Below, in pieces: positions 1-64,000 of a stretch of DNA of 64,000 nt. Under the pieces are notes generated by a model, which worked only from the letters and a program-made list of their open reading frames with translations, was not told where the DNA came from and ran no database searches. The stretch lies in NCBI GenBank assembly GCA_900315805.1, contig ONAN01000001.1:124001-188000 (forward strand), written 5' to 3'. Position numbers and translations under genes: made by a program. The DNA is from an uncultured Selenomonadales bacterium (GTDB taxonomy: Bacteria > Bacillota > Negativicutes > Acidaminococcales > Acidaminococcaceae). Each line of letters opens with the position of its first letter. The stretch's first letter is position 1.

Positions 1-1137
1 GATCCAGCTGTAGATGAAGACCGGATAAACCAGCAGGTACAGCCAGGATTTGAAGGAAGCGCGGATCTTCCACATGACCGCCACGGGGAACACATACTGG
101 CCAATGCCGATCAACTGCCAGACCTGCATGGGCAATACATCGTACAGAACGTTGGTATAGAACGGTACGAAGTTGTAGATGTAGGTGCAGATGACGAAGA
201 ACGTCGAGAGCAGCAGGAAATACGGCTGAATCAGGTTGATCATGGCGTCGAGGACGACGATGTTGTGTTCCAGGATGCCTTTCTTCAGCATTTTCGGGAT
301 GTAGCGGCCGGCTACGTCGAAAATGCCCTGTGCCCAGCGTTTGCGCTGGTTCCAGGCAGCCATGAAGGTCAGGGGCTTTTCGTCGTAAATGACGGCATCG
401 TGGGCCCAGGTCGTGGGAATGTCTTCCATGAGGGCCTTCATGGTGAATTCCATGTCCTCCGCCAGGCAGGTGGCGCCCCAGCCGTACCGTTTCAGGACGG
501 CCGTGTCAATGCACATGCCCGTGCCGCCGAGGACGCAGGACAGACCGATGTTGTATTTGGCCAGGTGCCAGACGTGGTTGACCATCCAGAAGGAGATGGC
601 GAACATGCCGGACACCCAGGTGTCGTTCGGGTTCTTGGAGTCCAGGTAGCCCTGGATGACCTGCTCGCCGCTGCACAGATGGTCGTTCATCACTTTCAGG
701 AACTGGGGATGGACGAGGTTGTCGGCGTCGAAGACGCAGACGGCATCGTACTGGCGGTCCAGGCTGAAGAGGCGCTGGAACATCCAGTCCATGGCGAAGC
801 CTTTGCCCTTGCCCGTTTCGCTGAACCGTTCGTACACGATGGCGCCGGCCTCGCGGGCGACCTGTGCCGTATTGTCGGAGCAGTTGTCGGCCACGACGAA
901 GATGTCGTACAGTTTATGGGAATAGTTCAGTTTGCGCAGGTTTTCGACGAGCTGCGCGATGACCGCGTGCTCGTTGTGGGCGCAGACAATCAGGGCGAAT
1001 GTCTTTTGCTCGGGGTATTCCTTGACCTGCTTCATTTTACCGAACAGGCCGAACCACGAAATGACGAAGTAGTAGATCGTAAAGAAGACGATGATCAGCT
1101 GCAACGGTATCATGACGACATCGAAAACAGAGCTCAT
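1..1137 (-). CDS. Membrane glycosyltransferase, family 2 (3' end cut by window)
   Basis: The 379 visible codons have no stop before base 1, so the C-terminus lies outside. A hydrophobic segment (residues about 6-30) precedes a GT-A catalytic domain with the LIVCAHNE strand (about 49-56), VVADNCSDNT (81-90), the FDADN metal/nucleotide motif (136-140), LAEDMEFT and the acceptor-side QRKRWAQG. Hydrophobic spans follow towards the cut end. This is the processive GT2 layout (cellulose synthase/hyaluronan synthase type), using a nucleotide sugar at the inner membrane; the sugar and product cannot be read from sequence. It starts 9 bases after the pssA stop, with GAGGTG as ribosome site, so it is probably the last-transcribed known member of the psd-pssA operon. 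Confidence 0.88.
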   Translation of the reverse strand, partial: MSSVFDVVMIPLQLIIVFFTIYYFVISWFGLFGKMKQVKEYPEQKTFALIVCAHNEHAVIAQLVENLRKLNYSHKLYDIFVVADNCSDNTAQVAREAGAIVYERFSETGKGKGFAMDWMFQRLFSLDRQYDAVCVFDADNLVHPQFLKVMNDHLCSGEQVIQGYLDSKNPNDTWVSGMFAISFWMVNHVWHLAKYNIGLSCVLGGTGMCIDTAVLKRYGWGATCLAEDMEFTMKALMEDIPTTWAHDAVIYDEKPLTFMAAWNQRKRWAQGIFDVAGRYIPKMLKKGILEHNIVVLDAMINLIQPYFLLLSTFFVICTYIYNFVPFYTNVLYDVLPMQVWQLIGIGQYVFPVAVMWKIRASFKSWLYLLVYPVFIYSWI

Positions 1138-1146
1138 TCAAACACC

Positions 1147-1833
1147 TCAGCCTTTCTGCTGTTTGTGGAACAGCATGACATAAACCGCATTCAGGACGCC
1201 TGCGATGAAATACGTGAACATGCAGACGAACGGCCAGCCTGTAGGACGCTGCCAGAGCAGGTACAGGCCGATGACGATTGCCAGGATGACGGGATAACGG
1301 AACATGGGGTTGCCGTGCCCCTTGAAATCGGGAAACTTCACATTACTGTAGAGGATGATGGCGATGGCCAGCGTCATGACGGCCGTCGGAACGGGCGGGA
1401 AATTGAATCCCGAGAGCACGTAGGTCGCGATGCAGCAGGCACCTGCCGGAATGGGCATCCCCTGGAAATAGCCACGCACGGTGGCGGTATTTACATTGAA
1501 GCGCGCTAAACGCATAGCGCCGAAGAACGTATATAATCCGGCGATTATTTTACCCCACCAGCCCAGGTCTGTCAAGCCGAACTGATAGATGAGGATGGCC
1601 GGTGCCACGCCGAAGGCTCCCAGATCACAGAGGGAGTCCATTTCGACACCGAAAGGGCCGGAAACACCGAGGGCCCTGGCCGCCCTTCCGTCGAGGGAAT
1701 CGGCTACGACGGACAGGATGATGCAGATGGCCGCCCGGAAAAAGTCATTTTCAATCGTAAAGAAGATGGAAACTACACCGAGTATGAGACTGATGCCGCT
1801 GATGGAATTGGGCACAATCCGCTTGTAGTTCAT
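1147..1833 (-). CDS. pssA: CDP-diacylglycerol--serine O-phosphatidyltransferase
   Basis: It makes phosphatidylserine from CDP-diacylglycerol and serine, the step before Psd. The 228-residue protein has the CDP-alcohol phosphatidyltransferase signature DG-x2-AR-x8-G-x3-D-x3-D (DGRAAR, then G, then MDSLCD, residues about 48-70) and several hydrophobic segments, as expected for this integral membrane family. Its start codon overlaps the psd stop in an ATGA junction, a sign of translational coupling, and the pair forms a dedicated phosphatidylethanolamine pathway. Other CDP-alcohol transferases (PgsA, PgpS types) share the motif; the psd partner favours PssA. Confidence 0.94.
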   Translation of the reverse strand: MNYKRIVPNSISGISLILGVVSIFFTIENDFFRAAICIILSVVADSLDGRAARALGVSGPFGVEMDSLCDLGAFGVAPAILIYQFGLTDLGWWGKIIAGLYTFFGAMRLARFNVNTATVRGYFQGMPIPAGACCIATYVLSGFNFPPVPTAVMTLAIAIILYSNVKFPDFKGHGNPMFRYPVILAIVIGLYLLWQRPTGWPFVCMFTYFIAGVLNAVYVMLFHKQQKG

Positions 1834-2459
1834 TGCTTAAGCCTCCCCATGACGGTGATTCCCGCCTTGACCTTGTCCCCTTTTTTGGAGAAGATTTCGA
1901 CGTCCTTGGGAACCACCAGTTCCGTGCAGGAACCGAATTTGATCATGCCGTAGATTTCGCCCTGTTCCAGCTCGCTGCCCAGGTTGACCCAGTTGTCGAT
2001 GCGGCGGGCCAGGATACCCGCAATCTGGATGACCAGGAATTTCAGGCCGCCCTTCTGCAGGCCGATGGCGAACCGTTCGTTTTCGAAGGCTGCCTCTTTG
2101 TCATACGCCGGCAGGTAATGCCCGACGGTATAACGCTGGTATTTGATGGTACCGTCCAGGGGGGCGCGGTTGACGTGCACATCGAGGACGGACAGGAAAA
2201 TGGTCACTTTCTTGGCGTCGGCGTTGAGGTATTCGTCGTCGTAGAATTCCGTCACGCCCATCACCGTGCCGTCGGCCGGTGAGTAGAAAATGTTCGGGTC
2301 CTTCTTCACATCGCGGTACGGGTTGCGGAAGAAGTAGGCGAAATAGGCCGCCAGCAAAAGCGGAAGCACGATGCCGAAAACGCCGAACAAGAGGTACAGG
2401 ATGACGGCAATCACAAGCATGGCGCCGATGAAGGGATAACCCTGCCGTAAAATATGCAT
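1830..2459 (-). CDS. psd: Phosphatidylserine decarboxylase proenzyme
   Basis: It decarboxylates phosphatidylserine to phosphatidylethanolamine. The protein is 209 residues, the short bacterial/archaeal form, with two N-terminal hydrophobic stretches (about 10-45). DVHVNRAP (93-100) is typical of the family, and FGSC (175-178) supplies the Gly-Ser bond (G176-S177) expected to self-cleave and give the pyruvoyl group. I chose the ATG at 2459 because AAAGGAG lies 8 bases upstream; an in-frame start 48 bases further upstream has no such site and overlaps the promoter region. It is the first gene of the psd-pssA-glycosyltransferase unit. Confidence 0.93.
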   Translation of the reverse strand: MHILRQGYPFIGAMLVIAVILYLLFGVFGIVLPLLLAAYFAYFFRNPYRDVKKDPNIFYSPADGTVMGVTEFYDDEYLNADAKKVTIFLSVLDVHVNRAPLDGTIKYQRYTVGHYLPAYDKEAAFENERFAIGLQKGGLKFLVIQIAGILARRIDNWVNLGSELEQGEIYGMIKFGSCTELVVPKDVEIFSKKGDKVKAGITVMGRLKQ

Positions 2460-2528
2460 GTCTGCATCTCCTTTCCCTGGTATCCGCTCTTTGCTGCGGG
2501 AATACAAGATATTGCGTTCTAACTGATT

Positions 2529-2557
2529 ATTTTATACTATTTAAACTCGTTTGTCTA
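2529..2557 (-). promoter_or_regulatory. Sigma-A type promoter for psd-pssA-glycosyltransferase
   Basis: On the minus strand TAGACA (2552-2557) and TAAAAT (2529-2534) are separated by 17 bases, each matching the sigma-70/A consensus at five of six positions. The -35 overlaps the stop codon of the upstream WecG/TagA gene, so the phospholipid genes can be transcribed separately from it. Confidence 0.55.
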
Positions 2558-3292
2558 TTTCTTTTCTTTTTTTTCGGACCGGACCGCCAGCACGAATTTC
2601 GGCAGGGCCATCATGCGGCCGAAACGGCTCGGCTGCTTCAGGAGACGGTAGAGCCATTCGAGGCGGGCCTCCTGCATCCAGCGCGGGGCGCGCTGCACTT
2701 TGCCGGCCAGCACGTCGAAACTGCCGCCGATGCCCATGAGCAGGGACGGTTTCAGGCGGGACGCGTACTGGTCCAGCCAGTTCTCCTGCTTGGGGGCGCC
2801 CAGGGCGGCGAAGAGCATTTTGGCACCGCTGTCGTTGATGCCCTTGACGATCTCCGCTTCCTCTTCCGGCTTGAAATAGCCGTTGCGGCAGCCGGCGACC
2901 TGCAGGCCGGGCCAGCGGCGGACGGCTTCTGCGGCAGCCTCGTCGGCGATGCCGGGTTTGCCGCCGAAAAAGTAGACGGGAATGCCGTGCCGCGCCGCTT
3001 CTTCCAGCAGGCGCAGGTACAGGTCGTAACCGGCCACGCGTTCGGGCACGTTGTACCCCAGGTAATTGCCGGCCCACACCGTGCCGGCTCCATCCGGCAG
3101 GACCAGGTCGGCGCGTTGGAGCAGCAGCTCCTTGTAGGCCGGGTCCTCGTGGGCCATCATGATGATTTCCGCATTGGCCGTCACGACGAACGTGCGCTTG
3201 CCCGCCAGGGTGTTCCCCGTCAGCAGGGCAACGGATTCATCCATTGTCAGGGCGTTCACACGGACGCCCAGTATCGAAGCGATCTTATCCAC
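2555..3292 (-). CDS. WecG/TagA/CpsF family glycosyltransferase
   Basis: This 245-residue protein is a GT26 enzyme. In relatives it adds N-acetylmannosamine (TagA, wall teichoic acid linkage) or N-acetylmannosaminuronic acid (WecG, enterobacterial common antigen) to an undecaprenyl-linked sugar. Visible family motifs are TANAEIIMMA, LPDGAGTVWAG (the family's catalytic Asp near residue 66), YFFGGKPGI and GAPKQENW. The C-terminus is basic (SEKKEKK), in keeping with membrane association. It sits between prfC and psd with no other glycan genes nearby, so which polymer it serves cannot be decided here. Confidence 0.9.
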   Translation of the reverse strand: MDKIASILGVRVNALTMDESVALLTGNTLAGKRTFVVTANAEIIMMAHEDPAYKELLLQRADLVLPDGAGTVWAGNYLGYNVPERVAGYDLYLRLLEEAARHGIPVYFFGGKPGIADEAAAEAVRRWPGLQVAGCRNGYFKPEEEAEIVKGINDSGAKMLFAALGAPKQENWLDQYASRLKPSLLMGIGGSFDVLAGKVQRAPRWMQEARLEWLYRLLKQPSRFGRMMALPKFVLAVRSEKKEKK

Positions 3293-3329
3293 CGCAGACT
3301 CCTTTTCTTTCCGGTTTGCGAAAGGTCCG

Positions 3330-4940
3330 TCAGACCATGGCCTTGTCGGCCGGGACGACGAGGAACTGCAGGTCCGGATTGCGCTGCAGGATCCAGTTCA
3401 GGGCCCATTCGTTGTTGACCAGGACGACGGGGCGGTCCTTCTTGTCATAGACCAGCATGCCGTTGTCCAGGCCCTTCAGTTTTTCAATGCTTTCGGGATT
3501 TTCCGCGTAAACCCAGCGGGCTACCGTGAAGGGCAGCGGTGTCATGACGAGCTGGGCGTTGTATTCGTTCTTGAGCCGGTATTCCAGCACTTCGAGCTGC
3601 AGTTGGCCCACGACGCCGACGATGAAGCTTTCCAGGCCGACGTGTTTCTGGCGGAAGACCTGGATGGCGCCTTCCTGGGACAGCTGGATGATGCCCTTTT
3701 CAAACTGTTTGCGTTTCAGGGAATCCTTGGGCTGGACGCGGGCGAAGATTTCCGGCGGGAAAACGGGGAAATCTTCGAAGCGGATTTTCAGCTTGTCGTC
3801 GCTCAGGCTGTCGCCGATGCCGAAGATGCCCGGGTCGAAGAGGCCGATGATGTCGCCGGGGTACGCCTTATCCACGATGGTGCGTTCCTGGGCCAGGAAC
3901 TGCTGGGGCTGGGCCAGTTTGACATCTTTGCCGCTCTGCAGATGATAGACCGACATACCTTTTTCGAAGGTGCCGGAGCAGATGCGCATGAAGGCGATGC
4001 GGTCCCGGTGGGCCGGGTTCATGTTCGCCTGGATCTTGAAGACGAAAGCGCTGAACAGCGGATTGTCCGGCTGGATGATTTCGCCGTCCTGCAGCGTGCG
4101 GGGTTGCGGTGCCGGGGACATCTTCAGGAAGCGTTCCAGGAATTCCTGGACGCCGAAGTTCGTCATGGCGGAACCGAAGAACATGGGCGTCAGGTCGCCT
4201 TTGTTGACATCGTCCATGGAGAAGTCCTCCCCTGCCATGTCGAGCAATTCGATGTCGTTCTTCAGGTTTTCGAACAGTTCGTCGCCGATCATCTCGTGAA
4301 TGACGGGATCGTCAATGTCCGCCGTAATCTCTTCCAGCTGTTTGCTGCCGTGGCTGGCGTCGCTCTTGAAGAGGGAAACCTGTTTCGTGATGCGGTTGTA
4401 GACGCCTTTATAATGGCCGTCGATGCCGACGGGCCACGTAATCGGATACACGCGGATCTGGAGGACCTTCTCCACCTCTTCCATGAGGTCGAGGGGTTCC
4501 CGGCCGTAGCGGTCCAGCTTGTTGATGAACGTGAAGATGGGCAGGTGGCGGCGGTGGCAGACCCAGAACAGCTTCTTCGTCTGCGGTTCCACGCCCTTGG
4601 CCGCGTCAATCAGCATGACGGCGCTGTCGGCCGCCATGAGGGTGCGGTACGTGTCTTCGGAAAAGTCCTGATGGCCCGGCGTGTCGAGGATGTTGACACG
4701 GTAGCCGTCGTAATCGAACTGCAGGACCGACGACGTAACGGAAATGCCGCGCTGCTTTTCAATTTCCATCCAGTCGGAAACGGCATGGCGGTTCGCCTTG
4801 CGGGCCTTGACGCTGCCGGCCAGGTGGATGGCTCCGCCGTAGAGCAGCAGTTTTTCCGTCAGGGTCGTCTTGCCGGCGTCCGGGTGCGAAATGATCGCAA
4901 AGGTGCGGCGTTTGTCTATGTTTTCCTTCAATTCATCCAT
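3330..4940 (-). CDS. prfC: Peptide chain release factor 3
   Basis: RF3 is the GTPase that recycles RF1/RF2 from the ribosome after termination. The 536-residue length is typical. G-motifs are SHPDAGKTTLTEKLL (G1, about 18-32), the GISVTSS switch I region, DTPGHQDFSEDTYRTL (G3) and NKLDR (G4); SEDTYRTL after the G3 motif and FGSAMTNFGVQEFL are characteristic of RF3 rather than EF-G. It is 37 bases upstream of the WecG/TagA gene in the same direction, and they may be cotranscribed. Confidence 0.97.
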   Translation of the reverse strand: MDELKENIDKRRTFAIISHPDAGKTTLTEKLLLYGGAIHLAGSVKARKANRHAVSDWMEIEKQRGISVTSSVLQFDYDGYRVNILDTPGHQDFSEDTYRTLMAADSAVMLIDAAKGVEPQTKKLFWVCHRRHLPIFTFINKLDRYGREPLDLMEEVEKVLQIRVYPITWPVGIDGHYKGVYNRITKQVSLFKSDASHGSKQLEEITADIDDPVIHEMIGDELFENLKNDIELLDMAGEDFSMDDVNKGDLTPMFFGSAMTNFGVQEFLERFLKMSPAPQPRTLQDGEIIQPDNPLFSAFVFKIQANMNPAHRDRIAFMRICSGTFEKGMSVYHLQSGKDVKLAQPQQFLAQERTIVDKAYPGDIIGLFDPGIFGIGDSLSDDKLKIRFEDFPVFPPEIFARVQPKDSLKRKQFEKGIIQLSQEGAIQVFRQKHVGLESFIVGVVGQLQLEVLEYRLKNEYNAQLVMTPLPFTVARWVYAENPESIEKLKGLDNGMLVYDKKDRPVVLVNNEWALNWILQRNPDLQFLVVPADKAMV

Positions 4941-4969
4941 GAATGTGTTCCCTTTCTCGTTCCCTGTTC

Positions 4970-5647
4970 TCAGAAGTCGTTCTTGTCACTGTTGAATGGC
5001 TGGTACGTTCCGGGCCACTGGCTCCGGGCCTGGCGGCGCTTCATGGTCGTCGGAGCGGCCTGGGAGCGCGGCGCGGCCTGCATGTTGAGCATGATTTCCT
5101 GCGACTGGTAGGACTGCAGGGCCACGAGCAGTTCGTCCAGAATGTAGTCCGGCACTTCTTTGTCCGTCAGCAGTTCCCCCTCGTCGGAGAGGCGGATGCC
5201 CAGGTTTTCGTAATGTTCCCCGCCGTACGTCGTGAGGGTGGCGGTCATGGTGCCGTCGTCGGCTTTATGGAAGAAGCAGTCCTTCAGCTGGCGCGCTTCC
5301 TTTTCCTTTTCCCAGGCGGCGTAAAACGTGTACAGGCGGCGCTGCGCCTCGACGGGAATGTCTTCGGCCGTCACGACGGCTTCCGTGTCCTCGTTGGGCG
5401 TGCAGTCCATGTCTTCGTAGACCGTCCCGTCTTCGAGCCGGATGGTGACGGTCAGCACGTAGTCCGCTTCGTGGAATTCCGCCGCCGCGATCTTCCATTT
5501 TTCCTGCCAGGCGCGGATGCAGTCGTCGCAGACGAATTTGACGTCCTTTATCTGCTGGGCGGAATAGTCGTCCTGGTAATGGATTTCGTGTTCCGGCCTG
5601 AATTCCTTGCCGCAAATGGAGCAAACCAAGGGTAACGTACGGATCAT
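4970..5647 (-). CDS. Uncharacterised protein with two CxxC pairs
   Basis: I do not recognise this 225-residue protein. An N-terminal zinc-ribbon-like unit has VCSICGKEF (about 8-16) and VCDDCIRAW (about 39-47), two CxxC pairs spaced as for one structural metal. The middle is acidic with beta-rich TVTIRLEDGTVYEDMDC. The C-terminal 40 residues are polar, Gln- and Arg-rich and look disordered. No transmembrane segment is apparent. It starts after GAGG on the far side of the tRNA-Pro terminator and ends 29 bases before prfC. I see no promoter of its own in the 65 bases upstream, so read-through from the tRNA unit is possible. The coding assignment is firm; the function is unknown. Confidence 0.8.
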   Translation of the reverse strand: MIRTLPLVCSICGKEFRPEHEIHYQDDYSAQQIKDVKFVCDDCIRAWQEKWKIAAAEFHEADYVLTVTIRLEDGTVYEDMDCTPNEDTEAVVTAEDIPVEAQRRLYTFYAAWEKEKEARQLKDCFFHKADDGTMTATLTTYGGEHYENLGIRLSDEGELLTDKEVPDYILDELLVALQSYQSQEIMLNMQAAPRSQAAPTTMKRRQARSQWPGTYQPFNSDKNDF

Positions 5648-5712
5648 GTCTTTCTGCCTCTTTCTCTGTCTTTCTGCCGGATTCCGCCGGGAACCCGGAC
5701 TGCTGTCCTTAC

Positions 5713-5745
5713 AAAAAAAGCCTTTACGGAGCAGTCCGTAAAGGC
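5713..5745 (-). terminator. Intrinsic terminator after tRNA-Pro
   Basis: A perfect 11-bp stem (GCCTTTACGGA with its complement, 5720-5745) and 4-base loop are followed on the minus strand by seven T (5713-5719). It lies 13 bases past the tRNA CCA end. Confidence 0.9.
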
Positions 5746-5758
5746 CATTGATTCGAAA

Positions 5759-5835
5759 TGGTCGGAGCGACTAGATTTGAACTAGCGACCTCTTCCACCC
5801 CAAGGAAGCGCTCTACCAAGCTGAGCCACGCCCCG
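5759..5835 (-). tRNA. tRNA-Pro (anticodon GGG)
   Basis: The minus strand folds into a full cloverleaf: acceptor CGGGGCG with CGCTCCG, D-arm GCTC/GAGC, anticodon stem CTTCC/GGAAG around loop TTGGGGT (anticodon GGG), T-arm with TTCAAAT, discriminator A and an encoded CCA. The C1 start and anticodon GGG identify proline, reading CCC and CCU. It is a single-gene unit with its own consensus promoter and terminator. Confidence 0.96.
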
Positions 5836-5848
5836 AATCACATGTGAC

Positions 5849-5877
5849 ATTATAATACGGCATACGCCTTTTGTCAA
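5849..5877 (-). promoter_or_regulatory. Consensus promoter of tRNA-Pro
   Basis: On the minus strand a perfect TTGACA (5872-5877) and a perfect TATAAT (5849-5854) are separated by exactly 17 bases. The predicted start is 6-8 bases before the mature tRNA 5' end. Confidence 0.9.
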
Positions 5878-5889
5878 GCATTTTACAGG

Positions 5890-5926
5890 AGACCCCGCCG
5901 TAAATTTTCCGGCCTTTCCGGGGTCT
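5890..5926 (-). terminator. Possible stem-loop at the end of the thrB operon
   Basis: An 8-bp stem (AGACCCCG/CGGGGTCT on the minus strand) encloses a 21-base loop, 13 bases after the thrB stop. No proper T-run follows, so it may be a weak or factor-dependent terminator, or only an RNA-stabilising hairpin. Confidence 0.35.
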
Positions 5927-5938
5927 GCATCGTATGGT

Positions 5939-6862
5939 TTATTCCGCCAGGATCTGCGCGCCTTCCCGGTTCAGCCGCAGCTTGTGGTAAGCGGCCCGCT
6001 GGCCGTTCCGGGCCAGGGCGTCCGTCATGGCTTTCCCGATGGCGTCCCCGTCCGCTTCCGGCGAGGCATAGGCCATGAGGGTGGAACCGGCGCCGCTGAT
6101 GATGCACTGGTAAGCACCGGCAGCGCGTCCGGCCGCAAAGGCGTCTTCCAGGCCGGGAATCAGGTGGGCCCGGTAGGGCTGGTGCAGCTTGTCTTCCATG
6201 GCACAGGCCAGGAATTCAGGCCGGTTGGAAAGCAGGGCGCCTACGAGGAGCGCCGTGCGGGATTCGTTAAAGACGGCATCCTTGTGCGGCACCTGGGCCG
6301 GTATGGCTTTGCGCGCCAGGGCGGTCGACAGCGGCTGCTCCGGCACGACGGCGATGAACTGCAGGTCCATGGCCGGTTCGATGCGCAGCGTGCGGGGCTT
6401 TCCCTCTTCCAGGATGCTGATGGTGAAGCCGCCGTAAATGGCGGGGGCCACATTGTCCGGGTGGCCTTCCAGCTCATTGGCGTAGTCCAGGATGCGTTCT
6501 TTGGGGAAATGGCAGCCCGTCAGCTCGCTGGCGGCGAGGACGCCGGCCACGATGGCCGTGGAGCTGCTGCCCAGGCCGCGGCTCTGGGGAATACGGTTCT
6601 GCATGCGGATGGAGATGCCGATGCGTTTCCGGTCGGTCACCTCGTTCCAGACACGCAGGAACGAAGCGTAGGCCAGATTGCGCCCCGAAGGCTTCAGCCA
6701 GGCCCGGCCTTCCCCTTCCACGTCCAGGTGGAAGCCGAACCGTTCGTCCGTCACCGTATAGTAAAAGTCGTTGCAAAGGTCCAGGGCCAGTCCCAGGCAG
6801 TCAAAACCGGGACCGCAGTTGGCACTGGTGGCCGGTACCCTGACATGGATGGATTTCTTCAT
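5939..6862 (-). CDS. thrB: Homoserine kinase
   Basis: It phosphorylates L-homoserine with ATP to O-phosphohomoserine, the substrate of threonine synthase. At 307 residues it is a normal GHMP kinase: VRVPATSANCGPGFDCLG at the N-terminus (about 8-24), the ATP-binding IPQSRGLGSSSTA loop (91-103), and a C-terminal SGAGSTLMAYA motif typical of the superfamily. It follows hom after 21 bases and is the last gene of the probable cobO-der-plsY-ACT-hom-thrB unit. The third gene of the pathway, thrC, is about 30 kb away in this window. Confidence 0.97.
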   Translation of the reverse strand: MKKSIHVRVPATSANCGPGFDCLGLALDLCNDFYYTVTDERFGFHLDVEGEGRAWLKPSGRNLAYASFLRVWNEVTDRKRIGISIRMQNRIPQSRGLGSSSTAIVAGVLAASELTGCHFPKERILDYANELEGHPDNVAPAIYGGFTISILEEGKPRTLRIEPAMDLQFIAVVPEQPLSTALARKAIPAQVPHKDAVFNESRTALLVGALLSNRPEFLACAMEDKLHQPYRAHLIPGLEDAFAAGRAAGAYQCIISGAGSTLMAYASPEADGDAIGKAMTDALARNGQRAAYHKLRLNREGAQILAE

Positions 6863-6883
6863 AATGATAGCCTTTCCCTGCCG

Positions 6884-8203
6884 TCACTTGCCGGTTTCTT
6901 CCAGGCGCGGGTCTTCCACGCGGAGGACGCTGCAGATCTTGTCGACGACCGGCAGCACGCTCAGCGTCTGTACGGACAGGTCGAGGTTCATCTTGCTGAT
7001 GTTGTTCGTAATGACGACGATTTCCGCCTGCCCCGGTTTCGGCAGCTTCTTCTGGATGACGTTGTACAGGCTGACCTGCTGGGCCCCGAAGGCGGCAGCG
7101 ATGGCAGCCAGTACGCCCGGCTTGTCCTGTACCTGCATGCGGATGTAGCACGGCGACATTTCCTTGTCCGGCGGGCACAGCTTCTTTTCGTTGTAGCACG
7201 TGCAGCCGATGCGGTTGGTGGAACCGTGCAGAATGTTGCGCGCCGTATCCACGATATCGCCGCAGACGGCGCTGGCGGTCGGCAGGCGGCCGGCCCCGCG
7301 TCCCAGGAACATGGCTTCGCCCACGGCGTCGCCGTTGATGTAGATGGCGTTATAGACATCGTTGACGCTGGCCAGGGGATGATGGAACGGCAGCATGACC
7401 GGATAGACGTTGGCGCTGACACCGAACTTGGGGTACCATTTGGCGATACCCAGCAGTTTGACGGCATAGCCCAGGTCCGCCGCGTATTCCACATCAATGG
7501 TTTCCAGCTGGTCGATGCCTTCCACATGGACATCTTCCAGGCCGATGCGCATATTGAAGGCGATGGAGGCCAGGATGGCGATTTTGCGCGCCGCGTCGAG
7601 GCCTTCCACGTCGGCCGTGGGGTCCGATTCGGCATAGCCCAGGGCCTGGGCCTGTTTCAGCGCGTCCGCATAGGGCATCTTGTCCTGTGCCATGCGGGTC
7701 AGCATGTAGTTCGTCGTCCCGTTGACGATGCCCATGACGCTGCGGATCTTATTGGCCGCCAGGCAGTTCTTCAGCGGCGTGATGATCGGAATGCCGCCGC
7801 CGACGGACCCTTCGAACTGGAAATCGACCTGCTTTTCGCCGGCGATGCCCAGGAGCTCTTCGCCGTATTCCGCAATGAGGTCCTTATTGGCCGTGACCAC
7901 GTTCTTTCCGTGTTCCAGGGCCTTTTCGATATATTCCCTGGCAGGATGGATGCGGCCCATCAGTTCCACGACGATCTGGATTTCCGGGTCGTTGACGATG
8001 TCGTCGATGTTGTCCGTCACGGCAAGGTGGTATTTTTCCACAACGTCGTTTTTGGCGCCCGTATTGCGGAGCAGCACCTTTTTGATTTCAATATTGCAGC
8101 CGGCCCGTTTCGCTATATCTTTCTGGTTCTCGTTCAGTACGATGGCGACGCCGCCGCCGACCGTACCGCAGCCCAGAAGGCCGATTTTGATGGTCTTGCT
8201 CAT
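6884..8203 (-). CDS. hom: Homoserine dehydrogenase with ACT domain
   Basis: It reduces aspartate semialdehyde to homoserine with NAD(P)H. The 439-residue protein has an N-terminal Rossmann motif GLLGCGTVGGG (8-18), the central catalytic core with FEGSVGGGIPII and GIVNGTTNYML, and a C-terminal ACT domain (about 350-430, YIRMQVQDKPGVLAAIA), which in relatives binds threonine for feedback inhibition. It is monofunctional, not fused to aspartokinase. Just upstream of its AGGAGG ribosome site the mRNA could form a 7-bp hairpin (8218-8236). Confidence 0.97.
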   Translation of the reverse strand: MSKTIKIGLLGCGTVGGGVAIVLNENQKDIAKRAGCNIEIKKVLLRNTGAKNDVVEKYHLAVTDNIDDIVNDPEIQIVVELMGRIHPAREYIEKALEHGKNVVTANKDLIAEYGEELLGIAGEKQVDFQFEGSVGGGIPIITPLKNCLAANKIRSVMGIVNGTTNYMLTRMAQDKMPYADALKQAQALGYAESDPTADVEGLDAARKIAILASIAFNMRIGLEDVHVEGIDQLETIDVEYAADLGYAVKLLGIAKWYPKFGVSANVYPVMLPFHHPLASVNDVYNAIYINGDAVGEAMFLGRGAGRLPTASAVCGDIVDTARNILHGSTNRIGCTCYNEKKLCPPDKEMSPCYIRMQVQDKPGVLAAIAAAFGAQQVSLYNVIQKKLPKPGQAEIVVITNNISKMNLDLSVQTLSVLPVVDKICSVLRVEDPRLEETGK

Positions 8204-8266
8204 GCTGGTCCCCTCCTCCGGTCCTTCCCGGACCGGTCCGAATGCACTTCCATGGAAATGGCCGGA

Positions 8267-8710
8267 TTACACCTGACCCAGTACTTCGAGGCGTTTGACG
8301 CCGTCGATCATGCGCAGCTTGTCCAGCAGCGCTTCCAGGTCGATGGTGAGGTTGTTCGTTTCAATGGAAATGGTCGTGTTGGCCACGCCCTGCAGGGGGA
8401 TGCCCTGGTTGATGGTCATGATGCTGCCCGAATCGGCGGCCACGGTGTTCAGCACCTTGGACAGGACGCCCGACTTGTGTTCCAGCAGCAGGGACAGGGT
8501 GATGATCTTGTCCTTGCTTGCTTCGTAGAACGGGAAAACGTAATCCTTGTACTTGTAATAGGCGCTGCGGCTCAACCCCATCTTTTCCACCGCTTCGTTG
8601 ATGGTCTTCACTTCGCCGCGCTTGAGGATCTCCTTCACCTTGATGGTCTTCTTGATGGCCTCCGGCAGGATTTCTTCCCGTACCAGGTAAAACGTCGACT
8701 TGTCATTCAT
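8267..8710 (-). CDS. ACT domain protein, PheB/UPF0735 family
   Basis: The family, represented by B. subtilis PheB, has an N-terminal helix-turn-helix-like region (VKEILKRGEVKTINEAVEKMG, split by me into VKEILKRGEV and INEAVEKMGL) and a C-terminal ACT domain (LSLLLEHKSGVLSKVL, then a second half from about 85). The ATG at 8710 gives 147 residues, the usual length. AAGGAG is 9 bases before this codon but only 3 before the alternative ATG at 8716. Position directly ahead of hom-thrB suggests amino-acid sensing for the threonine branch; in Bacillus it neighbours pheA. Its biochemical role is not established by sequence. Confidence 0.9.
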   Translation of the reverse strand: MNDKSTFYLVREEILPEAIKKTIKVKEILKRGEVKTINEAVEKMGLSRSAYYKYKDYVFPFYEASKDKIITLSLLLEHKSGVLSKVLNTVAADSGSIMTINQGIPLQGVANTTISIETNNLTIDLEALLDKLRMIDGVKRLEVLGQV

Positions 8711-8783
8711 GTTCATAATCTCCTTCTCCAATCGCTTTATATTCCGGTCTTTTTTTCTCCCGGTTTCCAATCCAGATTCTCAC

Positions 8784-9398
8784 TTACTTCATGTGGCCCG
8801 GTTTGATTTTGCTTTCCGTGCCATTGGCCAGACGCTTGATGTTATCCTTGTGGCGGATGACGACGAACAGCGCGGCCAGCGTGCCGAACGCCGCATAAGG
8901 CCAGGGATACGCGAAGTACCAGGCCGAGCCTGCCGCAACCACGGCAGCCACGATGGAACCCAGCGACACGTAGCGTGTGATGGCCACGAGGACGGCCCAG
9001 ACGACGAATCCCACACCGGCGCTCACAGGCAGCATATACAGGAAGAGGCCGAGTCCGGTCGCCACTCCCTTGCCCCCTTTGAACCCCAGAAACAAGGAAT
9101 AGTTGTGTCCCAGCAGGGCACCCAGCGCCGTAATGGCCACCAGGGCCGCGCCGGCACCGATGCAGTGGTCGGCGATATACAGCGGCACAATGCCTTTGAG
9201 CATGTCCCCGATGAGCACGATGGCCGCCGTTTTAGGCCCGACGGTGCGGAACACGTTCGTCGCGCCGATATTGCCGCTGCCGTACTGGCGGATGTCGATG
9301 TGGTGCAGTGCCTTGACGAGCCATAACCCGTTGGGGATGGACCCGAAAACATAGCCCAGCACAAAGACGCCCGCTGCCAGCAAATAGGAAAAATCCAT
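8784..9398 (-). CDS. plsY: Acyl-phosphate:glycerol-3-phosphate acyltransferase PlsY
   Basis: PlsY transfers an acyl group from acyl-phosphate to glycerol-3-phosphate, giving lysophosphatidic acid, the first committed step of phospholipid synthesis. The 204-residue protein is strongly hydrophobic (multi-pass). All conserved cytoplasmic motifs are present: GSIPNG, SGNIGATN, GDMLKG, and GHNYSLFLGFKGGKGVATG near residues 105-123. It starts 5 bases after der. Confidence 0.97.
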   Translation of the reverse strand: MDFSYLLAAGVFVLGYVFGSIPNGLWLVKALHHIDIRQYGSGNIGATNVFRTVGPKTAAIVLIGDMLKGIVPLYIADHCIGAGAALVAITALGALLGHNYSLFLGFKGGKGVATGLGLFLYMLPVSAGVGFVVWAVLVAITRYVSLGSIVAAVVAAGSAWYFAYPWPYAAFGTLAALFVVIRHKDNIKRLANGTESKIKPGHMK

Positions 9399-9404
9399 GG
9401 GTCT

Positions 9405-10739
9405 TTAATCCTCCTCCTCGTTCCTTGCCCGCACGATCATATGGATAGGCGTGCCTTCGAAACCGAAGGATTCGCGCAGTTTGTTTTCCAGGTAACGCTG
9501 ATAGGAAAAATGCATCAGTTCCGGATTGTTGACGAAGAGCACGAACGTAGGCGGCTTGATCTTCACCTGCGTGGCGAAGTAGATCTTCAGCTGCTTGCCC
9601 TTGTCCGTCGGCGGCGGATTGATGGCGCACGCGTCTTCGATGATCTGGTTGAGCACCGAAGTCGAGATGCGCATGGAACTCTGTTCCGCCACGTATTTGA
9701 TGACTTCCGGCAGGCGGTGGATGCGCTGCATGGTCAGGGCCGACACATAGACGACCGGAGCGTACTGCAGGAACACCAGTTCCTTCCGCAGTTCTTCCGT
9801 ATACCGGAGGGTCGAGGAATTGTCCTTCTTATAGAGGTCCCACTTGTTGACGACCAGGATGATGCCTTTGCCGGCGTCATGGGCGTAGCCCACGATCTTC
9901 TTATCCTGTTCCGTGACCCCGTCCACGGCGTCGATGACCATGAGGACGACGTCGGACCGGTCCACGGCCCTGAGGGACCGGATGATGCTGTACTTTTCAA
10001 TCAGTTCGTCAATCTTCCCCTTGCGGCGCATGCCCGCCGTATCGATGAAGAGGAAGCGCTGACCGTCCCGCACCACCGGGGTGTCGATGGCGTCGCGCGT
10101 CGTGCCGGCCACATCGCTGACGATGGACCGCTCCTCCCCGACCAGGGCGTTGAAGATGGACGATTTGCCCACGTTCGGGCGGCCGATGAGGGCCACCTTG
10201 ATCTCGTCCTCGTCGTCGTCATCGGCGATAACGGGAACCGTCTGGTTCACTTTTTCCGTCAGGGCGTCGAGCATGTCGCCCAGGCCGATGTGGTTGGCCG
10301 CGGAAATGGGGATCGGGTCACCCAGGCCCAGGTTGTAGAATTCGTAGACGCCCAGCTCGTGTTTGGACGAATCCGCCTTGTTCACGGCCAGGACAATCGG
10401 TTTCTTGGATTTACGCAATAACTTCGCCACTTCCGCGTCTTCGTCCGTAATGCCGGTCCGGGCATCGCAGACGAACAGGATGACGTCGGCCTCGCGGATG
10501 GCGATCTGCGCCTGTTCCCGGATGGAAACGGCAATCTTGTCCGTGTTGGCGATTTCGATGCCGCCTGTATCGATGATGATGAATTCCCGGTCCAGCCATT
10601 CCGTCGTCGCGTACAGACGGTCGCGGGTCACGCCCGGCGTGTCTTCCACGATGGAAATGCGCTCGTTGGCGAGCACGTTGAACAACGTGGATTTGCCGAC
10701 GTTCGGCCGTCCGACGATGGCTACAATAGGTTTGGCCAT
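9405..10739 (-). CDS. der: Ribosome-assembly GTPase Der
   Basis: Der (EngA) is an essential GTPase with two tandem G domains acting in 50S maturation. The 444-residue protein has the first P-loop GRPNVGKST (10-18) with DTPGVTRDR and NKAD, the second P-loop GRPNVGKSS (about 186-194) with [11 protein letters not shown] and NKWD, and a C-terminal KH-like domain (about 355-440). An acidic linker (ADDDDEDE) separates the G domains. It lies between cobO (16 bases upstream) and plsY. Confidence 0.98.
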
Positions 10740-10755
10740 ATCTGTTCTCTCCTTC

Positions 10756-11280
10756 TCAGTGGTCGATGCCGTCCCGGATCGGCACGCCTTTGGTGTAATA
10801 GTGCTTCACTTCGTGCATATCCGTGACAAGGTCGGCCATATCGATCAGTTCCTGCGGCGCTTCACGGCCCGTGAAGACGATTTCCGTACCATTCCGGTGC
10901 GACTGCAGGAACGCAATGACTTCGTTCGTGTTGACAAGGCCCCTGGCCATGGCGAGGTTCATTTCGTCCAGGATCACCACGTCCGCCTCTTTGGCGGCGA
11001 TGACGCGCTTTCCTTCTTCCCAGGCGGCCTGTGCCATCTGCACATCGACCGGGTCCGGGTGGCGGAAATCGACGAAACTGTCACGGCCCATCTGCCGCAG
11101 GGCGAAGCCGGGCAGATAGTGGAACGCCTTGGCTTCCCCGTATTCCGGGTCCCCCTTCATGAAGCAGATCATGACGACGCGGGCACCGTGTCCGACAGCC
11201 CGGAGCGCCAGCCCCAGGGCGGCCGTCGTCTTGCCTTTGCCGGTCCCCGTGTACACGTGGATCATTCCATAACCTTTCAT
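10756..11280 (-). CDS. cobO: Corrinoid adenosyltransferase
   Basis: It transfers the adenosyl group of ATP to cob(I)alamin or cob(I)yrinic acid diamide, completing or salvaging coenzyme B12. The 174-residue protein has the CobA/BtuR Walker [10 protein letters not shown] (11-19), [10 protein letters not shown] (Walker B-like) and [18 protein letters not shown], all typical. No other cobalamin gene is present in the window, so salvage or adenosylation of imported corrinoid is as likely as de novo synthesis. It is first in the operon leading to thrB. Confidence 0.95.
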
Positions 11281-11303
11281 AGCTTCTCCTTCTCAACTGA
11301 CAA

Positions 11304-11318
11304 GTGTCCACTGGACAC
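11304..11318. promoter_or_regulatory. 15-bp perfect palindrome in the cobO leader
   Basis: GTGTCCA-C-TGGACAC is a perfect 7+1+7 inverted repeat starting about 13 bases downstream of the predicted transcription start and ending 23 bases before the cobO start codon. The position suits an operator or a short leader hairpin. Compare the similar palindrome before ispG at 29309-29323. Confidence 0.45.
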
Positions 11319-11337
11319 CGTATTTCCACATAATATA

Positions 11338-11365
11338 ATTATACAGCAAATTCTGTTTATCTCAA
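11338..11365 (-). promoter_or_regulatory. Promoter of the cobO-der-plsY-ACT-hom-thrB unit
   Basis: The minus strand has TTGAGA (11360-11365), a 16-base spacer and a perfect TATAAT (11338-11343), in the gap between the DUF512 gene and cobO. Gaps within the following six genes are 5-73 bases and no terminator was seen, so this may be the main promoter for all of them. Confidence 0.7.
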
Positions 11366-11387
11366 CCATGTAAAACGGAACGCCGTC

Positions 11388-12803
11388 TTACGGGAAAACG
11401 CGGATGTACTCCGTCGGGTTCGCCGCATCTTCCCGCGCGCGGTCCGGCAGCGTCCGGTCCGGCGCCGCGTGTCCGTCCGTCCACTCCCCCTCTTCCCGGA
11501 GCAGCAGGCTGTGCAGTTCCGCCGCCCCGCGGGCGATATGGACGGGGCGTGCGGCCCGGCGCCGGAATTCGGCAAGGGGCACGTCGTCCAAAAAGAGGCT
11601 GTCCGCATTGAGGACGGTTCCCGGCAGGATGACCGGGCGGTCTTCCGGTACGGCCCGCAGGATATCCGTGGCGGTCAGCAGGCCCGTGACATTGATGGTA
11701 TGCCCGAAAAAGTCGTTGACGACGGGTACCAGCACATGGTCCGTACCATACCGTTTGTTGAAGGCTTCCAGGTACGGGCGCAGCTGCCCGTAGGCCGAAA
11801 CGCCGACGGGCACGGCGTAATTCCGGACGGCCGGCACGATGCCGTCCGCACTGCGGCGCTCCGCCTTGTTCCACTCTTCCGTAAAGTTGCGCGTCAGGCC
11901 GATGCCGTTCTCCAGCTGGGGGAACCCGTCGTACCAGTCTGCCGGCGGCAGAGGCCTTCCGGCGAGGATGTAGAATTCGTCCCCCAGGTAAATGAAGGTG
12001 CGTCCCAGCCTGCGGCGGCACTCTTCCTGCCAGGCCGTGACCGTGTCCACCAGCTGCCGGGCTTCTTCCGCCGTAAAGAGACGCAGGTCCGGCAGGTTTT
12101 CCGTGTTGCGCGTGATGCCGACGGACACGACGGCCATGTCTTCCACACAGTCCGCGTGGGCCAGCAGGTCCCGGTACGATTTTTCCAGGACGGCGCCGTC
12201 ATTCCAGTCCGGGCAGCAGACAATCTGCGCGTGAATATGGATGCCCGCGTCAAAGAGGCGCTGCAAATCCTGCATCAGATTGCCGGCACGGCGGTTGAAC
12301 ATCATCTTCTGCCGCACGGCGGGATCCGTCGCGTGCACCGAAACGTAGAGGGGCGACATGTGGGTCGTAATGATGCGTCGGTAATCGTCTTCCGTCAGGT
12401 TCGTGAGGGTCACGAAGTTGCCGTACAGGAAGGAAAGGCGGTAGTCGTCGTCGCGCACGTAGAGGGTCTTGCGCAGGCCCGGAATCATGCGGTCCACGAA
12501 ACAGAACACGCACTTGTTGTGGCAGAGGCAGACCCTGTCGAAAACGGCCTGCTCGAACGACAGGCCCAGTTCCTCGTCCGGTTCCTTTTCCAGGGCCACG
12601 TCCCGCAGGGTGCCGTCCGTGCCGCGGATGGTGAGCGTGACATCCGTGTCCGCCGCGGCGAAGCTGACGTCCAGTATATCGCGCACCGGCAGGCCGTTGA
12701 CGGCGCAGAGATGCTCCCCCGGCAGAATGCCGGCTTCGGCCGCCAGGCTGTGCCGCTTGACGCCGCTGATGATGCCTTCCTGTCTGAATTCCTTCGCTTC
12801 CAT
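11388..12803 (-). CDS. DUF512 radical-SAM-type iron-sulfur protein
   Basis: This 471-residue protein belongs to the DUF512 family: an N-terminal PDZ-like module (about 8-70, GIISGVKRHSLAAEAGILPGE), then a cysteine cluster VCLCHNKCVFCFVDRMIPG (about 91-109) resembling a radical-SAM CxxxCxxC site within a larger Cys set, and a C-terminal DUF512 domain (GDEFYILAGRPLPP near 275-288). The reaction is unknown in the family. It has its own promoter and is followed by the separately initiated cobO unit. Confidence 0.88.
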   Translation of the reverse strand: MEAKEFRQEGIISGVKRHSLAAEAGILPGEHLCAVNGLPVRDILDVSFAAADTDVTLTIRGTDGTLRDVALEKEPDEELGLSFEQAVFDRVCLCHNKCVFCFVDRMIPGLRKTLYVRDDDYRLSFLYGNFVTLTNLTEDDYRRIITTHMSPLYVSVHATDPAVRQKMMFNRRAGNLMQDLQRLFDAGIHIHAQIVCCPDWNDGAVLEKSYRDLLAHADCVEDMAVVSVGITRNTENLPDLRLFTAEEARQLVDTVTAWQEECRRRLGRTFIYLGDEFYILAGRPLPPADWYDGFPQLENGIGLTRNFTEEWNKAERRSADGIVPAVRNYAVPVGVSAYGQLRPYLEAFNKRYGTDHVLVPVVNDFFGHTINVTGLLTATDILRAVPEDRPVILPGTVLNADSLFLDDVPLAEFRRRAARPVHIARGAAELHSLLLREEGEWTDGHAAPDRTLPDRAREDAANPTEYIRVFP

Positions 12804-12853
12804 CTGGGTGCTCCTTCTTGTCCGTACCTGTTTCCGGTACGGTCACATATCTC

Positions 12854-12888
12854 ATTATACAATATTTTACGATGAAAAGACATATGTC
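12854..12888 (-). promoter_or_regulatory. Promoter of the DUF512 gene with overlapping palindrome
   Basis: TATAAT (12854-12859, minus strand) lies 50 bases upstream of the DUF512 start. The -35 region (12877-12882) is a poor match, but the perfect 10-bp palindrome GACATATGTC (12879-12888), flanked by A/T tracts, overlaps it. That arrangement suggests a regulator site, either an activator helping a weak -35 or a repressor. Confidence 0.5.
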
Positions 12889-12911
12889 CTTTTCAAAAAA
12901 TCACGTAGCAT

Positions 12912-12940
12912 AAAAAAAGCCCGCTTACGCAAGCGGGCTT
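12912..12940 (-). terminator. rpsO terminator
   Basis: A GC-rich stem GCCCGCTT/AAGCGGGC with a 4-base loop is followed on the minus strand by seven T (12912-12918). It starts 14 bases after the rpsO stop. Confidence 0.92.
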
Positions 12941-12953
12941 TTGTCTGCCGTGA

Positions 12954-13220
12954 TTATTTGCGGATGTTCAGTTTCGCAACAATGGCGCGATACCGTTCGA
13001 TATCCTTTTTCTGCAGATAGTTCAGCAGGCCACGACGCTGGCCGACCATCTTCAGCAGGCCGCGGCGGGAATGATGATCCTTCTTGTTGTTCTTCAGGTG
13101 TTCCGTCAGGGCGGTGATGCGGGAGGTCAGTACAGCGATCTGTACTTCCGGGGAGCCCGTGTCGCCTTCATGGCGTGCATTTTCCTTGATGATTGCCTGT
13201 TTTTCTTCCGTAGTCAACAT
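12954..13220 (-). CDS. rpsO: 30S ribosomal protein S15
   Basis: S15 binds the central domain of 16S rRNA early in 30S assembly. The 88-residue protein carries the family pattern ([46 protein letters not shown]). The ATG at 13220 follows AGGAGG with a 9-base gap; an upstream in-frame ATG lies in the untranslated leader. It has its own promoter, leader and terminator, hence a single-gene unit. Confidence 0.98.
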
Positions 13221-13300
13221 AATGAAATACCTCCTGTAAATTAAATCCGGCCGGTACGGGGCAGGCGTCGGAGATTCGCTCTTCTCGGCACCGGTCATGC
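13221..13300 (-). promoter_or_regulatory. rpsO 5' leader, candidate S15 autoregulatory RNA
   Basis: The roughly 80-base leader can fold into an outer stem (GACCGGT with TACCGGC) around an inner hairpin GGUGCCGAGA/UCUCCGACGCC containing adjacent U-G and G-C pairs. A G-U/G-C element is part of known S15 binding sites, and S15 leader autoregulation is known in several bacteria. This specific fold is my reading and is not a match to a named class. Confidence 0.4.
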
Positions 13301-13306
13301 TCAACT

Positions 13307-13335
13307 ATATTAGCACAGGAATGTCCTTTTGTAAA
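13307..13335 (-). promoter_or_regulatory. rpsO promoter
   Basis: The minus strand has TTTACA (13330-13335), a 17-base spacer and TAATAT (13307-13312), with TGC directly before the -10 (an extended -10 element). Confidence 0.65.
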
Positions 13336-13359
13336 GGACTTTTCTGTTCCAAACCAGAT

Positions 13360-14322
13360 TTATTGCCGGTCTGTGCCGGCCGTTTCCCGGAAATAGCGCC
13401 GGGCCTCCTCCCTGTCCTTTTCCAGCTGGGCCTTCAGCGCGTCCAGGGAAGAAAAGCGCTGCTCAGGCCGGAGAAACTTGCAGAACCCCGCTTCCAGGGT
13501 GGCTCCGTACAGATCCTCGTGGAAATCGAACAGGTTGATTTCCAGCACTTCGCGGATGACATCGTCGAAGGTGGGATTCATGCCCAGGTTGCCCACGCCC
13601 TGCAGCAGTCTTCCTTCGTACTGCACCGTCATGGCGTAGACACCGCCGGGCGGCAGGGCCGTCCCGTTGCGGTTGACATAGAGGTTCGCCGTGGGGAACC
13701 CCAGGGTGCGGCCGCGGCGGAAGCCGCGCTGCACGGTTCCTTCCACGCTGTACGGCCGTCCCAGCATCGCTTCCGCGTCAGCCAGGCCGCCGGCGGCGAT
13801 GGCACGGCGGATGCGGGTGCTGCTGATGGGCTCGCCCCGGTATTCCAAAAGGGGCCGCACGATGACTTCAAAGCCCTTGATGCGGCCGTTCTGCTTCAGC
13901 ATGCCCGTGTTGCCCGTTCCGCGGAAGCCATAGGAAAAGTTGGCGCCGCAGACGAGGCAGCGGAAGTCGAGCTTGCGCAGCTGCTGCAGGAACTGTTTCG
14001 GCGATAAGACGGCCAGCTGGCGGTCAAAGGGGATGTCGACGAGCAGGTCGACGCCCAGCTCCTTCAGCTTGCGGATCTTTTCCGCCGGCGAGATGAGGGA
14101 CTGCGGGACGGCACAGGGGTTGATCAGCGTGAAGGGATGGTTGACGAAGGTCAGCACAGCCAGTTTCAGGCCGTGTTCCGCTGCGTAATCCCTCGCGTGG
14201 CTGATGACGTCGATGTGGCCGCGGTGGAGTCCGTCGAATGTGCCCAGGGCAATGACCGTGGGCACGCCGCCGGTCTTGTCGGAGAAATCCGTGTTATTGA
14301 TTAAATCCTTGATGATCTTCAT
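13360..14322 (-). CDS. ribF: Bifunctional riboflavin kinase / FMN adenylyltransferase
   Basis: It converts riboflavin to FMN and then FAD. From the ATG at 14322 the protein is 320 residues: an N-terminal nucleotidyltransferase domain with ALGTFDGLHRGHIDVI (HxGH-type motif) and SSTRIRRAI, then a C-terminal flavokinase domain with GFPTANLYV and a NLFDFHEDLYG segment. The start overlaps the truB stop (ATGA), which argues against the longer frame opening inside truB. It is the last gene of the rimP operon. Confidence 0.97.
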   Translation of the reverse strand: MKIIKDLINNTDFSDKTGGVPTVIALGTFDGLHRGHIDVISHARDYAAEHGLKLAVLTFVNHPFTLINPCAVPQSLISPAEKIRKLKELGVDLLVDIPFDRQLAVLSPKQFLQQLRKLDFRCLVCGANFSYGFRGTGNTGMLKQNGRIKGFEVIVRPLLEYRGEPISSTRIRRAIAAGGLADAEAMLGRPYSVEGTVQRGFRRGRTLGFPTANLYVNRNGTALPPGGVYAMTVQYEGRLLQGVGNLGMNPTFDDVIREVLEINLFDFHEDLYGATLEAGFCKFLRPEQRFSSLDALKAQLEKDREEARRYFRETAGTDRQ

Positions 14323-15221
14323 GTTGGTTGGTCTTCTTCCCGTGTTTCTTCCGGGGGACGGGGCGCCTGGTGCAGGATTTTCAGGGCCCGCACCTTCTCT
14401 TCCCCGCAGCGCGCGACGCCCAGAAAGGTTCCGTTCAGGCAGAGTGCGTACGTGCCGTCTGCCAGGCCGCGGACCGTCGTTGCGACGCCGCTGGTGATGC
14501 GGTAAGCCTGCCAGGGCGTGGCGGCCAGCCGCGGCAGGTCCTGCACGGCCCGTTCCGGCGGCAGCAGGGCCGCCTGCGGGTCGGCTTCGACCTCTTCCAG
14601 GGTGCGGGCATCCTCCAACAGATACCCGTCCACCCGCGTGCGCAGCAGGAACGTCATGTGGGCCGCCGTGCCGAGCGCGGCAGCGATATCCTCCAGAAGC
14701 GTGCGGATATAGGTGCCCTTCGAACATTCGATGGCAAGGCGGAAATACGGCGGGTCCCAGTCCAGCAGTTCCAGTTTATGGATGGTGACAGGACGCGGTT
14801 TCCGTTCGATTTCGATGCCCTGCCGGGCATATTGATACAGTTTTTTGCCGTTGACCTTTAAGGCGGAATACATGGGAGGCGTCTGCAGGATGGTTCCGCG
14901 GAACCGTGCCAGGCAGGCTTCCAGGTCCGCTTCTGTCAGGGGCGGTACCGGCCGTTCCTCTATGATCCGGCCGCTGTCATCGCCCGTATCGGTCCGCGTC
15001 CCGAAGCAGCCTTCCGCCCGGTACTCCTTCGAACCCGTCGCGGCATATTCCAGAAGGCGCGTCGCCGTGCCCAGGAAGACCGGCAATACACCGGCCGCGT
15101 CCGGATCCAGTGTGCCTGCGTGGCCCACCTTCTTCTGTCCGTAGACGCGGCGCACGCGGCTGACCACGTCGTGGGACGTCAGGCCCGGCGGTTTGAGTAC
15201 GTTCAGGATGCCGTCGCTCAT
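14319..15221 (-). CDS. truB: tRNA pseudouridine(55) synthase
   Basis: TruB makes pseudouridine 55 in the T-loop of tRNAs. The 300-residue protein has the diagnostic LNVLKPPGLTSHD start, the catalytic KVGHAGTLDPDAAGVLPV motif (nucleophile D39), the YSALKVNGKKLYQYAR segment, and a C-terminal PUA-like region. The start overlaps the nrnA stop and the end overlaps the ribF start, both through ATGA. Confidence 0.98.
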   Translation of the reverse strand: MSDGILNVLKPPGLTSHDVVSRVRRVYGQKKVGHAGTLDPDAAGVLPVFLGTATRLLEYAATGSKEYRAEGCFGTRTDTGDDSGRIIEERPVPPLTEADLEACLARFRGTILQTPPMYSALKVNGKKLYQYARQGIEIERKPRPVTIHKLELLDWDPPYFRLAIECSKGTYIRTLLEDIAAALGTAAHMTFLLRTRVDGYLLEDARTLEEVEADPQAALLPPERAVQDLPRLAATPWQAYRITSGVATTVRGLADGTYALCLNGTFLGVARCGEEKVRALKILHQAPRPPEETREEDQPT

Positions 15222-16171
15222 GCCAGTGCCGCCTCGACCACTTTCAGGACGATTTCCTTCGCCTGGGCCAGGGGCGCATGGATGCTGCAGCCGGCCGCCT
15301 TCTGGTGGCCGCCGCCCTGGAAGCCCAGGGCGATTTTCGCCACGTCGACCGCCTTGGAGCGGAAGCTGACCCGCGTCAGATTGTCTTCGACCTGCTTGAA
15401 GAGGACGGCGATTTCCACTCCACGGATATAGCGCGGGAAGGAGATGAAGGCGTCCGTATCCACGTTATGGTCGTACAGTGCCAGCGGAATCTCGACGTAG
15501 GCGATGCGCCCGTCCTTCAGGAAGGTCAGTGTTTCCAGGACTTTGCCCAGCATCTCGATCTGGCTGCGGTCCTTGACTTCCATGTTGTCCGAAATGAAGC
15601 TCGGATCCACGCCCATGTCGATCAGCTTGCCTGCCGTCTCCATCGTGTGGGATGTCGTGTTGGAATACTTGAAGGAGCCCGTATCCGTGTACAGGCCTTC
15701 GTAGACGCAGGTGGCCGTGTCCAGGTCGAACCGGACGCCCAGCGCCAGAATGAGGCTGTAGATGATTTCCGCCGTGGCTGCCGCCGTGGCATCCAGGTAC
15801 AGATAATCAGCGAAACGGGTGTTCGTCTTATGATGGTCGATGTTGAGGACGCCGCCGGCCTTGACGACCTGCATGGCGTTCCCGGCCCGGTCGGCGGAGC
15901 TGGCGTCAATGATCACCAGCAGGTCCGCCGGAATCGATTCCGAAGGGTCGAACCGGCGGAAGTCGTCGATGCCCGGCAGGAACCGGTAGACATCGGGCAG
16001 GTCGTCGTCCACGTTCAGGATGACTTCCTTCCCCAGCGAACGCAGCGCACGGGCCAGGGCCAGCGCACTGCCGAGGGTGTCCCCGTCGGGGCTGATGTGG
16101 CTGACGAGGACCAGCTTCTGCGCCTTCTTCAGCAGGCCGGCCATTTCTTCCAGATTCAGGATCTTACACAT
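15218..16171 (-). CDS. nrnA: Bifunctional oligoribonuclease / pAp phosphatase (DHH family)
   Basis: NrnA degrades very short RNA oligomers and dephosphorylates 3'-phosphoadenosine 5'-phosphate. From the ATG at 16171 (AAGGA 7 bases upstream, 1 base after the rbfA stop) it is 317 residues. Motifs: SHISPDGDTLGSALAL (24-39), NIDHHKTN (the DHH) and C-terminal GGGHQKAAG of DHHA1. The location between rbfA and truB is the usual one in Firmicutes. The longer frame opening inside rbfA is rejected. Confidence 0.95.
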   Translation of the reverse strand: MCKILNLEEMAGLLKKAQKLVLVSHISPDGDTLGSALALARALRSLGKEVILNVDDDLPDVYRFLPGIDDFRRFDPSESIPADLLVIIDASSADRAGNAMQVVKAGGVLNIDHHKTNTRFADYLYLDATAAATAEIIYSLILALGVRFDLDTATCVYEGLYTDTGSFKYSNTTSHTMETAGKLIDMGVDPSFISDNMEVKDRSQIEMLGKVLETLTFLKDGRIAYVEIPLALYDHNVDTDAFISFPRYIRGVEIAVLFKQVEDNLTRVSFRSKAVDVAKIALGFQGGGHQKAAGCSIHAPLAQAKEIVLKVVEAALA

Positions 16172-16172
16172 C

Positions 16173-16526
16173 TTATTTTCCTTCGTTTTCCTTGATTTGA
16201 CGTAACAGGCTGTCGATGTGGGCACCGTACTCCAGGGACGTGTCCTTTTCCAGGATCAGTTCCGGAGCGAAGCGGAGCCGGATGCGTTTGGCGATTTCCG
16301 TCCGCAAAAATCCCTTGGCCCTGTTCAGGGCGTCCCAGGCTTCCTTCTGTTTGTCTTCGGGGCCGTAGAGGCTGACGAAGACCTTGGCCTGGCTCATGTC
16401 GTCGGTCAGTTCCACACCCGTTACGGTGACGAACTGGATGCGGGGATCCTTCACATCGCGCAGGAGCATGTTGGAAATCTCGTGCTGGATCTGTTCCTGC
16501 ACCTTTTCAACTCGTAATCTAGCCAT
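16173..16526 (-). CDS. rbfA: Ribosome-binding factor A
   Basis: RbfA binds pre-30S particles and aids 16S rRNA 5' maturation. The 117-residue protein has the family core: VQEQIQHEISNMLLRDVKDPRI and SQAKVFVSLYG. It is placed 28 bases after infB and ends 1 base before nrnA. Confidence 0.97.
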   Translation of the reverse strand: MARLRVEKVQEQIQHEISNMLLRDVKDPRIQFVTVTGVELTDDMSQAKVFVSLYGPEDKQKEAWDALNRAKGFLRTEIAKRIRLRFAPELILEKDTSLEYGAHIDSLLRQIKENEGK

Positions 16527-16554
16527 AAAATGTTCCTTTTATCCGAGGCGCCCC

Positions 16555-19536
16555 TTATTGCGGAGCCACCTCTTTCATTACGTACACTTCGAACTGGTCG
16601 CCCACCTTGATGTCGTGGAACTTGGCCAGCGTGATGCCGCATTCGAACCCGGCCTGGACTTCCTTGACGTCGTCCTTGAAGCGGCGCAGGGATTCCATTT
16701 CGTCTTCGGCGATGACGATATCGTCGCGGTAGACGCGGATCTTGGCATCGTTCGTGACCTTGCCTTCTGTTACATAGCAGCCGGCAACGATCAGTTTGGA
16801 AATCGTGATGACCTGGCGTACTTCGACGCGGCCGATGATGTCTTCTTCGAACTTCGGAGCCAGCATGCCTTTGACGGCGGCCTCCACATCGTTGATGGCA
16901 TCGTAAATGATGCGGTACAGGCGGATGTCGACCTTTTCCTGTTCGGCAACTTTACGGGCGTTCGCATCGGGACGTACGTTGAAGCCGATGATCAGGGCAT
17001 TGGCGGCCGAAGCCAGCATGACATCGGACTCGTTGATGGCGCCGACGCCGGAATGGACGATGACCGTCTTGACTTCGTCGTTCTGGATCTTGAGCAGCGA
17101 AGCGCACAAGGCTTCGACAGAGCCCTGCACGTCGGCCTTGACGACGATGTTCAGGTCCTTCAGCTCGCCTTCCTTGATGCGGTTGAAGATGTCGTCCAAG
17201 GAAACCTTGGCAGATTTCTGCTGTTCGGCCTTCGCTTTCGCGATGCGTTTTTCCGCGATGGTACGGGCCAGTTTTTCGTCTGCGGCATCGAGAATGTCGC
17301 CTGCCTGCGGAACCTCGTTGAGGCCCAGCACTTCGACAGGTACGGACGGACCGGCTTTGCGCACCTTTTCACCACGGTCGTTGACCAGGGCACGGACGCG
17401 GCCGTGGGCCGTGCCGGCGATGATGTAGTCGCCGATGGTGAGGGTACCGCGCTGTACCAGTACCGTGGCCACAGGGCCGCGGCCTTTATCCAGCTTGGCT
17501 TCGATGATGACGCCGTGGGCCGGCAGCTTCGGGTTGGCTTTCAGTTCCTTGACTTCGGCCACGAGCAGGATCATTTCCAGCAGGTCGTCGATGCCTTCGT
17601 GCGTATGGGCGGAAACGGGAACCATGATGGTGTCGCCGCCCCAGTCTTCCGGAATCAGTTCCAGTTCGGCCAGTTGCTGCTTGACGTGGTCCGGGTTGGC
17701 AGCCGGTTTATCGATCTTGTTGATGGCGACGATGATGGGCACGCCGGCAGCCTTCGAGTGGTTGATGGCTTCGATGGTCTGCGGCATGACGCCGTCGTCA
17801 GCGGCTACGACCAGGACGGAGATATCCGTGCACTGGGCGCCGCGGGCACGCATGGCCGTGAAGGCTTCATGGCCCGGCGTATCGAGGAAGGTGATCTTCT
17901 TACCCTTGGAGTTGACGACGTAAGCGCCGATGTGCTGCGTGATGCCGCCGGCTTCGCGGGCCGTCACATGGGTCTTGCGGATGGCGTCCAGCAGGGACGT
18001 TTTGCCATGGTCGACGTGGCCCATGACAGTGACGACAGGCGGACGGGTGATCTGCAGTTTCGGATCGTCCTCCACTTCCGGAATTTCCGTCGGATCCTTT
18101 TCCGGCGGCAGCGGTTTGACTTCGACGCCGAATTCCGTGCCGACCAGGGTGGCCGTATCGAAATCGATGTCCTGGTTGATGGTGACCATTTCACCCAGCA
18201 GGAAGAGGCTCTTGATGACTTCGGCGACTTCGCGCTTGATCAGTTTGGCGAATTCCTGCACATTGATGGATTCGCCGATTTCGACGCTCGTCGGACGCAC
18301 GATCTGGGCGGCCGGCTGCTGCTGACGGTTCTCTTTCCGGTTGTTCTTGTTGTGTTTGTTTACCCGCATATGGTCTGCACTGCGCATGGGCCGGCTGTCG
18401 CGGCTCGCATAGGAGCCCTTCAGCTGCTTCTCATGCTTCTTGTTGTATTTTTCCCGGCTTTCCTTGCCGCGCGGAATGTCGTCGGCCACGGCCGCCGGTT
18501 TCCGGTTCTGCTGGAGGCGGTTCCGGTTCTGGCCGTTGTTGTCACGATCTTTGTTGAAGCCGCCCTGGCGGTCGTTGTTGCGGTTGAAGCCGCCGCCCTG
18601 GCGGTTATCCCGGTTGAAGCCGCCGCCCTGGCGGTTATCCCGGTTGAAGCCGCCGCGGTTGTCGCGATTGCCGTTGTTGTGGTTGAACCCGCCCTGACGG
18701 TTGTCACGGCCGCCCTGGCGATTGTCCCGGTTATCGCGGTTATCATTGCGGTTGAAGCCGCCCTGGCGGTTGTCGCGGTTATCGCGGTTGTCATTGCGGT
18801 TGAAGCCGCCCTGACGGTTGTCGCGGTTGTCATTGCGGTTGAAACCACCCTGGCGATTGTCGCGGTTGTCGTTGCGGTTGAAGCCGCCCTGACGGTTGTC
18901 ACGGTTATCCCGGTTCCCGTTGTTGACAGGGGCAGCCGGCTTGGCTTCCTGCGCGGGTTTTGCGGCCGGTTCGGCCTTCTCCGCCGGCTGCGCGGCCGGA
19001 GCGGCCGGTTTCTTCTTCTTGAAGTTGGCGTAACGGTTCCGGTCATTCGGGAAGTTACGCTGGTCGTCGGACTGGTGACGGCGTCCGTTGTTTGAAGAAC
19101 GGTTGCCCTCCCCTTCCTTGTTCTTGACGGTCAGGATGACCGGCTTGACGATCATGGACGGATGGTCCGACAGTTTGGGACGCGCCGGTTTCGCCGGTTC
19201 CGTCTTTTCCGCCGGTTTGGCAGCCGGAGCAGCCGGGGCGGCCGGTTTCTTTTCCGGTGCCGGCTTGGTCTCCTGTGCGGGTTTGGCGGCCGGTGCCGGT
19301 TTGGCTTCCTGCGCGGGCTTCTTTGCCGGTGCCGGTTTCGGTGCCGCCGGCTTGGCGGCCGGTTCCGGTTTGGCGGCGCCGCCGTGGTAACGGCTGTTGA
19401 TGATCGCCATGTCGTTGTCATCGATGCCGCTTACGTTGAATTTCTTGATATTGTGTTTTGCCAGCAGGTCCAGGATTTCCATGCTGGGCACGCCCAGCTC
19501 CTTCGCTACTTCAAAAATACGTTTCTTCTTCGCCAT
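16555..19536 (-). CDS. infB: Translation initiation factor IF-2
   Basis: IF-2 delivers initiator tRNA to the 30S subunit. The 993-residue protein is long for the family because of its N-terminus: an IF2-N domain (1-50), an Ala/Pro/Lys stretch (about 55-115) and an Arg/Asn/Gly repeat region (about 205-335), then a second IF2-N domain near 425-475. The G domain has [14 protein letters not shown] (about 500-513), DTPGHEAF and NKIDKP; domains II-IV follow. The conserved C-terminal core is intact. It sits 13 bases after ylxQ. Confidence 0.98.
18535..18915 (-). repeat. In-frame tandem repeat encoding [11 protein letters not shown] units
   Basis: About nine imperfect copies of a unit of 9-13 codons encoding variants of [13 protein letters not shown] occur in the IF-2 N-terminal region. 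Neighbouring copies are near-identical at the DNA level, so copy number could change by slippage or recombination without breaking the frame if whole units are involved. Confidence 0.9.
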
Positions 19537-19549
19537 TCAGCACCTCCGC

Positions 19550-19858
19550 TTACTCTATAGACATTTTCTTTGTTAACAATGCAGCAAGTCCTTTGTCCGT
19601 AATCGCGGCAGCCGCGCGGGGTGCCCTGCCGAGGCAGCGGCCCAGCGCTTCACGTGTCAACATGCGGATTACGGGAATGTTTGCTTTTTCTGCCAGATGG
19701 ACCAGTTCTTTTTCCGTGTTGGGAGACACATCCGTGGCGATGACCAGAAGCACGGCTTCCTTCTTCTCCACGGCCTCCCGGACGGCGGCATCACCGGAAG
19801 CGGCATGCCCGGCTTTCTGAGCGAGGCCCAGGACTCCGGCAGCTTCCTTTTCAGCCAT
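19550..19858 (-). CDS. ylxQ: L7Ae-family RNA-binding protein YlxQ
   Basis: A 102-residue L7Ae/L30e-type protein (GLAQKAGHAASGDAAVREAV, VLLVIATDVSPNTEKEL, IPVIRMLTREALG). In Firmicutes it lies between ylxR and infB, as here, and is expected to bind RNA, possibly kink-turns. Its start overlaps the end of ylxR by 8 bases. Molecular targets are not established. Confidence 0.92.
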   Translation of the reverse strand: MAEKEAAGVLGLAQKAGHAASGDAAVREAVEKKEAVLLVIATDVSPNTEKELVHLAEKANIPVIRMLTREALGRCLGRAPRAAAAITDKGLAALLTKKMSIE

Positions 19859-20123
19859 TCTTCAATTCCTCCAGCAGGTTCTTGTAAACATCATCACTTA
19901 TCTGTTTGTCAAAGGCTTTCTCCAGTCTATGACCCTTATAAGCTTTGGTGATGCATTCCTTGTCGGGGCAGACATACGCGCCGCGTCCTGCCTTCTTGCC
20001 CGTGCGGTCCAGCTCGATGGTCCCTTCGGGGGTCCGGACGATGCGGATCAGCTCTCTCTTGGGCTTCATCGTGTCGCAGCCGATGCACTTTCGCAGCGGC
20101 ACCTTTTTCACTTTCGCTGTCAC
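19851..20123 (-). CDS. ylxR: YlxR/RnpM family RNA-binding protein
   Basis: A 90-residue protein with the YlxR hallmarks: PLRKCIGCDTMKPKRELIRIV and GRGAYVCPDKEC. In B. subtilis the homologue (RnpM) binds RNase P RNA and modulates its activity. The rnpB gene is also in this window, at 55958-56308. The start overlaps the nusA stop by 4 bases. Confidence 0.93.
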   Translation of the reverse strand: MTAKVKKVPLRKCIGCDTMKPKRELIRIVRTPEGTIELDRTGKKAGRGAYVCPDKECITKAYKGHRLEKAFDKQISDDVYKNLLEELKNG

Positions 20124-21193
20124 TGTTCCTCACCGTCCTCCTTGGCAGGAGCCGCGGCGGCATCCGCCTGCGACTGGCTCTTGATATCGATCTTCCAGCC
20201 CGTCAGTTTGGCGGCCAGGCGGGCGTTCTGCCCTTCCTTGCCGATGGCCAGGGACAGCTGGAAGTCCGGCACGACGATGCGGCAGATCTTCTCGGCCTCG
20301 TCGGCGTCGGCACGGACGACCTGTGCCGGGGACAGCGCGTTGGATACATACGTGGCGGGATCGTCATTGTATTTCACGATGTCGATCTTCTCCCCGCGCA
20401 GCTCGTCGACGACGGCCTGTACCCGCAGGCCCTTGTGGCCCACGCAGGCGCCGACAGGATCCACCTTCGGGTCGTTCGAGTAGACGGCGATCTTCGAACG
20501 CATGCCGGCTTCCCGGGCGACGGACTTGATTTCCACCACGCCGTCGTGGATTTCCGGTACCTGCAATTCGAAGAGGCGCTTCAGCAGGCCGGGATGCGTG
20601 CGGGACAGCATGATCTGCGGTCCCTTGCCGGTCTTTTTGACCTCGACGATATAGAACTTCATGCGGTCGTGCGACGCATACCGTTCACCCGGAATCTGTT
20701 CGTTCGCCGTCAGGATGCCGACGGTGCTGCCCAGTTCCACGAACACCGTGCCGCGTTCCACGCGCTGCACGATGCCGGTCACGATATCGTCCTCGCGGCC
20801 CACGAATTTATCGTACACGATGTTGCGTTCCGCCTCGCGGATGCGCTGGGTGATGATCTGCTTCGCATTCATGACGGCGACGCGGCTGAAGTCCTTCGGG
20901 AACACTTCCTGTTCCACGATATCCCCCACGACGTAGTCAGGATTAATGACCTGCGCCTGGGCCAGGGAGATTTCTTCGTGCGGACGGACCACTTCTTCGA
21001 CCACCTTGCGCTGCTCGTAGACGTGGAATTCGCCGGTCTCCTTGTTCAATACGACGCGCACCGGCTGGGAGCTGTCGTAGTTTTTCTTGTAGGCGCTGAC
21101 CACTGCCTCTTCCACAGCCTGGAACAGGATTTCGGGGTTGATGCCTTTCTCTTTGCCTAACAGGGTGATGGCCTGTACAAACTCGGAATTCAC
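20120..21193 (-). CDS. nusA: Transcription termination/antitermination factor NusA
   Basis: NusA binds RNA polymerase and nascent RNA and tunes pausing, termination and antitermination. The 357-residue length is the Firmicutes form without the C-terminal acidic repeats. Domains: the N-terminal polymerase-binding domain (1-130), an S1 domain (about 133-200, GIVQRVERGTVFVELG), and KH domains (about 215-345, with DPVGACVGHKGLRVQAVVDEL and LSLAIGKEGQNARLAAKLTGW). A charged alanine-rich tail ends the protein. Confidence 0.98.
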   Translation of the reverse strand: MNSEFVQAITLLGKEKGINPEILFQAVEEAVVSAYKKNYDSSQPVRVVLNKETGEFHVYEQRKVVEEVVRPHEEISLAQAQVINPDYVVGDIVEQEVFPKDFSRVAVMNAKQIITQRIREAERNIVYDKFVGREDDIVTGIVQRVERGTVFVELGSTVGILTANEQIPGERYASHDRMKFYIVEVKKTGKGPQIMLSRTHPGLLKRLFELQVPEIHDGVVEIKSVAREAGMRSKIAVYSNDPKVDPVGACVGHKGLRVQAVVDELRGEKIDIVKYNDDPATYVSNALSPAQVVRADADEAEKICRIVVPDFQLSLAIGKEGQNARLAAKLTGWKIDIKSQSQADAAAAPAKEDGEEQ

Positions 21194-21209
21194 TTTTTAA
21201 TAATCCTCC

Positions 21210-21686
21210 TTAAAAGTCGATATGGGGTTTTACCACTGCGATCAGTTTCCGTTCTATCACAGACGCCTTCGCGTCGGTCTTGCCTTTTACGATCTTGCGG
21301 ATTGTCAGCGTGTCCGCATCGTGGGCATCGAGGATGCCCGTCACGTTCTTCATCCCCTGCCAGGGCTCAAAGAAGGTCAGGTCCACCTTTTTGCCATAGT
21401 TCGCGGCAAAATCGCGGTCCTTCTTCAAGGGGCGGTCAATGCCCGGCGAAGAGACTTCCAGATAATACTTTTCGCTGATGGGGTCTTCCCTGTCCAGGAT
21501 TTCCGTCAGCTGTTCGCTGACCTTCTGGCAGTCATCGATCTCGATGCCGCCGGGTTTGTCGATATACACCCGCAGGTACCAGTCCTTCTGGCGCACATAC
21601 TCCACGTCCACCAGGCTCAGGTCCGTGCCTTCCAGAATCTTTTCCGTCACGGAGGCAATGTACTTTTCGACTTCTTCCCTCTTCAT
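21210..21686 (-). CDS. rimP: Ribosome maturation factor RimP
   Basis: RimP acts in 30S maturation. The ATG at 21686 gives 158 residues with GAGGTG 8 bases upstream; the longer frame would start inside the structured leader. Family motifs are LVDVEYVRQKDWYLRVYIDKPGG, DCQKVSEQLTEILD and YYLEVSSPGIDRPLKKDRDF. It heads the operon running through nusA and infB to ribF. Confidence 0.97.
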   Translation of the reverse strand: MKREEVEKYIASVTEKILEGTDLSLVDVEYVRQKDWYLRVYIDKPGGIEIDDCQKVSEQLTEILDREDPISEKYYLEVSSPGIDRPLKKDRDFAANYGKKVDLTFFEPWQGMKNVTGILDAHDADTLTIRKIVKGKTDAKASVIERKLIAVVKPHIDF

Positions 21687-21749
21687 GCTTTCACCTCGCA
21701 TTTTCCTCCAAGAAGCTCTCCTGGTACATAAAAGTATCCGAATATAACG

Positions 21750-21776
21750 AAAGAGCGGGTTTTGCACCCACTCTTT
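21750..21776 (-). promoter_or_regulatory. Conserved-looking hairpin in the rimP leader
   Basis: The minus-strand RNA forms an 11-bp stem AAAGAGUGGGU/ACCCGCUCUUU (one G-U) with a 5-base loop, 22 bases after the predicted transcription start and 64 before rimP. A downstream T-run is absent, so it is not a plain terminator. Firmicutes rimP genes often carry a leader hairpin of this kind; function is inferred only. Confidence 0.5.
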
Positions 21777-21804
21777 CTAGCAGCTTCATAAATTTTCTTA
21801 GGCC

Positions 21805-21833
21805 ATTATACCATGTTTCCCGGCCGTTTACAA
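21805..21833 (-). promoter_or_regulatory. Promoter of the rimP-nusA-infB-ribF operon
   Basis: The minus strand has TTGTAA (21828-21833), a 17-base spacer and a perfect TATAAT (21805-21810), with TGG directly before the -10 (extended -10). The leader to rimP is about 110 bases. Confidence 0.8.
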
Positions 21834-21907
21834 CACTTTTTTGTACAGTTTTTTACATTTAATGGCAGGAAAGATGTACCTGGCCGGACGACCGCAAACG
21901 ATGTATG

Positions 21908-24900
21908 TCAGAACAGGGACATCTGGTTCGTTTCCGGCAAGTCGCCCAGGGCCCCCAGGGCGTTCAGCGCGTCCAGGGCGGTCTGGCCCACATGGCCCAG
22001 ATTCCGTTCCTCGTCCGTCAGCGGCAGGCCCTGCAGCGCTTTCTCGTGAACAGCGCTTTCCACCTTGCTGCAGCGGGACAGCAGGTCCTCCATGGACAAG
22101 AAGGGCTGGTCTTTTTCCCTGGCTTCTTTCGCCGTCAGGGCCAGTGTACAGCCCACGCCGTCCCCTACACCGGGCAGGGCCGACAAGGGGATGCGTACAC
22201 CCTTCACGCCGTCCTCTTCGGTCGGAATGAACCGGTGTCCGTGGGATTTGTACAGGTCGATATTGAAGAAACGGAAGCCGCGGGCCAGCATTTCCAGGAT
22301 CAGCTGCAGGTAGATGACGTTCGTCTTGGCGACGGGCGACGCCTGGAACCCCTGGGCGTCCACGTTCTTGATATACTGGCGGATATATTCCTCGCCTTTG
22401 TAGATGAAGTTGGCATCCACGTCGGCGCGCTGCGTGAAATAGGCCGCGTAGTAGGCCGTCGGATAATGGACTTTGCAGTAGGCGATGCGGTAGGCGTTCA
22501 ATACGTACGCCACGGCATGGGCCTTCGGGAACAGGTACTGCACGGTTTCGCAGCTCTTCATGTACCACTCGGGCACGCCGGCCTTTTCCATGGCTTCGCG
22601 CATCTGGGGCTCCAGGCCCTTTTTGGCGGCCTTGCCCTTGCGCACGTATTCCATGGTCTTGAAGGCCAGGGTCGGGTCGACGCCGCGGGCGATGAGGCTC
22701 GTCATGACGTCGTCACGGGTGGAAATGGTCTGCTCCACCGGCCGGTGGTCGCGCTGAATCAGGTCCTTGGCGTTGCCCAGCCATACGCCCGTGCCATGGG
22801 AATAACCGGATATGCGTACGATATCGCTGAACAATTTCGGCTTCAAATCGGAAATCATGCCCAGCGTGAAGGTCGTGCCGCATTCGGGAATGCCCAGGGT
22901 ACCCACGTTCGTGCCGATCTGTTCGGGCGTGACGCCCAGTACTTCCGTACCGGAGAACAGGGCCATCGTTTCCGGGTCGTTGATGGGGATCTTCGTCGGG
23001 TCGATGCCCGTGAATTCCTGCAGGCGCTTGATCATGGTCGGGTCCACGTGGCCCAGGATATCCAGCTTGACCAGGCGGTCATTGATGGAATGGTAATCGA
23101 AATGGGTCGTGATGATGTCGCTGGTCTTGTCGTCGGCTGGATGGTTCATGCCCGTAAAGTAATGGATGTCCATATCGCGGGGAATGACCATGATGCCGGC
23201 CGGGTGCTGGCCCGTGCCGCGTTTGACGCCGTTCAGGCCTTCGGCGAACTTGCTGATGAAGGCCGGATGGACCGGGAAGTTCTTGTCCTCGAAATATTTG
23301 CGGGCATAACTCCAGGCCGTCTTCGGAGCCACCGTCGTGATGGTGCCGGCGCGGCACACGTTGTCGCGGCCGAAGAGTTCTTCCGTGTATTTGTGGGCCG
23401 AATGCTGGTATTCATCGGAGAAGTTGAGGTCGATATCGGGCACTTTGTCGCCGTGCAGGCCCATGAAGACCGCAAAGGGGATGTTGTGTCCGTCGCGGAC
23501 CATTTCCGTACCGCATTCGGGGCACATCTTCACCGGCATATCGAAGCCAGAGGCGTATTCGTTGTTCGTGAAGAATTCCGTGTGACGGCACTTGGGGCAC
23601 CGGTAATGGGGCACCAGCGGGTTGACTTCCGTAATGTCCGTCATGCAGGCCACGAAGGACGAGCCGACGGAACCACGGGAACCGACGATGTAGCCGTCGT
23701 CCATGGAATGTTTGACCAGTTTGTGGGCGATATCGTACAGCACGGCGTACCCGTGGTTGATGATGGCGTCCAGTTCCATATGCAGGCGGTCTTCCACAAT
23801 CTTGGGCAGCGGGTCGCCGTAGAGGCGGTGCGCCTTTTCGTAGCTCAGGTCGTGGATTTCCTGTTCCGCGCCCGGCAGGGCCGGCGAATAAAGCTGGTCC
23901 GTGTCCGGGACGGGTTTCATGGATTCACACTGGTCGGCAATCTTGTTCGGGTTCGTGATGCAGATTTCTTCGGCCGTTTCCGGGTCGAAATAGGAGAATT
24001 CCCGGAGCATCTCTTCCGTCGTGCGGTAGTAGAGCGGCGCCTGGAATTCGGCGTCCTTGTAACCCTGGCTGTGCTGCAGGATTTCGCGGGTCCTGGCGTC
24101 TTCCGGATTCAGGAAGTGGACGTCGCAGGTGGCGCAGCACAGTTTGCCCAGTTTCTGTGCCAGCTCGTAGACCTTCTTGTTCATGGCCATGAGCTCTTCC
24201 TGGGTGAACACTTTCTGGCGCGTCAGGAAGGCGTTGTTGCCTAAGGGCTGGATTTCCAGGTAATCGTAGAACTTCGCGATTTCCAGGACCTCGTCCTCGG
24301 TCATTTCCTTCTTGAAGAGCTTCTCCACCGCGCGGTACACTTCGCCGGCTTCGCAGGCCGAACCAATGAGGATGCCTTCGCGGAATTCCGAGAGAACGTC
24401 GCGGGGAATCATGGGACGCGTGCGGCTGCCGTTGCCGTTCAGGTAGTTGAGGTGCGACAGGGAGATGAGTTTATACAGGTTGCGCAGGCCAATCTTGTTT
24501 TTGGCAATCAGGATGATGTGATGGGACCTGATCTTGCCCGCATGGGGCAGGCCCTCTTTCAGGATATCCCCTTCTTCGGGCGTGATCAGGTAGCCTTCGC
24601 AGCCCAGGAGGAGCTTGATATCCCCCTTGATTTCTTCCAGGGCCTTGGTGCAGAAGGGGAAGGCCTGCACGACGCCATGGTCCGTGATGGCGATGGCCTT
24701 GTGCCCGAAGCGGATGGCCGTCTCCAGCAGTGCCGTGATGTCCGTGATGGCGTCGAGCTTGCTCATCTTCGTATGGCAATGGAGCTCCACGCGCTTGACG
24801 GGGGCCTTGTCTTCGCGGACGGCCTTTTCGTCCGGGAGTATGCGGATGGCCGAGGCCAGGATGGTCATGGCATCGTGGTTGAAGCGGTCCGGTTCCGCTT

Positions 24901-25753
24901 TCCCCTGGACCTGGCAGCGGACGCCTTTTTTCAGGTGCTTTTCCACGTCACGGCATTCTTCGGCGCTGTCGAACATCACTTTGACATAGACGCCGTCCTG
25001 GTCGTCCGCCAGGCTGAAGAGCAGCAGGAACTTGTTGTTCCGCAGTTCTTTTTCCGTATAGGCTTCGAATTTGGTGCCGTCCTTATTGAGGGCGCCGACC
25101 AGACAGCCTTCAACGACGACGCTCTTTTCCGCCTCCTTGAGCGTGTTCATGGGACGGACGGAGCCGCGGATGTGGCGGCCCAGCAGATACCCGTCGGAGT
25201 GTTTGTCCCCGTAAAGGGCTTCATAGGCGTGGCGGTACGCCTCGTCCTCCATGGGGTCTTTCTTCGTTTTGGCGGGCGCGGGGGCCTGCGGGACGGCTGC
25301 CGGCGCGGCGGGTGCCGCGGCAGCAGACGCTGCGGGGGCTTCGGCGGGCATGCCGTTGAGCAGGGTCTCTTCCCCGCCGGCAGAATCCGGGGACGGCATA
25401 CAGGCTTCCGGCGGCAGGGGGATTTCCTCTGCCGGCGGAGCGGCAGGGACATCGTGCTTTGCGGCCCGCGGGGCCGTGTTCCCCGTCCGGGTCTTGACGT
25501 CGAGGCGGTTCCAGCGGATTTCCGTCATGCCCAGCTGCTGCTGCAGCGCGTCGGCAATGAGGCCGAGCAGATCCTCGCCCGGATCGCAGGGGGCGTTGTA
25601 GTCAATCTGCCAGGCGTTCTGCAGGCTGGCGGCCCACAGTTTGTGAACCCGGAGGACTTTGCTTTTCAGTTTCTGTTCAGAAGAAAGAGACAGTGAATTC
25701 ACAAATTTACCGAACTCACTGTCGTCAATATCAATATAGAAATCAGGTTTCAT
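21908..25753 (-). CDS. polC: PolC-type DNA polymerase III alpha subunit lacking the DEDDh exonuclease
   Basis: This is the replicative polymerase. At 1281 residues it is shorter than typical PolC (about 1440). Order: N-terminal domain (1-90), an Ala/Pro linker (about 95-165), OB domain (about 190-310), PHP domain (about 320-550), then palm, thumb and fingers. Catalytic Asp are D773 and D775 (VPDIDLNF) and D898 (LDILGH); the zinc site is C719, C722, C744, C747. The C-terminus NQMSLF is a beta-clamp motif. The DEDDh exonuclease normally inserted in the PHP domain is absent: E386 and H411/H412 are only 25 residues apart. All nine PHP metal ligands look present (H325, H327, D334, H359, E386, H411 or H412, C467, D544, H546). 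Confidence 0.97.
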   Translation of the reverse strand: MKPDFYIDIDDSEFGKFVNSLSLSSEQKLKSKVLRVHKLWAASLQNAWQIDYNAPCDPGEDLLGLIADALQQQLGMTEIRWNRLDVKTRTGNTAPRAAKHDVPAAPPAEEIPLPPEACMPSPDSAGGEETLLNGMPAEAPAASAAAAPAAPAAVPQAPAPAKTKKDPMEDEAYRHAYEALYGDKHSDGYLLGRHIRGSVRPMNTLKEAEKSVVVEGCLVGALNKDGTKFEAYTEKELRNNKFLLLFSLADDQDGVYVKVMFDSAEECRDVEKHLKKGVRCQVQGKAEPDRFNHDAMTILASAIRILPDEKAVREDKAPVKRVELHCHTKMSKLDAITDITALLETAIRFGHKAIAITDHGVVQAFPFCTKALEEIKGDIKLLLGCEGYLITPEEGDILKEGLPHAGKIRSHHIILIAKNKIGLRNLYKLISLSHLNYLNGNGSRTRPMIPRDVLSEFREGILIGSACEAGEVYRAVEKLFKKEMTEDEVLEIAKFYDYLEIQPLGNNAFLTRQKVFTQEELMAMNKKVYELAQKLGKLCCATCDVHFLNPEDARTREILQHSQGYKDAEFQAPLYYRTTEEMLREFSYFDPETAEEICITNPNKIADQCESMKPVPDTDQLYSPALPGAEQEIHDLSYEKAHRLYGDPLPKIVEDRLHMELDAIINHGYAVLYDIAHKLVKHSMDDGYIVGSRGSVGSSFVACMTDITEVNPLVPHYRCPKCRHTEFFTNNEYASGFDMPVKMCPECGTEMVRDGHNIPFAVFMGLHGDKVPDIDLNFSDEYQHSAHKYTEELFGRDNVCRAGTITTVAPKTAWSYARKYFEDKNFPVHPAFISKFAEGLNGVKRGTGQHPAGIMVIPRDMDIHYFTGMNHPADDKTSDIITTHFDYHSINDRLVKLDILGHVDPTMIKRLQEFTGIDPTKIPINDPETMALFSGTEVLGVTPEQIGTNVGTLGIPECGTTFTLGMISDLKPKLFSDIVRISGYSHGTGVWLGNAKDLIQRDHRPVEQTISTRDDVMTSLIARGVDPTLAFKTMEYVRKGKAAKKGLEPQMREAMEKAGVPEWYMKSCETVQYLFPKAHAVAYVLNAYRIAYCKVHYPTAYYAAYFTQRADVDANFIYKGEEYIRQYIKNVDAQGFQASPVAKTNVIYLQLILEMLARGFRFFNIDLYKSHGHRFIPTEEDGVKGVRIPLSALPGVGDGVGCTLALTAKEAREKDQPFLSMEDLLSRCSKVESAVHEKALQGLPLTDEERNLGHVGQTALDALNALGALGDLPETNQMSLF

Positions 25754-25757
25754 GGGT

Positions 25758-26474
25758 TTATCCTACGTTCTCGATGGTCAGGATTCCGTCAATCTGCTGA
25801 ATCCCCATGGTGATGCTGCCGGCGTCCTGTTCCGGGCCGAATTTCAGGTAGAGCTCCAGAACGATCTGCTTCTTCGAAGCATTGTTCTTCACGTTGATCG
25901 TCTTGACTTTCACGCCGCTTTCGGTCAGGTAGTTCGTGACGCTCGTAATGAGGCCGGGATTGTTGACGGCCGTAATGCGGATGAATTTACGGTCCGGCAT
26001 GCGGCCTGCGTTGAAGCGCTTTTCCCAATTATGGAACGTGATCAGCGTGACCATCGTCACGACGGTGGCCACGATGCTGATGAAATACATGCCGGCACCC
26101 GTCGCCAGGCCGATGGCGGAGACCATCCACAGGCTGGCCGCCGTGGTCAGGCCGCGTACGGTCAGGCCTTCGTGCAGGATCGTGCCGGCACCGAGGAATC
26201 CGATGCCGCTCACGACCTGGGCCGCAATACGGGCAGAGTCACGGTTGCGGGGATACTCGAACGGTACCTGGTCGAACCCGTCGAACCCGTACAGCGAAAC
26301 GAGCATGAGCAGGGCCGAACCGGCGCATACCAGGATGTGCGTACGGAACCCGGCGGGGCGGTCGCCGCTGCCGCGTTCCATGCCGACGATGCCGCCGAGG
26401 ATGGCGGACAGGATCAGGCGGATCAGCATTTCAAACTGTATGGAGTTGAGGAATTGGTTCAACCAGACTTCCAT
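25758..26474 (-). CDS. MgtC/SapB family membrane protein
   Basis: A 238-residue protein with an N-terminal multi-pass membrane domain carrying LRLILSAILGGIVGMERGSG-like MgtC sequence (RLILSAILGG, GMERGSGDRPAGFRTHILV) and GIGFLGAGTI, and a C-terminal ACT-like cytoplasmic domain (about 155-238). Characterised MgtC proteins act in low-magnesium survival and can inhibit F-ATPase; a role here is not shown. It ends 4 bases before polC and follows proS by 29 bases, an unusual place for this gene. Confidence 0.92.
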   Translation of the reverse strand: MEVWLNQFLNSIQFEMLIRLILSAILGGIVGMERGSGDRPAGFRTHILVCAGSALLMLVSLYGFDGFDQVPFEYPRNRDSARIAAQVVSGIGFLGAGTILHEGLTVRGLTTAASLWMVSAIGLATGAGMYFISIVATVVTMVTLITFHNWEKRFNAGRMPDRKFIRITAVNNPGLITSVTNYLTESGVKVKTINVKNNASKKQIVLELYLKFGPEQDAGSITMGIQQIDGILTIENVG

Positions 26475-26503
26475 AGTGACACCTCGGAAATTTTCTCAGG
26501 GAA

Positions 26504-28216
26504 TTACTTCTTCAGGGCCTCCAGCATTTCCCGGATTTTGGCGATGTAGTCGTCGGCCGGCAGCAGCACGGTTTCGCCGGTCTTGCGGGTCCGTACTTCA
26601 ATCTGGCCGTTCTGCAGCGTCTTCTTGCCCAGGGTGATGCGCAGGGGGAAGCCGTACAGGTCGGCATCCTTGAACTTGACGCCGGGGCGCTCGTCCCGGT
26701 CGTCGAGGATGACTTCGATGCCGGCTTTCTGCAGTTCTTCGTAAACGGAGAAGGCCTTCTCCTTAATGGTTTCGTCTTTGATGTTGACGGGGACGATGAT
26801 CACGTGGTACGGGGCGATTTCCACGGGCCAGATGATGCCGTCCTTGTCGTTGTTCTGTTCCACGGCGGCAGCCATGGTGCGGCCTACGCCGATGCCGTAG
26901 CAGCCCATCTGCATGGGAATGGGTTTGCCGGCTTCGTCGAGGACGGTGGCGCCCATGGAGGCGCTGTATTTGTCATGGAGTTTGAAGATCTGCCCTACTT
27001 CGATGCCGCGGGCTTTGGAGATTTTGCAGCCGCAGTGCGGGCAGGGGTCGCCTTCCTGCATGAGGCGGATGTCGGCGACGTAGGTCGGCGTGAAATCGCG
27101 GCCCGGGTTGACATTAATGAAGTGGTAGCCCACTTCGTTGGCGCCGCAGCAGAAGTTGTGCATCTTCATGACCGACTGGTCGCAGATGATGATGACCTTC
27201 TTCGGGTCCAGCCCGCAGGGTCCCATGTACCCGCCGTGCGTGCCGGCGGCTGCCAGCATTTCGGCCGGGGCCATTTCGATTTCCGGAACGCCGGCCGTGT
27301 TGGCGACCTTCGTTTCATTGACTTCGTGATCCCCGCGGACGAAGCAGAGGATCAGTCCCTTGCTGCTGGCATAAGCGACGGCCTTGACGGATTTCTCCAC
27401 GGGCAGTTTCAGGTAGTCGCAGACGGCCTGGATGGTCTTGCAGTCCGGCGTTTCCACCTTCTGCTTTTCCTTCATCTCTTCCGGCTCGGTCTCGATGGCC
27501 TTGAATTCCGCCTTTTCCGTATCGGCGGCGTAGTCGCAGTCCTTGCAGTAGCAGATTTCCGCTTCACCGCTGTCGGCCAGGACCATGAATTCATGGGAGC
27601 CGTTGCCGCCGATGGCGCCGCTGTCTGCTTCAACCGGACGGAAATAGAGGCCGCAGCGGTTGAAGATGTTCGTATAGGCCTGGTACATCTGTTCGTAGGA
27701 CTTATCCAGGCCGGCTTCGTCGATATCGAAGGAGTACGCGTCCTTCATGACGAATTCGCGGCTGCGCATGAGGCCGAAACGGGGGCGCCGTTCGTCGCGG
27801 AACTTGTCCTGGATCTGGTACAGGTTCAGAGGCAGCTGGCGATAGGAATTGACATCCATATGGGCCAGGAAGGTGATCATTTCCTCGTGCGTGGGGCCGA
27901 GGCAGTAGTCATGGCCGTGGCGGTCCTTGATGCGCCACATTTCTCCGCCGTAGGCGTCCCAGCGCCCGCTTTCCTTCCACAGTTCGGAAGGCTGCAGGAT
28001 GGGCATCAGGATTTCCTGGCCGCCGGCGGCGTCCATCTCTTCGCGGATGATGTTCTCAATCTTTTTCAGGACACGCTGTGCCAGGGGCAGGAACGTGTAC
28101 ATGCCCGTAGCGGTCTTACGCATATAACCGGCGCGGAGCATGAGCTTGTGGCTCGGAATTTCGGCTTCTGCCGGAACTTCACGTAACGTGGGGGCATACA
28201 GTTTGCTGACTAACAT
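26504..28216 (-). CDS. proS: Prolyl-tRNA synthetase
   Basis: ProRS charges tRNA-Pro. The 570-residue protein is the bacterial class II form: motif 1/2 region (GMYTFLPLAQRVLKKIENII, FRDERRPRFGLMRSREFVMKDAYSF), an insertion editing domain (about 225-385, which hydrolyses Ala-tRNA-Pro in relatives), motif 3 (GCYGIGVGRTMAAAVEQ) and a C-terminal anticodon domain. The start overlaps the ispG stop by 7 bases. A YbaK-type Cys-tRNA-Pro deacylase is also in the window (38754-39236). Confidence 0.98.
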   Translation of the reverse strand: MLVSKLYAPTLREVPAEAEIPSHKLMLRAGYMRKTATGMYTFLPLAQRVLKKIENIIREEMDAAGGQEILMPILQPSELWKESGRWDAYGGEMWRIKDRHGHDYCLGPTHEEMITFLAHMDVNSYRQLPLNLYQIQDKFRDERRPRFGLMRSREFVMKDAYSFDIDEAGLDKSYEQMYQAYTNIFNRCGLYFRPVEADSGAIGGNGSHEFMVLADSGEAEICYCKDCDYAADTEKAEFKAIETEPEEMKEKQKVETPDCKTIQAVCDYLKLPVEKSVKAVAYASSKGLILCFVRGDHEVNETKVANTAGVPEIEMAPAEMLAAAGTHGGYMGPCGLDPKKVIIICDQSVMKMHNFCCGANEVGYHFINVNPGRDFTPTYVADIRLMQEGDPCPHCGCKISKARGIEVGQIFKLHDKYSASMGATVLDEAGKPIPMQMGCYGIGVGRTMAAAVEQNNDKDGIIWPVEIAPYHVIIVPVNIKDETIKEKAFSVYEELQKAGIEVILDDRDERPGVKFKDADLYGFPLRITLGKKTLQNGQIEVRTRKTGETVLLPADDYIAKIREMLEALKK

Positions 28217-29292
28217 TCGGATTTCTTCCTCTCCTCTAAGAGTTTATCGATTTCTGCGAATAGTGAAGGAACGAGTTCCGCTTCGGGAACCTTCTTCAGG
28301 ATTTCGCCTTTACGGAAGACGAGGCCTTCGCCTTTGCCGCCGGCAATGCCGACGTCGGCTTCCCTCGCTTCGCCGGGGCCGTTGACCACGCAGCCCATGA
28401 CGGCTACCGTGATCGGGTCCTTGATGTCCGCCAGGCGGCGTTCCACCTGGGCGGCCAGTTTTTCCAGATTGATGCTCGTGCGGCCGCAGGTCGGACAGCT
28501 GATGAGCGTCGGGCCGTGCTGGCGCAGGCCCAGGGCCTTGAGGATTTCAAAGCCGGCCTTCACTTCTTCCGCCGGATCCCCCGTCAGGGATACGCGGATG
28601 GTGTCGCCGATGCCCTCGGCCAGAAGGGTACCGATGCCGACCGCCGACTTGATGAGGCCCGAGTGGACCGTACCGGCTTCCGTGATGCCGACGTGCAGCG
28701 GATAATCGCACTGCCCCGCCAGGAGACGGTATGCGTCGAGCGTGAGGGGCACATCGTGGCACTTGAGGGATACCTTGATGTTGCCGTAGTCCATCTCTTC
28801 CAGAATATGGATATGCCGCCAAGCGGCTTCCACGAGTGCTTCGGCCGTGGGATGGCCGTATTTTTCCAGCAGGTCCTTCGGCAAAGACCCGGCGTTGACG
28901 CCGATGCGGATGGGGATCTGCCGCGGTTTGGCGGCTTCCACGACGGCCCGTACGTTTTCACTGCCGCCGATGTTGCCCGGGTTCAGGCGCAGTCCGTCGA
29001 CACCGGACTCAAGGGCCTGCAGGGCCAGCCGGTAGTCGAAATGGATGTCGGCGATGACCGGGATGGGGCTCTTGGCCGTAATCTCTTTCAGGGCCAGGGC
29101 CGCGTCCATGTCGGGGACGGCGCAGCGGATGATGTCGCAGCCCAGATCGGCCAGTTTCCGGATCTGGGCCAGCGTGGCGGCGGCGTCCTGGGTCTTCGTA
29201 TTGGTCATGGATTGGACGGCGATCGGCGCATCTCCGCCGATCTTCACGCCGCCCACCTGGATCTGACGTGTTTTTCTGCGTTGTATCATCAA
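28210..29292 (-). CDS. ispG: 4-hydroxy-3-methylbut-2-enyl-diphosphate synthase
   Basis: IspG (GcpE) carries out the reductive ring opening of MEcPP to HMBPP in the MEP isoprenoid pathway with a [4Fe-4S] cluster. The 360-residue protein has the TIM-barrel part (VGGVKIGGDAPIAVQSMTNT, ADIHFDYRLAL) and the C-terminal cluster domain with ISCPTCGRTSINLEKL and MGCVVNGPGEA (cluster Cys and Glu). It is cotranscribed with dxr, giving two MEP genes in one block. The ferredoxin at 33397 is a plausible electron donor. Confidence 0.97.
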   Translation of the reverse strand: MMIQRRKTRQIQVGGVKIGGDAPIAVQSMTNTKTQDAAATLAQIRKLADLGCDIIRCAVPDMDAALALKEITAKSPIPVIADIHFDYRLALQALESGVDGLRLNPGNIGGSENVRAVVEAAKPRQIPIRIGVNAGSLPKDLLEKYGHPTAEALVEAAWRHIHILEEMDYGNIKVSLKCHDVPLTLDAYRLLAGQCDYPLHVGITEAGTVHSGLIKSAVGIGTLLAEGIGDTIRVSLTGDPAEEVKAGFEILKALGLRQHGPTLISCPTCGRTSINLEKLAAQVERRLADIKDPITVAVMGCVVNGPGEAREADVGIAGGKGEGLVFRKGEILKKVPEAELVPSLFAEIDKLLEERKKSEC

Positions 29293-29308
29293 ACACAGCT
29301 CCTTCCTG

Positions 29309-29323
29309 GTTTCCCTGGGAAAC
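29309..29323. promoter_or_regulatory. 15-bp perfect palindrome in the ispG leader
   Basis: GTTTCCC-T-GGGAAAC is a perfect 7+1+7 inverted repeat 17 bases upstream of the ispG start. It has the same GTxTCC/GGAxAC architecture as the palindrome before cobO (11304-11318). It could be an operator for an internal ispG promoter or an RNA hairpin near the ribosome site. Confidence 0.35.
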
Positions 29324-29371
29324 AGGTTTTGGATGACTCACAGCTGCCTGTGAAATTCATTGCATTTTCTT

Positions 29372-29377
29372 ATTATA
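29372..29377 (-). promoter_or_regulatory. Possible internal -10 element before ispG
   Basis: A perfect TATAAT on the minus strand lies in the 120-base gap between rseP and ispG, the longest gap in this operon after uppS. No good -35 was found at 16-18 bases, so this is tentative. Confidence 0.3.
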
Positions 29378-29412
29378 TTCCATTTGGCGGCAGAATGCCA
29401 CCATGGCACCCG

Positions 29413-30435
29413 TCAGCGGGTGAAATCCATGTAGGTCGCCAGAATGGTGATGGTCAGGATCATGATGACGCCGGCCTTCTGAATATTGAGCATGGCCTTT
29501 TTGCCCAGCTTGTGGCCCGTGACGGCTTCGCTCAGGAGGATGAAGAAATGACCTCCGTCCAGCGCCGGCAGGGGCAGCAGGTTGATGACGGCCAGGTTCA
29601 GGCTCAGAAGCGCCATGAACTGCAGCAGCGTGGAAAAGCCCTGGTGGGCCATTTCCCCGGTCATTTTGGCCACGCCCACGGGACCGGCCAGTTCCGCTCC
29701 GGTCTTGCCGGTCACCATCTGGTAGAGCGCCAGGTACATGGACTTGAGGATGTTGCCCGTGGCGCGGACCGAGGTGACGGCGGCCTGTCCGGGACCGAGA
29801 TGGACCCGTTTGACCGACGAGACGACGCCGATGAAAGGACGGCCCGTATCGGGATTGACCGTCGGCGTCATGGTCAGGGCCTTGCGGGCGCCGTTGCGCT
29901 CGATGACGACTTGCGTCGGCCTGGTGCCGGCGGAAGCAATCTGCTCCCGCACGCCGGCCCAGTCTTCGACGGTCTGGCCGTTGATGGTCAGGATGCGGTC
30001 CCCTTTCTGCATGCCTGTCGCGGCAGCGGCGTATCCGGGAACGACCTCGCCGATGACGGGCTCGTTGACCGGCAGGTTCACGCCGAACACGATGAACAGG
30101 ACGAAGAAAATGAAGACCGGCAGCAGCAGGTTCATAAGGGAACCGGCCAGGATCACGAACATGCGGGCCCAGACGGACTTGGAATTGAAGCCCCGGTCCA
30201 GGTCCGGCGGATCGTCGGGATCCATGCCGGCGATGCGGTTATAGCCGCCCAGGGGCAGCAGCCGTAAAGAATAGAGGGTCTCCCCTTTCTGTTTCTGCCA
30301 GATTTCCGGCCCGAAACCGATGGCGAATTCGTCGACCCTCATACCTGTCAGCTTCGCCGTGATGAAATGGCCGAACTCATGAATGGAAATGAGCACGCCG
30401 AAGACGAAGATGCAGGCCAGTATCGTTACAAACAC
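29413..30435 (-). CDS. rseP: Site-2 protease RseP/RasP
   Basis: An intramembrane zinc metalloprotease that cleaves anti-sigma factors and signal-peptide remnants. The 340-residue protein has HEFGH (19-23) in the first membrane segment, a PDZ domain (about 115-200, with GDRILTINGQTVEDW), and the third zinc ligand region LLPLPALDGGHFF near residue 290. The location between dxr and ispG, upstream of proS, is the common Firmicutes order. Confidence 0.96.
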   Translation of the reverse strand: MFVTILACIFVFGVLISIHEFGHFITAKLTGMRVDEFAIGFGPEIWQKQKGETLYSLRLLPLGGYNRIAGMDPDDPPDLDRGFNSKSVWARMFVILAGSLMNLLLPVFIFFVLFIVFGVNLPVNEPVIGEVVPGYAAAATGMQKGDRILTINGQTVEDWAGVREQIASAGTRPTQVVIERNGARKALTMTPTVNPDTGRPFIGVVSSVKRVHLGPGQAAVTSVRATGNILKSMYLALYQMVTGKTGAELAGPVGVAKMTGEMAHQGFSTLLQFMALLSLNLAVINLLPLPALDGGHFFILLSEAVTGHKLGKKAMLNIQKAGVIMILTITILATYMDFTR

Positions 30436-30452
30436 AGAAAACTCCTTTCCCG

Positions 30453-31604
30453 TTACAGGCTGGCAATGAGGCCTTCGGTGTAACGGCGGGCTTGCGCGTC
30501 GGCCTCCTCGATCTGTTCGATGCCGGGGCGGGACACGTTGTGGTGTGCGTCCACGGCGCGCCGGATCAGTTCAGGGATGTCCAGGTAGCGGATGCGTCCC
30601 TGCAGGAAGGCGTTGACACAAACTTCATTTGATGCATTGAACACGCAGGGCAGCGTGCCTCCCTCTTTTCCGCAGACGATGGCGATGCCCAGGGCCGGGA
30701 ACGTTTCCAGGTCCGGTTCGAGGAAGGTCAGAGGGCTGGCCTTGACCAGGTCGAGCTGCCCGTAGGCGCAGTGATACCGTTCCGGGAACGAGAAAGCGTA
30801 CTGGATGGGCAGTTTCATATCGGGAATGCCCATCTGCGCGATGACGGCGCCGTCGCAGAATTCCACCAGGGAGTGGACGATGCTCTGGGGATGGATGACG
30901 ACGTCGATCTTGCTGTATGGTACATGGAAGAGCCAGTGGGCCTCCATGACTTCGAGTCCTTTGTTGGCCAGGGTCGAACTGTCGACGGTGACCTTTTTGC
31001 CCATGTTCCAGTTCGGATGGTGCAGGCTCTGCTCCACCGTCACATGGGCCAGCTCTTCCCGGCTCATGCCGAGGAAAGGACCGCCGGAAGCGGTCAGGAT
31101 GATGCGTTTGACTTCGTCGTGCGTGCCGCCGCGCAGGGATTGGAAAATGGCGCTGTGCTCGCTGTCGACGGGCGTCAGGCGGACGTGGTTCTCTTCCACG
31201 GCTTCCATGACGAGGTGCCCCGCAGCCACCAGGGTCTCCTTGTTGGCCAGGGCGATGTCCTTGCCGCTGTTGATGGCGGCCAGGGTGGGACGCAGGCCGG
31301 CGTAGCCGACCATGGCGCCGAGCACCGTATCCGTTTCTTCGTAGGTGGCGGCGGCCAGGAGGCCTTCTTCCCCGCTCAGGATCTCCGTCTTCCCGTCGTA
31401 CTGGCGTTTCAGTTCCTCTGCCGCGGCAGGGTCCGTCAGGACGGCCAGGTCCGGCGTGAACTGGCGGATCTGTTCCAGCATCTGGTCCACGCTGCGGTGG
31501 GCCGCCAGGGCGCGTACTTTCAACCGGTCCGGATTGGCAGCGGCCACTTCCAGGGTCTGCCGGCCGATGGAACCGGTACTTCCGAGTATCGTGAGGTTTT
31601 TCAT
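30453..31604 (-). CDS. dxr: 1-deoxy-D-xylulose-5-phosphate reductoisomerase
   Basis: Dxr converts DXP to MEP, the committed step of the MEP pathway, using NADPH. From the ATG at 31604 (GGGAGG 5 bases upstream) the protein is 383 residues, a normal length. Motifs: ILGSTGSIGRQTLEV (NADPH fold), ALANKETLVAAG, PVDSEHSAIFQ (metal and substrate residues) and TASGGPF. The longer frame opens within cdsA and is rejected. Confidence 0.98.
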   Translation of the reverse strand: MKNLTILGSTGSIGRQTLEVAAANPDRLKVRALAAHRSVDQMLEQIRQFTPDLAVLTDPAAAEELKRQYDGKTEILSGEEGLLAAATYEETDTVLGAMVGYAGLRPTLAAINSGKDIALANKETLVAAGHLVMEAVEENHVRLTPVDSEHSAIFQSLRGGTHDEVKRIILTASGGPFLGMSREELAHVTVEQSLHHPNWNMGKKVTVDSSTLANKGLEVMEAHWLFHVPYSKIDVVIHPQSIVHSLVEFCDGAVIAQMGIPDMKLPIQYAFSFPERYHCAYGQLDLVKASPLTFLEPDLETFPALGIAIVCGKEGGTLPCVFNASNEVCVNAFLQGRIRYLDIPELIRRAVDAHHNVSRPGIEQIEEADAQARRYTEGLIASL

Positions 31605-31623
31605 GTTTCCTCCCAACGGTGCC

Positions 31624-32454
31624 TCAGACACCTAAGAACTTCATGACGTAATAGGCCGCAGGGGCCGCAAAGAGCAGACTGTCCATCCGGTCCAGCACAC
31701 CGCCGTGACCCGGGAAGAAGTTGCCCGAATCCTTGATTTCAAAAGAACGTTTCAGGATGGATTCCACCAGATCCCCGACAGGCGCGCAGAAGGCGACGGT
31801 CAGGCCCAGCAGGAAGGCCGCGGCAGGCGTCGCGCCCAGCCAGCAGTACGCAATGGCGGCCGTAATGCCGAAAGACCATACGAAGCCGGCCACGGCGCCC
31901 TCCATGGACTTTTTGGGGCTGACGGAACAGAATTTGTGTTTGCCGAAAGCCATGCCGAAGAAATAGGCAAAGGTGTCGCTGGCCCAGGTGCCGAGCAGGA
32001 CCATCCACACGGCCGCCTCTCCCCTGGCGAAGTTGAGTCCCAGGACGGAGACGCTGTCCCCGGGGTATTCGCGCAGCAGGATCACATGGGCGAACAGCAG
32101 GCCGATGTAGAGCAGCGCGCAGGTGGAAAGGGATGTATGGATGGGCCAGTCCGTTTCACCGTACTGGCAGTGGCGGAACAATCCTTCGAAGAGGATGCCC
32201 AGGGTGGCCGCGGTCAGGATGGGCAGGAGCAGGTCGGGGCGCGCGAAACCGGCCGCTGCCTGCATGAGGAACACTGGCAGGGCCGAAGTCAGGACATACA
32301 TGTTACGCCCTTTGGTGGCCGCCATGCGTGCGAATTCACGCCAGGCCACGACGGCCAGGACCATGACGGCGGCCATGAAGAGCCAGCCGCCTTTCGTGAC
32401 GATGAACACGGCGACGGGAATCCCGACGATGGCGGTTAAGATACGTTTGAACAC
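31624..32454 (-). CDS. cdsA: Phosphatidate cytidylyltransferase
   Basis: CdsA makes CDP-diacylglycerol from phosphatidate and CTP, feeding PssA and PgsA. It is a 276-residue multi-pass membrane protein with the C-terminal family signature (SVSPKKSMEGAVAGF and SILKRSFEIKDSGNFFPGHGG, shown here in parts: KRSFEIKDSGN, PGHGGVLDRMDS). It is 60 bases downstream of uppS. Confidence 0.96.
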   Translation of the reverse strand: MFKRILTAIVGIPVAVFIVTKGGWLFMAAVMVLAVVAWREFARMAATKGRNMYVLTSALPVFLMQAAAGFARPDLLLPILTAATLGILFEGLFRHCQYGETDWPIHTSLSTCALLYIGLLFAHVILLREYPGDSVSVLGLNFARGEAAVWMVLLGTWASDTFAYFFGMAFGKHKFCSVSPKKSMEGAVAGFVWSFGITAAIAYCWLGATPAAAFLLGLTVAFCAPVGDLVESILKRSFEIKDSGNFFPGHGGVLDRMDSLLFAAPAAYYVMKFLGV

Positions 32455-32514
32455 TTTTGTTTCAGTCCTTTGAACGGTTTTAGATTGAACCTGCTGAACG
32501 GCCGGTCAGACCGG

Positions 32515-33300
32515 TCATTTCTGGATCAGGCCGCCGAAACGGCGTTCGCGTTTCTGGAAGGAGGCGATGGCCTCCACCAGCATGGCCGGCGTAAAGTCGG
32601 GCCAGTAGACCTTGGTGGTCCACATTTCCGCGTAAGCGATCTGCCAGAGCAGGAAGTTGCTGATCCGCTGGTCGCCGCCGGTCCGGATCAACAGGTCGGG
32701 GTCCGGCAGGCCGCGGGAATAGAGATTATCTTCGAACACGGAGGCATCGATGGCATCCGCGGACAGGCTTCCGTCCTGGATACGCGCGGCGATACCCTTT
32801 ACGGCATGGAGGATTTCCGCCCTGCCGCCGTAGTTGATGGCTAAGTTTAAGATCAGGCCCGTGTTGTCTTTCGTCACCTCGATGGCGTGATCCATCTTCT
32901 GGCAGATGACTTCGGGCAGTCCCTCGCGGGAACCCATGAAACGGACCTGGACATTGTTATCGTTGAAGTCCTGGATTTCGTTTGTCAGGTAACGGCTCAG
33001 CAGTTCCATGATGAAATGGATTTCCGTGACGGGCCGTTTCCAGTTTTCCGTCGAAAACGCATAAGCGGTGATGATTTTGACGCCCAGGTCATTGGCGGCC
33101 CGGACGATGGTCTTCAGGGTTTCGGCGCCGGCCTTGTGACCGTACGTGCGCACTTTTCCCTGTGCTTTGGCCCAGCGGCCGTTGCCGTCCATGATGATGG
33201 CGATATGCCGGGGGATGTTGTCCGGATTGAGGCCGGCCGTATCCACATCCACCTTGCTTGGCATGGGCTGAATCACATTTCCGAAGATATGGTCGAACAT
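32515..33300 (-). CDS. uppS: Undecaprenyl diphosphate synthase
   Basis: UppS adds eight isopentenyl units to farnesyl diphosphate, making the carrier lipid for peptidoglycan and surface glycans. From the ATG at 33300 (AAGGAG upstream) it is 261 residues. Motifs: IAIIMDGNGRWAK (catalytic D38), STENWKRP, LNLAINYGGRAEIL and DLLIRTGGDQRISNFLLWQ. It opens the uppS-to-polC block. No clear promoter is seen in the gap, so it may depend on read-through of the ferredoxin terminator or a promoter I missed. Confidence 0.97.
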   Translation of the reverse strand: MFDHIFGNVIQPMPSKVDVDTAGLNPDNIPRHIAIIMDGNGRWAKAQGKVRTYGHKAGAETLKTIVRAANDLGVKIITAYAFSTENWKRPVTEIHFIMELLSRYLTNEIQDFNDNNVQVRFMGSREGLPEVICQKMDHAIEVTKDNTGLILNLAINYGGRAEILHAVKGIAARIQDGSLSADAIDASVFEDNLYSRGLPDPDLLIRTGGDQRISNFLLWQIAYAEMWTTKVYWPDFTPAMLVEAIASFQKRERRFGGLIQK

Positions 33301-33332
33301 AAGGTGGTCTCCTTGACAAGAGAAGGTCCGTA

Positions 33333-33372
33333 AAAACAAAACGGGCGGCCCTTCCCGCAGGGGAAGGGCGCC
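33333..33372 (-). terminator. Terminator after the ferredoxin gene
   Basis: On the minus strand GGCG-CCCTTCCC pairs with GGGAAGGG-C-CGCC (one bulge), followed by GTTTTGTTTTT. The stem is strong but the T-run is interrupted, so some read-through into uppS is plausible. Confidence 0.7.
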
Positions 33373-33396
33373 TGATTGTTTCAGACCGCGTAAAGC

Positions 33397-33573
33397 TTAG
33401 TCCTGGCTGATGGCGCTGACCGGGCAGTTAGCAGCGCAAGCGCCGCATTCCACGCAGGTACCGGCGTCAATCTGGTATTTGCCGTTGCCGTCTTCTTTCG
33501 GAGCGCCTACGGGGCAGACGCTGGCACAGGTGCCGCAGCCTACGCAGGTGTCGGAGTCGATTTTGAATGCCAT
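33397..33573 (-). CDS. 2[4Fe-4S] ferredoxin
   Basis: A 58-residue clostridial-type ferredoxin with two cluster motifs, CVGCGTCASVCPVGAP and CVECGACAANCPVSAI, and nothing else. It is a small soluble low-potential electron carrier for anaerobic redox enzymes; IspG and radical-SAM proteins are possible partners. The ATG at 33573 follows AGGGAGG; the longer frame runs into the upstream gene. It starts 1 base after the PASTA-like gene, which suggests coupling. Confidence 0.97.
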   Translation of the reverse strand: MAFKIDSDTCVGCGTCASVCPVGAPKEDGNGKYQIDAGTCVECGACAANCPVSAISQD

Positions 33574-33574
33574 T

Positions 33575-33799
33575 TCAGTGAACCTCCCTTCTCTTCTTAT
33601 ACATGACAGTGATGACTGATTTATGCTGAGGCAGCAGCTGCTGCCGTACAACATACGCTTTCAGGGTACCGTCGCCGTCTTCCTTGCCATAGGCCGGCGG
33701 TACCGTTCTGACTTCATATTCCCAATGCGCCCCGCGCAGTACTTCTTCCGCCTTTTCCAGCGGCAGGGATACCACATCCGGCGCGTCTGTTTCCTTCAT
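33575..33799 (-). CDS. Small single-PASTA-like protein
   Basis: A 74-residue soluble protein. Residues 7-36 (APDVVSLPLEKAEEVL, then a VRTVPP strand) follow the start of a PASTA repeat, which in penicillin-binding proteins and Ser/Thr kinases senses cell wall. Here it has neither signal peptide nor membrane anchor, so a cell-wall role is doubtful. It sits 11 bases after frr and 1 base before the ferredoxin. The gene is supported by its ribosome site and tight packing; the PASTA assignment is by eye. Confidence 0.75.
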   Translation of the reverse strand: MKETDAPDVVSLPLEKAEEVLRGAHWEYEVRTVPPAYGKEDGDGTLKAYVVRQQLLPQHKSVITVMYKKRREVH

Positions 33800-33810
33800 A
33801 GGGCGGTGCC

Positions 33811-34373
33811 TCAGACTTCCATGATTTCCTTTTCTTTGGCGGCGATGACTTTGTCGACTTCCTTCATCATCTTGTCCGTCAGTTTCTGGGCCTGGTCCTG
33901 GCCGTCCGTGGAATCGTCTTCCGTGATGGTCTTGGCTTTTTCGGCCTTCTTGATGCCTTCAATGATGTCACGGCGCATATTGCGGATGGAGACGCGGGCC
34001 TCTTCCGTGTGTTTGCGGGCCGTCTTGACGAGCTCCTTGCGGCGCTCTTCCGTCAGCATCGGCATATTCAGGCGGATGCAGGCGCCGTCGCTGTTCGGGT
34101 TCAGGCCCAGGTCGGACGCCATGATGGCACGGGACAGTTCCTTGATCATGGTCTTGTCCCACGGCGTGATGACGATCATGCGGGGTTCCGGAACGGTCAC
34201 GTTGGCGACCTGGTTGATCGGCGTGGGAGCGCCGTAATAGTCCACGGTGATCTTGTTCAACAGTGCCGGAGTGGCACGGCCGGCACGCAGGCTGGCCAGG
34301 TCTTCCTTCAGATGGGAAATGACCTTCTTCATTTTCGCTTCGTTTGCTGTGAGTAAATCATCTACGACTGACA

Positions 34374-34374
<1 letters not shown>
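33811..34374 (-). CDS. frr: Ribosome recycling factor
   Basis: RRF with EF-G splits post-termination ribosomes. From the ATG at 34374 (GGAGG upstream, overlapping the pyrH stop by one base as TAATG) the protein is 187 residues, the standard size, with LRAGRATPALLNKITVDYYG, VPEPRMIVITPWDK and IRLNMPMLTEERRKELVK. Confidence 0.98.
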
Positions 34375-35189
<815 letters not shown>

Positions 35190-35202
35190 TCATGTTGTGT
35201 TT

Positions 35203-35231
35203 ATTATAGCACATCCGCCGCCTCTTGAAAA
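35203..35231 (-). promoter_or_regulatory. pyrH promoter
   Basis: A perfect TATAAT (35203-35208, minus strand) preceded by TGC (extended -10) lies 17 bases from a weaker TTTTCA (35226-35231). It is between the tsf terminator and pyrH, giving a leader of about 95 bases. Confidence 0.65.
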
Positions 35232-35299
35232 ACTCCGAAGGCCCGAAAAAGCGATAAATTTGAAAAATCTCAGACAGGCTGTCAGCGGCAGGTCGGCGT

Positions 35300-35328
35300 A
35301 AAAAAAGAGGACATCGTGCGATGTCCTC
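35300..35328 (-). terminator. Terminator of rpsB-tsf
   Basis: A perfect 9-bp stem GAGGACATC/GATGTCCTC with a 4-base loop is followed by seven T on the minus strand, 29 bases after the tsf stop. Confidence 0.92.
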
Positions 35329-35357
35329 CTTTAGAGTTTGTGAATGTACGCTGGAAA

Positions 35358-36236
35358 TTACTTCTTGATGAAGGAAGCGACTTCTTCAGCGAAGTTTTCC
35401 TGCTTCTTTTCGATGCCTTCACCCAGCTGGAAGCGGGCAAAACGAGCAACCTCGGCGTTGTTGGCCTTGAGGAGCTTCGTGATGCTCATCTTGTTGTCGC
35501 GGATGTAGATCTGGTCAACGAGGCAGACTTCTTCGTAGTACTTGTTGATACGGCCCAGGATCATCTTTTCGATGATCTTTTCGGGTTTGCCTTCGTTGCG
35601 GGCCTGTTCCGTCAGGACTTCCTTTTCGTGTTCCAGTTCAGCAGCAGGAACTTCGGTCCGGTTCAGGTAAGAGGGGTTGGCAGCGGCAACCTGCATGGCG
35701 ATGTTCTTGCCCAGTTCCGCGTCGCCGCCCTTCATGTCGACCAGGACACCGATCTTGCCGCCGGCATGGATGTAGCTGTAGACTTTGCCTTCCGCGCTTT
35801 CGAAACGGACGAAGCGGCGGACGGAAATGTTTTCACCGATCTTGGCGATGGCTTCGGTAACGACATCCTTAACGGTCTTGTCGCCCATCTTGGAAGCCAG
35901 CAGGGCATCCACATCGGCCGGATTGGTTTCGGCCACATGCTTGGCGATGGAGACGGCCAGGTTCTTGAAGTCGTCGTTGGCGCCTACGAAGTCGGTTTCG
36001 CAGTTTACTTCGACGATGACGCCGACTTTGCCGTCTTCGGAGATATAGGATGCGACAGCACCTTCGGCAGCCACACGGCCAGCCTTCTTGGCAGCCTTGG
36101 ACAGGCCTTTTTCACGCAGGTAGTCGATGGCTTTTTCCATATCGCCGTCGGTGGCGACGAGGGCTTTTTTGCAGTCCATCATGCCTGCGCCGGTACGTTC
36201 GCGCAGTTCTTTTACCAATGCAGCAGTAATGTTCAT
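35358..36236 (-). CDS. tsf: Elongation factor Ts
   Basis: EF-Ts is the nucleotide exchange factor of EF-Tu. The 292-residue protein shows the N-terminal UBA-like domain and TGAGMMDCKKALVATDGD, then VNCETDFVGANDDFKNL. The length is normal. It follows rpsB by 66 bases. Confidence 0.98.
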   Translation of the reverse strand: MNITAALVKELRERTGAGMMDCKKALVATDGDMEKAIDYLREKGLSKAAKKAGRVAAEGAVASYISEDGKVGVIVEVNCETDFVGANDDFKNLAVSIAKHVAETNPADVDALLASKMGDKTVKDVVTEAIAKIGENISVRRFVRFESAEGKVYSYIHAGGKIGVLVDMKGGDAELGKNIAMQVAAANPSYLNRTEVPAAELEHEKEVLTEQARNEGKPEKIIEKMILGRINKYYEEVCLVDQIYIRDNKMSITKLLKANNAEVARFARFQLGEGIEKKQENFAEEVASFIKK

Positions 36237-36302
36237 ATTTGTTTTCTCCTCGATTTCACTAAACGGTTCAATCAGTTCGGTTCCATCCGTCAGACGATTG
36301 GA

Positions 36303-37043
36303 TTATTCAGCGTCCTTGGCAGCTTCTTCAGCGGGAGCAGCTTCGTTTTCAGCGGTCTGCTGGCCCTGACGGCCTTCCAGGACTGCGTCAGCCATCTTGC
36401 TGGACAGCAGGCGTACAGCGCGGATGGCGTCGTCGTTGGCAGGGATTACGTAATCGATTTCGTCCGGATCGCAGTTCGTGTCAACGGTAGCTACGATGGG
36501 GATGTGCAGTTTGCGTGCTTCCAGAACAGCGATGTGTTCCTTGCGCGGATCTACGATGAACAAGGCTGCGGGGAGCTTCTTCATGTCCTTGATGCCGCCC
36601 AGGTTCTTGTTCAGTTTTTCCATTTCATGACGCAGGCCCAGGACTTCCTTCTTGGGCAGTACGTCGAACGTGCCGTCTTCTTCCATCTTTTCCAGCTGGC
36701 GCAGACGGGCGATACGTTTCTGGATGGTCTTGAAGTTGGTCAGCATGCCGCCCAGCCAGCGTTCGTTCACATAGAACTGGTTGCAGCGCGTAGCTTCTTC
36801 GCGCATCGCTTCCTGTGCCTGCTTCTTGGTGCCGACGAACAGGATGCTGCCGCCGTTCTTGGCGGTTTCACGAACGAAGTTGTACGCTTCGTCGACCTTC
36901 TTCACGGTCTTCTGCAGGTCGATGATGTAGATGCCGTTGCGTTCGGTAAAGATGTACTTCGCCATCTTGGGGTTCCAGCGGCGGGTCTGATGACCGAAAT
37001 GAACACCGGCTTCCAGTAACTGTTTCATAGAGATGATTGCCAT
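36303..37043 (-). CDS. rpsB: 30S ribosomal protein S2
   Basis: From the ATG at 37043 (AGGAGG 9 bases upstream) the protein is 246 residues, opening with [20 protein letters not shown], the classical S2 start. [12 protein letters not shown] and [17 protein letters not shown] follow, and the C-terminus is an acidic Ala/Glu tail. First gene of the rpsB-tsf unit; no leader structure is obvious in its 95-base untranslated region. Confidence 0.98.
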
Positions 37044-37147
37044 TTTTACATTCCTCCTGTTTTTTCCTCCGCAGTCCTCGTTTTTGATCGCACCGCGCAT
37101 GCGGACAGACGTCAAATCAGGCTGCGTGTGTATTGAACACTTGAAAA

Positions 37148-37176
37148 ATTATAGCATACCGCCTGCCGTTTGGCAA
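37148..37176 (-). promoter_or_regulatory. rpsB-tsf promoter
   Basis: The minus strand has TTGCCA (37171-37176), a 17-base spacer and perfect TATAAT (37148-37153), with TGC before the -10. The same TTGCCA -35 is used by rnpB. Confidence 0.85.
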
Positions 37177-37227
37177 GTATCTGTATACTTTGTTACAAAA
37201 AATTTCCTTACCGGGATTTCCCACCCA

Positions 37228-38730
37228 TCAATCCTGGATGTCCAGGGTCGCCAGGATGGCAGCGGCCATGTCCTGGGGAGCGATGATGTCCTTGTGCAGG
37301 ACGGGCAGCTGTTCCAGCTTCGTAATCTGCGCGGGCAGCGGCAGTTCCGTCACTTCGTGGAGCGCGTGGGCCGCGGCGAAGGGGCCGTCCCCCGTCACCT
37401 TGTCGGCCTTGTTCAAGCCTTCCAGGACGGACTGGCTGAACTTGTAGGGGCTGGCCGTCGACAGCACGATGCCGTAGCTTTCATCGCTGGAAACCAGACG
37501 GTATTTCGCCAGGGCGTGCCAGGCGACCGCCGTATGGGGATCCAGCACGTACTGGAAATCGTTATAGGTGGAACCGATGGTATCCAGGGTTTCCTGCTCG
37601 TCCGCCCAGGACGCGTAGAAAACGTCGCGGATCTCGTCCAGGACGGCGGCCGGAATCCGGTAGGTCCCTTCCGTGTTGAGCGCCGCCATCCATTCCGCCA
37701 CCACATCGCCTTTGCCGCCCGTCATGTCGAAGAGCAGGCGTTCCAGATTGCTGGAGACGAGGATGTCCATGGACGGGGAAATGGTCTTGTGGAGGGGGCG
37801 GTTGCGGTCATACTTGCCGGTATTGATGAAGTCCGTCAGCACGTTGTTCGTGTTGGAGGCGCAGATGAACTTTTTGACGGGCAGGCCCATCTTGCGGGCG
37901 TAATAGCCGGCCAGGATGTCCCCGAAGTTGCCCGTGGGAACGCAGAAGAGCACACCCTCGCCCGGTTTGATGCGCTGGGTGGCCACGGCGTCGGAATAGG
38001 CTTTGAAATAGTAGACGATCTGCGGTACCAGGCGGCCCCAGTTGATGGAGTTGGCCGAGGAAAAGGTCCAGCCGAATCCGTTGAGCCGTTCCGCCAGTTC
38101 CTTGTCGTTGAAGATTTCCTTGACGCCGCGCTGGGCGTCGTCGAAGTCGCCTTCGATGCCGAAGACCTTCGTGTTGCTGCCGGTCTGGGTGGTCATCTGG
38201 AGTTTCTGCACGGGGCTGACGCCGTCTTCGGGATAAAAGACGATGACTTCCGTGCCGGGCACATCGGCGAAACCTTCCAGGGCGGCTTTGCCCGTATCGC
38301 CCGACGTGGCCGTCAGGATGACGATACGCCCTTCTTCCCCGGTCTTTTCCCGGGCCCGCGTCATCAGGTGCGGCAGGATCTGCAGGGCCATGTCCTTGAA
38401 AGCCATGGTCGGGCCGTGCCACAATTCCAGGATATCCGCGTGTTCGGACACCTTGTGCAGCACGACGGGTTCCTTGCCGAACTTTTCTTCACTGTAGGCG
38501 GCCAGGGCGCATTCCATCAGCTCTTCCCCGCTATAGTCCGTCAGGAACCGCTGCAGGATCTGGACGGCCGTCACGGCATAAGGCTGGCCGTGCATGGCCA
38601 GGATTTCTTCCAACGAAAACTTGGGGAAACTCTGGGGCACGAACAGGCCCCCGTCCGGGGCCAGGCCGTTGCGGATGGCATGGGCCGAGGAAACCAGGTC
38701 CCCGCTGCCTCTCGTACTTACATATAACAT
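37228..38730 (-). CDS. thrC: Threonine synthase
   Basis: It converts O-phosphohomoserine to threonine with PLP. The 500-residue protein is the long (E. coli/yeast-like) class: N-terminal YVSTRGSGDLVSSAHAIRNG, the PLP lysine in HGPTMAFKDMALQ (K112), and ATSGDTGKAALEGF for phosphate binding. It completes the pathway begun by hom-thrB at 5939-8203 but is transcribed separately. Confidence 0.97.
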   Translation of the reverse strand: MLYVSTRGSGDLVSSAHAIRNGLAPDGGLFVPQSFPKFSLEEILAMHGQPYAVTAVQILQRFLTDYSGEELMECALAAYSEEKFGKEPVVLHKVSEHADILELWHGPTMAFKDMALQILPHLMTRAREKTGEEGRIVILTATSGDTGKAALEGFADVPGTEVIVFYPEDGVSPVQKLQMTTQTGSNTKVFGIEGDFDDAQRGVKEIFNDKELAERLNGFGWTFSSANSINWGRLVPQIVYYFKAYSDAVATQRIKPGEGVLFCVPTGNFGDILAGYYARKMGLPVKKFICASNTNNVLTDFINTGKYDRNRPLHKTISPSMDILVSSNLERLLFDMTGGKGDVVAEWMAALNTEGTYRIPAAVLDEIRDVFYASWADEQETLDTIGSTYNDFQYVLDPHTAVAWHALAKYRLVSSDESYGIVLSTASPYKFSQSVLEGLNKADKVTGDGPFAAAHALHEVTELPLPAQITKLEQLPVLHKDIIAPQDMAAAILATLDIQD

Positions 38731-38753
38731 TTGCGACCTCCTGTAACACTACA

Positions 38754-39236
38754 TCATTCCATGGTAAGGGCCGCCAGCACGGCCTTCGTCGCCTTCGCGA
38801 TGCCGTCGGGCGCCGCGATGATCTGCATGCCGCGCATACCGGCGCTGATGGCGATTTCATCAAAAAGCTGGCACGTTTCGTCCAGATAGACGGGATACTC
38901 CTTTTTCGCACCCAGGGGAGAGCAGCCGCCGCGGATATACCCGGTCAGGGGCAGGAGCTCCTTGAGGTGGACCATTTCGCAGCGCTTGTTGCCGCTCGCC
39001 CGGGCCAGGGCTTTCAGGTCCAGCTCCCCGTTGCCGGGAATGACGGCGAACAGCACGCCGGTCTTGTCGCCCCGGACGCAGAGGGTCTTGAACGTCTGTT
39101 CCGGCAGCATGCCCACTTCGTGCGCCACGTGGATGGCATCGAGATGCTCCTCGTCCACGGGATAGGTCTGCAGGCGGTACGGAATCCCCAGTTCGTCGAG
39201 GATGCGCGCCGCATTCGTCTTCTTCGTCTTTTTCAT
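38754..39236 (-). CDS. ybaK: Cys-tRNA(Pro) deacylase, YbaK family
   Basis: YbaK clears cysteine mischarged onto tRNA-Pro by ProRS, which cannot do so in its own editing domain. The 160-residue protein has the family pattern VAHEVGMLPEQTFKTLCVRG, LDLKALARASGNKRCEM and GYIRGGCSPLGAKKEYP. It is 23 bases upstream of thrC, likely cotranscribed, and divergent from nadE. Confidence 0.95.
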   Translation of the reverse strand: MKKTKKTNAARILDELGIPYRLQTYPVDEEHLDAIHVAHEVGMLPEQTFKTLCVRGDKTGVLFAVIPGNGELDLKALARASGNKRCEMVHLKELLPLTGYIRGGCSPLGAKKEYPVYLDETCQLFDEIAISAGMRGMQIIAAPDGIAKATKAVLAALTME

Positions 39237-39247
39237 TTTATGTCACG

Positions 39248-39265
39248 GCTCCGCTGCAGCGGAGC
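39248..39265 (-). promoter_or_regulatory. 18-bp palindrome carrying the ybaK ribosome site
   Basis: GCTCCGCTGCAGCGGAGC is a perfect palindrome 11 bases upstream of the ybaK start. In RNA it can form a 7-bp stem with a UGCA loop, and the 3' arm contains GGAG, the only good ribosome-binding sequence near the start. It may limit ybaK translation. Confidence 0.4.
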
Positions 39266-39393
39266 GGAACTTACCTCCCTCCCGGGGATCTTTGGCAAGG
39301 TCCCTGTATCTAAATAGTTTACCTTATTTTTCGGAATCTGTGTAGTCTTTTTCCGCAGAAGGCGTCCGGACGGCGGAAGCGGTGCGGAAACCG

Positions 39394-39422
39394 TGGCAAA
39401 TTGCGCGTCACTCTGCTATAAT
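39394..39422 (+). promoter_or_regulatory. nadE promoter
   Basis: A perfect TATAAT (39417-39422) with TGC directly upstream (extended -10) lies 17 bases after TGGCAA (39394-39399, weak -35). The leader is about 30 bases. Confidence 0.65.
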
Positions 39423-39460
39423 CAGATGTAGTTATATATGGTAGAAAGAAAGGATACACC

Positions 39461-41377
39461 ATGCCTCTTAAAATTGCTTGCGGACAAATGGAAGTCATTC
39501 CGGGCCGGCCGGACCTGAATACCCGGAAGATGCTGCAGATGATCGAACAGGCCAGGGCGGAACAGGTCGATGTCATCCTGTTTCCGGAAATGGCCATTCC
39601 GGGGTACCTGGTCGGGGACCGCTGGGAACAGCCGGCTTATCTGGACGACTGTGTGCAGTACGGCGAAGAAGTCATCGCGGCTTCCCAGGGCATCACGGTC
39701 GTTTTCGGCAACGTGGCCGTGGAAAAGCGGCGTTTCAACCACGACGGCCATCCGCGGAAATACAACGCGGCCTTCGTGGCCCAGGACGGCAGACTGCTGC
39801 CGGGTATGGCCGGCAAGGACTTCGTCATGAAGTCCGCCCTGCCGAACTACCGGGAATTCGACGACCTGCGCTACTTTACGGCGGCGCCGCAGGAATGCGA
39901 TGTCCGGCACCTGAAGTTCGCCAAATCCGTCGTGCCGGTGCCCGTCACCATCCGCGGACAGGAATACCGGCTCGGCATCATGCTGTGCGAAGACGGCTGG
40001 ACGGAACATTATCCTTTCCATATCCCCCGCCTGCTCGTGGAGAACGGTGCGCAGATCCTCTGCAACATTTCCTGCTCCCCCTTTACGTTAGGCAAGAACG
40101 GCAAGCGGCACCGCGTGTTCGGCAGCCAGGCTGCGGAACTGAAAGTGCCCGTGGTGTACTGCAACAACATCGGGGTGCAGAACAACGGCAAGGACGTGTT
40201 CACCTGCGACGGCCAGAGCTGCGTCTACGGCCCCGGTGGCAAAATCCAGTCGGCCGCCCCCATGTACGACGAGTACCTGCTGGTATTCTCCTGGGACGAA
40301 GCGACGGACCGCATCCGTGCCGCGTCCTATAAAGATGAAATCGTGACTATCGAAGACGACGAGGCGGAAGTGACCTACAAGGCAATCCGCTTCGGGCTGG
40401 ACCGGTTCCTGAAACAGCTTGGCATCAACCGCATGGTCCTGGGCATTTCCGGCGGCATCGATTCCGCCGTGGCCGCCGCCCTCTATGCCGATGTGCTGGG
40501 GCCGCGCCACGTGCTCCTGATTAATATGCCGAGCCAGTACAACTCGACCCTGACGAAATCCATGGCCCAGCAGCTGGCCGAAAACATCGGTGCCAACTAC
40601 ACCGTCGTGCCGATCACGGACAGCATCACCCATACGGTGAGCCAGCTCTACTCCCCCATTCACAGCTATGATTCGAACCGGGATTTCAAGCTGACCCTGG
40701 ACGGACTCATGTACCAGAACATCCAGGCCCGGGACCGCGGTTCGCGTATCCTCGCCGGGTTTGCCGCGGCCTACCGCGGCGGCTTCAGCTGCAACGCCAA
40801 CAAGGCCGAACTGAGCGTCGGCTACGGCACGTTCTACGGCGATATCGCCGGCGTCATCGCGCCCCTCGGCGACCTGTGGAAACACCAGGTCTACGCCCTC
40901 GGCCGGTATTTAAATGACAAGGTCTATCAGAAGCAGGTCATCCCCCAGGCCATTTTCGATATCCAGCCCAGCGCGGAACTTTCCAAGGAGCAGACCGTCG
41001 GAACCGGCGGCGATCCGCTGCGCTACGAATACCATGATTACCTGCTCCGGGCTTTCGTGGAAAACTGGGACAAGGTTTCGCCCGTCGAAATCCTGGAACA
41101 TTACCGGGACCACGATTTGGACACGTTCCTGGGCTGCGAACCAGGCACGACGGACCGGGTCTTCCACAGCAACGCAGACTTTTGCGCCGACCTGGAACGG
41201 TGGTACGGCCTGTTCACCGGACTGGCCGTGGCCAAACGCATTCAGGCGCCGCCCGTCCTCGCCCTCAGCCGCCGCGCTTACGGCTACGATTACCGCGAGG
41301 CCCAGCTGCCTGCCTACCTGCCGCGCCGCTACGCGGAACTGAAGGCGGAACTGATGAAGCAGGAACGGCTCTTTTAA
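39461..41377 (+). CDS. nadE: Glutamine-dependent NAD+ synthetase
   Basis: It amidates nicotinic acid adenine dinucleotide to NAD+ using glutamine. The 638-residue protein is the two-domain form: an N-terminal nitrilase-type amidase (about 1-270; Glu in FPEMAIPGYL, Lys in AGKDFVMKS, Cys in IMLCEDGW) supplying ammonia, and a C-terminal synthetase with the PP-loop LGISGGIDSAVAAALYAD (about 329-346). AAAGGA lies 7 bases before the ATG. It is monocistronic with a terminator. It is the first plus-strand gene of the window. Confidence 0.97.
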   Translation: MPLKIACGQMEVIPGRPDLNTRKMLQMIEQARAEQVDVILFPEMAIPGYLVGDRWEQPAYLDDCVQYGEEVIAASQGITVVFGNVAVEKRRFNHDGHPRKYNAAFVAQDGRLLPGMAGKDFVMKSALPNYREFDDLRYFTAAPQECDVRHLKFAKSVVPVPVTIRGQEYRLGIMLCEDGWTEHYPFHIPRLLVENGAQILCNISCSPFTLGKNGKRHRVFGSQAAELKVPVVYCNNIGVQNNGKDVFTCDGQSCVYGPGGKIQSAAPMYDEYLLVFSWDEATDRIRAASYKDEIVTIEDDEAEVTYKAIRFGLDRFLKQLGINRMVLGISGGIDSAVAAALYADVLGPRHVLLINMPSQYNSTLTKSMAQQLAENIGANYTVVPITDSITHTVSQLYSPIHSYDSNRDFKLTLDGLMYQNIQARDRGSRILAGFAAAYRGGFSCNANKAELSVGYGTFYGDIAGVIAPLGDLWKHQVYALGRYLNDKVYQKQVIPQAIFDIQPSAELSKEQTVGTGGDPLRYEYHDYLLRAFVENWDKVSPVEILEHYRDHDLDTFLGCEPGTTDRVFHSNADFCADLERWYGLFTGLAVAKRIQAPPVLALSRRAYGYDYREAQLPAYLPRRYAELKAELMKQERLF

Positions 41378-41382
41378 TCAGT

Positions 41383-41435
41383 AAAAAATCTCCGCACGGT
41401 ACGGATTTGTCCGTTACCGTGCGGAGTTATTTTTT
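41383..41435. terminator. Bidirectional terminator between nadE and the lipoprotein gene
   Basis: A long stem (CTCCGCACGGTA-CGGA with TCCG-T-TACCGTGCGGAG, 41390-41426) is flanked by A-runs on the left and T-runs on the right, so it can end both convergent transcripts. Confidence 0.88.
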
Positions 41436-41438
41436 GCC

Positions 41439-42350
41439 TTATTTTTCGTAAACCAGTTTCATGGCGGCCCGGGCCATGGCCGCCGTGTCATGCCCCACGC
41501 CGGGCACCGTGGCCAGATGCCAGGCAAACGGCACTCCCTGCTGCCGCGCCTTTTCCTGCAGGGCGGCATAAAAACGGCGTCCCCGTTCCAGACGCGTCTG
41601 TCCCTGGGCGTCCGCTTCCGGCGTCTTGCGCAGCGAGCCGCTGCGCTTTATGTCGGACTCGCCCAGGAGGACCGTGACCGGTTTCGCGAAGGCCGCCGAC
41701 AGATGCTGCGTTTCCGGCGGCAGGCCCTGCAGCCCGTAAGGGAACCGGACGCCGTCGTCCGGCATGGTATACCAGCCGGCGTTGGCGAGCACATAGCGGT
41801 CCCCTGCCCTGCCCTTGTCAAAAAGGACGTACCGGTGCAGATACTGGGATCCGGCGGAATGGCCGAACAGGGTGACCGTACTGTCCGGCGAAGCATAGGC
41901 CTTCAGCACGGCATCCCGCACCTTTCCGGCCAGAGGCAGGGTCCATTTTGCGGCCGGTTCCACGCGGCCGGCCTGATTGTCCCGGACCGTCATGCGGCCC
42001 AGGTTATAGGCACTGCCGGGATAGCGGTCCTCCGCAAAGAGGGGCGACGCCACCAGGACTCCGCAGCGGTCCGCCTGTTCCTGCAGGGCCCGGCAGGTCT
42101 CTTCGGCATCGCGGTGTTCGCCCGGAAAGGCGAGGAAGACCGGGCCGCCCTGTTTCCAGGAAGCCGGCCGGTAGCAGTAAATAGGAATCTGGTCCGCGCC
42201 TTCCTGATAGAGAACCGTACGGAATCCGCTTTCGGCAGAGGTCGTTTCTTTCTTCGCGGTTCCCGCGCAGCCCGCCGCCAGGACCAGCAGGGTAAGAAGT
42301 ACAGCCAGGCAGGCCCGCAAACCGGCCCGGCATTGCGACATAGGATTCAT
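41439..42350 (-). CDS. Lipoprotein with alpha/beta hydrolase fold
   Basis: The 303-residue protein starts with a lipoprotein signal (charged N-terminus, ACLAVLLTLLVLAAGC lipobox, Cys about 27) and is expected to be membrane-anchored outside the cytoplasm. The hydrolase body has nucleophile elbow FGHSAGSQ and a late VPGVGHDT (catalytic His candidate), like esterase/PHB depolymerase-type proteins. The substrate is unknown. The ATG at 42350 is 1 base after the fabK stop, suggesting coupled translation; no strong ribosome site is seen. Confidence 0.85.
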   Translation of the reverse strand: MNPMSQCRAGLRACLAVLLTLLVLAAGCAGTAKKETTSAESGFRTVLYQEGADQIPIYCYRPASWKQGGPVFLAFPGEHRDAEETCRALQEQADRCGVLVASPLFAEDRYPGSAYNLGRMTVRDNQAGRVEPAAKWTLPLAGKVRDAVLKAYASPDSTVTLFGHSAGSQYLHRYVLFDKGRAGDRYVLANAGWYTMPDDGVRFPYGLQGLPPETQHLSAAFAKPVTVLLGESDIKRSGSLRKTPEADAQGQTRLERGRRFYAALQEKARQQGVPFAWHLATVPGVGHDTAAMARAAMKLVYEK

Positions 42351-42351
42351 G

Positions 42352-43296
42352 TTATAAAGTGATCTCCGCGGCTTTCGCCAGCGTCTCCTTCGCTTCGCGG
42401 ACGATGCGTTCCACGACATCTTTGCAGGGCAGCACGTCGTTCAGGACGGCCAGGCTCTCGCCCACCATGATGCTGCCGTTGACCGTGTCGCCATCCTTCA
42501 TGCCGATGCGGGATGTGCCCGTGCCCAGTTCCATGAGGGTTTCCTTCGGGGCACCGCTGGTTTCCGCAGCCAGGTATTTTTCCGTGAAGGCGTTCTTCAG
42601 GCAGCGCACGCCCATGCCGCGGGAATACCCCGTGACGACGTTGTCCGTGTCGACGGCATGGACGATCATGTCCTTCACCTTCTGATGGGCCGGGCATTCC
42701 GTCGTGAGCAAAAAGCGCGAACCCATCTGGACACCGTCGGCGCCCATGAGGAGTGCCGCCGCCAGGCCGCGCCCGTCCGCGATGCCGCCGGCTGCCAGGA
42801 CCGGAATGTCATAGTGGTCCTTGAGCACGTTTTCCAGCAGGGACATGGTAGAAATGGTGCCGATATGGCCGCCGCCTTCCATGCCTTCGATGACCATGGC
42901 ATCCACGCCGGCTGCAGCCACGCGCTTCGCCAGTTTCACGTTCGGGACGACGGGAATGATCTTCACGCCGGCTTCATGGAACGGCTGGATCCAGGGTATG
43001 GGACTGCCGGCACCGGTCGTGACGAAGGCGGCCTTTTCCCGGCAGACAAGGTCCGCAATTTCCCTGACATTGGGCGCCATGAGCATGAGGTTGACGCCGA
43101 AGGGTTTGTCCGTCAGGCTTTTGGCTTTGCGGATCTCCGCTTCCACCCAGTCCGTCGTGCGTCCGCCGGACCCGATGATGCCGGCACCGCCCGCATTGGA
43201 TACGGCGGCGGCCAGCGTGCCGTCGGACGACCAGGCCATGCCGCCCTGGATGATGGGGTAACGGATACCCATGAGTTGCGTGAATCTATTCTGCAT
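42352..43296 (-). CDS. fabK: Enoyl-[acyl-carrier-protein] reductase II (FabK)
   Basis: FabK is an FMN flavoprotein doing the last reduction of fatty-acid elongation. From the ATG at 43296 (AGGAGG 8 bases upstream) it has 314 residues: RYPIIQGGMAW, VIEGMEGGGHIGTISTM (FabK-like phosphate/FMN segment), VLAAGGIADGRGLAAALLMGA-type barrel end (AAGGIADGRGLAAAL) and GVQMGSRFLLT. The related nitronate monooxygenases share this fold; the EGMEGGGHIG motif and size favour FabK. It is not in a fab cluster here. Confidence 0.88.
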   Translation of the reverse strand: MQNRFTQLMGIRYPIIQGGMAWSSDGTLAAAVSNAGGAGIIGSGGRTTDWVEAEIRKAKSLTDKPFGVNLMLMAPNVREIADLVCREKAAFVTTGAGSPIPWIQPFHEAGVKIIPVVPNVKLAKRVAAAGVDAMVIEGMEGGGHIGTISTMSLLENVLKDHYDIPVLAAGGIADGRGLAAALLMGADGVQMGSRFLLTTECPAHQKVKDMIVHAVDTDNVVTGYSRGMGVRCLKNAFTEKYLAAETSGAPKETLMELGTGTSRIGMKDGDTVNGSIMVGESLAVLNDVLPCKDVVERIVREAKETLAKAAEITL

Positions 43297-43393
43297 CGTA
43301 TGTACCTCCTGTGTAAACATGCACAATTATTTTTTTCATTGTATCACAAATCATTATTATTACTACAGAATCTTGACATAAAAAATGCAACAT

Positions 43394-43422
43394 ATTGGCC
43401 GCCCCCTCGATTCATGGTACAA
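43394..43422 (+). promoter_or_regulatory. Promoter of the secreted-protein gene
   Basis: TTGGCC (43394-43399), a 17-base spacer and TACAAT (43417-43422) with TGG before the -10. A TTGACA at 43374-43379 has no fitting -10 and was not used. Confidence 0.6.
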
Positions 43423-43466
43423 TGAATATGCACATACAATGTCTGGAGCCAAAGGAGGAGCAATAC

Positions 43467-44381
43467 ATGAAGAACCTATTTCGTTTACTGACGCTGTGCC
43501 TCGCCCTGCTCAGCTTTACGGCAGGCCCTGTGCTGGCGGCGCCGGAGCAGGCCGTGACCGACCGGGGCAGACTGGCGGTGGCCGATGCCCTGGTGAAACA
43601 GGCCCAGCAAAAGAGCGTCCAGGCCAAAGGCCGTATCACCCTGGAGTCCGTCCTCATGAATGCCATCGTGGATTTCAAGGCAGAAGTGGCGCAGGAGCCG
43701 CAGTCTGCCGGCAAGATCACGCTGACCACCGTGGCCGATGAGAAAAAGCGGGTGGTCCCGCTGAACCTCTATGTAATGCAGGAAGGCAAAGAGCTCTGGA
43801 GTTACGCCCAGCGGGAAGACGGTTCGTGGGTCCGCGCCGTCACGGAAGACGAAGCCTTCGGCAAGGAATCCGTTATAACCCGGGAAGAGGCTTTGGAAAA
43901 ACTGCAGACCGTCACTCCCGTGAGAGATGACGGCAACCTTGCCACCTACCAGGTCATCCTCACGAAAAAGGGTGTCACGGAACAAGCCATCCCCAAATCG
44001 ATTCCCAAGCTGGGAACGCTGACCCCGGAACAGCGCCAGGCCATCGCCAAGGCTTTGGACGAACAGGCCTACACCGTGACCATCAATCAAAAGGGCCTGC
44101 CCGTATCCTGCGAAGCCGATGCGACCAGGTGCCTCCAGACCCTGCTCGATGTAGCCATCGACCAGGCCGCCAAGGAACAGAACCTGACAGGCATGCAGAA
44201 AGAGTTCGCCAAAGCCATCATGCAGACCGTCCAGCTGCGCTTCCAGGCGGATCTGACCTACAAAAAGCGCAAAGCCCCCAAGGTACCGAAAGCAGCCCTG
44301 AGCGCCCGCATCGTAAAACAGGAACAGCCGGGGGACGAAGTGATCATCCACTCGGACAAGCCGTCCGGCAAGGCGGCCTGA
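43467..44381 (+). CDS. Uncharacterised secreted protein
   Basis: I do not recognise the family. From the ATG at 43467 (AAAGGAGGAG upstream) it is 304 residues with a clear signal peptide (MKNLFRLLTL start, cleavage likely after PVLAA near residue 25). The mature part is polar, alternating beta-like stretches (AKGRITLESVLMNAIVDFKAE, shown shortened as KGRITLESV) and helices, resembling the general layout of LppX/LolA-like or DUF6612-type envelope proteins, but this is only a loose resemblance. It is monocistronic, with its own promoter and terminator. Confidence 0.85.
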   Translation: MKNLFRLLTLCLALLSFTAGPVLAAPEQAVTDRGRLAVADALVKQAQQKSVQAKGRITLESVLMNAIVDFKAEVAQEPQSAGKITLTTVADEKKRVVPLNLYVMQEGKELWSYAQREDGSWVRAVTEDEAFGKESVITREEALEKLQTVTPVRDDGNLATYQVILTKKGVTEQAIPKSIPKLGTLTPEQRQAIAKALDEQAYTVTINQKGLPVSCEADATRCLQTLLDVAIDQAAKEQNLTGMQKEFAKAIMQTVQLRFQADLTYKKRKAPKVPKAALSARIVKQEQPGDEVIIHSDKPSGKAA

Positions 44382-44449
44382 GCCTGTGCCCCTCGTTCCG
44401 TCCGGCGTGCCGCCTGAATCGGGCCAAGTTGCTACTTTTTTAACACTTC

Positions 44450-44492
44450 ACCGGCCTTTTGCCGCACCGCCCGCGGCAGGAGGCCGGTTTTG
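44450..44492 (+). terminator. Terminator of the secreted-protein gene
   Basis: ACCGGCC (44450-44456) pairs with GGCCGGT (44482-44488), with an inner GCCGC/GCGGC stem, followed by TTTTG. It ends directly against the ilvD -35. Confidence 0.75.
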
Positions 44493-44521
44493 TTGACACT
44501 GAAATTGAAACCTTTTACAAT
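44493..44521 (+). promoter_or_regulatory. ilvD promoter
   Basis: A perfect TTGACA (44493-44498), 17-base spacer and TACAAT (44516-44521). The leader is only about 50 bases, too short for a T-box or peptide attenuator, so any branched-chain control must act at the DNA level. Confidence 0.85.
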
Positions 44522-44579
44522 AAAAATGTTACGTAAGCCCCAAACAGACTATATTAAAAAAGGGAAAGAGGTATTCACC

Positions 44580-46280
44580 ATGTGTAGTTTACGTAGTAAT
44601 CTCGTCAAAAAAGGCTCTACCCGCGCCGCCCACCGTTCGCTGTTCTATGCCCTGGGCTTCACGGAAGAGGACATGAAGAAACCCATGATCGCCGTGGTCA
44701 ACGCCCAGAGCGAAGTCATTGCCGGCCATGCCCACCTGGATGACCAGGCCAAATATGTCAAATACGGCATTCTGGCTGCCGGCGGCGTTCCGGTCGAAGT
44801 ACCGGCCATCGGCATCTGCGACGGCATCGCCATGGGCCACGAAGGCATGAAGTACCCCCTCGCCAGCCGCGAACTGATTGCGGACAGCGTGGAAGCACTG
44901 ATCAACGGCCATGCGTTTGACGGCATGGTCATGATCCCCAACTGCGACAAAATCGTCCCCGGCATGCTGATGGCGGCCCTGCGCGTGAACATCCCGACGG
45001 TGTTCTGCAGCGGCGGTCCCATGCTGCCCGGCCGGTACGAGGGACACGACATTTCCATTTCCCAGGCCTTCGAAGCCGCCGGCCGTTTTGAAGCCGGCAA
45101 GATCGACAAGGCCGAACTGACCTGCATTGAAAAGGCCGCCTGCCCCGGCTGCGGTTCCTGCGCCGGCCTGTTTACGGCCAACACCATGAACTGCCTGACC
45201 GAAGTACTCGGCATGGGCCTGCCCGGCAACGGCACCATTCCGGCCGCCTTCCAGGGGGACCGTGCCCGCCTCGCCAAGAAAGCAGGCGAAACGGTCGTCC
45301 GCCTCGTGCAGGAACAGGTCCTGCCCCGCGACATCATGACCCTGAACGCCTTCAAGAACGCCATCACCGTCGACATGGCCATCGGCGGCAGCACGAACAC
45401 GGCACTGCACCTGCCTGCCATCGCCCACGAAGCCGGCATCCGGCTGCCCCTTTCCCTGTTCGACAAGATTTCCCATAAAACGCCGTACCTCACCAAGCTG
45501 AGCCCCGGCGGCACGCACCATATGATCGACCTGAACGAAGCCGGCGGTATTCCGGCCGTCATGAAGGAACTGAGCAAACTGGGCCTCATCGTCAAATCCT
45601 GCCGCACCGTGACGGGCAAGACCATCGGCCAGCTCATCAAGAACGCCGACATCAAACGGCCCGATGTCATCCACTCCGTGGAAAAACCGTACCGCAAGAC
45701 CGGCGGCATTGCCGTCCTGACCGGCAACATCGCTCCGCACTGCTCCGTCGTCAAGGAAAGTGCCGTGGCGGAAGAAATGCTGGTTCATGAAGGTCCGGCC
45801 CGCGTCTTCAACTCCGAAGACGAAGCTATCAAGGCCATCTGCGGCAAAAAGATCAACAAAGGCGACGTCGTCGTCATCCGCTACGAAGGCCCCAAAGGCG
45901 GCCCGGGCATGCGCGAAATGCTGAACCCGACCTCCGTGCTGGCCGGCATGGGCCTCGACAAGGACGTGGCACTCCTGACGGACGGCCGCTTCTCCGGTGC
46001 CACCCGCGGCGCCTGCATCGGCCATATTTCGCCGGAAGCCCGCGAAGGCGGCAACATTGCCCTCATTGAAGAAGGCGACATCATCTCCATCGATATCCCT
46101 AACCGCAAGCTGAACGTCAAAGTTTCCGACGCGGAACTGGCCAAACGTCGCAAGGCCTGGAAGTGCCCGCCTCCGAAAGTGAAACACGGGTACCTGGCAC
46201 GCTATGCCGCACTCGTTTCCTCTGCCGCGGAAGGCGCTATCCTGACGGCACCCGGCGAAGACTGGGACATCAACAAATAA
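44580..46280 (+). CDS. ilvD: Dihydroxy-acid dehydratase
   Basis: It dehydrates dihydroxy acids to the keto-acid precursors of valine, isoleucine and pantothenate. The ATG at 44580 follows AAAGAGG; an upstream in-frame ATG falls in the promoter. The protein is 566 residues. Cluster cysteines are in [11 protein letters not shown] (C122) and [20 protein letters not shown]. The N-terminal segment is [10 protein letters not shown], like the oxygen-sensitive [4Fe-4S] E. coli type, and lacks the third Cys of [2Fe-2S] enzymes. It is alone here, without other ilv genes. Confidence 0.97.
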
Positions 46281-46293
46281 CGCAGAAATAACG

Positions 46294-46330
46294 AATACCG
46301 GTCCGGACAGTTGTCCGAACCGGTATTTTT
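46294..46330 (+). terminator. ilvD terminator
   Basis: AATACCGGT-C-CGGACA pairs with TGTCCG-A-ACCGGTATT around a 2-base loop, followed by TTTTT (46326-46330), 14 bases after the ilvD stop. Confidence 0.88.
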
Positions 46331-46353
46331 CTGTCTTATGGGATTGTTCCTGT

Positions 46354-46806
46354 TCAGGCGAAGAAGCTTGCAAACAGGCGGTACAGGAAGAAGACTGCGG
46401 CTGCCACGAGGGCGAACATGAAAAAGGCCGGCAGCAGGAAGAAGATGAGGCAGACGATGACGATGAGCAGGACGGCCCAGAAGAGGATGCCGCCGAGGCC
46501 GCCCAGGTTGAACTGGTGGACCTTGAAGCCCCTGTTTCCCCTGCCCGTCTCCGGATCTTTTCCGTCGGCCCGTTCGTAGGGGCCTTCCCCGTAGGTTTCC
46601 TGGTACTCCCCCTCCCGGGCGGAATCGTCCCCCCAGGACTGGCGGGACCCTTCGTGGACCGTACCGTCGAGTTCGATGGTGTCGCCGCCGAAGCTTTCCC
46701 GTTCCTCCACGGTCAGGCTTTTGGCTTCCTTCTCCACCACGCGGTGGCAATAAGGGCATTCGGTCAGGTTGTCGTCGAATTCATGGTGACAGAAAGAACA
46801 AATCAT
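46354..46806 (-). CDS. Zinc-ribbon membrane protein of unknown function
   Basis: The 150-residue protein starts with a zinc ribbon (MICSFCHHEF and ECPYCHRVV, residues 3-22), then an acidic, Gly-rich linker (about 30-100), then two adjacent hydrophobic segments at the C-terminus (about 108-148, FWAVLLIVIVCLIFFLLPAF). The ribbon should face the cytoplasm. It is 10 bases after the 528-residue unknown gene and last of the nine-gene cluster. No function can be assigned. Confidence 0.82.
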   Translation of the reverse strand: MICSFCHHEFDDNLTECPYCHRVVEKEAKSLTVEERESFGGDTIELDGTVHEGSRQSWGDDSAREGEYQETYGEGPYERADGKDPETGRGNRGFKVHQFNLGGLGGILFWAVLLIVIVCLIFFLLPAFFMFALVAAAVFFLYRLFASFFA

Positions 46807-46816
46807 CTGTTTCTCC

Positions 46817-48403
46817 TTATATTTTCAGGACCATGGCGAGCATGCCGGGTTCGCCCACATACCGCGGATCGAATTCCGTCAGCTGCAGGGCATTCCGGAT
46901 GGTTTCGTGATACTGATAGATGGTCTCCCGGGAAATCCGGAAGGTACTTGTCATAGAGGGAATCGGGAAATCCTGCAGGTCGTTGATCTTCGTGAAGGCG
47001 ATCATGCAGGCGATGGCCCAGGCGAAAAAGCTGACATCGTCATCGAGATGGTCCAGGACGGACCGTCCCTCGGGCGAAGCGGCAAAGTCGCTCCAGAGGG
47101 CCTTGATCCGGGCCGTTTCGCGGAACCCGAAGTTGGTCATGCGGCTCAGGATGGACAGGGCCTGGATGACCGTGTCCTCTTCATCCACCGGCGCCGGCTG
47201 GTAATCGCGGATTTCCGTCGTATAGGGGAACGACGAAACATAGGAAGTTTCCATGGCCAGCTTGGCGGCTGCCAGCTGCACGACGGCGGCATTGTCCTGG
47301 AGAAAGACCTCCATATCCGCCGCTTCCGGTTTCTGGATGGCATACCACTGCTGCAGGTGGCTGCAGACATATTTGATGCGCAGTTCCGCCGATGCCGTGG
47401 TCTTAAGGCCGCGCAGGTACGTGAACACCATGTTGCCGTTATCCATTGCGTGCCCCACGAACAATACATCGGTCGTGTCAAAATCGTCGTCAATCGGCAG
47501 GGACAGATACAAAATACCGCCGGACAGCAGGTCCTTGCAGTAATACCAGCCGCCGGCCTCTTTGTCGCGGCGGACCTCCGTCAGGAGCACGAAGCGCGCG
47601 GTCAGCAGGCTGTCCAGTATATCCCGGACGGCCTTCAGGCGGCCGACGCTTTCTTTCGGATCCGGCTGGTAGGTGTCGACATAGGTGCGGATCGGCGTCT
47701 TGCCCGTGGCGAGCAGGTGGTAATCGAACAGGAAATATTCCCAGAACGCTTCCTCATCCCGCGTTCCCCGGACCTGGTCGTACTCGCGCATGTTTTCCGA
47801 CAGGCCGAATCCCAGGGCCGTGGCATTGTCCCGGTCTTCCTTGTATTCGGACGTGGAAAAATAGCGGCGCATGTCGTACAGGACATCGTCCAGGTAATTG
47901 TCCATGTCCAGGTAGACCTTGGCGTTCAGGTCCGTATCGATCTGCTGATGATGTTTCAGCAGGTCGTACCGGAAATTTCCCTCGTCATCGACGAGGAGCA
48001 GTCTTTTATTTTCTTCATCCAGGACGAGGCTGCGGCACTTGTCCGCAAAGGAATCGTCCGTGATGGCATGGCGCATTTTCAGGAAATGCAGCAGGCGGGA
48101 CCAGACGGTGAGCATCTGTTCCGCTGTTTCATAGGTCAGGGCGAAGTCGGCGATGTTGCGGCTGCACCAGCCGAAACAGTCGATGAAGTCGTCTGTCCGC
48201 ATATCCCCCATTTTGATGTCGACGTTGCCGCAGTACACCAACAGGGTCAGGACGCAGTTCCACGTGTCGTACAGTTCGTCTTCGGTAGCGCCGCGGAAGG
48301 CTTCCGTGCGGATGAAGTCGTCGGCGAAACGCCGGGACAGCCATTCGCTCCACTCGCTGGAGTTGCCGTAGAAGTCGGCAATCAGGTCATAAACATTGTG
48401 CAT
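46817..48403 (-). CDS. Large uncharacterised cytoplasmic protein
   Basis: I do not recognise this 528-residue protein. It has no signal peptide, membrane span or nucleotide-binding motif that I can see. It is acidic and aromatic-rich, predicted mainly helical at the N-terminus (YDLIADFYGNSSEWSEWLS) with a mid-region beta stretch (ILYLSLPIDDDFDTTDVLFVGH, abbreviated LYLSLPIDDD). The C-terminal part near 470-510 (TFRISRETIYQYHETIRNAL) is helical. It starts 13 bases after the murB stop and precedes the zinc-ribbon protein by 10 bases. Confidence 0.8.
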   Translation of the reverse strand: MHNVYDLIADFYGNSSEWSEWLSRRFADDFIRTEAFRGATEDELYDTWNCVLTLLVYCGNVDIKMGDMRTDDFIDCFGWCSRNIADFALTYETAEQMLTVWSRLLHFLKMRHAITDDSFADKCRSLVLDEENKRLLLVDDEGNFRYDLLKHHQQIDTDLNAKVYLDMDNYLDDVLYDMRRYFSTSEYKEDRDNATALGFGLSENMREYDQVRGTRDEEAFWEYFLFDYHLLATGKTPIRTYVDTYQPDPKESVGRLKAVRDILDSLLTARFVLLTEVRRDKEAGGWYYCKDLLSGGILYLSLPIDDDFDTTDVLFVGHAMDNGNMVFTYLRGLKTTASAELRIKYVCSHLQQWYAIQKPEAADMEVFLQDNAAVVQLAAAKLAMETSYVSSFPYTTEIRDYQPAPVDEEDTVIQALSILSRMTNFGFRETARIKALWSDFAASPEGRSVLDHLDDDVSFFAWAIACMIAFTKINDLQDFPIPSMTSTFRISRETIYQYHETIRNALQLTEFDPRYVGEPGMLAMVLKI

Positions 48404-48416
48404 TTGTCAACCACTC

Positions 48417-49331
48417 TCATTCTTCGCCGAGGATCATGACTTCCGGCACCAGTTCCACGCCGTCCGTACGGCGGATGACAGCCTGGATATGGTGGATCAG
48501 GGCGATGACGTCGGCAGCGGTCGCGCCGCCGGCATTGACGACGAAGCCCGCGTGTTTCGTGGATACTTCGGCGCCGCCGATGCGGTACCCCTTGAGGCCC
48601 GCCTTTTCCACCATGGGGCCGACGAAATGACCGGCCGGCCGGCGGAAGGTGCTGCCCGCGCTGGGCATTTCCAGCGGCTGCTTGGACTGGCGGCGCTGGC
48701 TGAAGTCGGCCATTTTGGCCTGGATGGCGGCCGGGTCGCCGGGTTTCATTTCCGTCGTGATGTCCAGCACGATGGCGTGCTGTTCCTGCAGGACGGAATG
48801 GCGGTAACTCAGTTTCAGGTCTTCTTTCCCGACGGTGCGGATGGTGCCGTCGTAATCGAGGAGACGGGCCGCCGTGACGACGTCCTTCATTTCCCCGTCA
48901 TAGGCACCGGCGTTCATGAACAGGGCGCCGCCGATGCTGCCGGGAATGCCGACGGCGAATTCCATCCCCGTCAGGCCGGCTTCCCCGGCGAGGCGCGAAG
49001 CCGCAGCCAGGCTCAGGCTGCTGCTGAAGATCATGCGCGACCCTTCCCGGCGGTGGTATTTCAAGACATTGCCGAGGACCAGCACGATGCCGCGGATTCC
49101 CTTGTCCCGCACGAGCACGTTGGACCCGTTGCCCAGTACGGTCAGGGGCGTCTCCGTCTGCGCGGCAAAACGCAGCACGGCCGCAATGTCCTCTTCCCTG
49201 CCAGGCAGGACGAGGGCGTCGGCCGGACCGCCGATATGGAAGGACGTGTGGGCGGACATGGGTTCGTCAGCGCGCACTTCCCCTGTTACCAGGTCCCGCA
49301 GGCGGGACACCAGTTCTGTTTTCTCCATCAT
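48417..49331 (-). CDS. murB: UDP-N-acetylenolpyruvoylglucosamine reductase
   Basis: MurB reduces UDP-GlcNAc-enolpyruvate to UDP-MurNAc with NADPH and FAD. The 304-residue protein has TSFHIGGPADALVLP, LGNGSNVLVRDKG (FAD loop), GIPGSIGGALFMNAGAYDGE and the catalytic serine in AGSTFRRPAG. KHAGFVVNAGGATAADV marks the C-terminal domain; the layout is the type II enzyme. The first or second Met (49331 or 49328) could be used. Confidence 0.97.
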   Translation of the reverse strand: MMEKTELVSRLRDLVTGEVRADEPMSAHTSFHIGGPADALVLPGREEDIAAVLRFAAQTETPLTVLGNGSNVLVRDKGIRGIVLVLGNVLKYHRREGSRMIFSSSLSLAAASRLAGEAGLTGMEFAVGIPGSIGGALFMNAGAYDGEMKDVVTAARLLDYDGTIRTVGKEDLKLSYRHSVLQEQHAIVLDITTEMKPGDPAAIQAKMADFSQRRQSKQPLEMPSAGSTFRRPAGHFVGPMVEKAGLKGYRIGGAEVSTKHAGFVVNAGGATAADVIALIHHIQAVIRRTDGVELVPEVMILGEE

Positions 49332-49353
49332 TTGTTCTCGTTACCCCGGCTTC

Positions 49354-49689
49354 TTAATCAGTGACTTCTTTGACGACATCCGTAATGGTCTTGGAGATGT
49401 CCTGGAACATGAGCTGGAAACGCTGGAAGGCGTTCAGGTATTCCACGGCCAGCGGGTTCAGGCTCAGCGTGCGCATCATGCGGTCGAACTCTTCCTGCTT
49501 TTCCGCCGGCACATCCTTTTTCTGGTACTTGAGGATTTCCACTTCCTGGCCGAGTTTCATGAAGCGGGACACGAGGTTCTTCGTGTCCGGTTCCGCTTCC
49601 AGCTTGGCCTTGGCGTCCTTCAGGACCTGGAATTCGCGGGTGGCCCGCATCTCTTTGGCTAAATTCGAAGCAATATCGTATACGTTCAT
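49354..49689 (-). CDS. YlbF/YmcA family protein
   Basis: An all-helical 111-residue protein of the YlbF/YmcA family (MNVYDIASNLAKEM start, EFDRMMRTLSLNPLAVEYLNAF). In B. subtilis, YlbF, YmcA and YaaT form an iron-sulfur complex that directs RNase Y and affects competence and biofilm; it is not clear which paralogue this equals. ATG at 49689 follows GGAG. It lies 22 bases before murB. Confidence 0.85.
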   Translation of the reverse strand: MNVYDIASNLAKEMRATREFQVLKDAKAKLEAEPDTKNLVSRFMKLGQEVEILKYQKKDVPAEKQEEFDRMMRTLSLNPLAVEYLNAFQRFQLMFQDISKTITDVVKEVTD

Positions 49690-49751
49690 GTTGGGTCTCC
49701 TATCTTCCAATGGTTATACATGGTTATACATTATCACGCGTGCGGCATTTG

Positions 49752-50837
49752 TCAAGGCAGTTGATTGTAGGGAATGTTCAGGTGGGCATAGCCGGAGATG
49801 TCCCCGTACACGAAATGCCACCATTCCTGGTCGCCCTGCCGGAAGCCGGCCGTGGTCATGGCGTCTTTCAATAAATCGCGCAGCCGCCGGGCTTCCGTCG
49901 TACTGCCGGGATAGTCCGGATACTGGCGGACGGATACTTCGTCAAAGTCGCTGGGCATTGCCAGGGGCGTTCCGGTGGACAGGTCGTAAAGGCCGACGTC
50001 CACGGTCATGCCCGTGTTGCGGTCCTCGCCCTTCGCCGGCAGCGGCAGCATGCCTTTCCGGTTGCCGGGCAGCAGGTCCGACGCGAACTTCGAAAGGTAC
50101 CAGGGCCGGTAGGCTTCGTAGACGATCAGCCCGTACCCCTTTGCCGCCAGGGCGGCAGCGGCCTTCTTCAGGCCTTCTGCCGCCTGGGTCGAGGCATAGG
50201 CTTTTTGGGCCGTGTCGTGCAGTGGGCGGCCGAAGATGTTGTTGTCCGTGGCGTAGCGCAGATCCAGCTTCAGGGAAGGCACGGCTTTCTGCAGGTTCAC
50301 CAGGGACGCCGCGGTTCCCTGTTTCAGTTTTTCCGGTTCCGCCGTGCCGGCGGCCGCCGTCTTCAGGGTCTCGTAATCACCGGAGAGGGTGACCCGGAAG
50401 ACATGGCCGTTCTGGCCGGGGAAAAAGAGCCGGTTGAAACTCTTGCCCCCGACGCGGCACAAGGCACCGTAGCCGTTGGCGTCGCGGTCGAATTTGACCG
50501 GCGCCTCCGTGCTCAGCAAAGGTCCCTCTTCCGTCAGGGTGTACGAATCGAAGTGGACCTTGGCCAGCGGAAAGATATTGCCGCCGCTGAAGTCGCGGTC
50601 CGTATCGCTGAAATGATAGACCAGTTCCAGCCGCCCTTTGTTCTCCCGGATGAGGAAGGTCGTCCCCGTGCCGTAATACATGCCGAGGATGTAGCTCACG
50701 TCCTTCGGAACGGGAGCTTTTTTCGCAGCCAGGACAGGGGCGGCGCCCAGCGTGGCCAAAAGTACCGCCGCCAGGAGCGGGGCCAGGGCCTTTTTCGAAC
50801 CGGCCGCAACGCGCCGGTACCAGGTATGGCGATTCAT
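49752..50837 (-). CDS. Secreted VanX/DdpX-like (M15) protein with altered zinc site
   Basis: Relatives are D-Ala-D-Ala dipeptidases. From the ATG at 50837 (GGAGG 7 bases upstream) it is 361 residues: signal peptide (cleavage near LAA, about 37), a roughly 140-residue N-terminal region I do not recognise, then the M15D domain (about 180-361). Conserved: LDLRYATDNNIFGRPL, VYEAYRPW (R244), D280, and EWWHF (E338, H341). The first zinc-ligand motif, SxHxxGxAxD in VanX, reads EDRNTGMTVD here, with R273 where His is expected. It may be inactive, use other ligands, or have a new role. The longer frame upstream overlaps the nitrilase gene and is rejected. Confidence 0.88.
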   Translation of the reverse strand: MNRHTWYRRVAAGSKKALAPLLAAVLLATLGAAPVLAAKKAPVPKDVSYILGMYYGTGTTFLIRENKGRLELVYHFSDTDRDFSGGNIFPLAKVHFDSYTLTEEGPLLSTEAPVKFDRDANGYGALCRVGGKSFNRLFFPGQNGHVFRVTLSGDYETLKTAAAGTAEPEKLKQGTAASLVNLQKAVPSLKLDLRYATDNNIFGRPLHDTAQKAYASTQAAEGLKKAAAALAAKGYGLIVYEAYRPWYLSKFASDLLPGNRKGMLPLPAKGEDRNTGMTVDVGLYDLSTGTPLAMPSDFDEVSVRQYPDYPGSTTEARRLRDLLKDAMTTAGFRQGDQEWWHFVYGDISGYAHLNIPYNQLP

Positions 50838-50850
50838 CAGGATGCCTCCT

Positions 50851-51657
50851 TCATTTATCCGCGTCCGTAAAGGGCGGGACGGAAATGCGCAGGCGCACGT
50901 CCGCCAGGGAATTGAGGATCTTCCGCACCTCTTCGCTGCGGGCCGGATCCATGTCGGCGTAGACGATTTCCTCTTCGTGGCCCGCTTCGGCGATGATGTA
51001 CCCGTTCGGGTCCACCAGGCGGGAATGGCCGTAGAACACGTCGTCCTTGAAGGTGCCCACGGCATTGACGGCAGCGACGAACAGATGGTTTTCAATGGCG
51101 CGCGCCCGGCACAATACATCCCAGGCGTAGCCGCGCCGGTCCGGCCACTGGGCCGGCACCATGATGAGCTGCGCGTCCTTGAGGGCCAGGTAGCGGTACA
51201 GTTCGGGGAAGCGCATGTCGTAGCAGAGGGTCGAGGCGCACTGGACGCCGTTCAATTCGTACACTTCGAACCGGTCGCCGGAAGCGAAGAAGTCGTCTTC
51301 GTGGAACATGCCGAACAGGTGCGCCTTGCCGTAACGGCTGAGGACTTTGCCTTCGGCGTTGATGGCGACGGCGGTGTTGTAGATCCGGCCGTCTTCCCAG
51401 CGCATGGGGAAGGAACCGGGCACCAGGGCGCAGTGATGGCGCGCCGCAAGGTCCTGCAGGCGGTGGATCAGTTCGTTGTCGGGCGTTTCGGCCTGTTCCT
51501 GGAGGTGTCCCAGGGAGTAGCCGGTCGTCCAGATTTCCGGCAGGATGGCCAGGTCGCTGTGGGCGGCAGCCTCTTCCAGCATTTCCAGCCCGTGCGCCGT
51601 ATTTTCGGGATGGTGTTTTTCCTTGATCTCCATTTGAACCAGTGCTATCTTCATCAA
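50851..51657 (-). CDS. Carbon-nitrogen hydrolase (nitrilase superfamily)
   Basis: A 268-residue amidase with the complete catalytic triad: E41 (LPEIWTTGY), K111 (YGKAHLFG) and C145 (STLCYDMRFPELYR). The shape is closest to omega-amidase/deaminated-glutathione amidase (Nit1/Nit2, YafV-like) proteins, which act on small keto-amides. The exact substrate cannot be set by sequence. It starts 38 bases after YqeG and ends 13 bases before the VanX-like gene. Confidence 0.92.
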   Translation of the reverse strand: MMKIALVQMEIKEKHHPENTAHGLEMLEEAAAHSDLAILPEIWTTGYSLGHLQEQAETPDNELIHRLQDLAARHHCALVPGSFPMRWEDGRIYNTAVAINAEGKVLSRYGKAHLFGMFHEDDFFASGDRFEVYELNGVQCASTLCYDMRFPELYRYLALKDAQLIMVPAQWPDRRGYAWDVLCRARAIENHLFVAAVNAVGTFKDDVFYGHSRLVDPNGYIIAEAGHEEEIVYADMDPARSEEVRKILNSLADVRLRISVPPFTDADK

Positions 51658-51695
51658 TCGGTCTGCCTTTCTATTAAAATGGTATTGTTTTCTGC

Positions 51696-52208
51696 TTACT
51701 GTTCCCCGGGCCAGCGGCCGTCGTCCGCCAGGCGGTCGATGACCACCCGCTCCAGGCGCCGCATGCAGCGCGTGAACACGAATTCGCGGCTGCCGAGGGA
51801 CGGAACCAGGGCGGCTGGAAGACCGGCCAGATGGGCTCCCAGAACATCCGTGAACAACTGGTCGCCGACGACCAGGAGGGACAAGCCGGCGGGCAGCAGC
51901 TCCCGGGCCTTGCGGAAGGCGCGGTTCAGGGGCTTGCAGGCCCAGTCCACGACGGGTACGCCCGTGAGGCGGCGTACTTGGTCCACGCGCCGTCCCCCGT
52001 TGTTGGATACGAGGACGACGGCGATGCCGCCGCTGCGCAGGATGCGGATCCAGTCCAGGTATGCCGCATCCGGCGTGAGGCTGTCCCGGCGCAGGAACGT
52101 GTTGTCCAGGTCCAGGATGATTCCCTCGTACCGGTTCCGCCGGAGCCAGGCCGGCGTGAGGAAGGTCAGGCTGCGGAAGCGGTATTCGGGGACGAGCAGG
52201 TCAAGCAT
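51696..52208 (-). CDS. yqeG: YqeG-family HAD IIIA phosphatase
   Basis: A 170-residue HAD phosphatase: DLDNTFLRRD (nucleophile Asp, motif I near 33), VSNN (motif II), CKPLNRAFRKA (Lys) and VGDQLFTDVLGA (motif IV). YqeG proteins of Firmicutes and plastid homologues resemble phosphatidylglycerophosphatases (GEP4/PGP family), so a PG-phosphate role is possible. Its start overlaps the histidine kinase stop by 8 bases. Confidence 0.9.
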   Translation of the reverse strand: MLDLLVPEYRFRSLTFLTPAWLRRNRYEGIILDLDNTFLRRDSLTPDAAYLDWIRILRSGGIAVVLVSNNGGRRVDQVRRLTGVPVVDWACKPLNRAFRKARELLPAGLSLLVVGDQLFTDVLGAHLAGLPAALVPSLGSREFVFTRCMRRLERVVIDRLADDGRWPGEQ

Positions 52209-53805
52209 CTTCTCCTCCGTCCTTCCCTTCCGGAACGACCGCCTTGGGCGGGAAGGTCACCATGAAGCGCGTGCCCTGCCCCACCTTGGAAAAGACTTCG
52301 ATCGTACCGCGGTGGCGCCGTACGATTTCCTTGGCGATGGCCAGTCCCAGGCCCGTGCCCTTGACGGCACTGTTGTAATGGGACTTGTCCACTTTGTAGA
52401 AGCGGTCGAAAATATAAGGCTGGTCGGCTTCCGGAATGCCCGGGCCGTTGTCGACGACGGACATTTCGAAACTGCCGTCTTCCAGCATCTTCGTCTCATA
52501 ACGTACGAAACTGCCTTCGGGGGAATACTTGATGGCGTTGTCGCCCAGGATCAGGACGAGCTGGACCATCTGGTCCCCGTTGCCGTAAATTCGGCAGCCC
52601 TCCTGGAGCTGCAGGTCGATGGTGATGTGTTTCGGGTCGGCCTTCACCTTCAGCTGCTCCGCCACGGAGCGGATGATGTCCGCCATCGGCAGGGCTTCCA
52701 CTTCTTCAGGCGTCAGTTTGTCCGACGCCTGCAGGCGGCTGATGTCGAGCAGGGCCCGCACCAGGCGTTCCAGCCGCTGCGTTTCCTTCGAAATCAGTTC
52801 GCAATAGCGTTTGTTGACCTCTTCGTCCGCATGGGGATCGTTCAGGTTGTCCTGGATGATCTCGATATAGCCGCGGATGATGGTGATGGGCGTGCGCAGT
52901 TCATGGGATACGTTGGCCACGAAATCGCGGCGCGTCTTTTCCATGCGGGCCAGTTTGCCCAGATAGGTGCTCAACTCTTCACTCAGATGGTTGATGGCCA
53001 TGCCCAGTTCCGCCACTTCGTCGGCTCCGTTGACGGAGACCTTGACGGAATAGTTGCCCTTGGCGATGGCCACGGTGGCATCCTTCATAGCGACCAGGGG
53101 CTTGACGATGAGCTGCGTCAGGCGCCGCACCATGAAGAGGCTGATGATCAGCGCGATGAGGCCGACGATGGCCGTGAAGATGTAGATGTTCCGCAAAATG
53201 CCGCCAAAGCCGCTCATCGGCTCGGCCAGGAGGATGGCCCCCTTATGGCCGGACCGGGAACCGTACGGGATACCGACCAGCATGACCTGCTGCTTGAAAT
53301 ACGGATGGTAGACCTGGGAGCGGACCGTGCCGCCTTCGTAAATGTTGTCCAGGATTTTGTTGACATGGTAGGATACGGTACCGCTCTTGATTTCCTGTGC
53401 CAGGCGCGACGTGTACTCGAACCGGGGAATCAGGTCCGCCGGGGCGGCCACGTCCGGTTTGGAGCTGTTGCCCTTGCCGTGTTCCTTGGCCGCGGCATCC
53501 ACGTCGGCGCCGATGTTGGAGGCGGCCAGCAGGTTGTAGTTATCGTCGAACAGCCAGATACGGGCCCCCACCAGGTGATCGATGGCGATTAAGTACCGCA
53601 TGAGCATGTAGTGGTTCGCGTCATTGTCAATGAAATATTCAACTGTCTCCGCCATTTCGCGTCCGCGTTCGGACAGCTCCTCTTCGCGGAGCTTGACGAA
53701 ATAATCGGCAATCAAATAGGAAGTACCCGCCGAGACACCTACCACGACGATAACGATGATCGCCATGAAGCTGTACATGAGGCGAGTACTGAGGGATTTA
53801 TTCAC
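52201..53805 (-). CDS. Sensor histidine kinase (HAMP type)
   Basis: A 534-residue membrane kinase: TM1 (about 10-33), an extracytoplasmic sensor (about 34-205), TM2 (about 206-226), HAMP (about 227-280), HisKA with NVSHELRTPITII (phospho-acceptor H301), and a HATPase domain with N-box LGDNAIKYSPEG, VDNGPGIP and GTGLGLAI. No PAS domain is visible. It lies 62 bases after its response regulator and overlaps yqeG. The layout is that of ResE/PhoR-like kinases; the signal is unknown, though envelope genes follow it. Confidence 0.95.
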   Translation of the reverse strand: MNKSLSTRLMYSFMAIIVIVVVGVSAGTSYLIADYFVKLREEELSERGREMAETVEYFIDNDANHYMLMRYLIAIDHLVGARIWLFDDNYNLLAASNIGADVDAAAKEHGKGNSSKPDVAAPADLIPRFEYTSRLAQEIKSGTVSYHVNKILDNIYEGGTVRSQVYHPYFKQQVMLVGIPYGSRSGHKGAILLAEPMSGFGGILRNIYIFTAIVGLIALIISLFMVRRLTQLIVKPLVAMKDATVAIAKGNYSVKVSVNGADEVAELGMAINHLSEELSTYLGKLARMEKTRRDFVANVSHELRTPITIIRGYIEIIQDNLNDPHADEEVNKRYCELISKETQRLERLVRALLDISRLQASDKLTPEEVEALPMADIIRSVAEQLKVKADPKHITIDLQLQEGCRIYGNGDQMVQLVLILGDNAIKYSPEGSFVRYETKMLEDGSFEMSVVDNGPGIPEADQPYIFDRFYKVDKSHYNSAVKGTGLGLAIAKEIVRRHRGTIEVFSKVGQGTRFMVTFPPKAVVPEGKDGGEDA

Positions 53806-53867
53806 ATTGCACCTCGGATTGCAGGATTCGGATTACGGCAGAAAGGAACCGCTGCGGGCGGTCCCTC

Positions 53868-54584
53868 TCAGGCCTTGGCCTGTTCGGCCGGCTGCTTCAG
53901 TTCGAACTTGTAGCCGACGCCCCACACCGTGGCGATGTCCCACGTGGAGTCCTTCGGCACGGCCAGTTTCTGGCGGATGCGTTTGATGTGCGTGTCCACC
54001 GTGCGGGTGTCGCCGAAATAGGTGTAGCCCCAGATGGATTCCAGCAGCTGGTTGCGGGAATAGACTTTGCCCGGCGTGGAAGCCAGGTACCACAACAGTT
54101 CAAATTCCTTCGTCGTGAAGGTCACTTTGCGGCCGAACGACGTGACTTCCATCTTTTCCTGGTCGATGAAGAGGCCCGGGAACTCGATGGTCTTTTTGCC
54201 GGAAGCCAGCTGAAATCCGCCGGCGCGGCGCAGCACCGCCTTGACGCGGGCCACCACCTCGCGGGTGTTGAAAGGTTTCGTGATATAGTCGTCGGCACCC
54301 GTTTCCAGTCCCAGGATACGGTCGTCGTCATCGTCCTTGGCCGTCAGCATGATGATAGGGATATCATACTGTTTGCGGACTTTTTCGCAGACCTGCAGGC
54401 CGTCCATGACGGGCATCATGATGTCGAGCAGGATGATGTCCGGATGTTCGGCATCCACTTTGTCCAGTGCATCCTGGCCGTTTTCCGCCTCGATGACCTG
54501 GAACCCTTCCTTCTGGAAATAGACACGCAGGATTTCACGGATCTGCGGCTCGTCGTCCGCAATCAACACTTTGTAGTTGCTCAT
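53868..54584 (-). CDS. OmpR-family response regulator
   Basis: A 238-residue regulator with a receiver domain (D10-D11, phospho-acceptor D54 in ILLDIMMP, T81, K103) and a C-terminal winged helix (about 140-230, FTTKEFELLWYLASTPGKVYSR in parts: KEFELLWYLA, GYTYFGDTRTVDTHIKRIR). It is ResD/PhoP-like. It precedes the cognate kinase and the downstream cluster of wall and envelope genes, which it may regulate. Confidence 0.96.
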   Translation of the reverse strand: MSNYKVLIADDEPQIREILRVYFQKEGFQVIEAENGQDALDKVDAEHPDIILLDIMMPVMDGLQVCEKVRKQYDIPIIMLTAKDDDDDRILGLETGADDYITKPFNTREVVARVKAVLRRAGGFQLASGKKTIEFPGLFIDQEKMEVTSFGRKVTFTTKEFELLWYLASTPGKVYSRNQLLESIWGYTYFGDTRTVDTHIKRIRQKLAVPKDSTWDIATVWGVGYKFELKQPAEQAKA

Positions 54585-54683
54585 AATTTTGTCCCACCTT
54601 TTTATTGTACAATCTTTGTTGGAAATGCCGAAAACAGCCTCCGGGGAGTTTGTTTTCTACATTTAATGCCATAAGCTTTTCTT

Positions 54684-54712
54684 ATTATATCAGAAATCGG
54701 CGGGGAATTTAA
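54684..54712 (-). promoter_or_regulatory. Promoter of the response-regulator cluster
   Basis: A perfect TATAAT (54684-54689, minus strand) with TGA directly before it (extended -10) lies 17 bases from TTAAAT (54707-54712, weak -35). The weak -35 would suit activator control, for instance by the regulator itself. Confidence 0.55.
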
Positions 54713-54760
54713 CACTCTCCGCCCACTTTCACAAAAGGTTTACAACTTGCACGGAAGCGT

Positions 54761-54790
54761 AAAAAAACAGACAGGCCATCGGCCTGCCTG
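54761..54790 (-). terminator. Terminator of the NlpC/P60 gene
   Basis: A 10-bp stem (CAGGCAGGCC/GGCCTGTCTG, one G-U) with a 3-base loop is followed by seven T on the minus strand. Confidence 0.88.
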
Positions 54791-54828
54791 CTGTAAGTTC
54801 ACATTCAGTTGTCTGTCGGACGAAAGGC

Positions 54829-55500
54829 TCAGTATACGCGGCCTGCGCCGATGTACCGGGCACCCCAGTAACCACCGAATACGCTCGACACCATGACGCC
54901 GTTGCTGGAGGAGCAGTGGATGAACTGTCCGTTGCCAACGTAGATGCCTACGTGGGAAGCACCGGGGGCATAGGTCGTGAAGAATACCAGGTCGCCAGGA
55001 CGCAGGGACGACGAAGAAATACGCGTCGAAGCGTAGTACTGCGCGTCTGCCGTACGAGGAATATAGATGCCGGACTGGGCGAACACATAGCTCGTGAAGC
55101 CGGAGCAATCAAAGCCGTAAGGAGAAGTGCCGCCGAACACATAAGGAACGCCCATCATGCTGTAGGCACTCCGTAGGATCGAGCGGGTCAGGGCACTGTT
55201 GCCGGAACGGTTGACCGGCATATCGCGGTTCATGAGGCTGCGGTAAGTGGCTTCGCCGACGATACCATCGACTTCCAGACCGCGTGCCGCCTGGAATTCA
55301 CGGACTGCTTCTTCCGTGGCCGGGCCGAAGACACCGTCCACCGAACCGATGTTATAATTCATAGAAGCCAGCTGCTTCTGAATTTCAACTACTTCAGATC
55401 CACGGTCACCGGCCGAGAAATCTGCAAACGTCATTGTCGCCGTCAAGCACGATAATGCGACAGCTACAATTGTAGAAAATACCTTACTCCTGGTTGACAC
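54829..55500 (-). CDS. Secreted NlpC/P60 endopeptidase with peptidoglycan-binding domain
   Basis: A cell-wall hydrolase that should cut peptide stems of peptidoglycan. I start it at the GTG at 55500 (AAAGGA upstream), giving 223 residues with a signal peptide (VSTRSKVFSTIVAVALS, cleavage near TFA). Domains: PG_binding_1 (about 33-90, IQKQLASMNYNIGSVDGVFGP) and NlpC/P60 (about 105-223) with nucleophile Cys in FDCSGFTSY and His in ASHVGIYVGNG. An upstream in-frame TTG would add 16 residues but lacks a ribosome site. It is monocistronic with a long leader. Confidence 0.94.
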   Translation of the reverse strand: MSTRSKVFSTIVAVALSCLTATMTFADFSAGDRGSEVVEIQKQLASMNYNIGSVDGVFGPATEEAVREFQAARGLEVDGIVGEATYRSLMNRDMPVNRSGNSALTRSILRSAYSMMGVPYVFGGTSPYGFDCSGFTSYVFAQSGIYIPRTADAQYYASTRISSSSLRPGDLVFFTTYAPGASHVGIYVGNGQFIHCSSSNGVMVSSVFGGYWGARYIGAGRVY

Positions 55501-55698
55501 TGTAACGCACGTCCTTTCACTGGTTTGATCGGAGTGAAGACCCCTCAAAGGTCATTCATGTTTGTCTGTTTGCGTTCGTTCATGTCGTGCCACAGAGTGT
55601 ACAGCAACCACCGGACCCCTTCAGCCGCCGGCCGAAATACTCTCTCAAATCAACACAACTCGCGTTTTTGCTAAACGTTTACAGAGGTTATTATAGCA
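55501..55698 (-). promoter_or_regulatory. Extended -10 promoter and about 185-base leader of the NlpC/P60 gene
   Basis: TGC-TATAAT (55690-55698 on the minus strand) is an extended -10 without a good -35. The leader between it and the GTG start has several GC-rich inverted segments (for example GACC...GGTC near 55535-55552 and a CCGG-rich block near 55605-55632). Some cell-wall hydrolase genes have c-di-AMP (ydaO) riboswitches here, but I could not match that consensus. Confidence 0.45.
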
Positions 55699-55919
55699 CA
55701 AATGGCACCTCAAAATGTGAAAAAAATGCGAAGTTATTTCAATGTGTCACTTTGACGACTATATGATGTCATTTTGCGCATTTGTCAACCATGCGGTTTG
55801 TCGAAAATTGTATACTGTTTTAATACAATTTATCACCGGATTTTTAGCACCATGGAATTTCACAAGTCATAAAGTGATCCGTGAAAATTTTCCTTGACAA
55901 TACAAGACAATACAATAAG
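55699..55919. other. AT-rich intergenic stretch between the NlpC/P60 promoter and rnpB
   Basis: This part of the 457-base non-coding gap is AT-rich with no credible open frame or conserved RNA that I can see. TGACAATACAAGACAATACAAT near 55900-55916 contains a short direct repeat (ACAATACA / ACAATACA) just past the rnpB terminator. Otherwise I see nothing in it. Confidence 0.6.
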
Positions 55920-55945
55920 AAAAAAGGCTGCCGTTTCCGGCAGCC
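55920..55945 (-). terminator. rnpB terminator
   Basis: A perfect 8-bp stem GGCTGCCG/CGGCAGCC with a 4-base GAAA loop is followed by six T on the minus strand, 12 bases beyond the RNase P RNA 3' end. Confidence 0.92.
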
Positions 55946-55957
55946 ATGGTTTCGAGT

Positions 55958-56308
55958 GTGAGTATTCAATAAGCCGAGTTCTGTACCGACGAGCGGTGGC
56001 AATCATTTATCTATACCAGGGATTACTCCCCGGTTACAGCGACACAACCCGGAAGGTTCAGCGGGCAACATCATCCCTTCCCTATTTGGTCTTACTCCGA
56101 GTGGGGTTTACCAAGCCAAGTAATTACTTACTTGCTGGTGCGCTCTTACCGCACCGTTCCACCCTTACCAGGCAAGCCTGGCGGTACACTTTTCTGTGGC
56201 ACTATCCCTGAGATTTCTCTCGCCGGACGTTATCCGGCACTCTGCCCTTTGGAGCTCGGACTTTCCTCACCGTCCGCAAGGGACGCCGCGATTGCCTTTT
56301 ATACTCAC
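55958..56308 (-). ncRNA. rnpB: RNase P RNA, class A
   Basis: This is the catalytic RNA that matures tRNA 5' ends. On the minus strand the ends pair as helix P1 (GTGAGTAT with ATACTCAC). The universally conserved GAGGAAAGTCCGAGCTCC block (near 56250-56275), GGTAAACCCC (tRNA CCA-binding loop region) and 3' ACAGAACTCGGCTTA are all present. Size about 351 bases and the GGTAAACCCC-type loop fit class A rather than the Bacillus B type. All short frames in this stretch are spurious. Confidence 0.96.
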
Positions 56309-56314
56309 GAGCGT

Positions 56315-56343
56315 AGTATACCATACTGTGTTTCAATTGGCAA
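56315..56343 (-). promoter_or_regulatory. rnpB promoter
   Basis: The minus strand has TTGCCA (56338-56343), a 17-base spacer and TATACT (56315-56320), with TGG before the -10. The -10 is 6 bases from the first base of P1, placing the transcription start exactly at the RNA 5' end. Confidence 0.88.
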
Positions 56344-56442
56344 GTACGCCTGCTTCCCTTTTTCGAAAAAATATCAGGACTTTTTATAGGATATTTTAAA
56401 AAAATTTATAACACAATGGCAATTTCTGTCATTTCGGAGTAT

Positions 56443-56448
56443 TATAAT
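56443..56448 (+). promoter_or_regulatory. Likely -10 of the XRE regulator gene
   Basis: A perfect TATAAT lies 55 bases upstream of the regulator start; no convincing -35 at 16-18 bases was found. Confidence 0.4.
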
Positions 56449-56503
56449 AGCAGGATAAGTAAAGTTTGGTTAGGGAACAAAATACTAGGGGAGGGATAGG
56501 AAT

Positions 56504-56875
56504 ATGCCTAAAAATGGAGCTACGGAGACAATTGCCAGCCGCATATCGTACCTTATCCGCAAAAAGAAGCTTACTTCGCGGGAATTCAGCGAAATCTGCC
56601 AGATTCCGGTTTCTTCATTATTTGCCTACACGTCGGGCAAATCGGAGCCGAAAGCTTCCACCGTCATGCGGATCTCCAAAGCCTTTCTGGTCGACCCGGC
56701 CTGGCTTATGGGGGAAGGCGAGCTGGAAGACATGTACGATGCGACCAGCAGCCTGCATATGAATGCACCGGTGGAAAAAGAACTCCAGCATTACCTGCGG
56801 GAACTGGACGACGATTCCCAGATGATGATCTTGCGGATCACGAAAGCACTGGCCCTGCAGAAACAGGAACAGTGA
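56504..56875 (+). CDS. XRE-family helix-turn-helix regulator
   Basis: A 123-residue protein with an N-terminal XRE/lambda-repressor-type HTH (about 8-70: SRISYLIRKKKLTSREFSEI, IPVSSLFAYTSGKSEPKAST) and a helical C-terminus (about 85-123) probably for dimerisation. It has a GGGGAGGG ribosome site. It stands alone, without toxin or phage partners, so its targets cannot be inferred. Confidence 0.9.
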   Translation: MPKNGATETIASRISYLIRKKKLTSREFSEICQIPVSSLFAYTSGKSEPKASTVMRISKAFLVDPAWLMGEGELEDMYDATSSLHMNAPVEKELQHYLRELDDDSQMMILRITKALALQKQEQ

Positions 56876-56897
56876 GCAAAACTGAAAATCCGGATAA

Positions 56898-56934
56898 GAA
56901 AAGAGGGATGCGGTTTTTCCGCATCCCTCTTTTC
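56898..56934. terminator. Bidirectional terminator between the XRE gene and the small unknown gene
   Basis: A 16-bp perfect stem (GAAAAGAGGGATGCGG with its complement) and T5 loop, with A-rich left and T-rich right stem ends, serves both convergent genes. Confidence 0.9.
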
Positions 56935-56943
56935 GCCTTCTTT

Positions 56944-57177
56944 TTACCGTTTCAGGTAAACGCGAAGGTACTCTTTGTAATGTTGGAGCGAAGCCAGTAA
57001 GATGTCACTGGTCGTCGAATAAGGAAATTCATCGCTCAAAACGCGCGCATAAGGAAGCATCGCCTTGATTTCCTTGACGGTCTTCTTCAGCTCTTCGAGC
57101 TCTTCCGGGCTTGTCCGGACCTGGTAGAACTTGTTCATGCTCTCGCCGTGGACTGGCTGCCTCTTTTTCCTTTCCAT
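56944..57177 (-). CDS. Small uncharacterised protein
   Basis: A 77-residue basic, helical protein (EELEELKKTVKEIKAMLPYA in the middle; LLASLQHYKEYLRVYLKR end). No domain is recognised. GGGGAT upstream of the ATG at 57177 is a modest ribosome site; an internal Met at 57138 is an alternative. It is followed by the bidirectional terminator, which supports a real transcript. Confidence 0.6.
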   Translation of the reverse strand: MERKKRQPVHGESMNKFYQVRTSPEELEELKKTVKEIKAMLPYARVLSDEFPYSTTSDILLASLQHYKEYLRVYLKR

Positions 57178-57281
57178 ACCTGATTATCCCCTTTCTTTGT
57201 AGACGCCCGGACCAGCGCAAGGTTTTTGATGGGTCCCTTGCAATTTTTTATCTCTGCTTGGTCCTTACGCCCGTGGTGCAT

Positions 57282-57332
57282 TGGAACTACTACTGGATCT
57301 ACTGATGGAACTACTGGATCTGATGGGTCTAC
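57282..57332. repeat. Short imperfect direct repeats of GGAACTACTGGATCT
   Basis: Units GGAACTACTACTGGATCTACTGAT and GGAACTACTGGATCTGAT lie in tandem, then GGGTCTAC. On the minus strand one frame reads low-complexity Pro/Val/Asp/Ser without a start codon; the plus frame reads Gly/Thr/Ser/Asp. It lies in the 204-base gap between the YhaM-type gene and the small gene, and otherwise I see nothing in that gap. Confidence 0.6.
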
Positions 57333-57381
57333 GGGGGTCTCTGTGAAACAGCTTTACGCCGGCCGGTACGCCGCAGCAGGA

Positions 57382-58314
57382 TTATTTCTTAAGGAACAGG
57401 TCCCGCTTGAGCATATAGTCGAAACTCCAGCTGCCCTTTGCTTCCGCCGTGTCGAACTGGTTCATGACGGCATCCAGCTCGTCGGCGTAGTGCACGATGA
57501 AGGCTTCTTTGGTGACACATTCCATGGGGGAACCCTTTTCCCTTTCCCCGTGATGGGAAAGGATGATGTGCAACAGTTCCTGGATGGAGGCGGCAGGAAT
57601 CTTCTGGTCCGCCGCGGCATCCCGGACCATGAGCGCGGAAATGGTGATATGGCCCAGGAGTTTGCCTTCCGTCATATACGGGAAGCCGAGCTCCGTACTG
57701 ATTTCCCTGACCTTGCCGACATCGTGCAGCAGGGCGCCGCTGATAACGAGGTCCATATCCACATTCCCAATGGTTTCGGCCATGGATGCTGCCAGTTCCG
57801 CAACATTCACCGTATGTTCTAAAAGGCCGCCTAAATAGGCATGATGCATTTTCATGCCCGCAGGGGTCTTAAAAAACGTCTTACAGAATCCGGGGTTAAA
57901 GACGGTTTCCAGTATTTTCCGCAGCGTCGGTGTATGGACGCGTTTACACAGAGCCTGAAATTTTGCTTCATAGGCCTGGTGGTCAAAACGGCCTTCCGGC
58001 ATGAGCATGGACACATCGTCTTCCGGTTTCAGCGGTTCGATGTGTTCAATCAGGACCTGCAGTCCGGTGCTCGAATACTTGGAAATATCGACTTTCCCTG
58101 ATACGAAATAAGCCTGCGGTTTGGAATTATCCGAGTTCCGGATGATTTCGACCGTATTGGCATCAAACGTGATATACGGCAGGGAGCCGCTCTTGTCTTC
58201 TACATTACCCCGGGCAAACAGGCTTTCACTCGGCGATTTCGATCTGCCTGTCTTGATGGTCTTCAAAATCATCGGCTGGAAAACGTTTTCCCCAGCAACC
58301 AGTTCACTGATCAT
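57382..58314 (-). CDS. YhaM-type 3'-5' exoribonuclease (OB + HD domains)
   Basis: A 310-residue protein: an N-terminal OB-fold nucleic-acid-binding region (about 10-95) and a C-terminal HD domain with KMHHAYLGGLLEHTVNVAELA, GALLHDVGKV and HIILSHHGER. The HD metal residues are all visible. B. subtilis YhaM is a 3'-5' exonuclease on RNA and single-stranded DNA with this same architecture and length. The last residues are basic (KRDLFLKK). Confidence 0.92.
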   Translation of the reverse strand: MISELVAGENVFQPMILKTIKTGRSKSPSESLFARGNVEDKSGSLPYITFDANTVEIIRNSDNSKPQAYFVSGKVDISKYSSTGLQVLIEHIEPLKPEDDVSMLMPEGRFDHQAYEAKFQALCKRVHTPTLRKILETVFNPGFCKTFFKTPAGMKMHHAYLGGLLEHTVNVAELAASMAETIGNVDMDLVISGALLHDVGKVREISTELGFPYMTEGKLLGHITISALMVRDAAADQKIPAASIQELLHIILSHHGEREKGSPMECVTKEAFIVHYADELDAVMNQFDTAEAKGSWSFDYMLKRDLFLKK

Positions 58315-58432
58315 GAATTTATCACTCCCGGAAATTTTCTATAAATTTATTACTCCTATATCATATCACATAATCGTGACAGATGTATGTTAATTTACAC
58401 GTTTTCTTTTAATTTGACGGCAAAGAACCGGC

Positions 58433-59230
58433 TCAGAGGATTTTCAGCACCGGTTTTTCCCGGGCCACCAGTACCCGGACGGCATACCCTTCCTTGCTCA
58501 GGCGCAGGGCCAGCCGGTCCGCAAAATGATTGACGGCGATGAGTTCCGTCCCCTGATGGGTGCCGTCGATGATGTTGATGCCCCTACCCTGCGCATCCTG
58601 TGCGTCGTGGTACTTCACGTCGCCCGTGACATACGTGTCGGCGCCGGAACGTACCGCTTCTTTCAGGAAGTCCATGCCGGAACCGCTGCAGACGGCCACT
58701 TTATGGACGGATTTTCCGGCTGGGACGACCGTGATATGGTCCAGGCCGAGCTTCTGTTTCACTGTTTCGGCGAAGGCGTCCAGTTCCATCGGCTGCGGCA
58801 GATAACCGACGCGGCCCAGGCCGGCCAGGCGGCCTTCCTGGATGGCGCAGAGCGTTTCCCGGTTGTCCAGGCCCAGCAGTTCCGCCAATACGTCGTTGAT
58901 GCCGCCTACGGCGCTGTCCAGGTTCGTATGGGCGCTGAAGACCGCGATGCCCTTTTCCACGGCTTCCAACAGCAGGGCCGTGCGCCAGTCCTCATCGGTC
59001 AGGCGCCGGATGCTTTTGAAGATGGCGGGATGGTGCGTCACAATCAGGTTGGCATGCAGTTCCTCTGCCTGCTTCAGCACATCGGACGAAAAATCCAGGG
59101 CGCACAGAATGACTCGGACAGGCATGCCCATATGGCCTGCCATGAGGCCTACGTTGTCCCACTCTTCCGCAAGGGAAGGCGGTGCTATCTCGTTCAGGAT
59201 TTCAATGACGTTCTTCACGGACGCTGTCAT
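58433..59230 (-). CDS. Nif3-like dinuclear metal centre protein
   Basis: A 265-residue member of the Nif3/YqfO/GTP cyclohydrolase-like family: SLAEEWDNVGLMAGH, LIVTHHPAIFKSIRRL (metal His) and a late INIIDGTHQGTELIAVNHF (metal ligands). It lacks the PII-like insert of the longer YqfO forms. Its function is not settled. It overlaps the end of trmK by 29 bases, as is common in Firmicutes. Confidence 0.93.
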   Translation of the reverse strand: MTASVKNVIEILNEIAPPSLAEEWDNVGLMAGHMGMPVRVILCALDFSSDVLKQAEELHANLIVTHHPAIFKSIRRLTDEDWRTALLLEAVEKGIAVFSAHTNLDSAVGGINDVLAELLGLDNRETLCAIQEGRLAGLGRVGYLPQPMELDAFAETVKQKLGLDHITVVPAGKSVHKVAVCSGSGMDFLKEAVRSGADTYVTGDVKYHDAQDAQGRGINIIDGTHQGTELIAVNHFADRLALRLSKEGYAVRVLVAREKPVLKIL

Positions 59231-59912
59231 GTTGTAACAACTCCTCTAACTCTGTATGGATTGCCTGCCAGTGACGGTATTTTTCACTGGCCGCCGCTTC
59301 CCTGCTGTGTTCCATCTGCCGGAGCAGTGCCCCGTAATGGTGTTCCAGTTCTGTCAGCCAGACGCGGCGTAAGGGTGAATCTTTGCGCAGGATCACAGGG
59401 CCTGCTGCCTTTTCCAGGTCCGTCAGGGTCCCCTGCCGTCCCGGTGTAACGACTAAAATGACGTAGAGCCGTTCCCGCTCCTCGCAAAGGACTTCGTCGC
59501 GGATACAGTACCCGTGTCCCGCAAGCCATTCCCGCAGTTCCGCCTGCCCGTTCATGGGCTGCAAAACGAACGTGCGGACACCGGAGGCGATGGCCGGATT
59601 TTCCTCCAAAATCATGCGGATGGTACTTCCGCCCATGCCGGCAATGACGACCGCTTCGGCTTCACCGGGCCGCAGGCCGGCCAGTCCCGGCGCCTGACGC
59701 ACCTCGATGCGGTCCCCCAGCGCGTACCGGGACACCGTTTCCCGGGCCGCGGCACAGGGTCCTTCGGCAATATCGGAGGCAACCACTCTGGAACAGCGGC
59801 CGGACTGGATCAACAGGACCGGAACGTAGCCGTGGTCCGTGCCGATGTCGGCTGCTGTCTGACAGGCAGGAACCAGCGATGCCACCGTTTCCAATCTCAC
59901 TCCTGCGTTCAT
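59202..59912 (-). CDS. trmK: tRNA (adenine-22-N1)-methyltransferase TrmK
   Basis: TrmK methylates A22 in the D-arm region of some tRNAs using SAM. The 236-residue protein has ADIGTDHGYVPVLLIQSG (SAM motif I, near 21-38), VASDIAEGP, VIAGMGGSTIRMIL and VLQPMNGQAELREWL, all typical. It is paired with nif3, as usual. Confidence 0.95.
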   Translation of the reverse strand: MNAGVRLETVASLVPACQTAADIGTDHGYVPVLLIQSGRCSRVVASDIAEGPCAAARETVSRYALGDRIEVRQAPGLAGLRPGEAEAVVIAGMGGSTIRMILEENPAIASGVRTFVLQPMNGQAELREWLAGHGYCIRDEVLCEERERLYVILVVTPGRQGTLTDLEKAAGPVILRKDSPLRRVWLTELEHHYGALLRQMEHSREAAASEKYRHWQAIHTELEELLQHDSVREERH

Positions 59913-59949
59913 AACAATATCCCCTGATAACTTGAATTTTGTTATTTAC

Positions 59950-59958
59950 ATTATAACA
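59950..59958 (-). promoter_or_regulatory. Extended -10 promoter of trmK-nif3
   Basis: TGT-TATAAT on the minus strand, about 38 bases upstream of trmK; the -35 at 17 bases is TTTCCC (weak). Confidence 0.5.
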
Positions 59959-60008
59959 AAAAGCGTTGTCAGGGGAAAGATGCAAAGCGTATTCCTTTTT
60001 GTTCCGCC

Positions 60009-61955
60009 TCAACCCCTGGCCGGGTTCTGCAGGCCGCCGTTCTGATACAGTTCGCTGGCCCCCTGGTACCACGCGATGGCGCGTGCCTCCAGGGCGGGAT
60101 CCGGCGGAAGCTTTTCGTAGCGGCTCTTATTCCAGTCCGCAATGCGGAAGACGGCGGACTTTTTGCCGGGTTTCAGGATGACCAGCCGGTCTCCTTCCAC
60201 GTACCCCAGCGTCTGGTAGGTGCTGATGAAGGCACGTTCCTGCCCGGCAGGCACGGCAGCGATGTCGCGGCCCATGAACCGGGAGGTGTAGGAGATGCCC
60301 AGCATGCCCAGCAGGGTCGGTGCCAGGTCCATCTGGCTGATCAGGCGGTCATTGACGGCGGGGGCAATCAGCGCCGGAGCATAGACGAGACACGGGATAT
60401 GGTACTTGTTCACAGGCAATGCCGTTTTTCCTGCCGCCGAAGCCTGATGATCCGCCACGATGACGAAGACCGTATTGTCGAACCAGGGACGGCTTTCCGC
60501 CTTTTTCAGGAAATCATGGATGGCCCAGTCCGTATAACGGACGCCGCCTTCCCGGACTCCCTGTTTCGCCTGTACCCGGTCTTTGGGGAAAATGAAAGGC
60601 CGGTGGTTGCTGGTCGTCATGACCATTTCGAAGGCCGGCTCGCCTTTTGCCGCATGGTCATCCAGGGCTTTCAGGACCTGATTGAACAGGGTTTCGTCGG
60701 CCACGCCCCAGACGGACTCACAGGTAATTTCCTCCTTGGGAATGGAAAGACGGTCCAGCACGCGATAGCCGTTGCCATCGTAAAAGGCGTTCATATTATC
60801 GAAATAGCCGTATCCGCCGTAAATGAAATCACTGGCATACCCGGCTTCCTTCATGGCACCGCCGAGTGTGGCGAGACCTTCGAAAGCAGGCCGGCGCAAA
60901 ATGGATTGGCCCGGCGTCGGAGGCACGGCCAGGGATAACGCTTCCAGTCCTCGGACGGTACGGGTGCCCGTGGCATACATACGGGAGAACCGGTAACATT
61001 TTCCGGCCAGTTCGTCAAGGTGGGGTGTCCAGTCGACGCGTCCCTTGTAAACGCCCATATAATCCGTACTGAGGCTCTCCACCGTAATCATGACGACGTT
61101 CGGCTTCTGCAGCGTCATGGCATTCTGGTTGACGACCCGGCGTGTGATGTCGAGTCCCTTTGTCCCCTTGTAGTCCAGGAACGTGACGTTCGGAGCAGCC
61201 AGGGCCTGTTTCAGGTCCTGTTTCACCGTATCGTCGTCTTCCTGTTTGTAAAAACGCGGATAACTGATTTCATTGTGGAAATAGGCGTAGACGAACCCAT
61301 AGGGCCCGTTGCCGGCCAGTTCCACATTGCACACGTTGTCGCTGACCCCGTCCCGCCAGGTATCGTTCGGCACTTTGACGGCCAGGATGCACAGCACCAG
61401 AACGGCGCAGCACCCTGCCAGGGCCCCGGTCCTGCCTTTTGCTTCAAAATGCCGGGGATACAGGCGTCCCTGAAGCCAGGTCAAAAGAGCCGCCGCGGCG
61501 GCAATAGACGGCAGGATGACGGGCATGTTGAACGATTCCCGGATCTGGCCGATCATTTCCTGCGTATAAACAAGATAATCGACGGCAATGAAATTGAAAT
61601 TCGTATGGAATTCCTGCCAGTACAGATACAGTGCCGCCAGCGTAAAGATCATAAAGGCGTTCACGGCGAATGTCACCGCAAGCACAGCCCGGCGCCCTGC
61701 CTTCCGGTTCAGCCAGCGCGTCGGCAGAAGCCAGAGCAGCAAGGCCAGCGGCAGCGTGAAGAAGACGCCGGCCGATGCATCGTAGACCAGCCCTGTCAGG
61801 AACGTACGCAGCAGATCCCCGGCCGACAGGGACACCATGTCCAGCGAAGTCAGGAGATTCACGGCGCGCAAGATGGATTGCGCTGCCATGTACGTCAAAA
61901 AGAAGAGGGCGAGGCAGCGCGTTCTGCCCTGCCGTATCTTGTCAAACCATTGCAT
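60009..61955 (-). CDS. LtaS/OpgB-type phosphoglycerol transferase-like membrane sulfatase-fold protein
   Basis: A 648-residue protein: five or so N-terminal membrane spans (about 12-195) and an extracytoplasmic alkaline-phosphatase/sulfatase-fold domain (about 285-560). Metal and catalytic elements are MITVESLSTDYMG (E293), the Thr nucleophile region YATGTRTVRGLEAL (T333 likely), TSNHRPF and IVADHQAS. Relatives move phosphoglycerol (LtaS, OpgB) or phosphoethanolamine to surface polymers. Lipoteichoic acid is not expected in a diderm Negativicutes, so an outer glycan or lipid substrate is more likely. Divergent from the second kinase-regulator pair. Confidence 0.9.
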   Translation of the reverse strand: MQWFDKIRQGRTRCLALFFLTYMAAQSILRAVNLLTSLDMVSLSAGDLLRTFLTGLVYDASAGVFFTLPLALLLWLLPTRWLNRKAGRRAVLAVTFAVNAFMIFTLAALYLYWQEFHTNFNFIAVDYLVYTQEMIGQIRESFNMPVILPSIAAAAALLTWLQGRLYPRHFEAKGRTGALAGCCAVLVLCILAVKVPNDTWRDGVSDNVCNVELAGNGPYGFVYAYFHNEISYPRFYKQEDDDTVKQDLKQALAAPNVTFLDYKGTKGLDITRRVVNQNAMTLQKPNVVMITVESLSTDYMGVYKGRVDWTPHLDELAGKCYRFSRMYATGTRTVRGLEALSLAVPPTPGQSILRRPAFEGLATLGGAMKEAGYASDFIYGGYGYFDNMNAFYDGNGYRVLDRLSIPKEEITCESVWGVADETLFNQVLKALDDHAAKGEPAFEMVMTTSNHRPFIFPKDRVQAKQGVREGGVRYTDWAIHDFLKKAESRPWFDNTVFVIVADHQASAAGKTALPVNKYHIPCLVYAPALIAPAVNDRLISQMDLAPTLLGMLGISYTSRFMGRDIAAVPAGQERAFISTYQTLGYVEGDRLVILKPGKKSAVFRIADWNKSRYEKLPPDPALEARAIAWYQGASELYQNGGLQNPARG

Positions 61956-62104
61956 AAGCAGTTCTCCTTTGTGATATGGAGTAGAGAGGTAGAAATGCCT
62001 CTGTTTCGCTCCATTCTAACAAGGAGGGTTAAAGGCGGGACAACAGAAAATTAAACAAAATATAAATTTACCTTAAAAAAGCATAAAACACGTCCTGCAG
62101 GCGT

Positions 62105-62133
62105 TTGCAGTTGTACGTAAAGGTCCGTATAAT
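62105..62133 (+). promoter_or_regulatory. Promoter of the second two-component system
   Basis: TTGCAG (62105-62110), a 17-base spacer and a perfect TATAAT (62128-62133). The leader is about 65 bases. Confidence 0.75.
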
Positions 62134-62204
62134 CATAGTAGGAACCAGACTCTGCTTTTGGAAAGAATTGAACCGGGCCGGCAGCCCTTTTTCGAGGTAT
62201 CACC

Positions 62205-63671
62205 ATGAATATCAAGAACCGCTTGATTTTATCCCACATACTGACTTTCTTCATTCCCATCGTCATGACCTTTTTCGTTTTCCTTCTGTGCGCCGCCGGC
62301 CTGGCCGTTTTCGCACACAGCGGGAACCATATTTACGCTGAAAACGACAACCAGTTCCAACGCATCACCATGGCCATCCACCATACGGTGTTCCGCAGCC
62401 TGCGCAGCCATCCGGACGGAGATTTGTCCGGTATGTGGCTCATGGGCTTGCTGGATCCGGACTACAACTGCATCGTGGTCAACCGGGAAGGGCTGGTCGT
62501 CTACACTTATGGGAACCAGTCCCTGGCGAAAAACCTCACACCGGAAATGAAGGAGATCATGCTCTCGCTGGAACAGGCTCCCAGCGGGGTGCGTTATGCT
62601 TCATCCAAAAAAGAGAACTTCTATATGGAAAAACAGATTGTGAAAGGCCAGGCTTATACGCTTCATTACTTCAACCGGATTGCACCGCCTGCCTCGGACG
62701 AAGTTTTCGAACACGCCCTGCACATTACGGAACTCTTCTGCGCGCTCTCGCTGCTGGCCTTCATCGTGCTCTCGAGCTGGTTCCTGTCGCGCTTCGTGCT
62801 GCGTCACATCATACCGCCCCTGAAGGAGCTGCAGTATGCCTCGGAGCGTATCCAGGAAGGAGACCTTGGCGTCCGCATCGGTCACGGCCGGCAGGATGAA
62901 TTCCGTCCGGTGGTCGACGCCTTCAACATCATGGCCGTCAAGCTGCAGGATTCCCTGAAGGAACGGGAACGGCAGGAAGAAAACCGCAAAGAGCTGATTG
63001 CCAGCATCTCCCACGATATCCGCACCCCCCTGACGGCCATCAAGGCCTATGTCGAAGGGTTGAAGGACAACGTGGCCTCGACGCCGGAAAAACGGAAACA
63101 GTACCTGGATGTCATCGACCACAAGACGGAGGACCTGAACCGCATGGTGGAACAGCTCTTCCTGCTTTCCAAAATCGATTTGGGCGAGCGGGCCGTTCCC
63201 ATGAAACAGCTCGACCTGGGGCAGTCCCTGCGGAACATTGCGGCAGAAAACGAGCTGCACTGGAAACAGGCCGGTGCCCATGTGGCGCTGACCGTGCCGG
63301 AAAACCCCGTTCCTGTCCGGGGCAGCGGGATGCTGCTGGAACGGATTTTACAGAACCTGGTTTCCAACAGTGCCAAATACAGGACATTGCCGGAAGCGGA
63401 AGTCCAGTGCCATCTTACCATGGAAGACGGGCGCGCGGTCCTGCGTGTGTGGGACAACGGCCCCGGCGTGCCGGAAGACCTGCTGCAGCGCCTGACGGAC
63501 CCCTTCTTCCGGACCGATAAGGCGCGCACGCACACGGCGGACGGGAGCGGCATCGGCCTGACCATCGTGGCCCGGTCCGTAGCCCTCATGCAGGGCACGC
63601 TGCAAATTGAAAATGTGGTACCGAACGGGTTGTCCTTCACGATGACCTTCCCGCTGGATAAGGAGGAATGA
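62205..63671 (+). CDS. Sensor histidine kinase
   Basis: A 488-residue kinase: TM1 (about 12-38), a sensor domain outside (about 40-175), TM2 (about 176-200), HAMP (about 200-250), HisKA with SISHDIRTPLTAIK (H270), and HATPase with LVSNSAKYRTLPE, WDNGPGVPEDL and GSGIGLTIV. GAGG precedes the ATG. The stop overlaps a possible regulator ATG. Its environment (divergent LtaS-like gene) suggests envelope sensing, by inference only. Confidence 0.95.
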   Translation: MNIKNRLILSHILTFFIPIVMTFFVFLLCAAGLAVFAHSGNHIYAENDNQFQRITMAIHHTVFRSLRSHPDGDLSGMWLMGLLDPDYNCIVVNREGLVVYTYGNQSLAKNLTPEMKEIMLSLEQAPSGVRYASSKKENFYMEKQIVKGQAYTLHYFNRIAPPASDEVFEHALHITELFCALSLLAFIVLSSWFLSRFVLRHIIPPLKELQYASERIQEGDLGVRIGHGRQDEFRPVVDAFNIMAVKLQDSLKERERQEENRKELIASISHDIRTPLTAIKAYVEGLKDNVASTPEKRKQYLDVIDHKTEDLNRMVEQLFLLSKIDLGERAVPMKQLDLGQSLRNIAAENELHWKQAGAHVALTVPENPVPVRGSGMLLERILQNLVSNSAKYRTLPEAEVQCHLTMEDGRAVLRVWDNGPGVPEDLLQRLTDPFFRTDKARTHTADGSGIGLTIVARSVALMQGTLQIENVVPNGLSFTMTFPLDKEE

Positions 63672-63673
63672 CG

Positions 63674-64000
63674 ATGAAAGACATGATTCTGATCATTGAA
63701 GACGACAAGGATATTGCGGCCATTGAAAAAGATTATATGGAAATCAACGGATATGGCGCCGTCATCAAGGGCGACGGCCGCGAAGGCATGGAAGCGGCCC
63801 TGACAGGTCATTACAGCCTGATCCTCCTCGATGTGATGCTGCCCGGCATAGACGGCTTTGAAATCTGCCGTAAGATACGGGACAAGATTGATACCCCGAT
63901 CCTCATGGTGACGGCCCGCAATACGGACATCGACAAGATCCGCGGCCTAGGGCTGGGAGCCGATGACTACATTGAAAAGCCCTTCTCCCCTGCCGTCCTG
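63674..64000 (+). CDS. Response regulator, OmpR type (3' end cut by window)
   Basis: The 109 visible codons are a receiver domain with IIEDDKDI (acidic pair, D10-D11), D53 in LLDVMLPG, T80 and K102 in IEKPFSP. The output domain lies beyond the window; pairing with a HAMP kinase makes an OmpR-type winged helix likely. I start at 63674 because AGGAGG is 7 bases upstream; the in-frame ATG at 63668 overlaps the kinase stop and is only 1 base from that site. Confidence 0.93.
   Translation, partial: MKDMILIIEDDKDIAAIEKDYMEINGYGAVIKGDGREGMEAALTGHYSLILLDVMLPGIDGFEICRKIRDKIDTPILMVTARNTDIDKIRGLGLGADDYIEKPFSPAVL

Follow-up and report, generated by a model that had tools for sequence, protein, structure and literature searches.

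Textbooks present PolC as a replicase that carries its own DEDDh proofreader. This exonuclease (Exo) is inserted in the loop that lines the groove of the PHP domain (PMC5636811). Timinskas & Venclovas (PMC3919608) described PolCs without Exo, exclusively from Clostridia and Negativicutes save for one extra copy in Thermotogae; all were paired with DnaE1, and they accounted for 6% of all PolCs and for 16% of the PolC+DnaE1 systems. In a 2026 census (PMC12926913), motif-based classification placed the nine-ligand PHP domains of PolC and of DnaE1 from most Clostridia among the “active” ones. In Mycobacterium tuberculosis (Mtb) DnaE1, the substitutions D23N and D226N abolish PHP exonuclease activity, albeit in mutants that are also less stable, and no exonuclease activity is seen in Geobacillus kaustophilus PolC, in which one ligand differs (PMC5636811); the PHP domain of Escherichia coli has a structural role (PMC3666897). 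Because exo-less PolC was published in 2013/14 (PMC3919608), the core of our finding was already known, contrary to the novelty implied by the original prediction, and the protein examined here is a new member of a described class.

The PolC gene in the window (the whole 64-kb stretch of DNA that was analysed) occupies positions 21908-25753 on the minus strand, begins with ATG and encodes 1281 amino acids. Its product exceeds the NCBIfam PolC cut-offs (NF001688, 1278 bits against 873; TIGR01405, 1181 against 1043), and it aligns over residues 199-1228 to G. kaustophilus PolC (3f2b; 989 bits) with identical domain order. We take residues 201-315 to be the OB domain, a name from the known PolC layout, and the C-terminal QMSLF to be a beta-clamp-binding-like motif. 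The surrounding genes read cdsA-dxr-rseP-ispG-proS-(mgtC)-polC-rimP-nusA-ylxR ... infB, the usual order in Bacillota; the location between proS (with the MgtC-family gene) and rimP-nusA therefore identifies the gene as orthologous polC. The intervening MgtC-family gene (25758-26474, minus strand) has an ACT-like C-terminus, and the rest of the block is conserved. The closest named records come from uncultured Selenomonadales (class Negativicutes) assembled as rumen MAGs, and separate assemblies encode the same exo-less architecture at 89% (L035) and 78% (L034) identity. Purifying selection is strong in the Pol core (dN/dS 0.034) and in the PHP domain (0.086 against the close relative L035), whereas residues 1-200 are poorly conserved (0.29 against L035). 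As one part of an explanation that we consider rather probable as a whole, this is a normal, vertically inherited Negativicutes PolC.

The original prediction held that this PolC lacks the classical exonuclease and reads straight through the PHP domain, and both points were borne out. Pfam PHP (PF02811) matches residues 323-502 without a break, a 25-residue loop occupies the Exo site of other PolCs, and a Pfam search of the full protein found no PF00929 exonuclease. Neither Pfam nor NCBIfam identified a divergent Exo in another part of the protein, and that possibility was rejected. As PolCs across the class lack Exo too, its presence is not a strict criterion for calling a protein PolC. AlphaFold modelled residues 313-714 with a pLDDT of 89.6, and the model matched PolC 9qpc (Z 41.6), Thermus aquaticus (Taq) DnaE1 3e0d (32.2) and Mtb DnaE1 5lew (30.9); the PHP fold is thus predicted to be complete without Exo.

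Table 1. Features of the PolC gene, in window coordinates.
Feature	Position	Strand	Residues	Basis
N-terminal region	25154..25753	-	1-200	placed by position, PolC layout of PMC3919608
OB-domain region	24809..25153	-	201-315	3f2b alignment begins at residue 199
PHP domain, unbroken	23894..24796	-	about 320-620	PF02811 and AlphaFold model
PHP ligands H325 and H327 (HCH)	24773..24781	-		sequence alignment
PHP ligand D334	24752..24754	-		sequence alignment
PHP ligand H359	24677..24679	-		sequence alignment
PHP ligand E386	24596..24598	-		sequence alignment
25-residue loop, Exo site of other PolCs	24521..24595	-	387-411	
PHP ligand H412 (not H411)	24518..24520	-		conservation across exo-less PolCs
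PHP ligand C467	24353..24355	-		sequence alignment
PHP ligand D544 (Asn in 3f2b and 9qpc)	24122..24124	-		sequence alignment
PHP ligand H546	24116..24118	-		sequence alignment
Palm catalytic motif PDIDLNF	23420..23440	-	772-778	
C-terminal QMSLF	21911..21925	-	1277-1281	read from sequence

We aligned 148 PolCs and split them by insert length into 106 exo-less sequences and 42 with 198-217 residues, one of which (L140) carries a decayed Exo. The window PolC has the nine-ligand pattern HHDHEH[C/H]DH of the Mtb/Thermus DnaE1-type PHP exonuclease. All nine ligand equivalents lie where they had been predicted, and the choice left between H411 and H412 falls to H412, which is invariant in 105 exo-less PolCs (position 411 is Y, N, H or F). 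HHDHEHCDH is found in all 106 exo-less sequences, in which all nine ligands belong to the 33 invariant columns found across 301 PHP columns. The spacing between E386 and H412, 25 residues in the window PolC, is 5-39 in 105 of the 106; exo-less L111 has 84 low-complexity residues at the Exo site.

The original prediction also gave Asn at the D544 position of B. subtilis PolC, and the solved structures 3f2b and 9qpc do read ATGNVH against ATCDVH in the window PolC. As a mark of Exo loss, however, this residue fails. Among 41 PolCs with intact Exo, 33 have all nine ligands and 8 have Asn at D544, and 28 additional PolCs from the class to which genome G080 belongs, all Exo-bearing, have Asp (19) or Asn (9). 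Asn occurs only among Exo-bearing PolCs (17/69), most of which (52/69) have Asp, so Asp at D544 does not indicate Exo loss; nor are the nine ligands a response to that loss, since most Exo-bearing PolCs also retain the full set. Exo loss as a predictor of PHP intactness was rejected for the same reason, as Exo-bearing PolCs within Clostridia also have nine ligands. The sole contrast by Exo state is the Asn of some Bacilli-type PolCs, which probably represents few independent events.

A survey of the lineage for the deletion, set beforehand, covered 61 genomes from the same genus, family, order or class, counting only PolCs with a one-piece PHP region; every readable Negativicutes PolC aligned straight across the Exo site. 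None of the PF00929 matches listed for 150 Negativicutes genomes lay in a PolC-sized frame. With the exo-less architecture class-wide, a strain-level deletion or an assembly error was rejected; its recurrence in the separate assemblies of L035 and L034 and the low PHP dN/dS likewise speak against a sequencing artefact. We drew 249 genomes from across the Bacillota and counted by hand about 101 exo-less and about 72 Exo-bearing PolCs (about 173 PolC genomes; the remainder had DnaE-level matches only or split contigs), so that, at the level of species genomes, exo-less PolC is much more frequent than the 6% in PMC3919608. A survey of PolC inhibitors (PMC11963600) retained as PolC only sequences with the RNaseT insert, a definition that omits the exo-less half of PolCs.

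Exo state requires 9-11 changes on trees built without the insert, and at least five of these changes are forced by well-supported branches. A single group of all exo-less PolCs was rejected by the AU test on a quick LG+G4 tree with long branches left out (p-AU 3.5e-5; 0.025 without the pair from genus g131). The insertion site is identical in all Exo bearers of the 148-PolC alignment. In a DnaE-rooted tree, the window clade nests with Exo-bearing lineages (support 95). These results indicate that the exo-less state arose repeatedly by loss.

Genus g131 of family f42 offers a closer view. The DxETT motif is intact in 13 family members and not in the three species of this genus. Two of them, G187 (L140) and G365 (L241), have a decayed Exo of 198 residues within PolC, reading VVLALATTGS and VVLALGTTGV where relatives read VVVDIETTG, and the third, G157 (L121), has 39 residues in place of Exo; all three species retain intact PHP ligands. 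In this genus, Exo appears first to have decayed and later to have vanished, with PHP remaining intact, as if the loss had been caught under way. The predicted loss of the classical exonuclease from a PolC with a complete PHP site is thus upheld, with the nine ligands in place, decay in g131 and a one-time origin of exo-less PolC rejected.

Several genomes also appear to have no other DnaQ-type exonuclease. PF00929 had no match in 11 of 150 Negativicutes genomes (completeness at least 95%) or in 8 of 41 genomes with an exo-less or dead-Exo PolC. A DEDDh profile search (E ≤ 1) returned nothing in G018, G027, G042, G072, G076, G157 and G218, and in G187 and G365 it matched only the decayed remnant inside PolC; three controls gave strong matches (1e-24 to 1e-62). 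These nine genomes without a detectable intact DEDDh gene are 89-100% complete (PF00929 was run on eight, the profile on all nine), and the DnaE1 PHP ligands are complete in eight of them, that of G365 not being readable.

Repeated Exo loss, nine ligands in 106/106 exo-less PolCs and nine genomes without a detectable intact DnaQ-type exonuclease together make proofreading in cis by PHP, perhaps with the PHP of DnaE1, after the lineage lost its DEDDh Exo, the best explanation and, in our judgement, a fairly probable one. The lineage would have lost the Exo that most described PolCs carry inside PHP, leaving PHP whole, with all nine ligands of a putative trinuclear metal site like the one by which Mtb DnaE1 proofreads. 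Once a wrong nucleotide had been incorporated, the 3' end of the primer would melt off the palm site and follow the groove, which the 387-411 loop borders, to the PHP site, whose metal centre would cut off the terminal nucleotide; the PHP site of the cell's DnaE1 possibly proofreads as well. We infer metal binding, exonuclease activity and proofreading use of the exo-less PolC PHP from sequence, and the papers searched report neither activity nor bound metal for an exo-less PolC. Counting against PHP proofreading, ligand conservation is also compatible with a structural role, and the source genome has a DEDDh gene.

The source genome, that of a gut bacterium, has two replicases, PolC and a DnaE1 that the original prediction overlooked and whose PHP also has nine ligands. 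DnaE1 could be the main replicase, leaving exo-less PolC secondary or specialised, with little or no need for proofreading and a structural PHP; PolC may then need no proofreading of its own. Each of the exo-less genomes tested has a DnaE1 relative, and nearly all of these relatives have nine ligands; many Bacillota genomes of the draw lack PolC and have weak DnaE-level matches only (best E about 1e-25 to 1e-38), and PMC3919608 raised the possibility that PolC is accessory to DnaE1. However, PolC is under the strong purifying selection described above and retains both its clamp motif and its position within the conserved proS-polC-rimP-nusA block, and its nine PHP ligands are universal among exo-less sequences, whereas unused PHP sites decay in many polymerases (PMC12926913); we therefore regard a secondary role as unlikely. 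Some DnaE copies have altered PHP ligands: L292 (G155) reads HHNHEHCNH, L293 (G132) HHDHEHCNH, and the readable part of L294 (G076) HEHCNH. L293 and L294 are extra copies beside DnaE1s with ligands intact where readable (L289, nine; L287, seven of nine readable).

The alternative offered in the original prediction, that a separate DnaQ-like protein of the DEDDh type proofreads in trans, is quite unlikely. The source genome has one PF00929 gene, encoding a stand-alone 245-aa DEDDh protein on another contig (G000:C38:1430-1906; locus L001:1244-1981), so a trans proofreader may act there. This protein is intact at the DEDDh positions (A1 invariants D5, E7, D90, H147 and D152), lies just above the NCBIfam dnaq-family cut-off (72.3 against 71.5) and has a PolC-type Exo (2p1j) as its best PDB match, and the five other genus members tested have PF00929 proteins of similar size. 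The gene is common to the genus but not to the family, as G018 and G027 of the same family have none, and inspection by eye found no clamp-binding motif in the protein. The PF00929 proteins in other genomes differ in kind (about 190 aa, or a DinG-sized 860-1000 aa). The prediction may apply to the source genome but fails as the general answer, because nine exo-less or dead-Exo genomes lack a detectable intact DEDDh gene. One genome with an exo-less PolC, G140, encodes a stand-alone 205-aa DEDDh protein (L195) nearest to PolC Exo domains (2.4e-40), which may be an Exo relocated from PolC or a comparable proofreader acting in trans.

Ancestral absence of Exo, with later insertion in other PolC lineages, is very unlikely given the rejected single grouping, the forced changes, the shared insertion site, the g131 remnants and the nested window clade, although the base of the DnaE1-rooted tree carries both Exo states, so that rooting does not settle the ancestral state and absence could still apply to some basal lineages.

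PHP proofreading may extend across Bacillota: PolC Exo would have been discarded many times, leaving the fidelity of PolC and DnaE1 wholly to PHP metal sites, including in lineages without a DnaQ-type exonuclease, a tentative generalisation that we place slightly short of evenly balanced. Genera with a decaying Exo and an intact PHP, and DEDDh-free genomes, are natural experiments that make PolC PHP proofreading directly testable.

Among known systems, the window PolC differs in nothing essential from the exo-less PolCs of PMC3919608, which it resembles in architecture, taxon, co-occurrence with DnaE1 and conserved PHP metal site; new relative to that work are the decay intermediates, the formal test of repeated loss and the DEDDh-free genomes. 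With the PolCs of 3f2b (G. kaustophilus) and 9qpc it shares the PolC core, PHP fold, palm motif and domain order, but those proteins have a DEDDh Exo in the PHP loop (removed for crystallisation in 3f2b) and Asn at D544. Mtb DnaE1 (5lew, PMC5636811) has the same nine-residue trinuclear site and an unbroken loop (29 residues, against 25 here); however, it is a DnaE-type enzyme, about 25% identical over PHP-palm, whose activity has been demonstrated, whereas that of the window PolC is putative.
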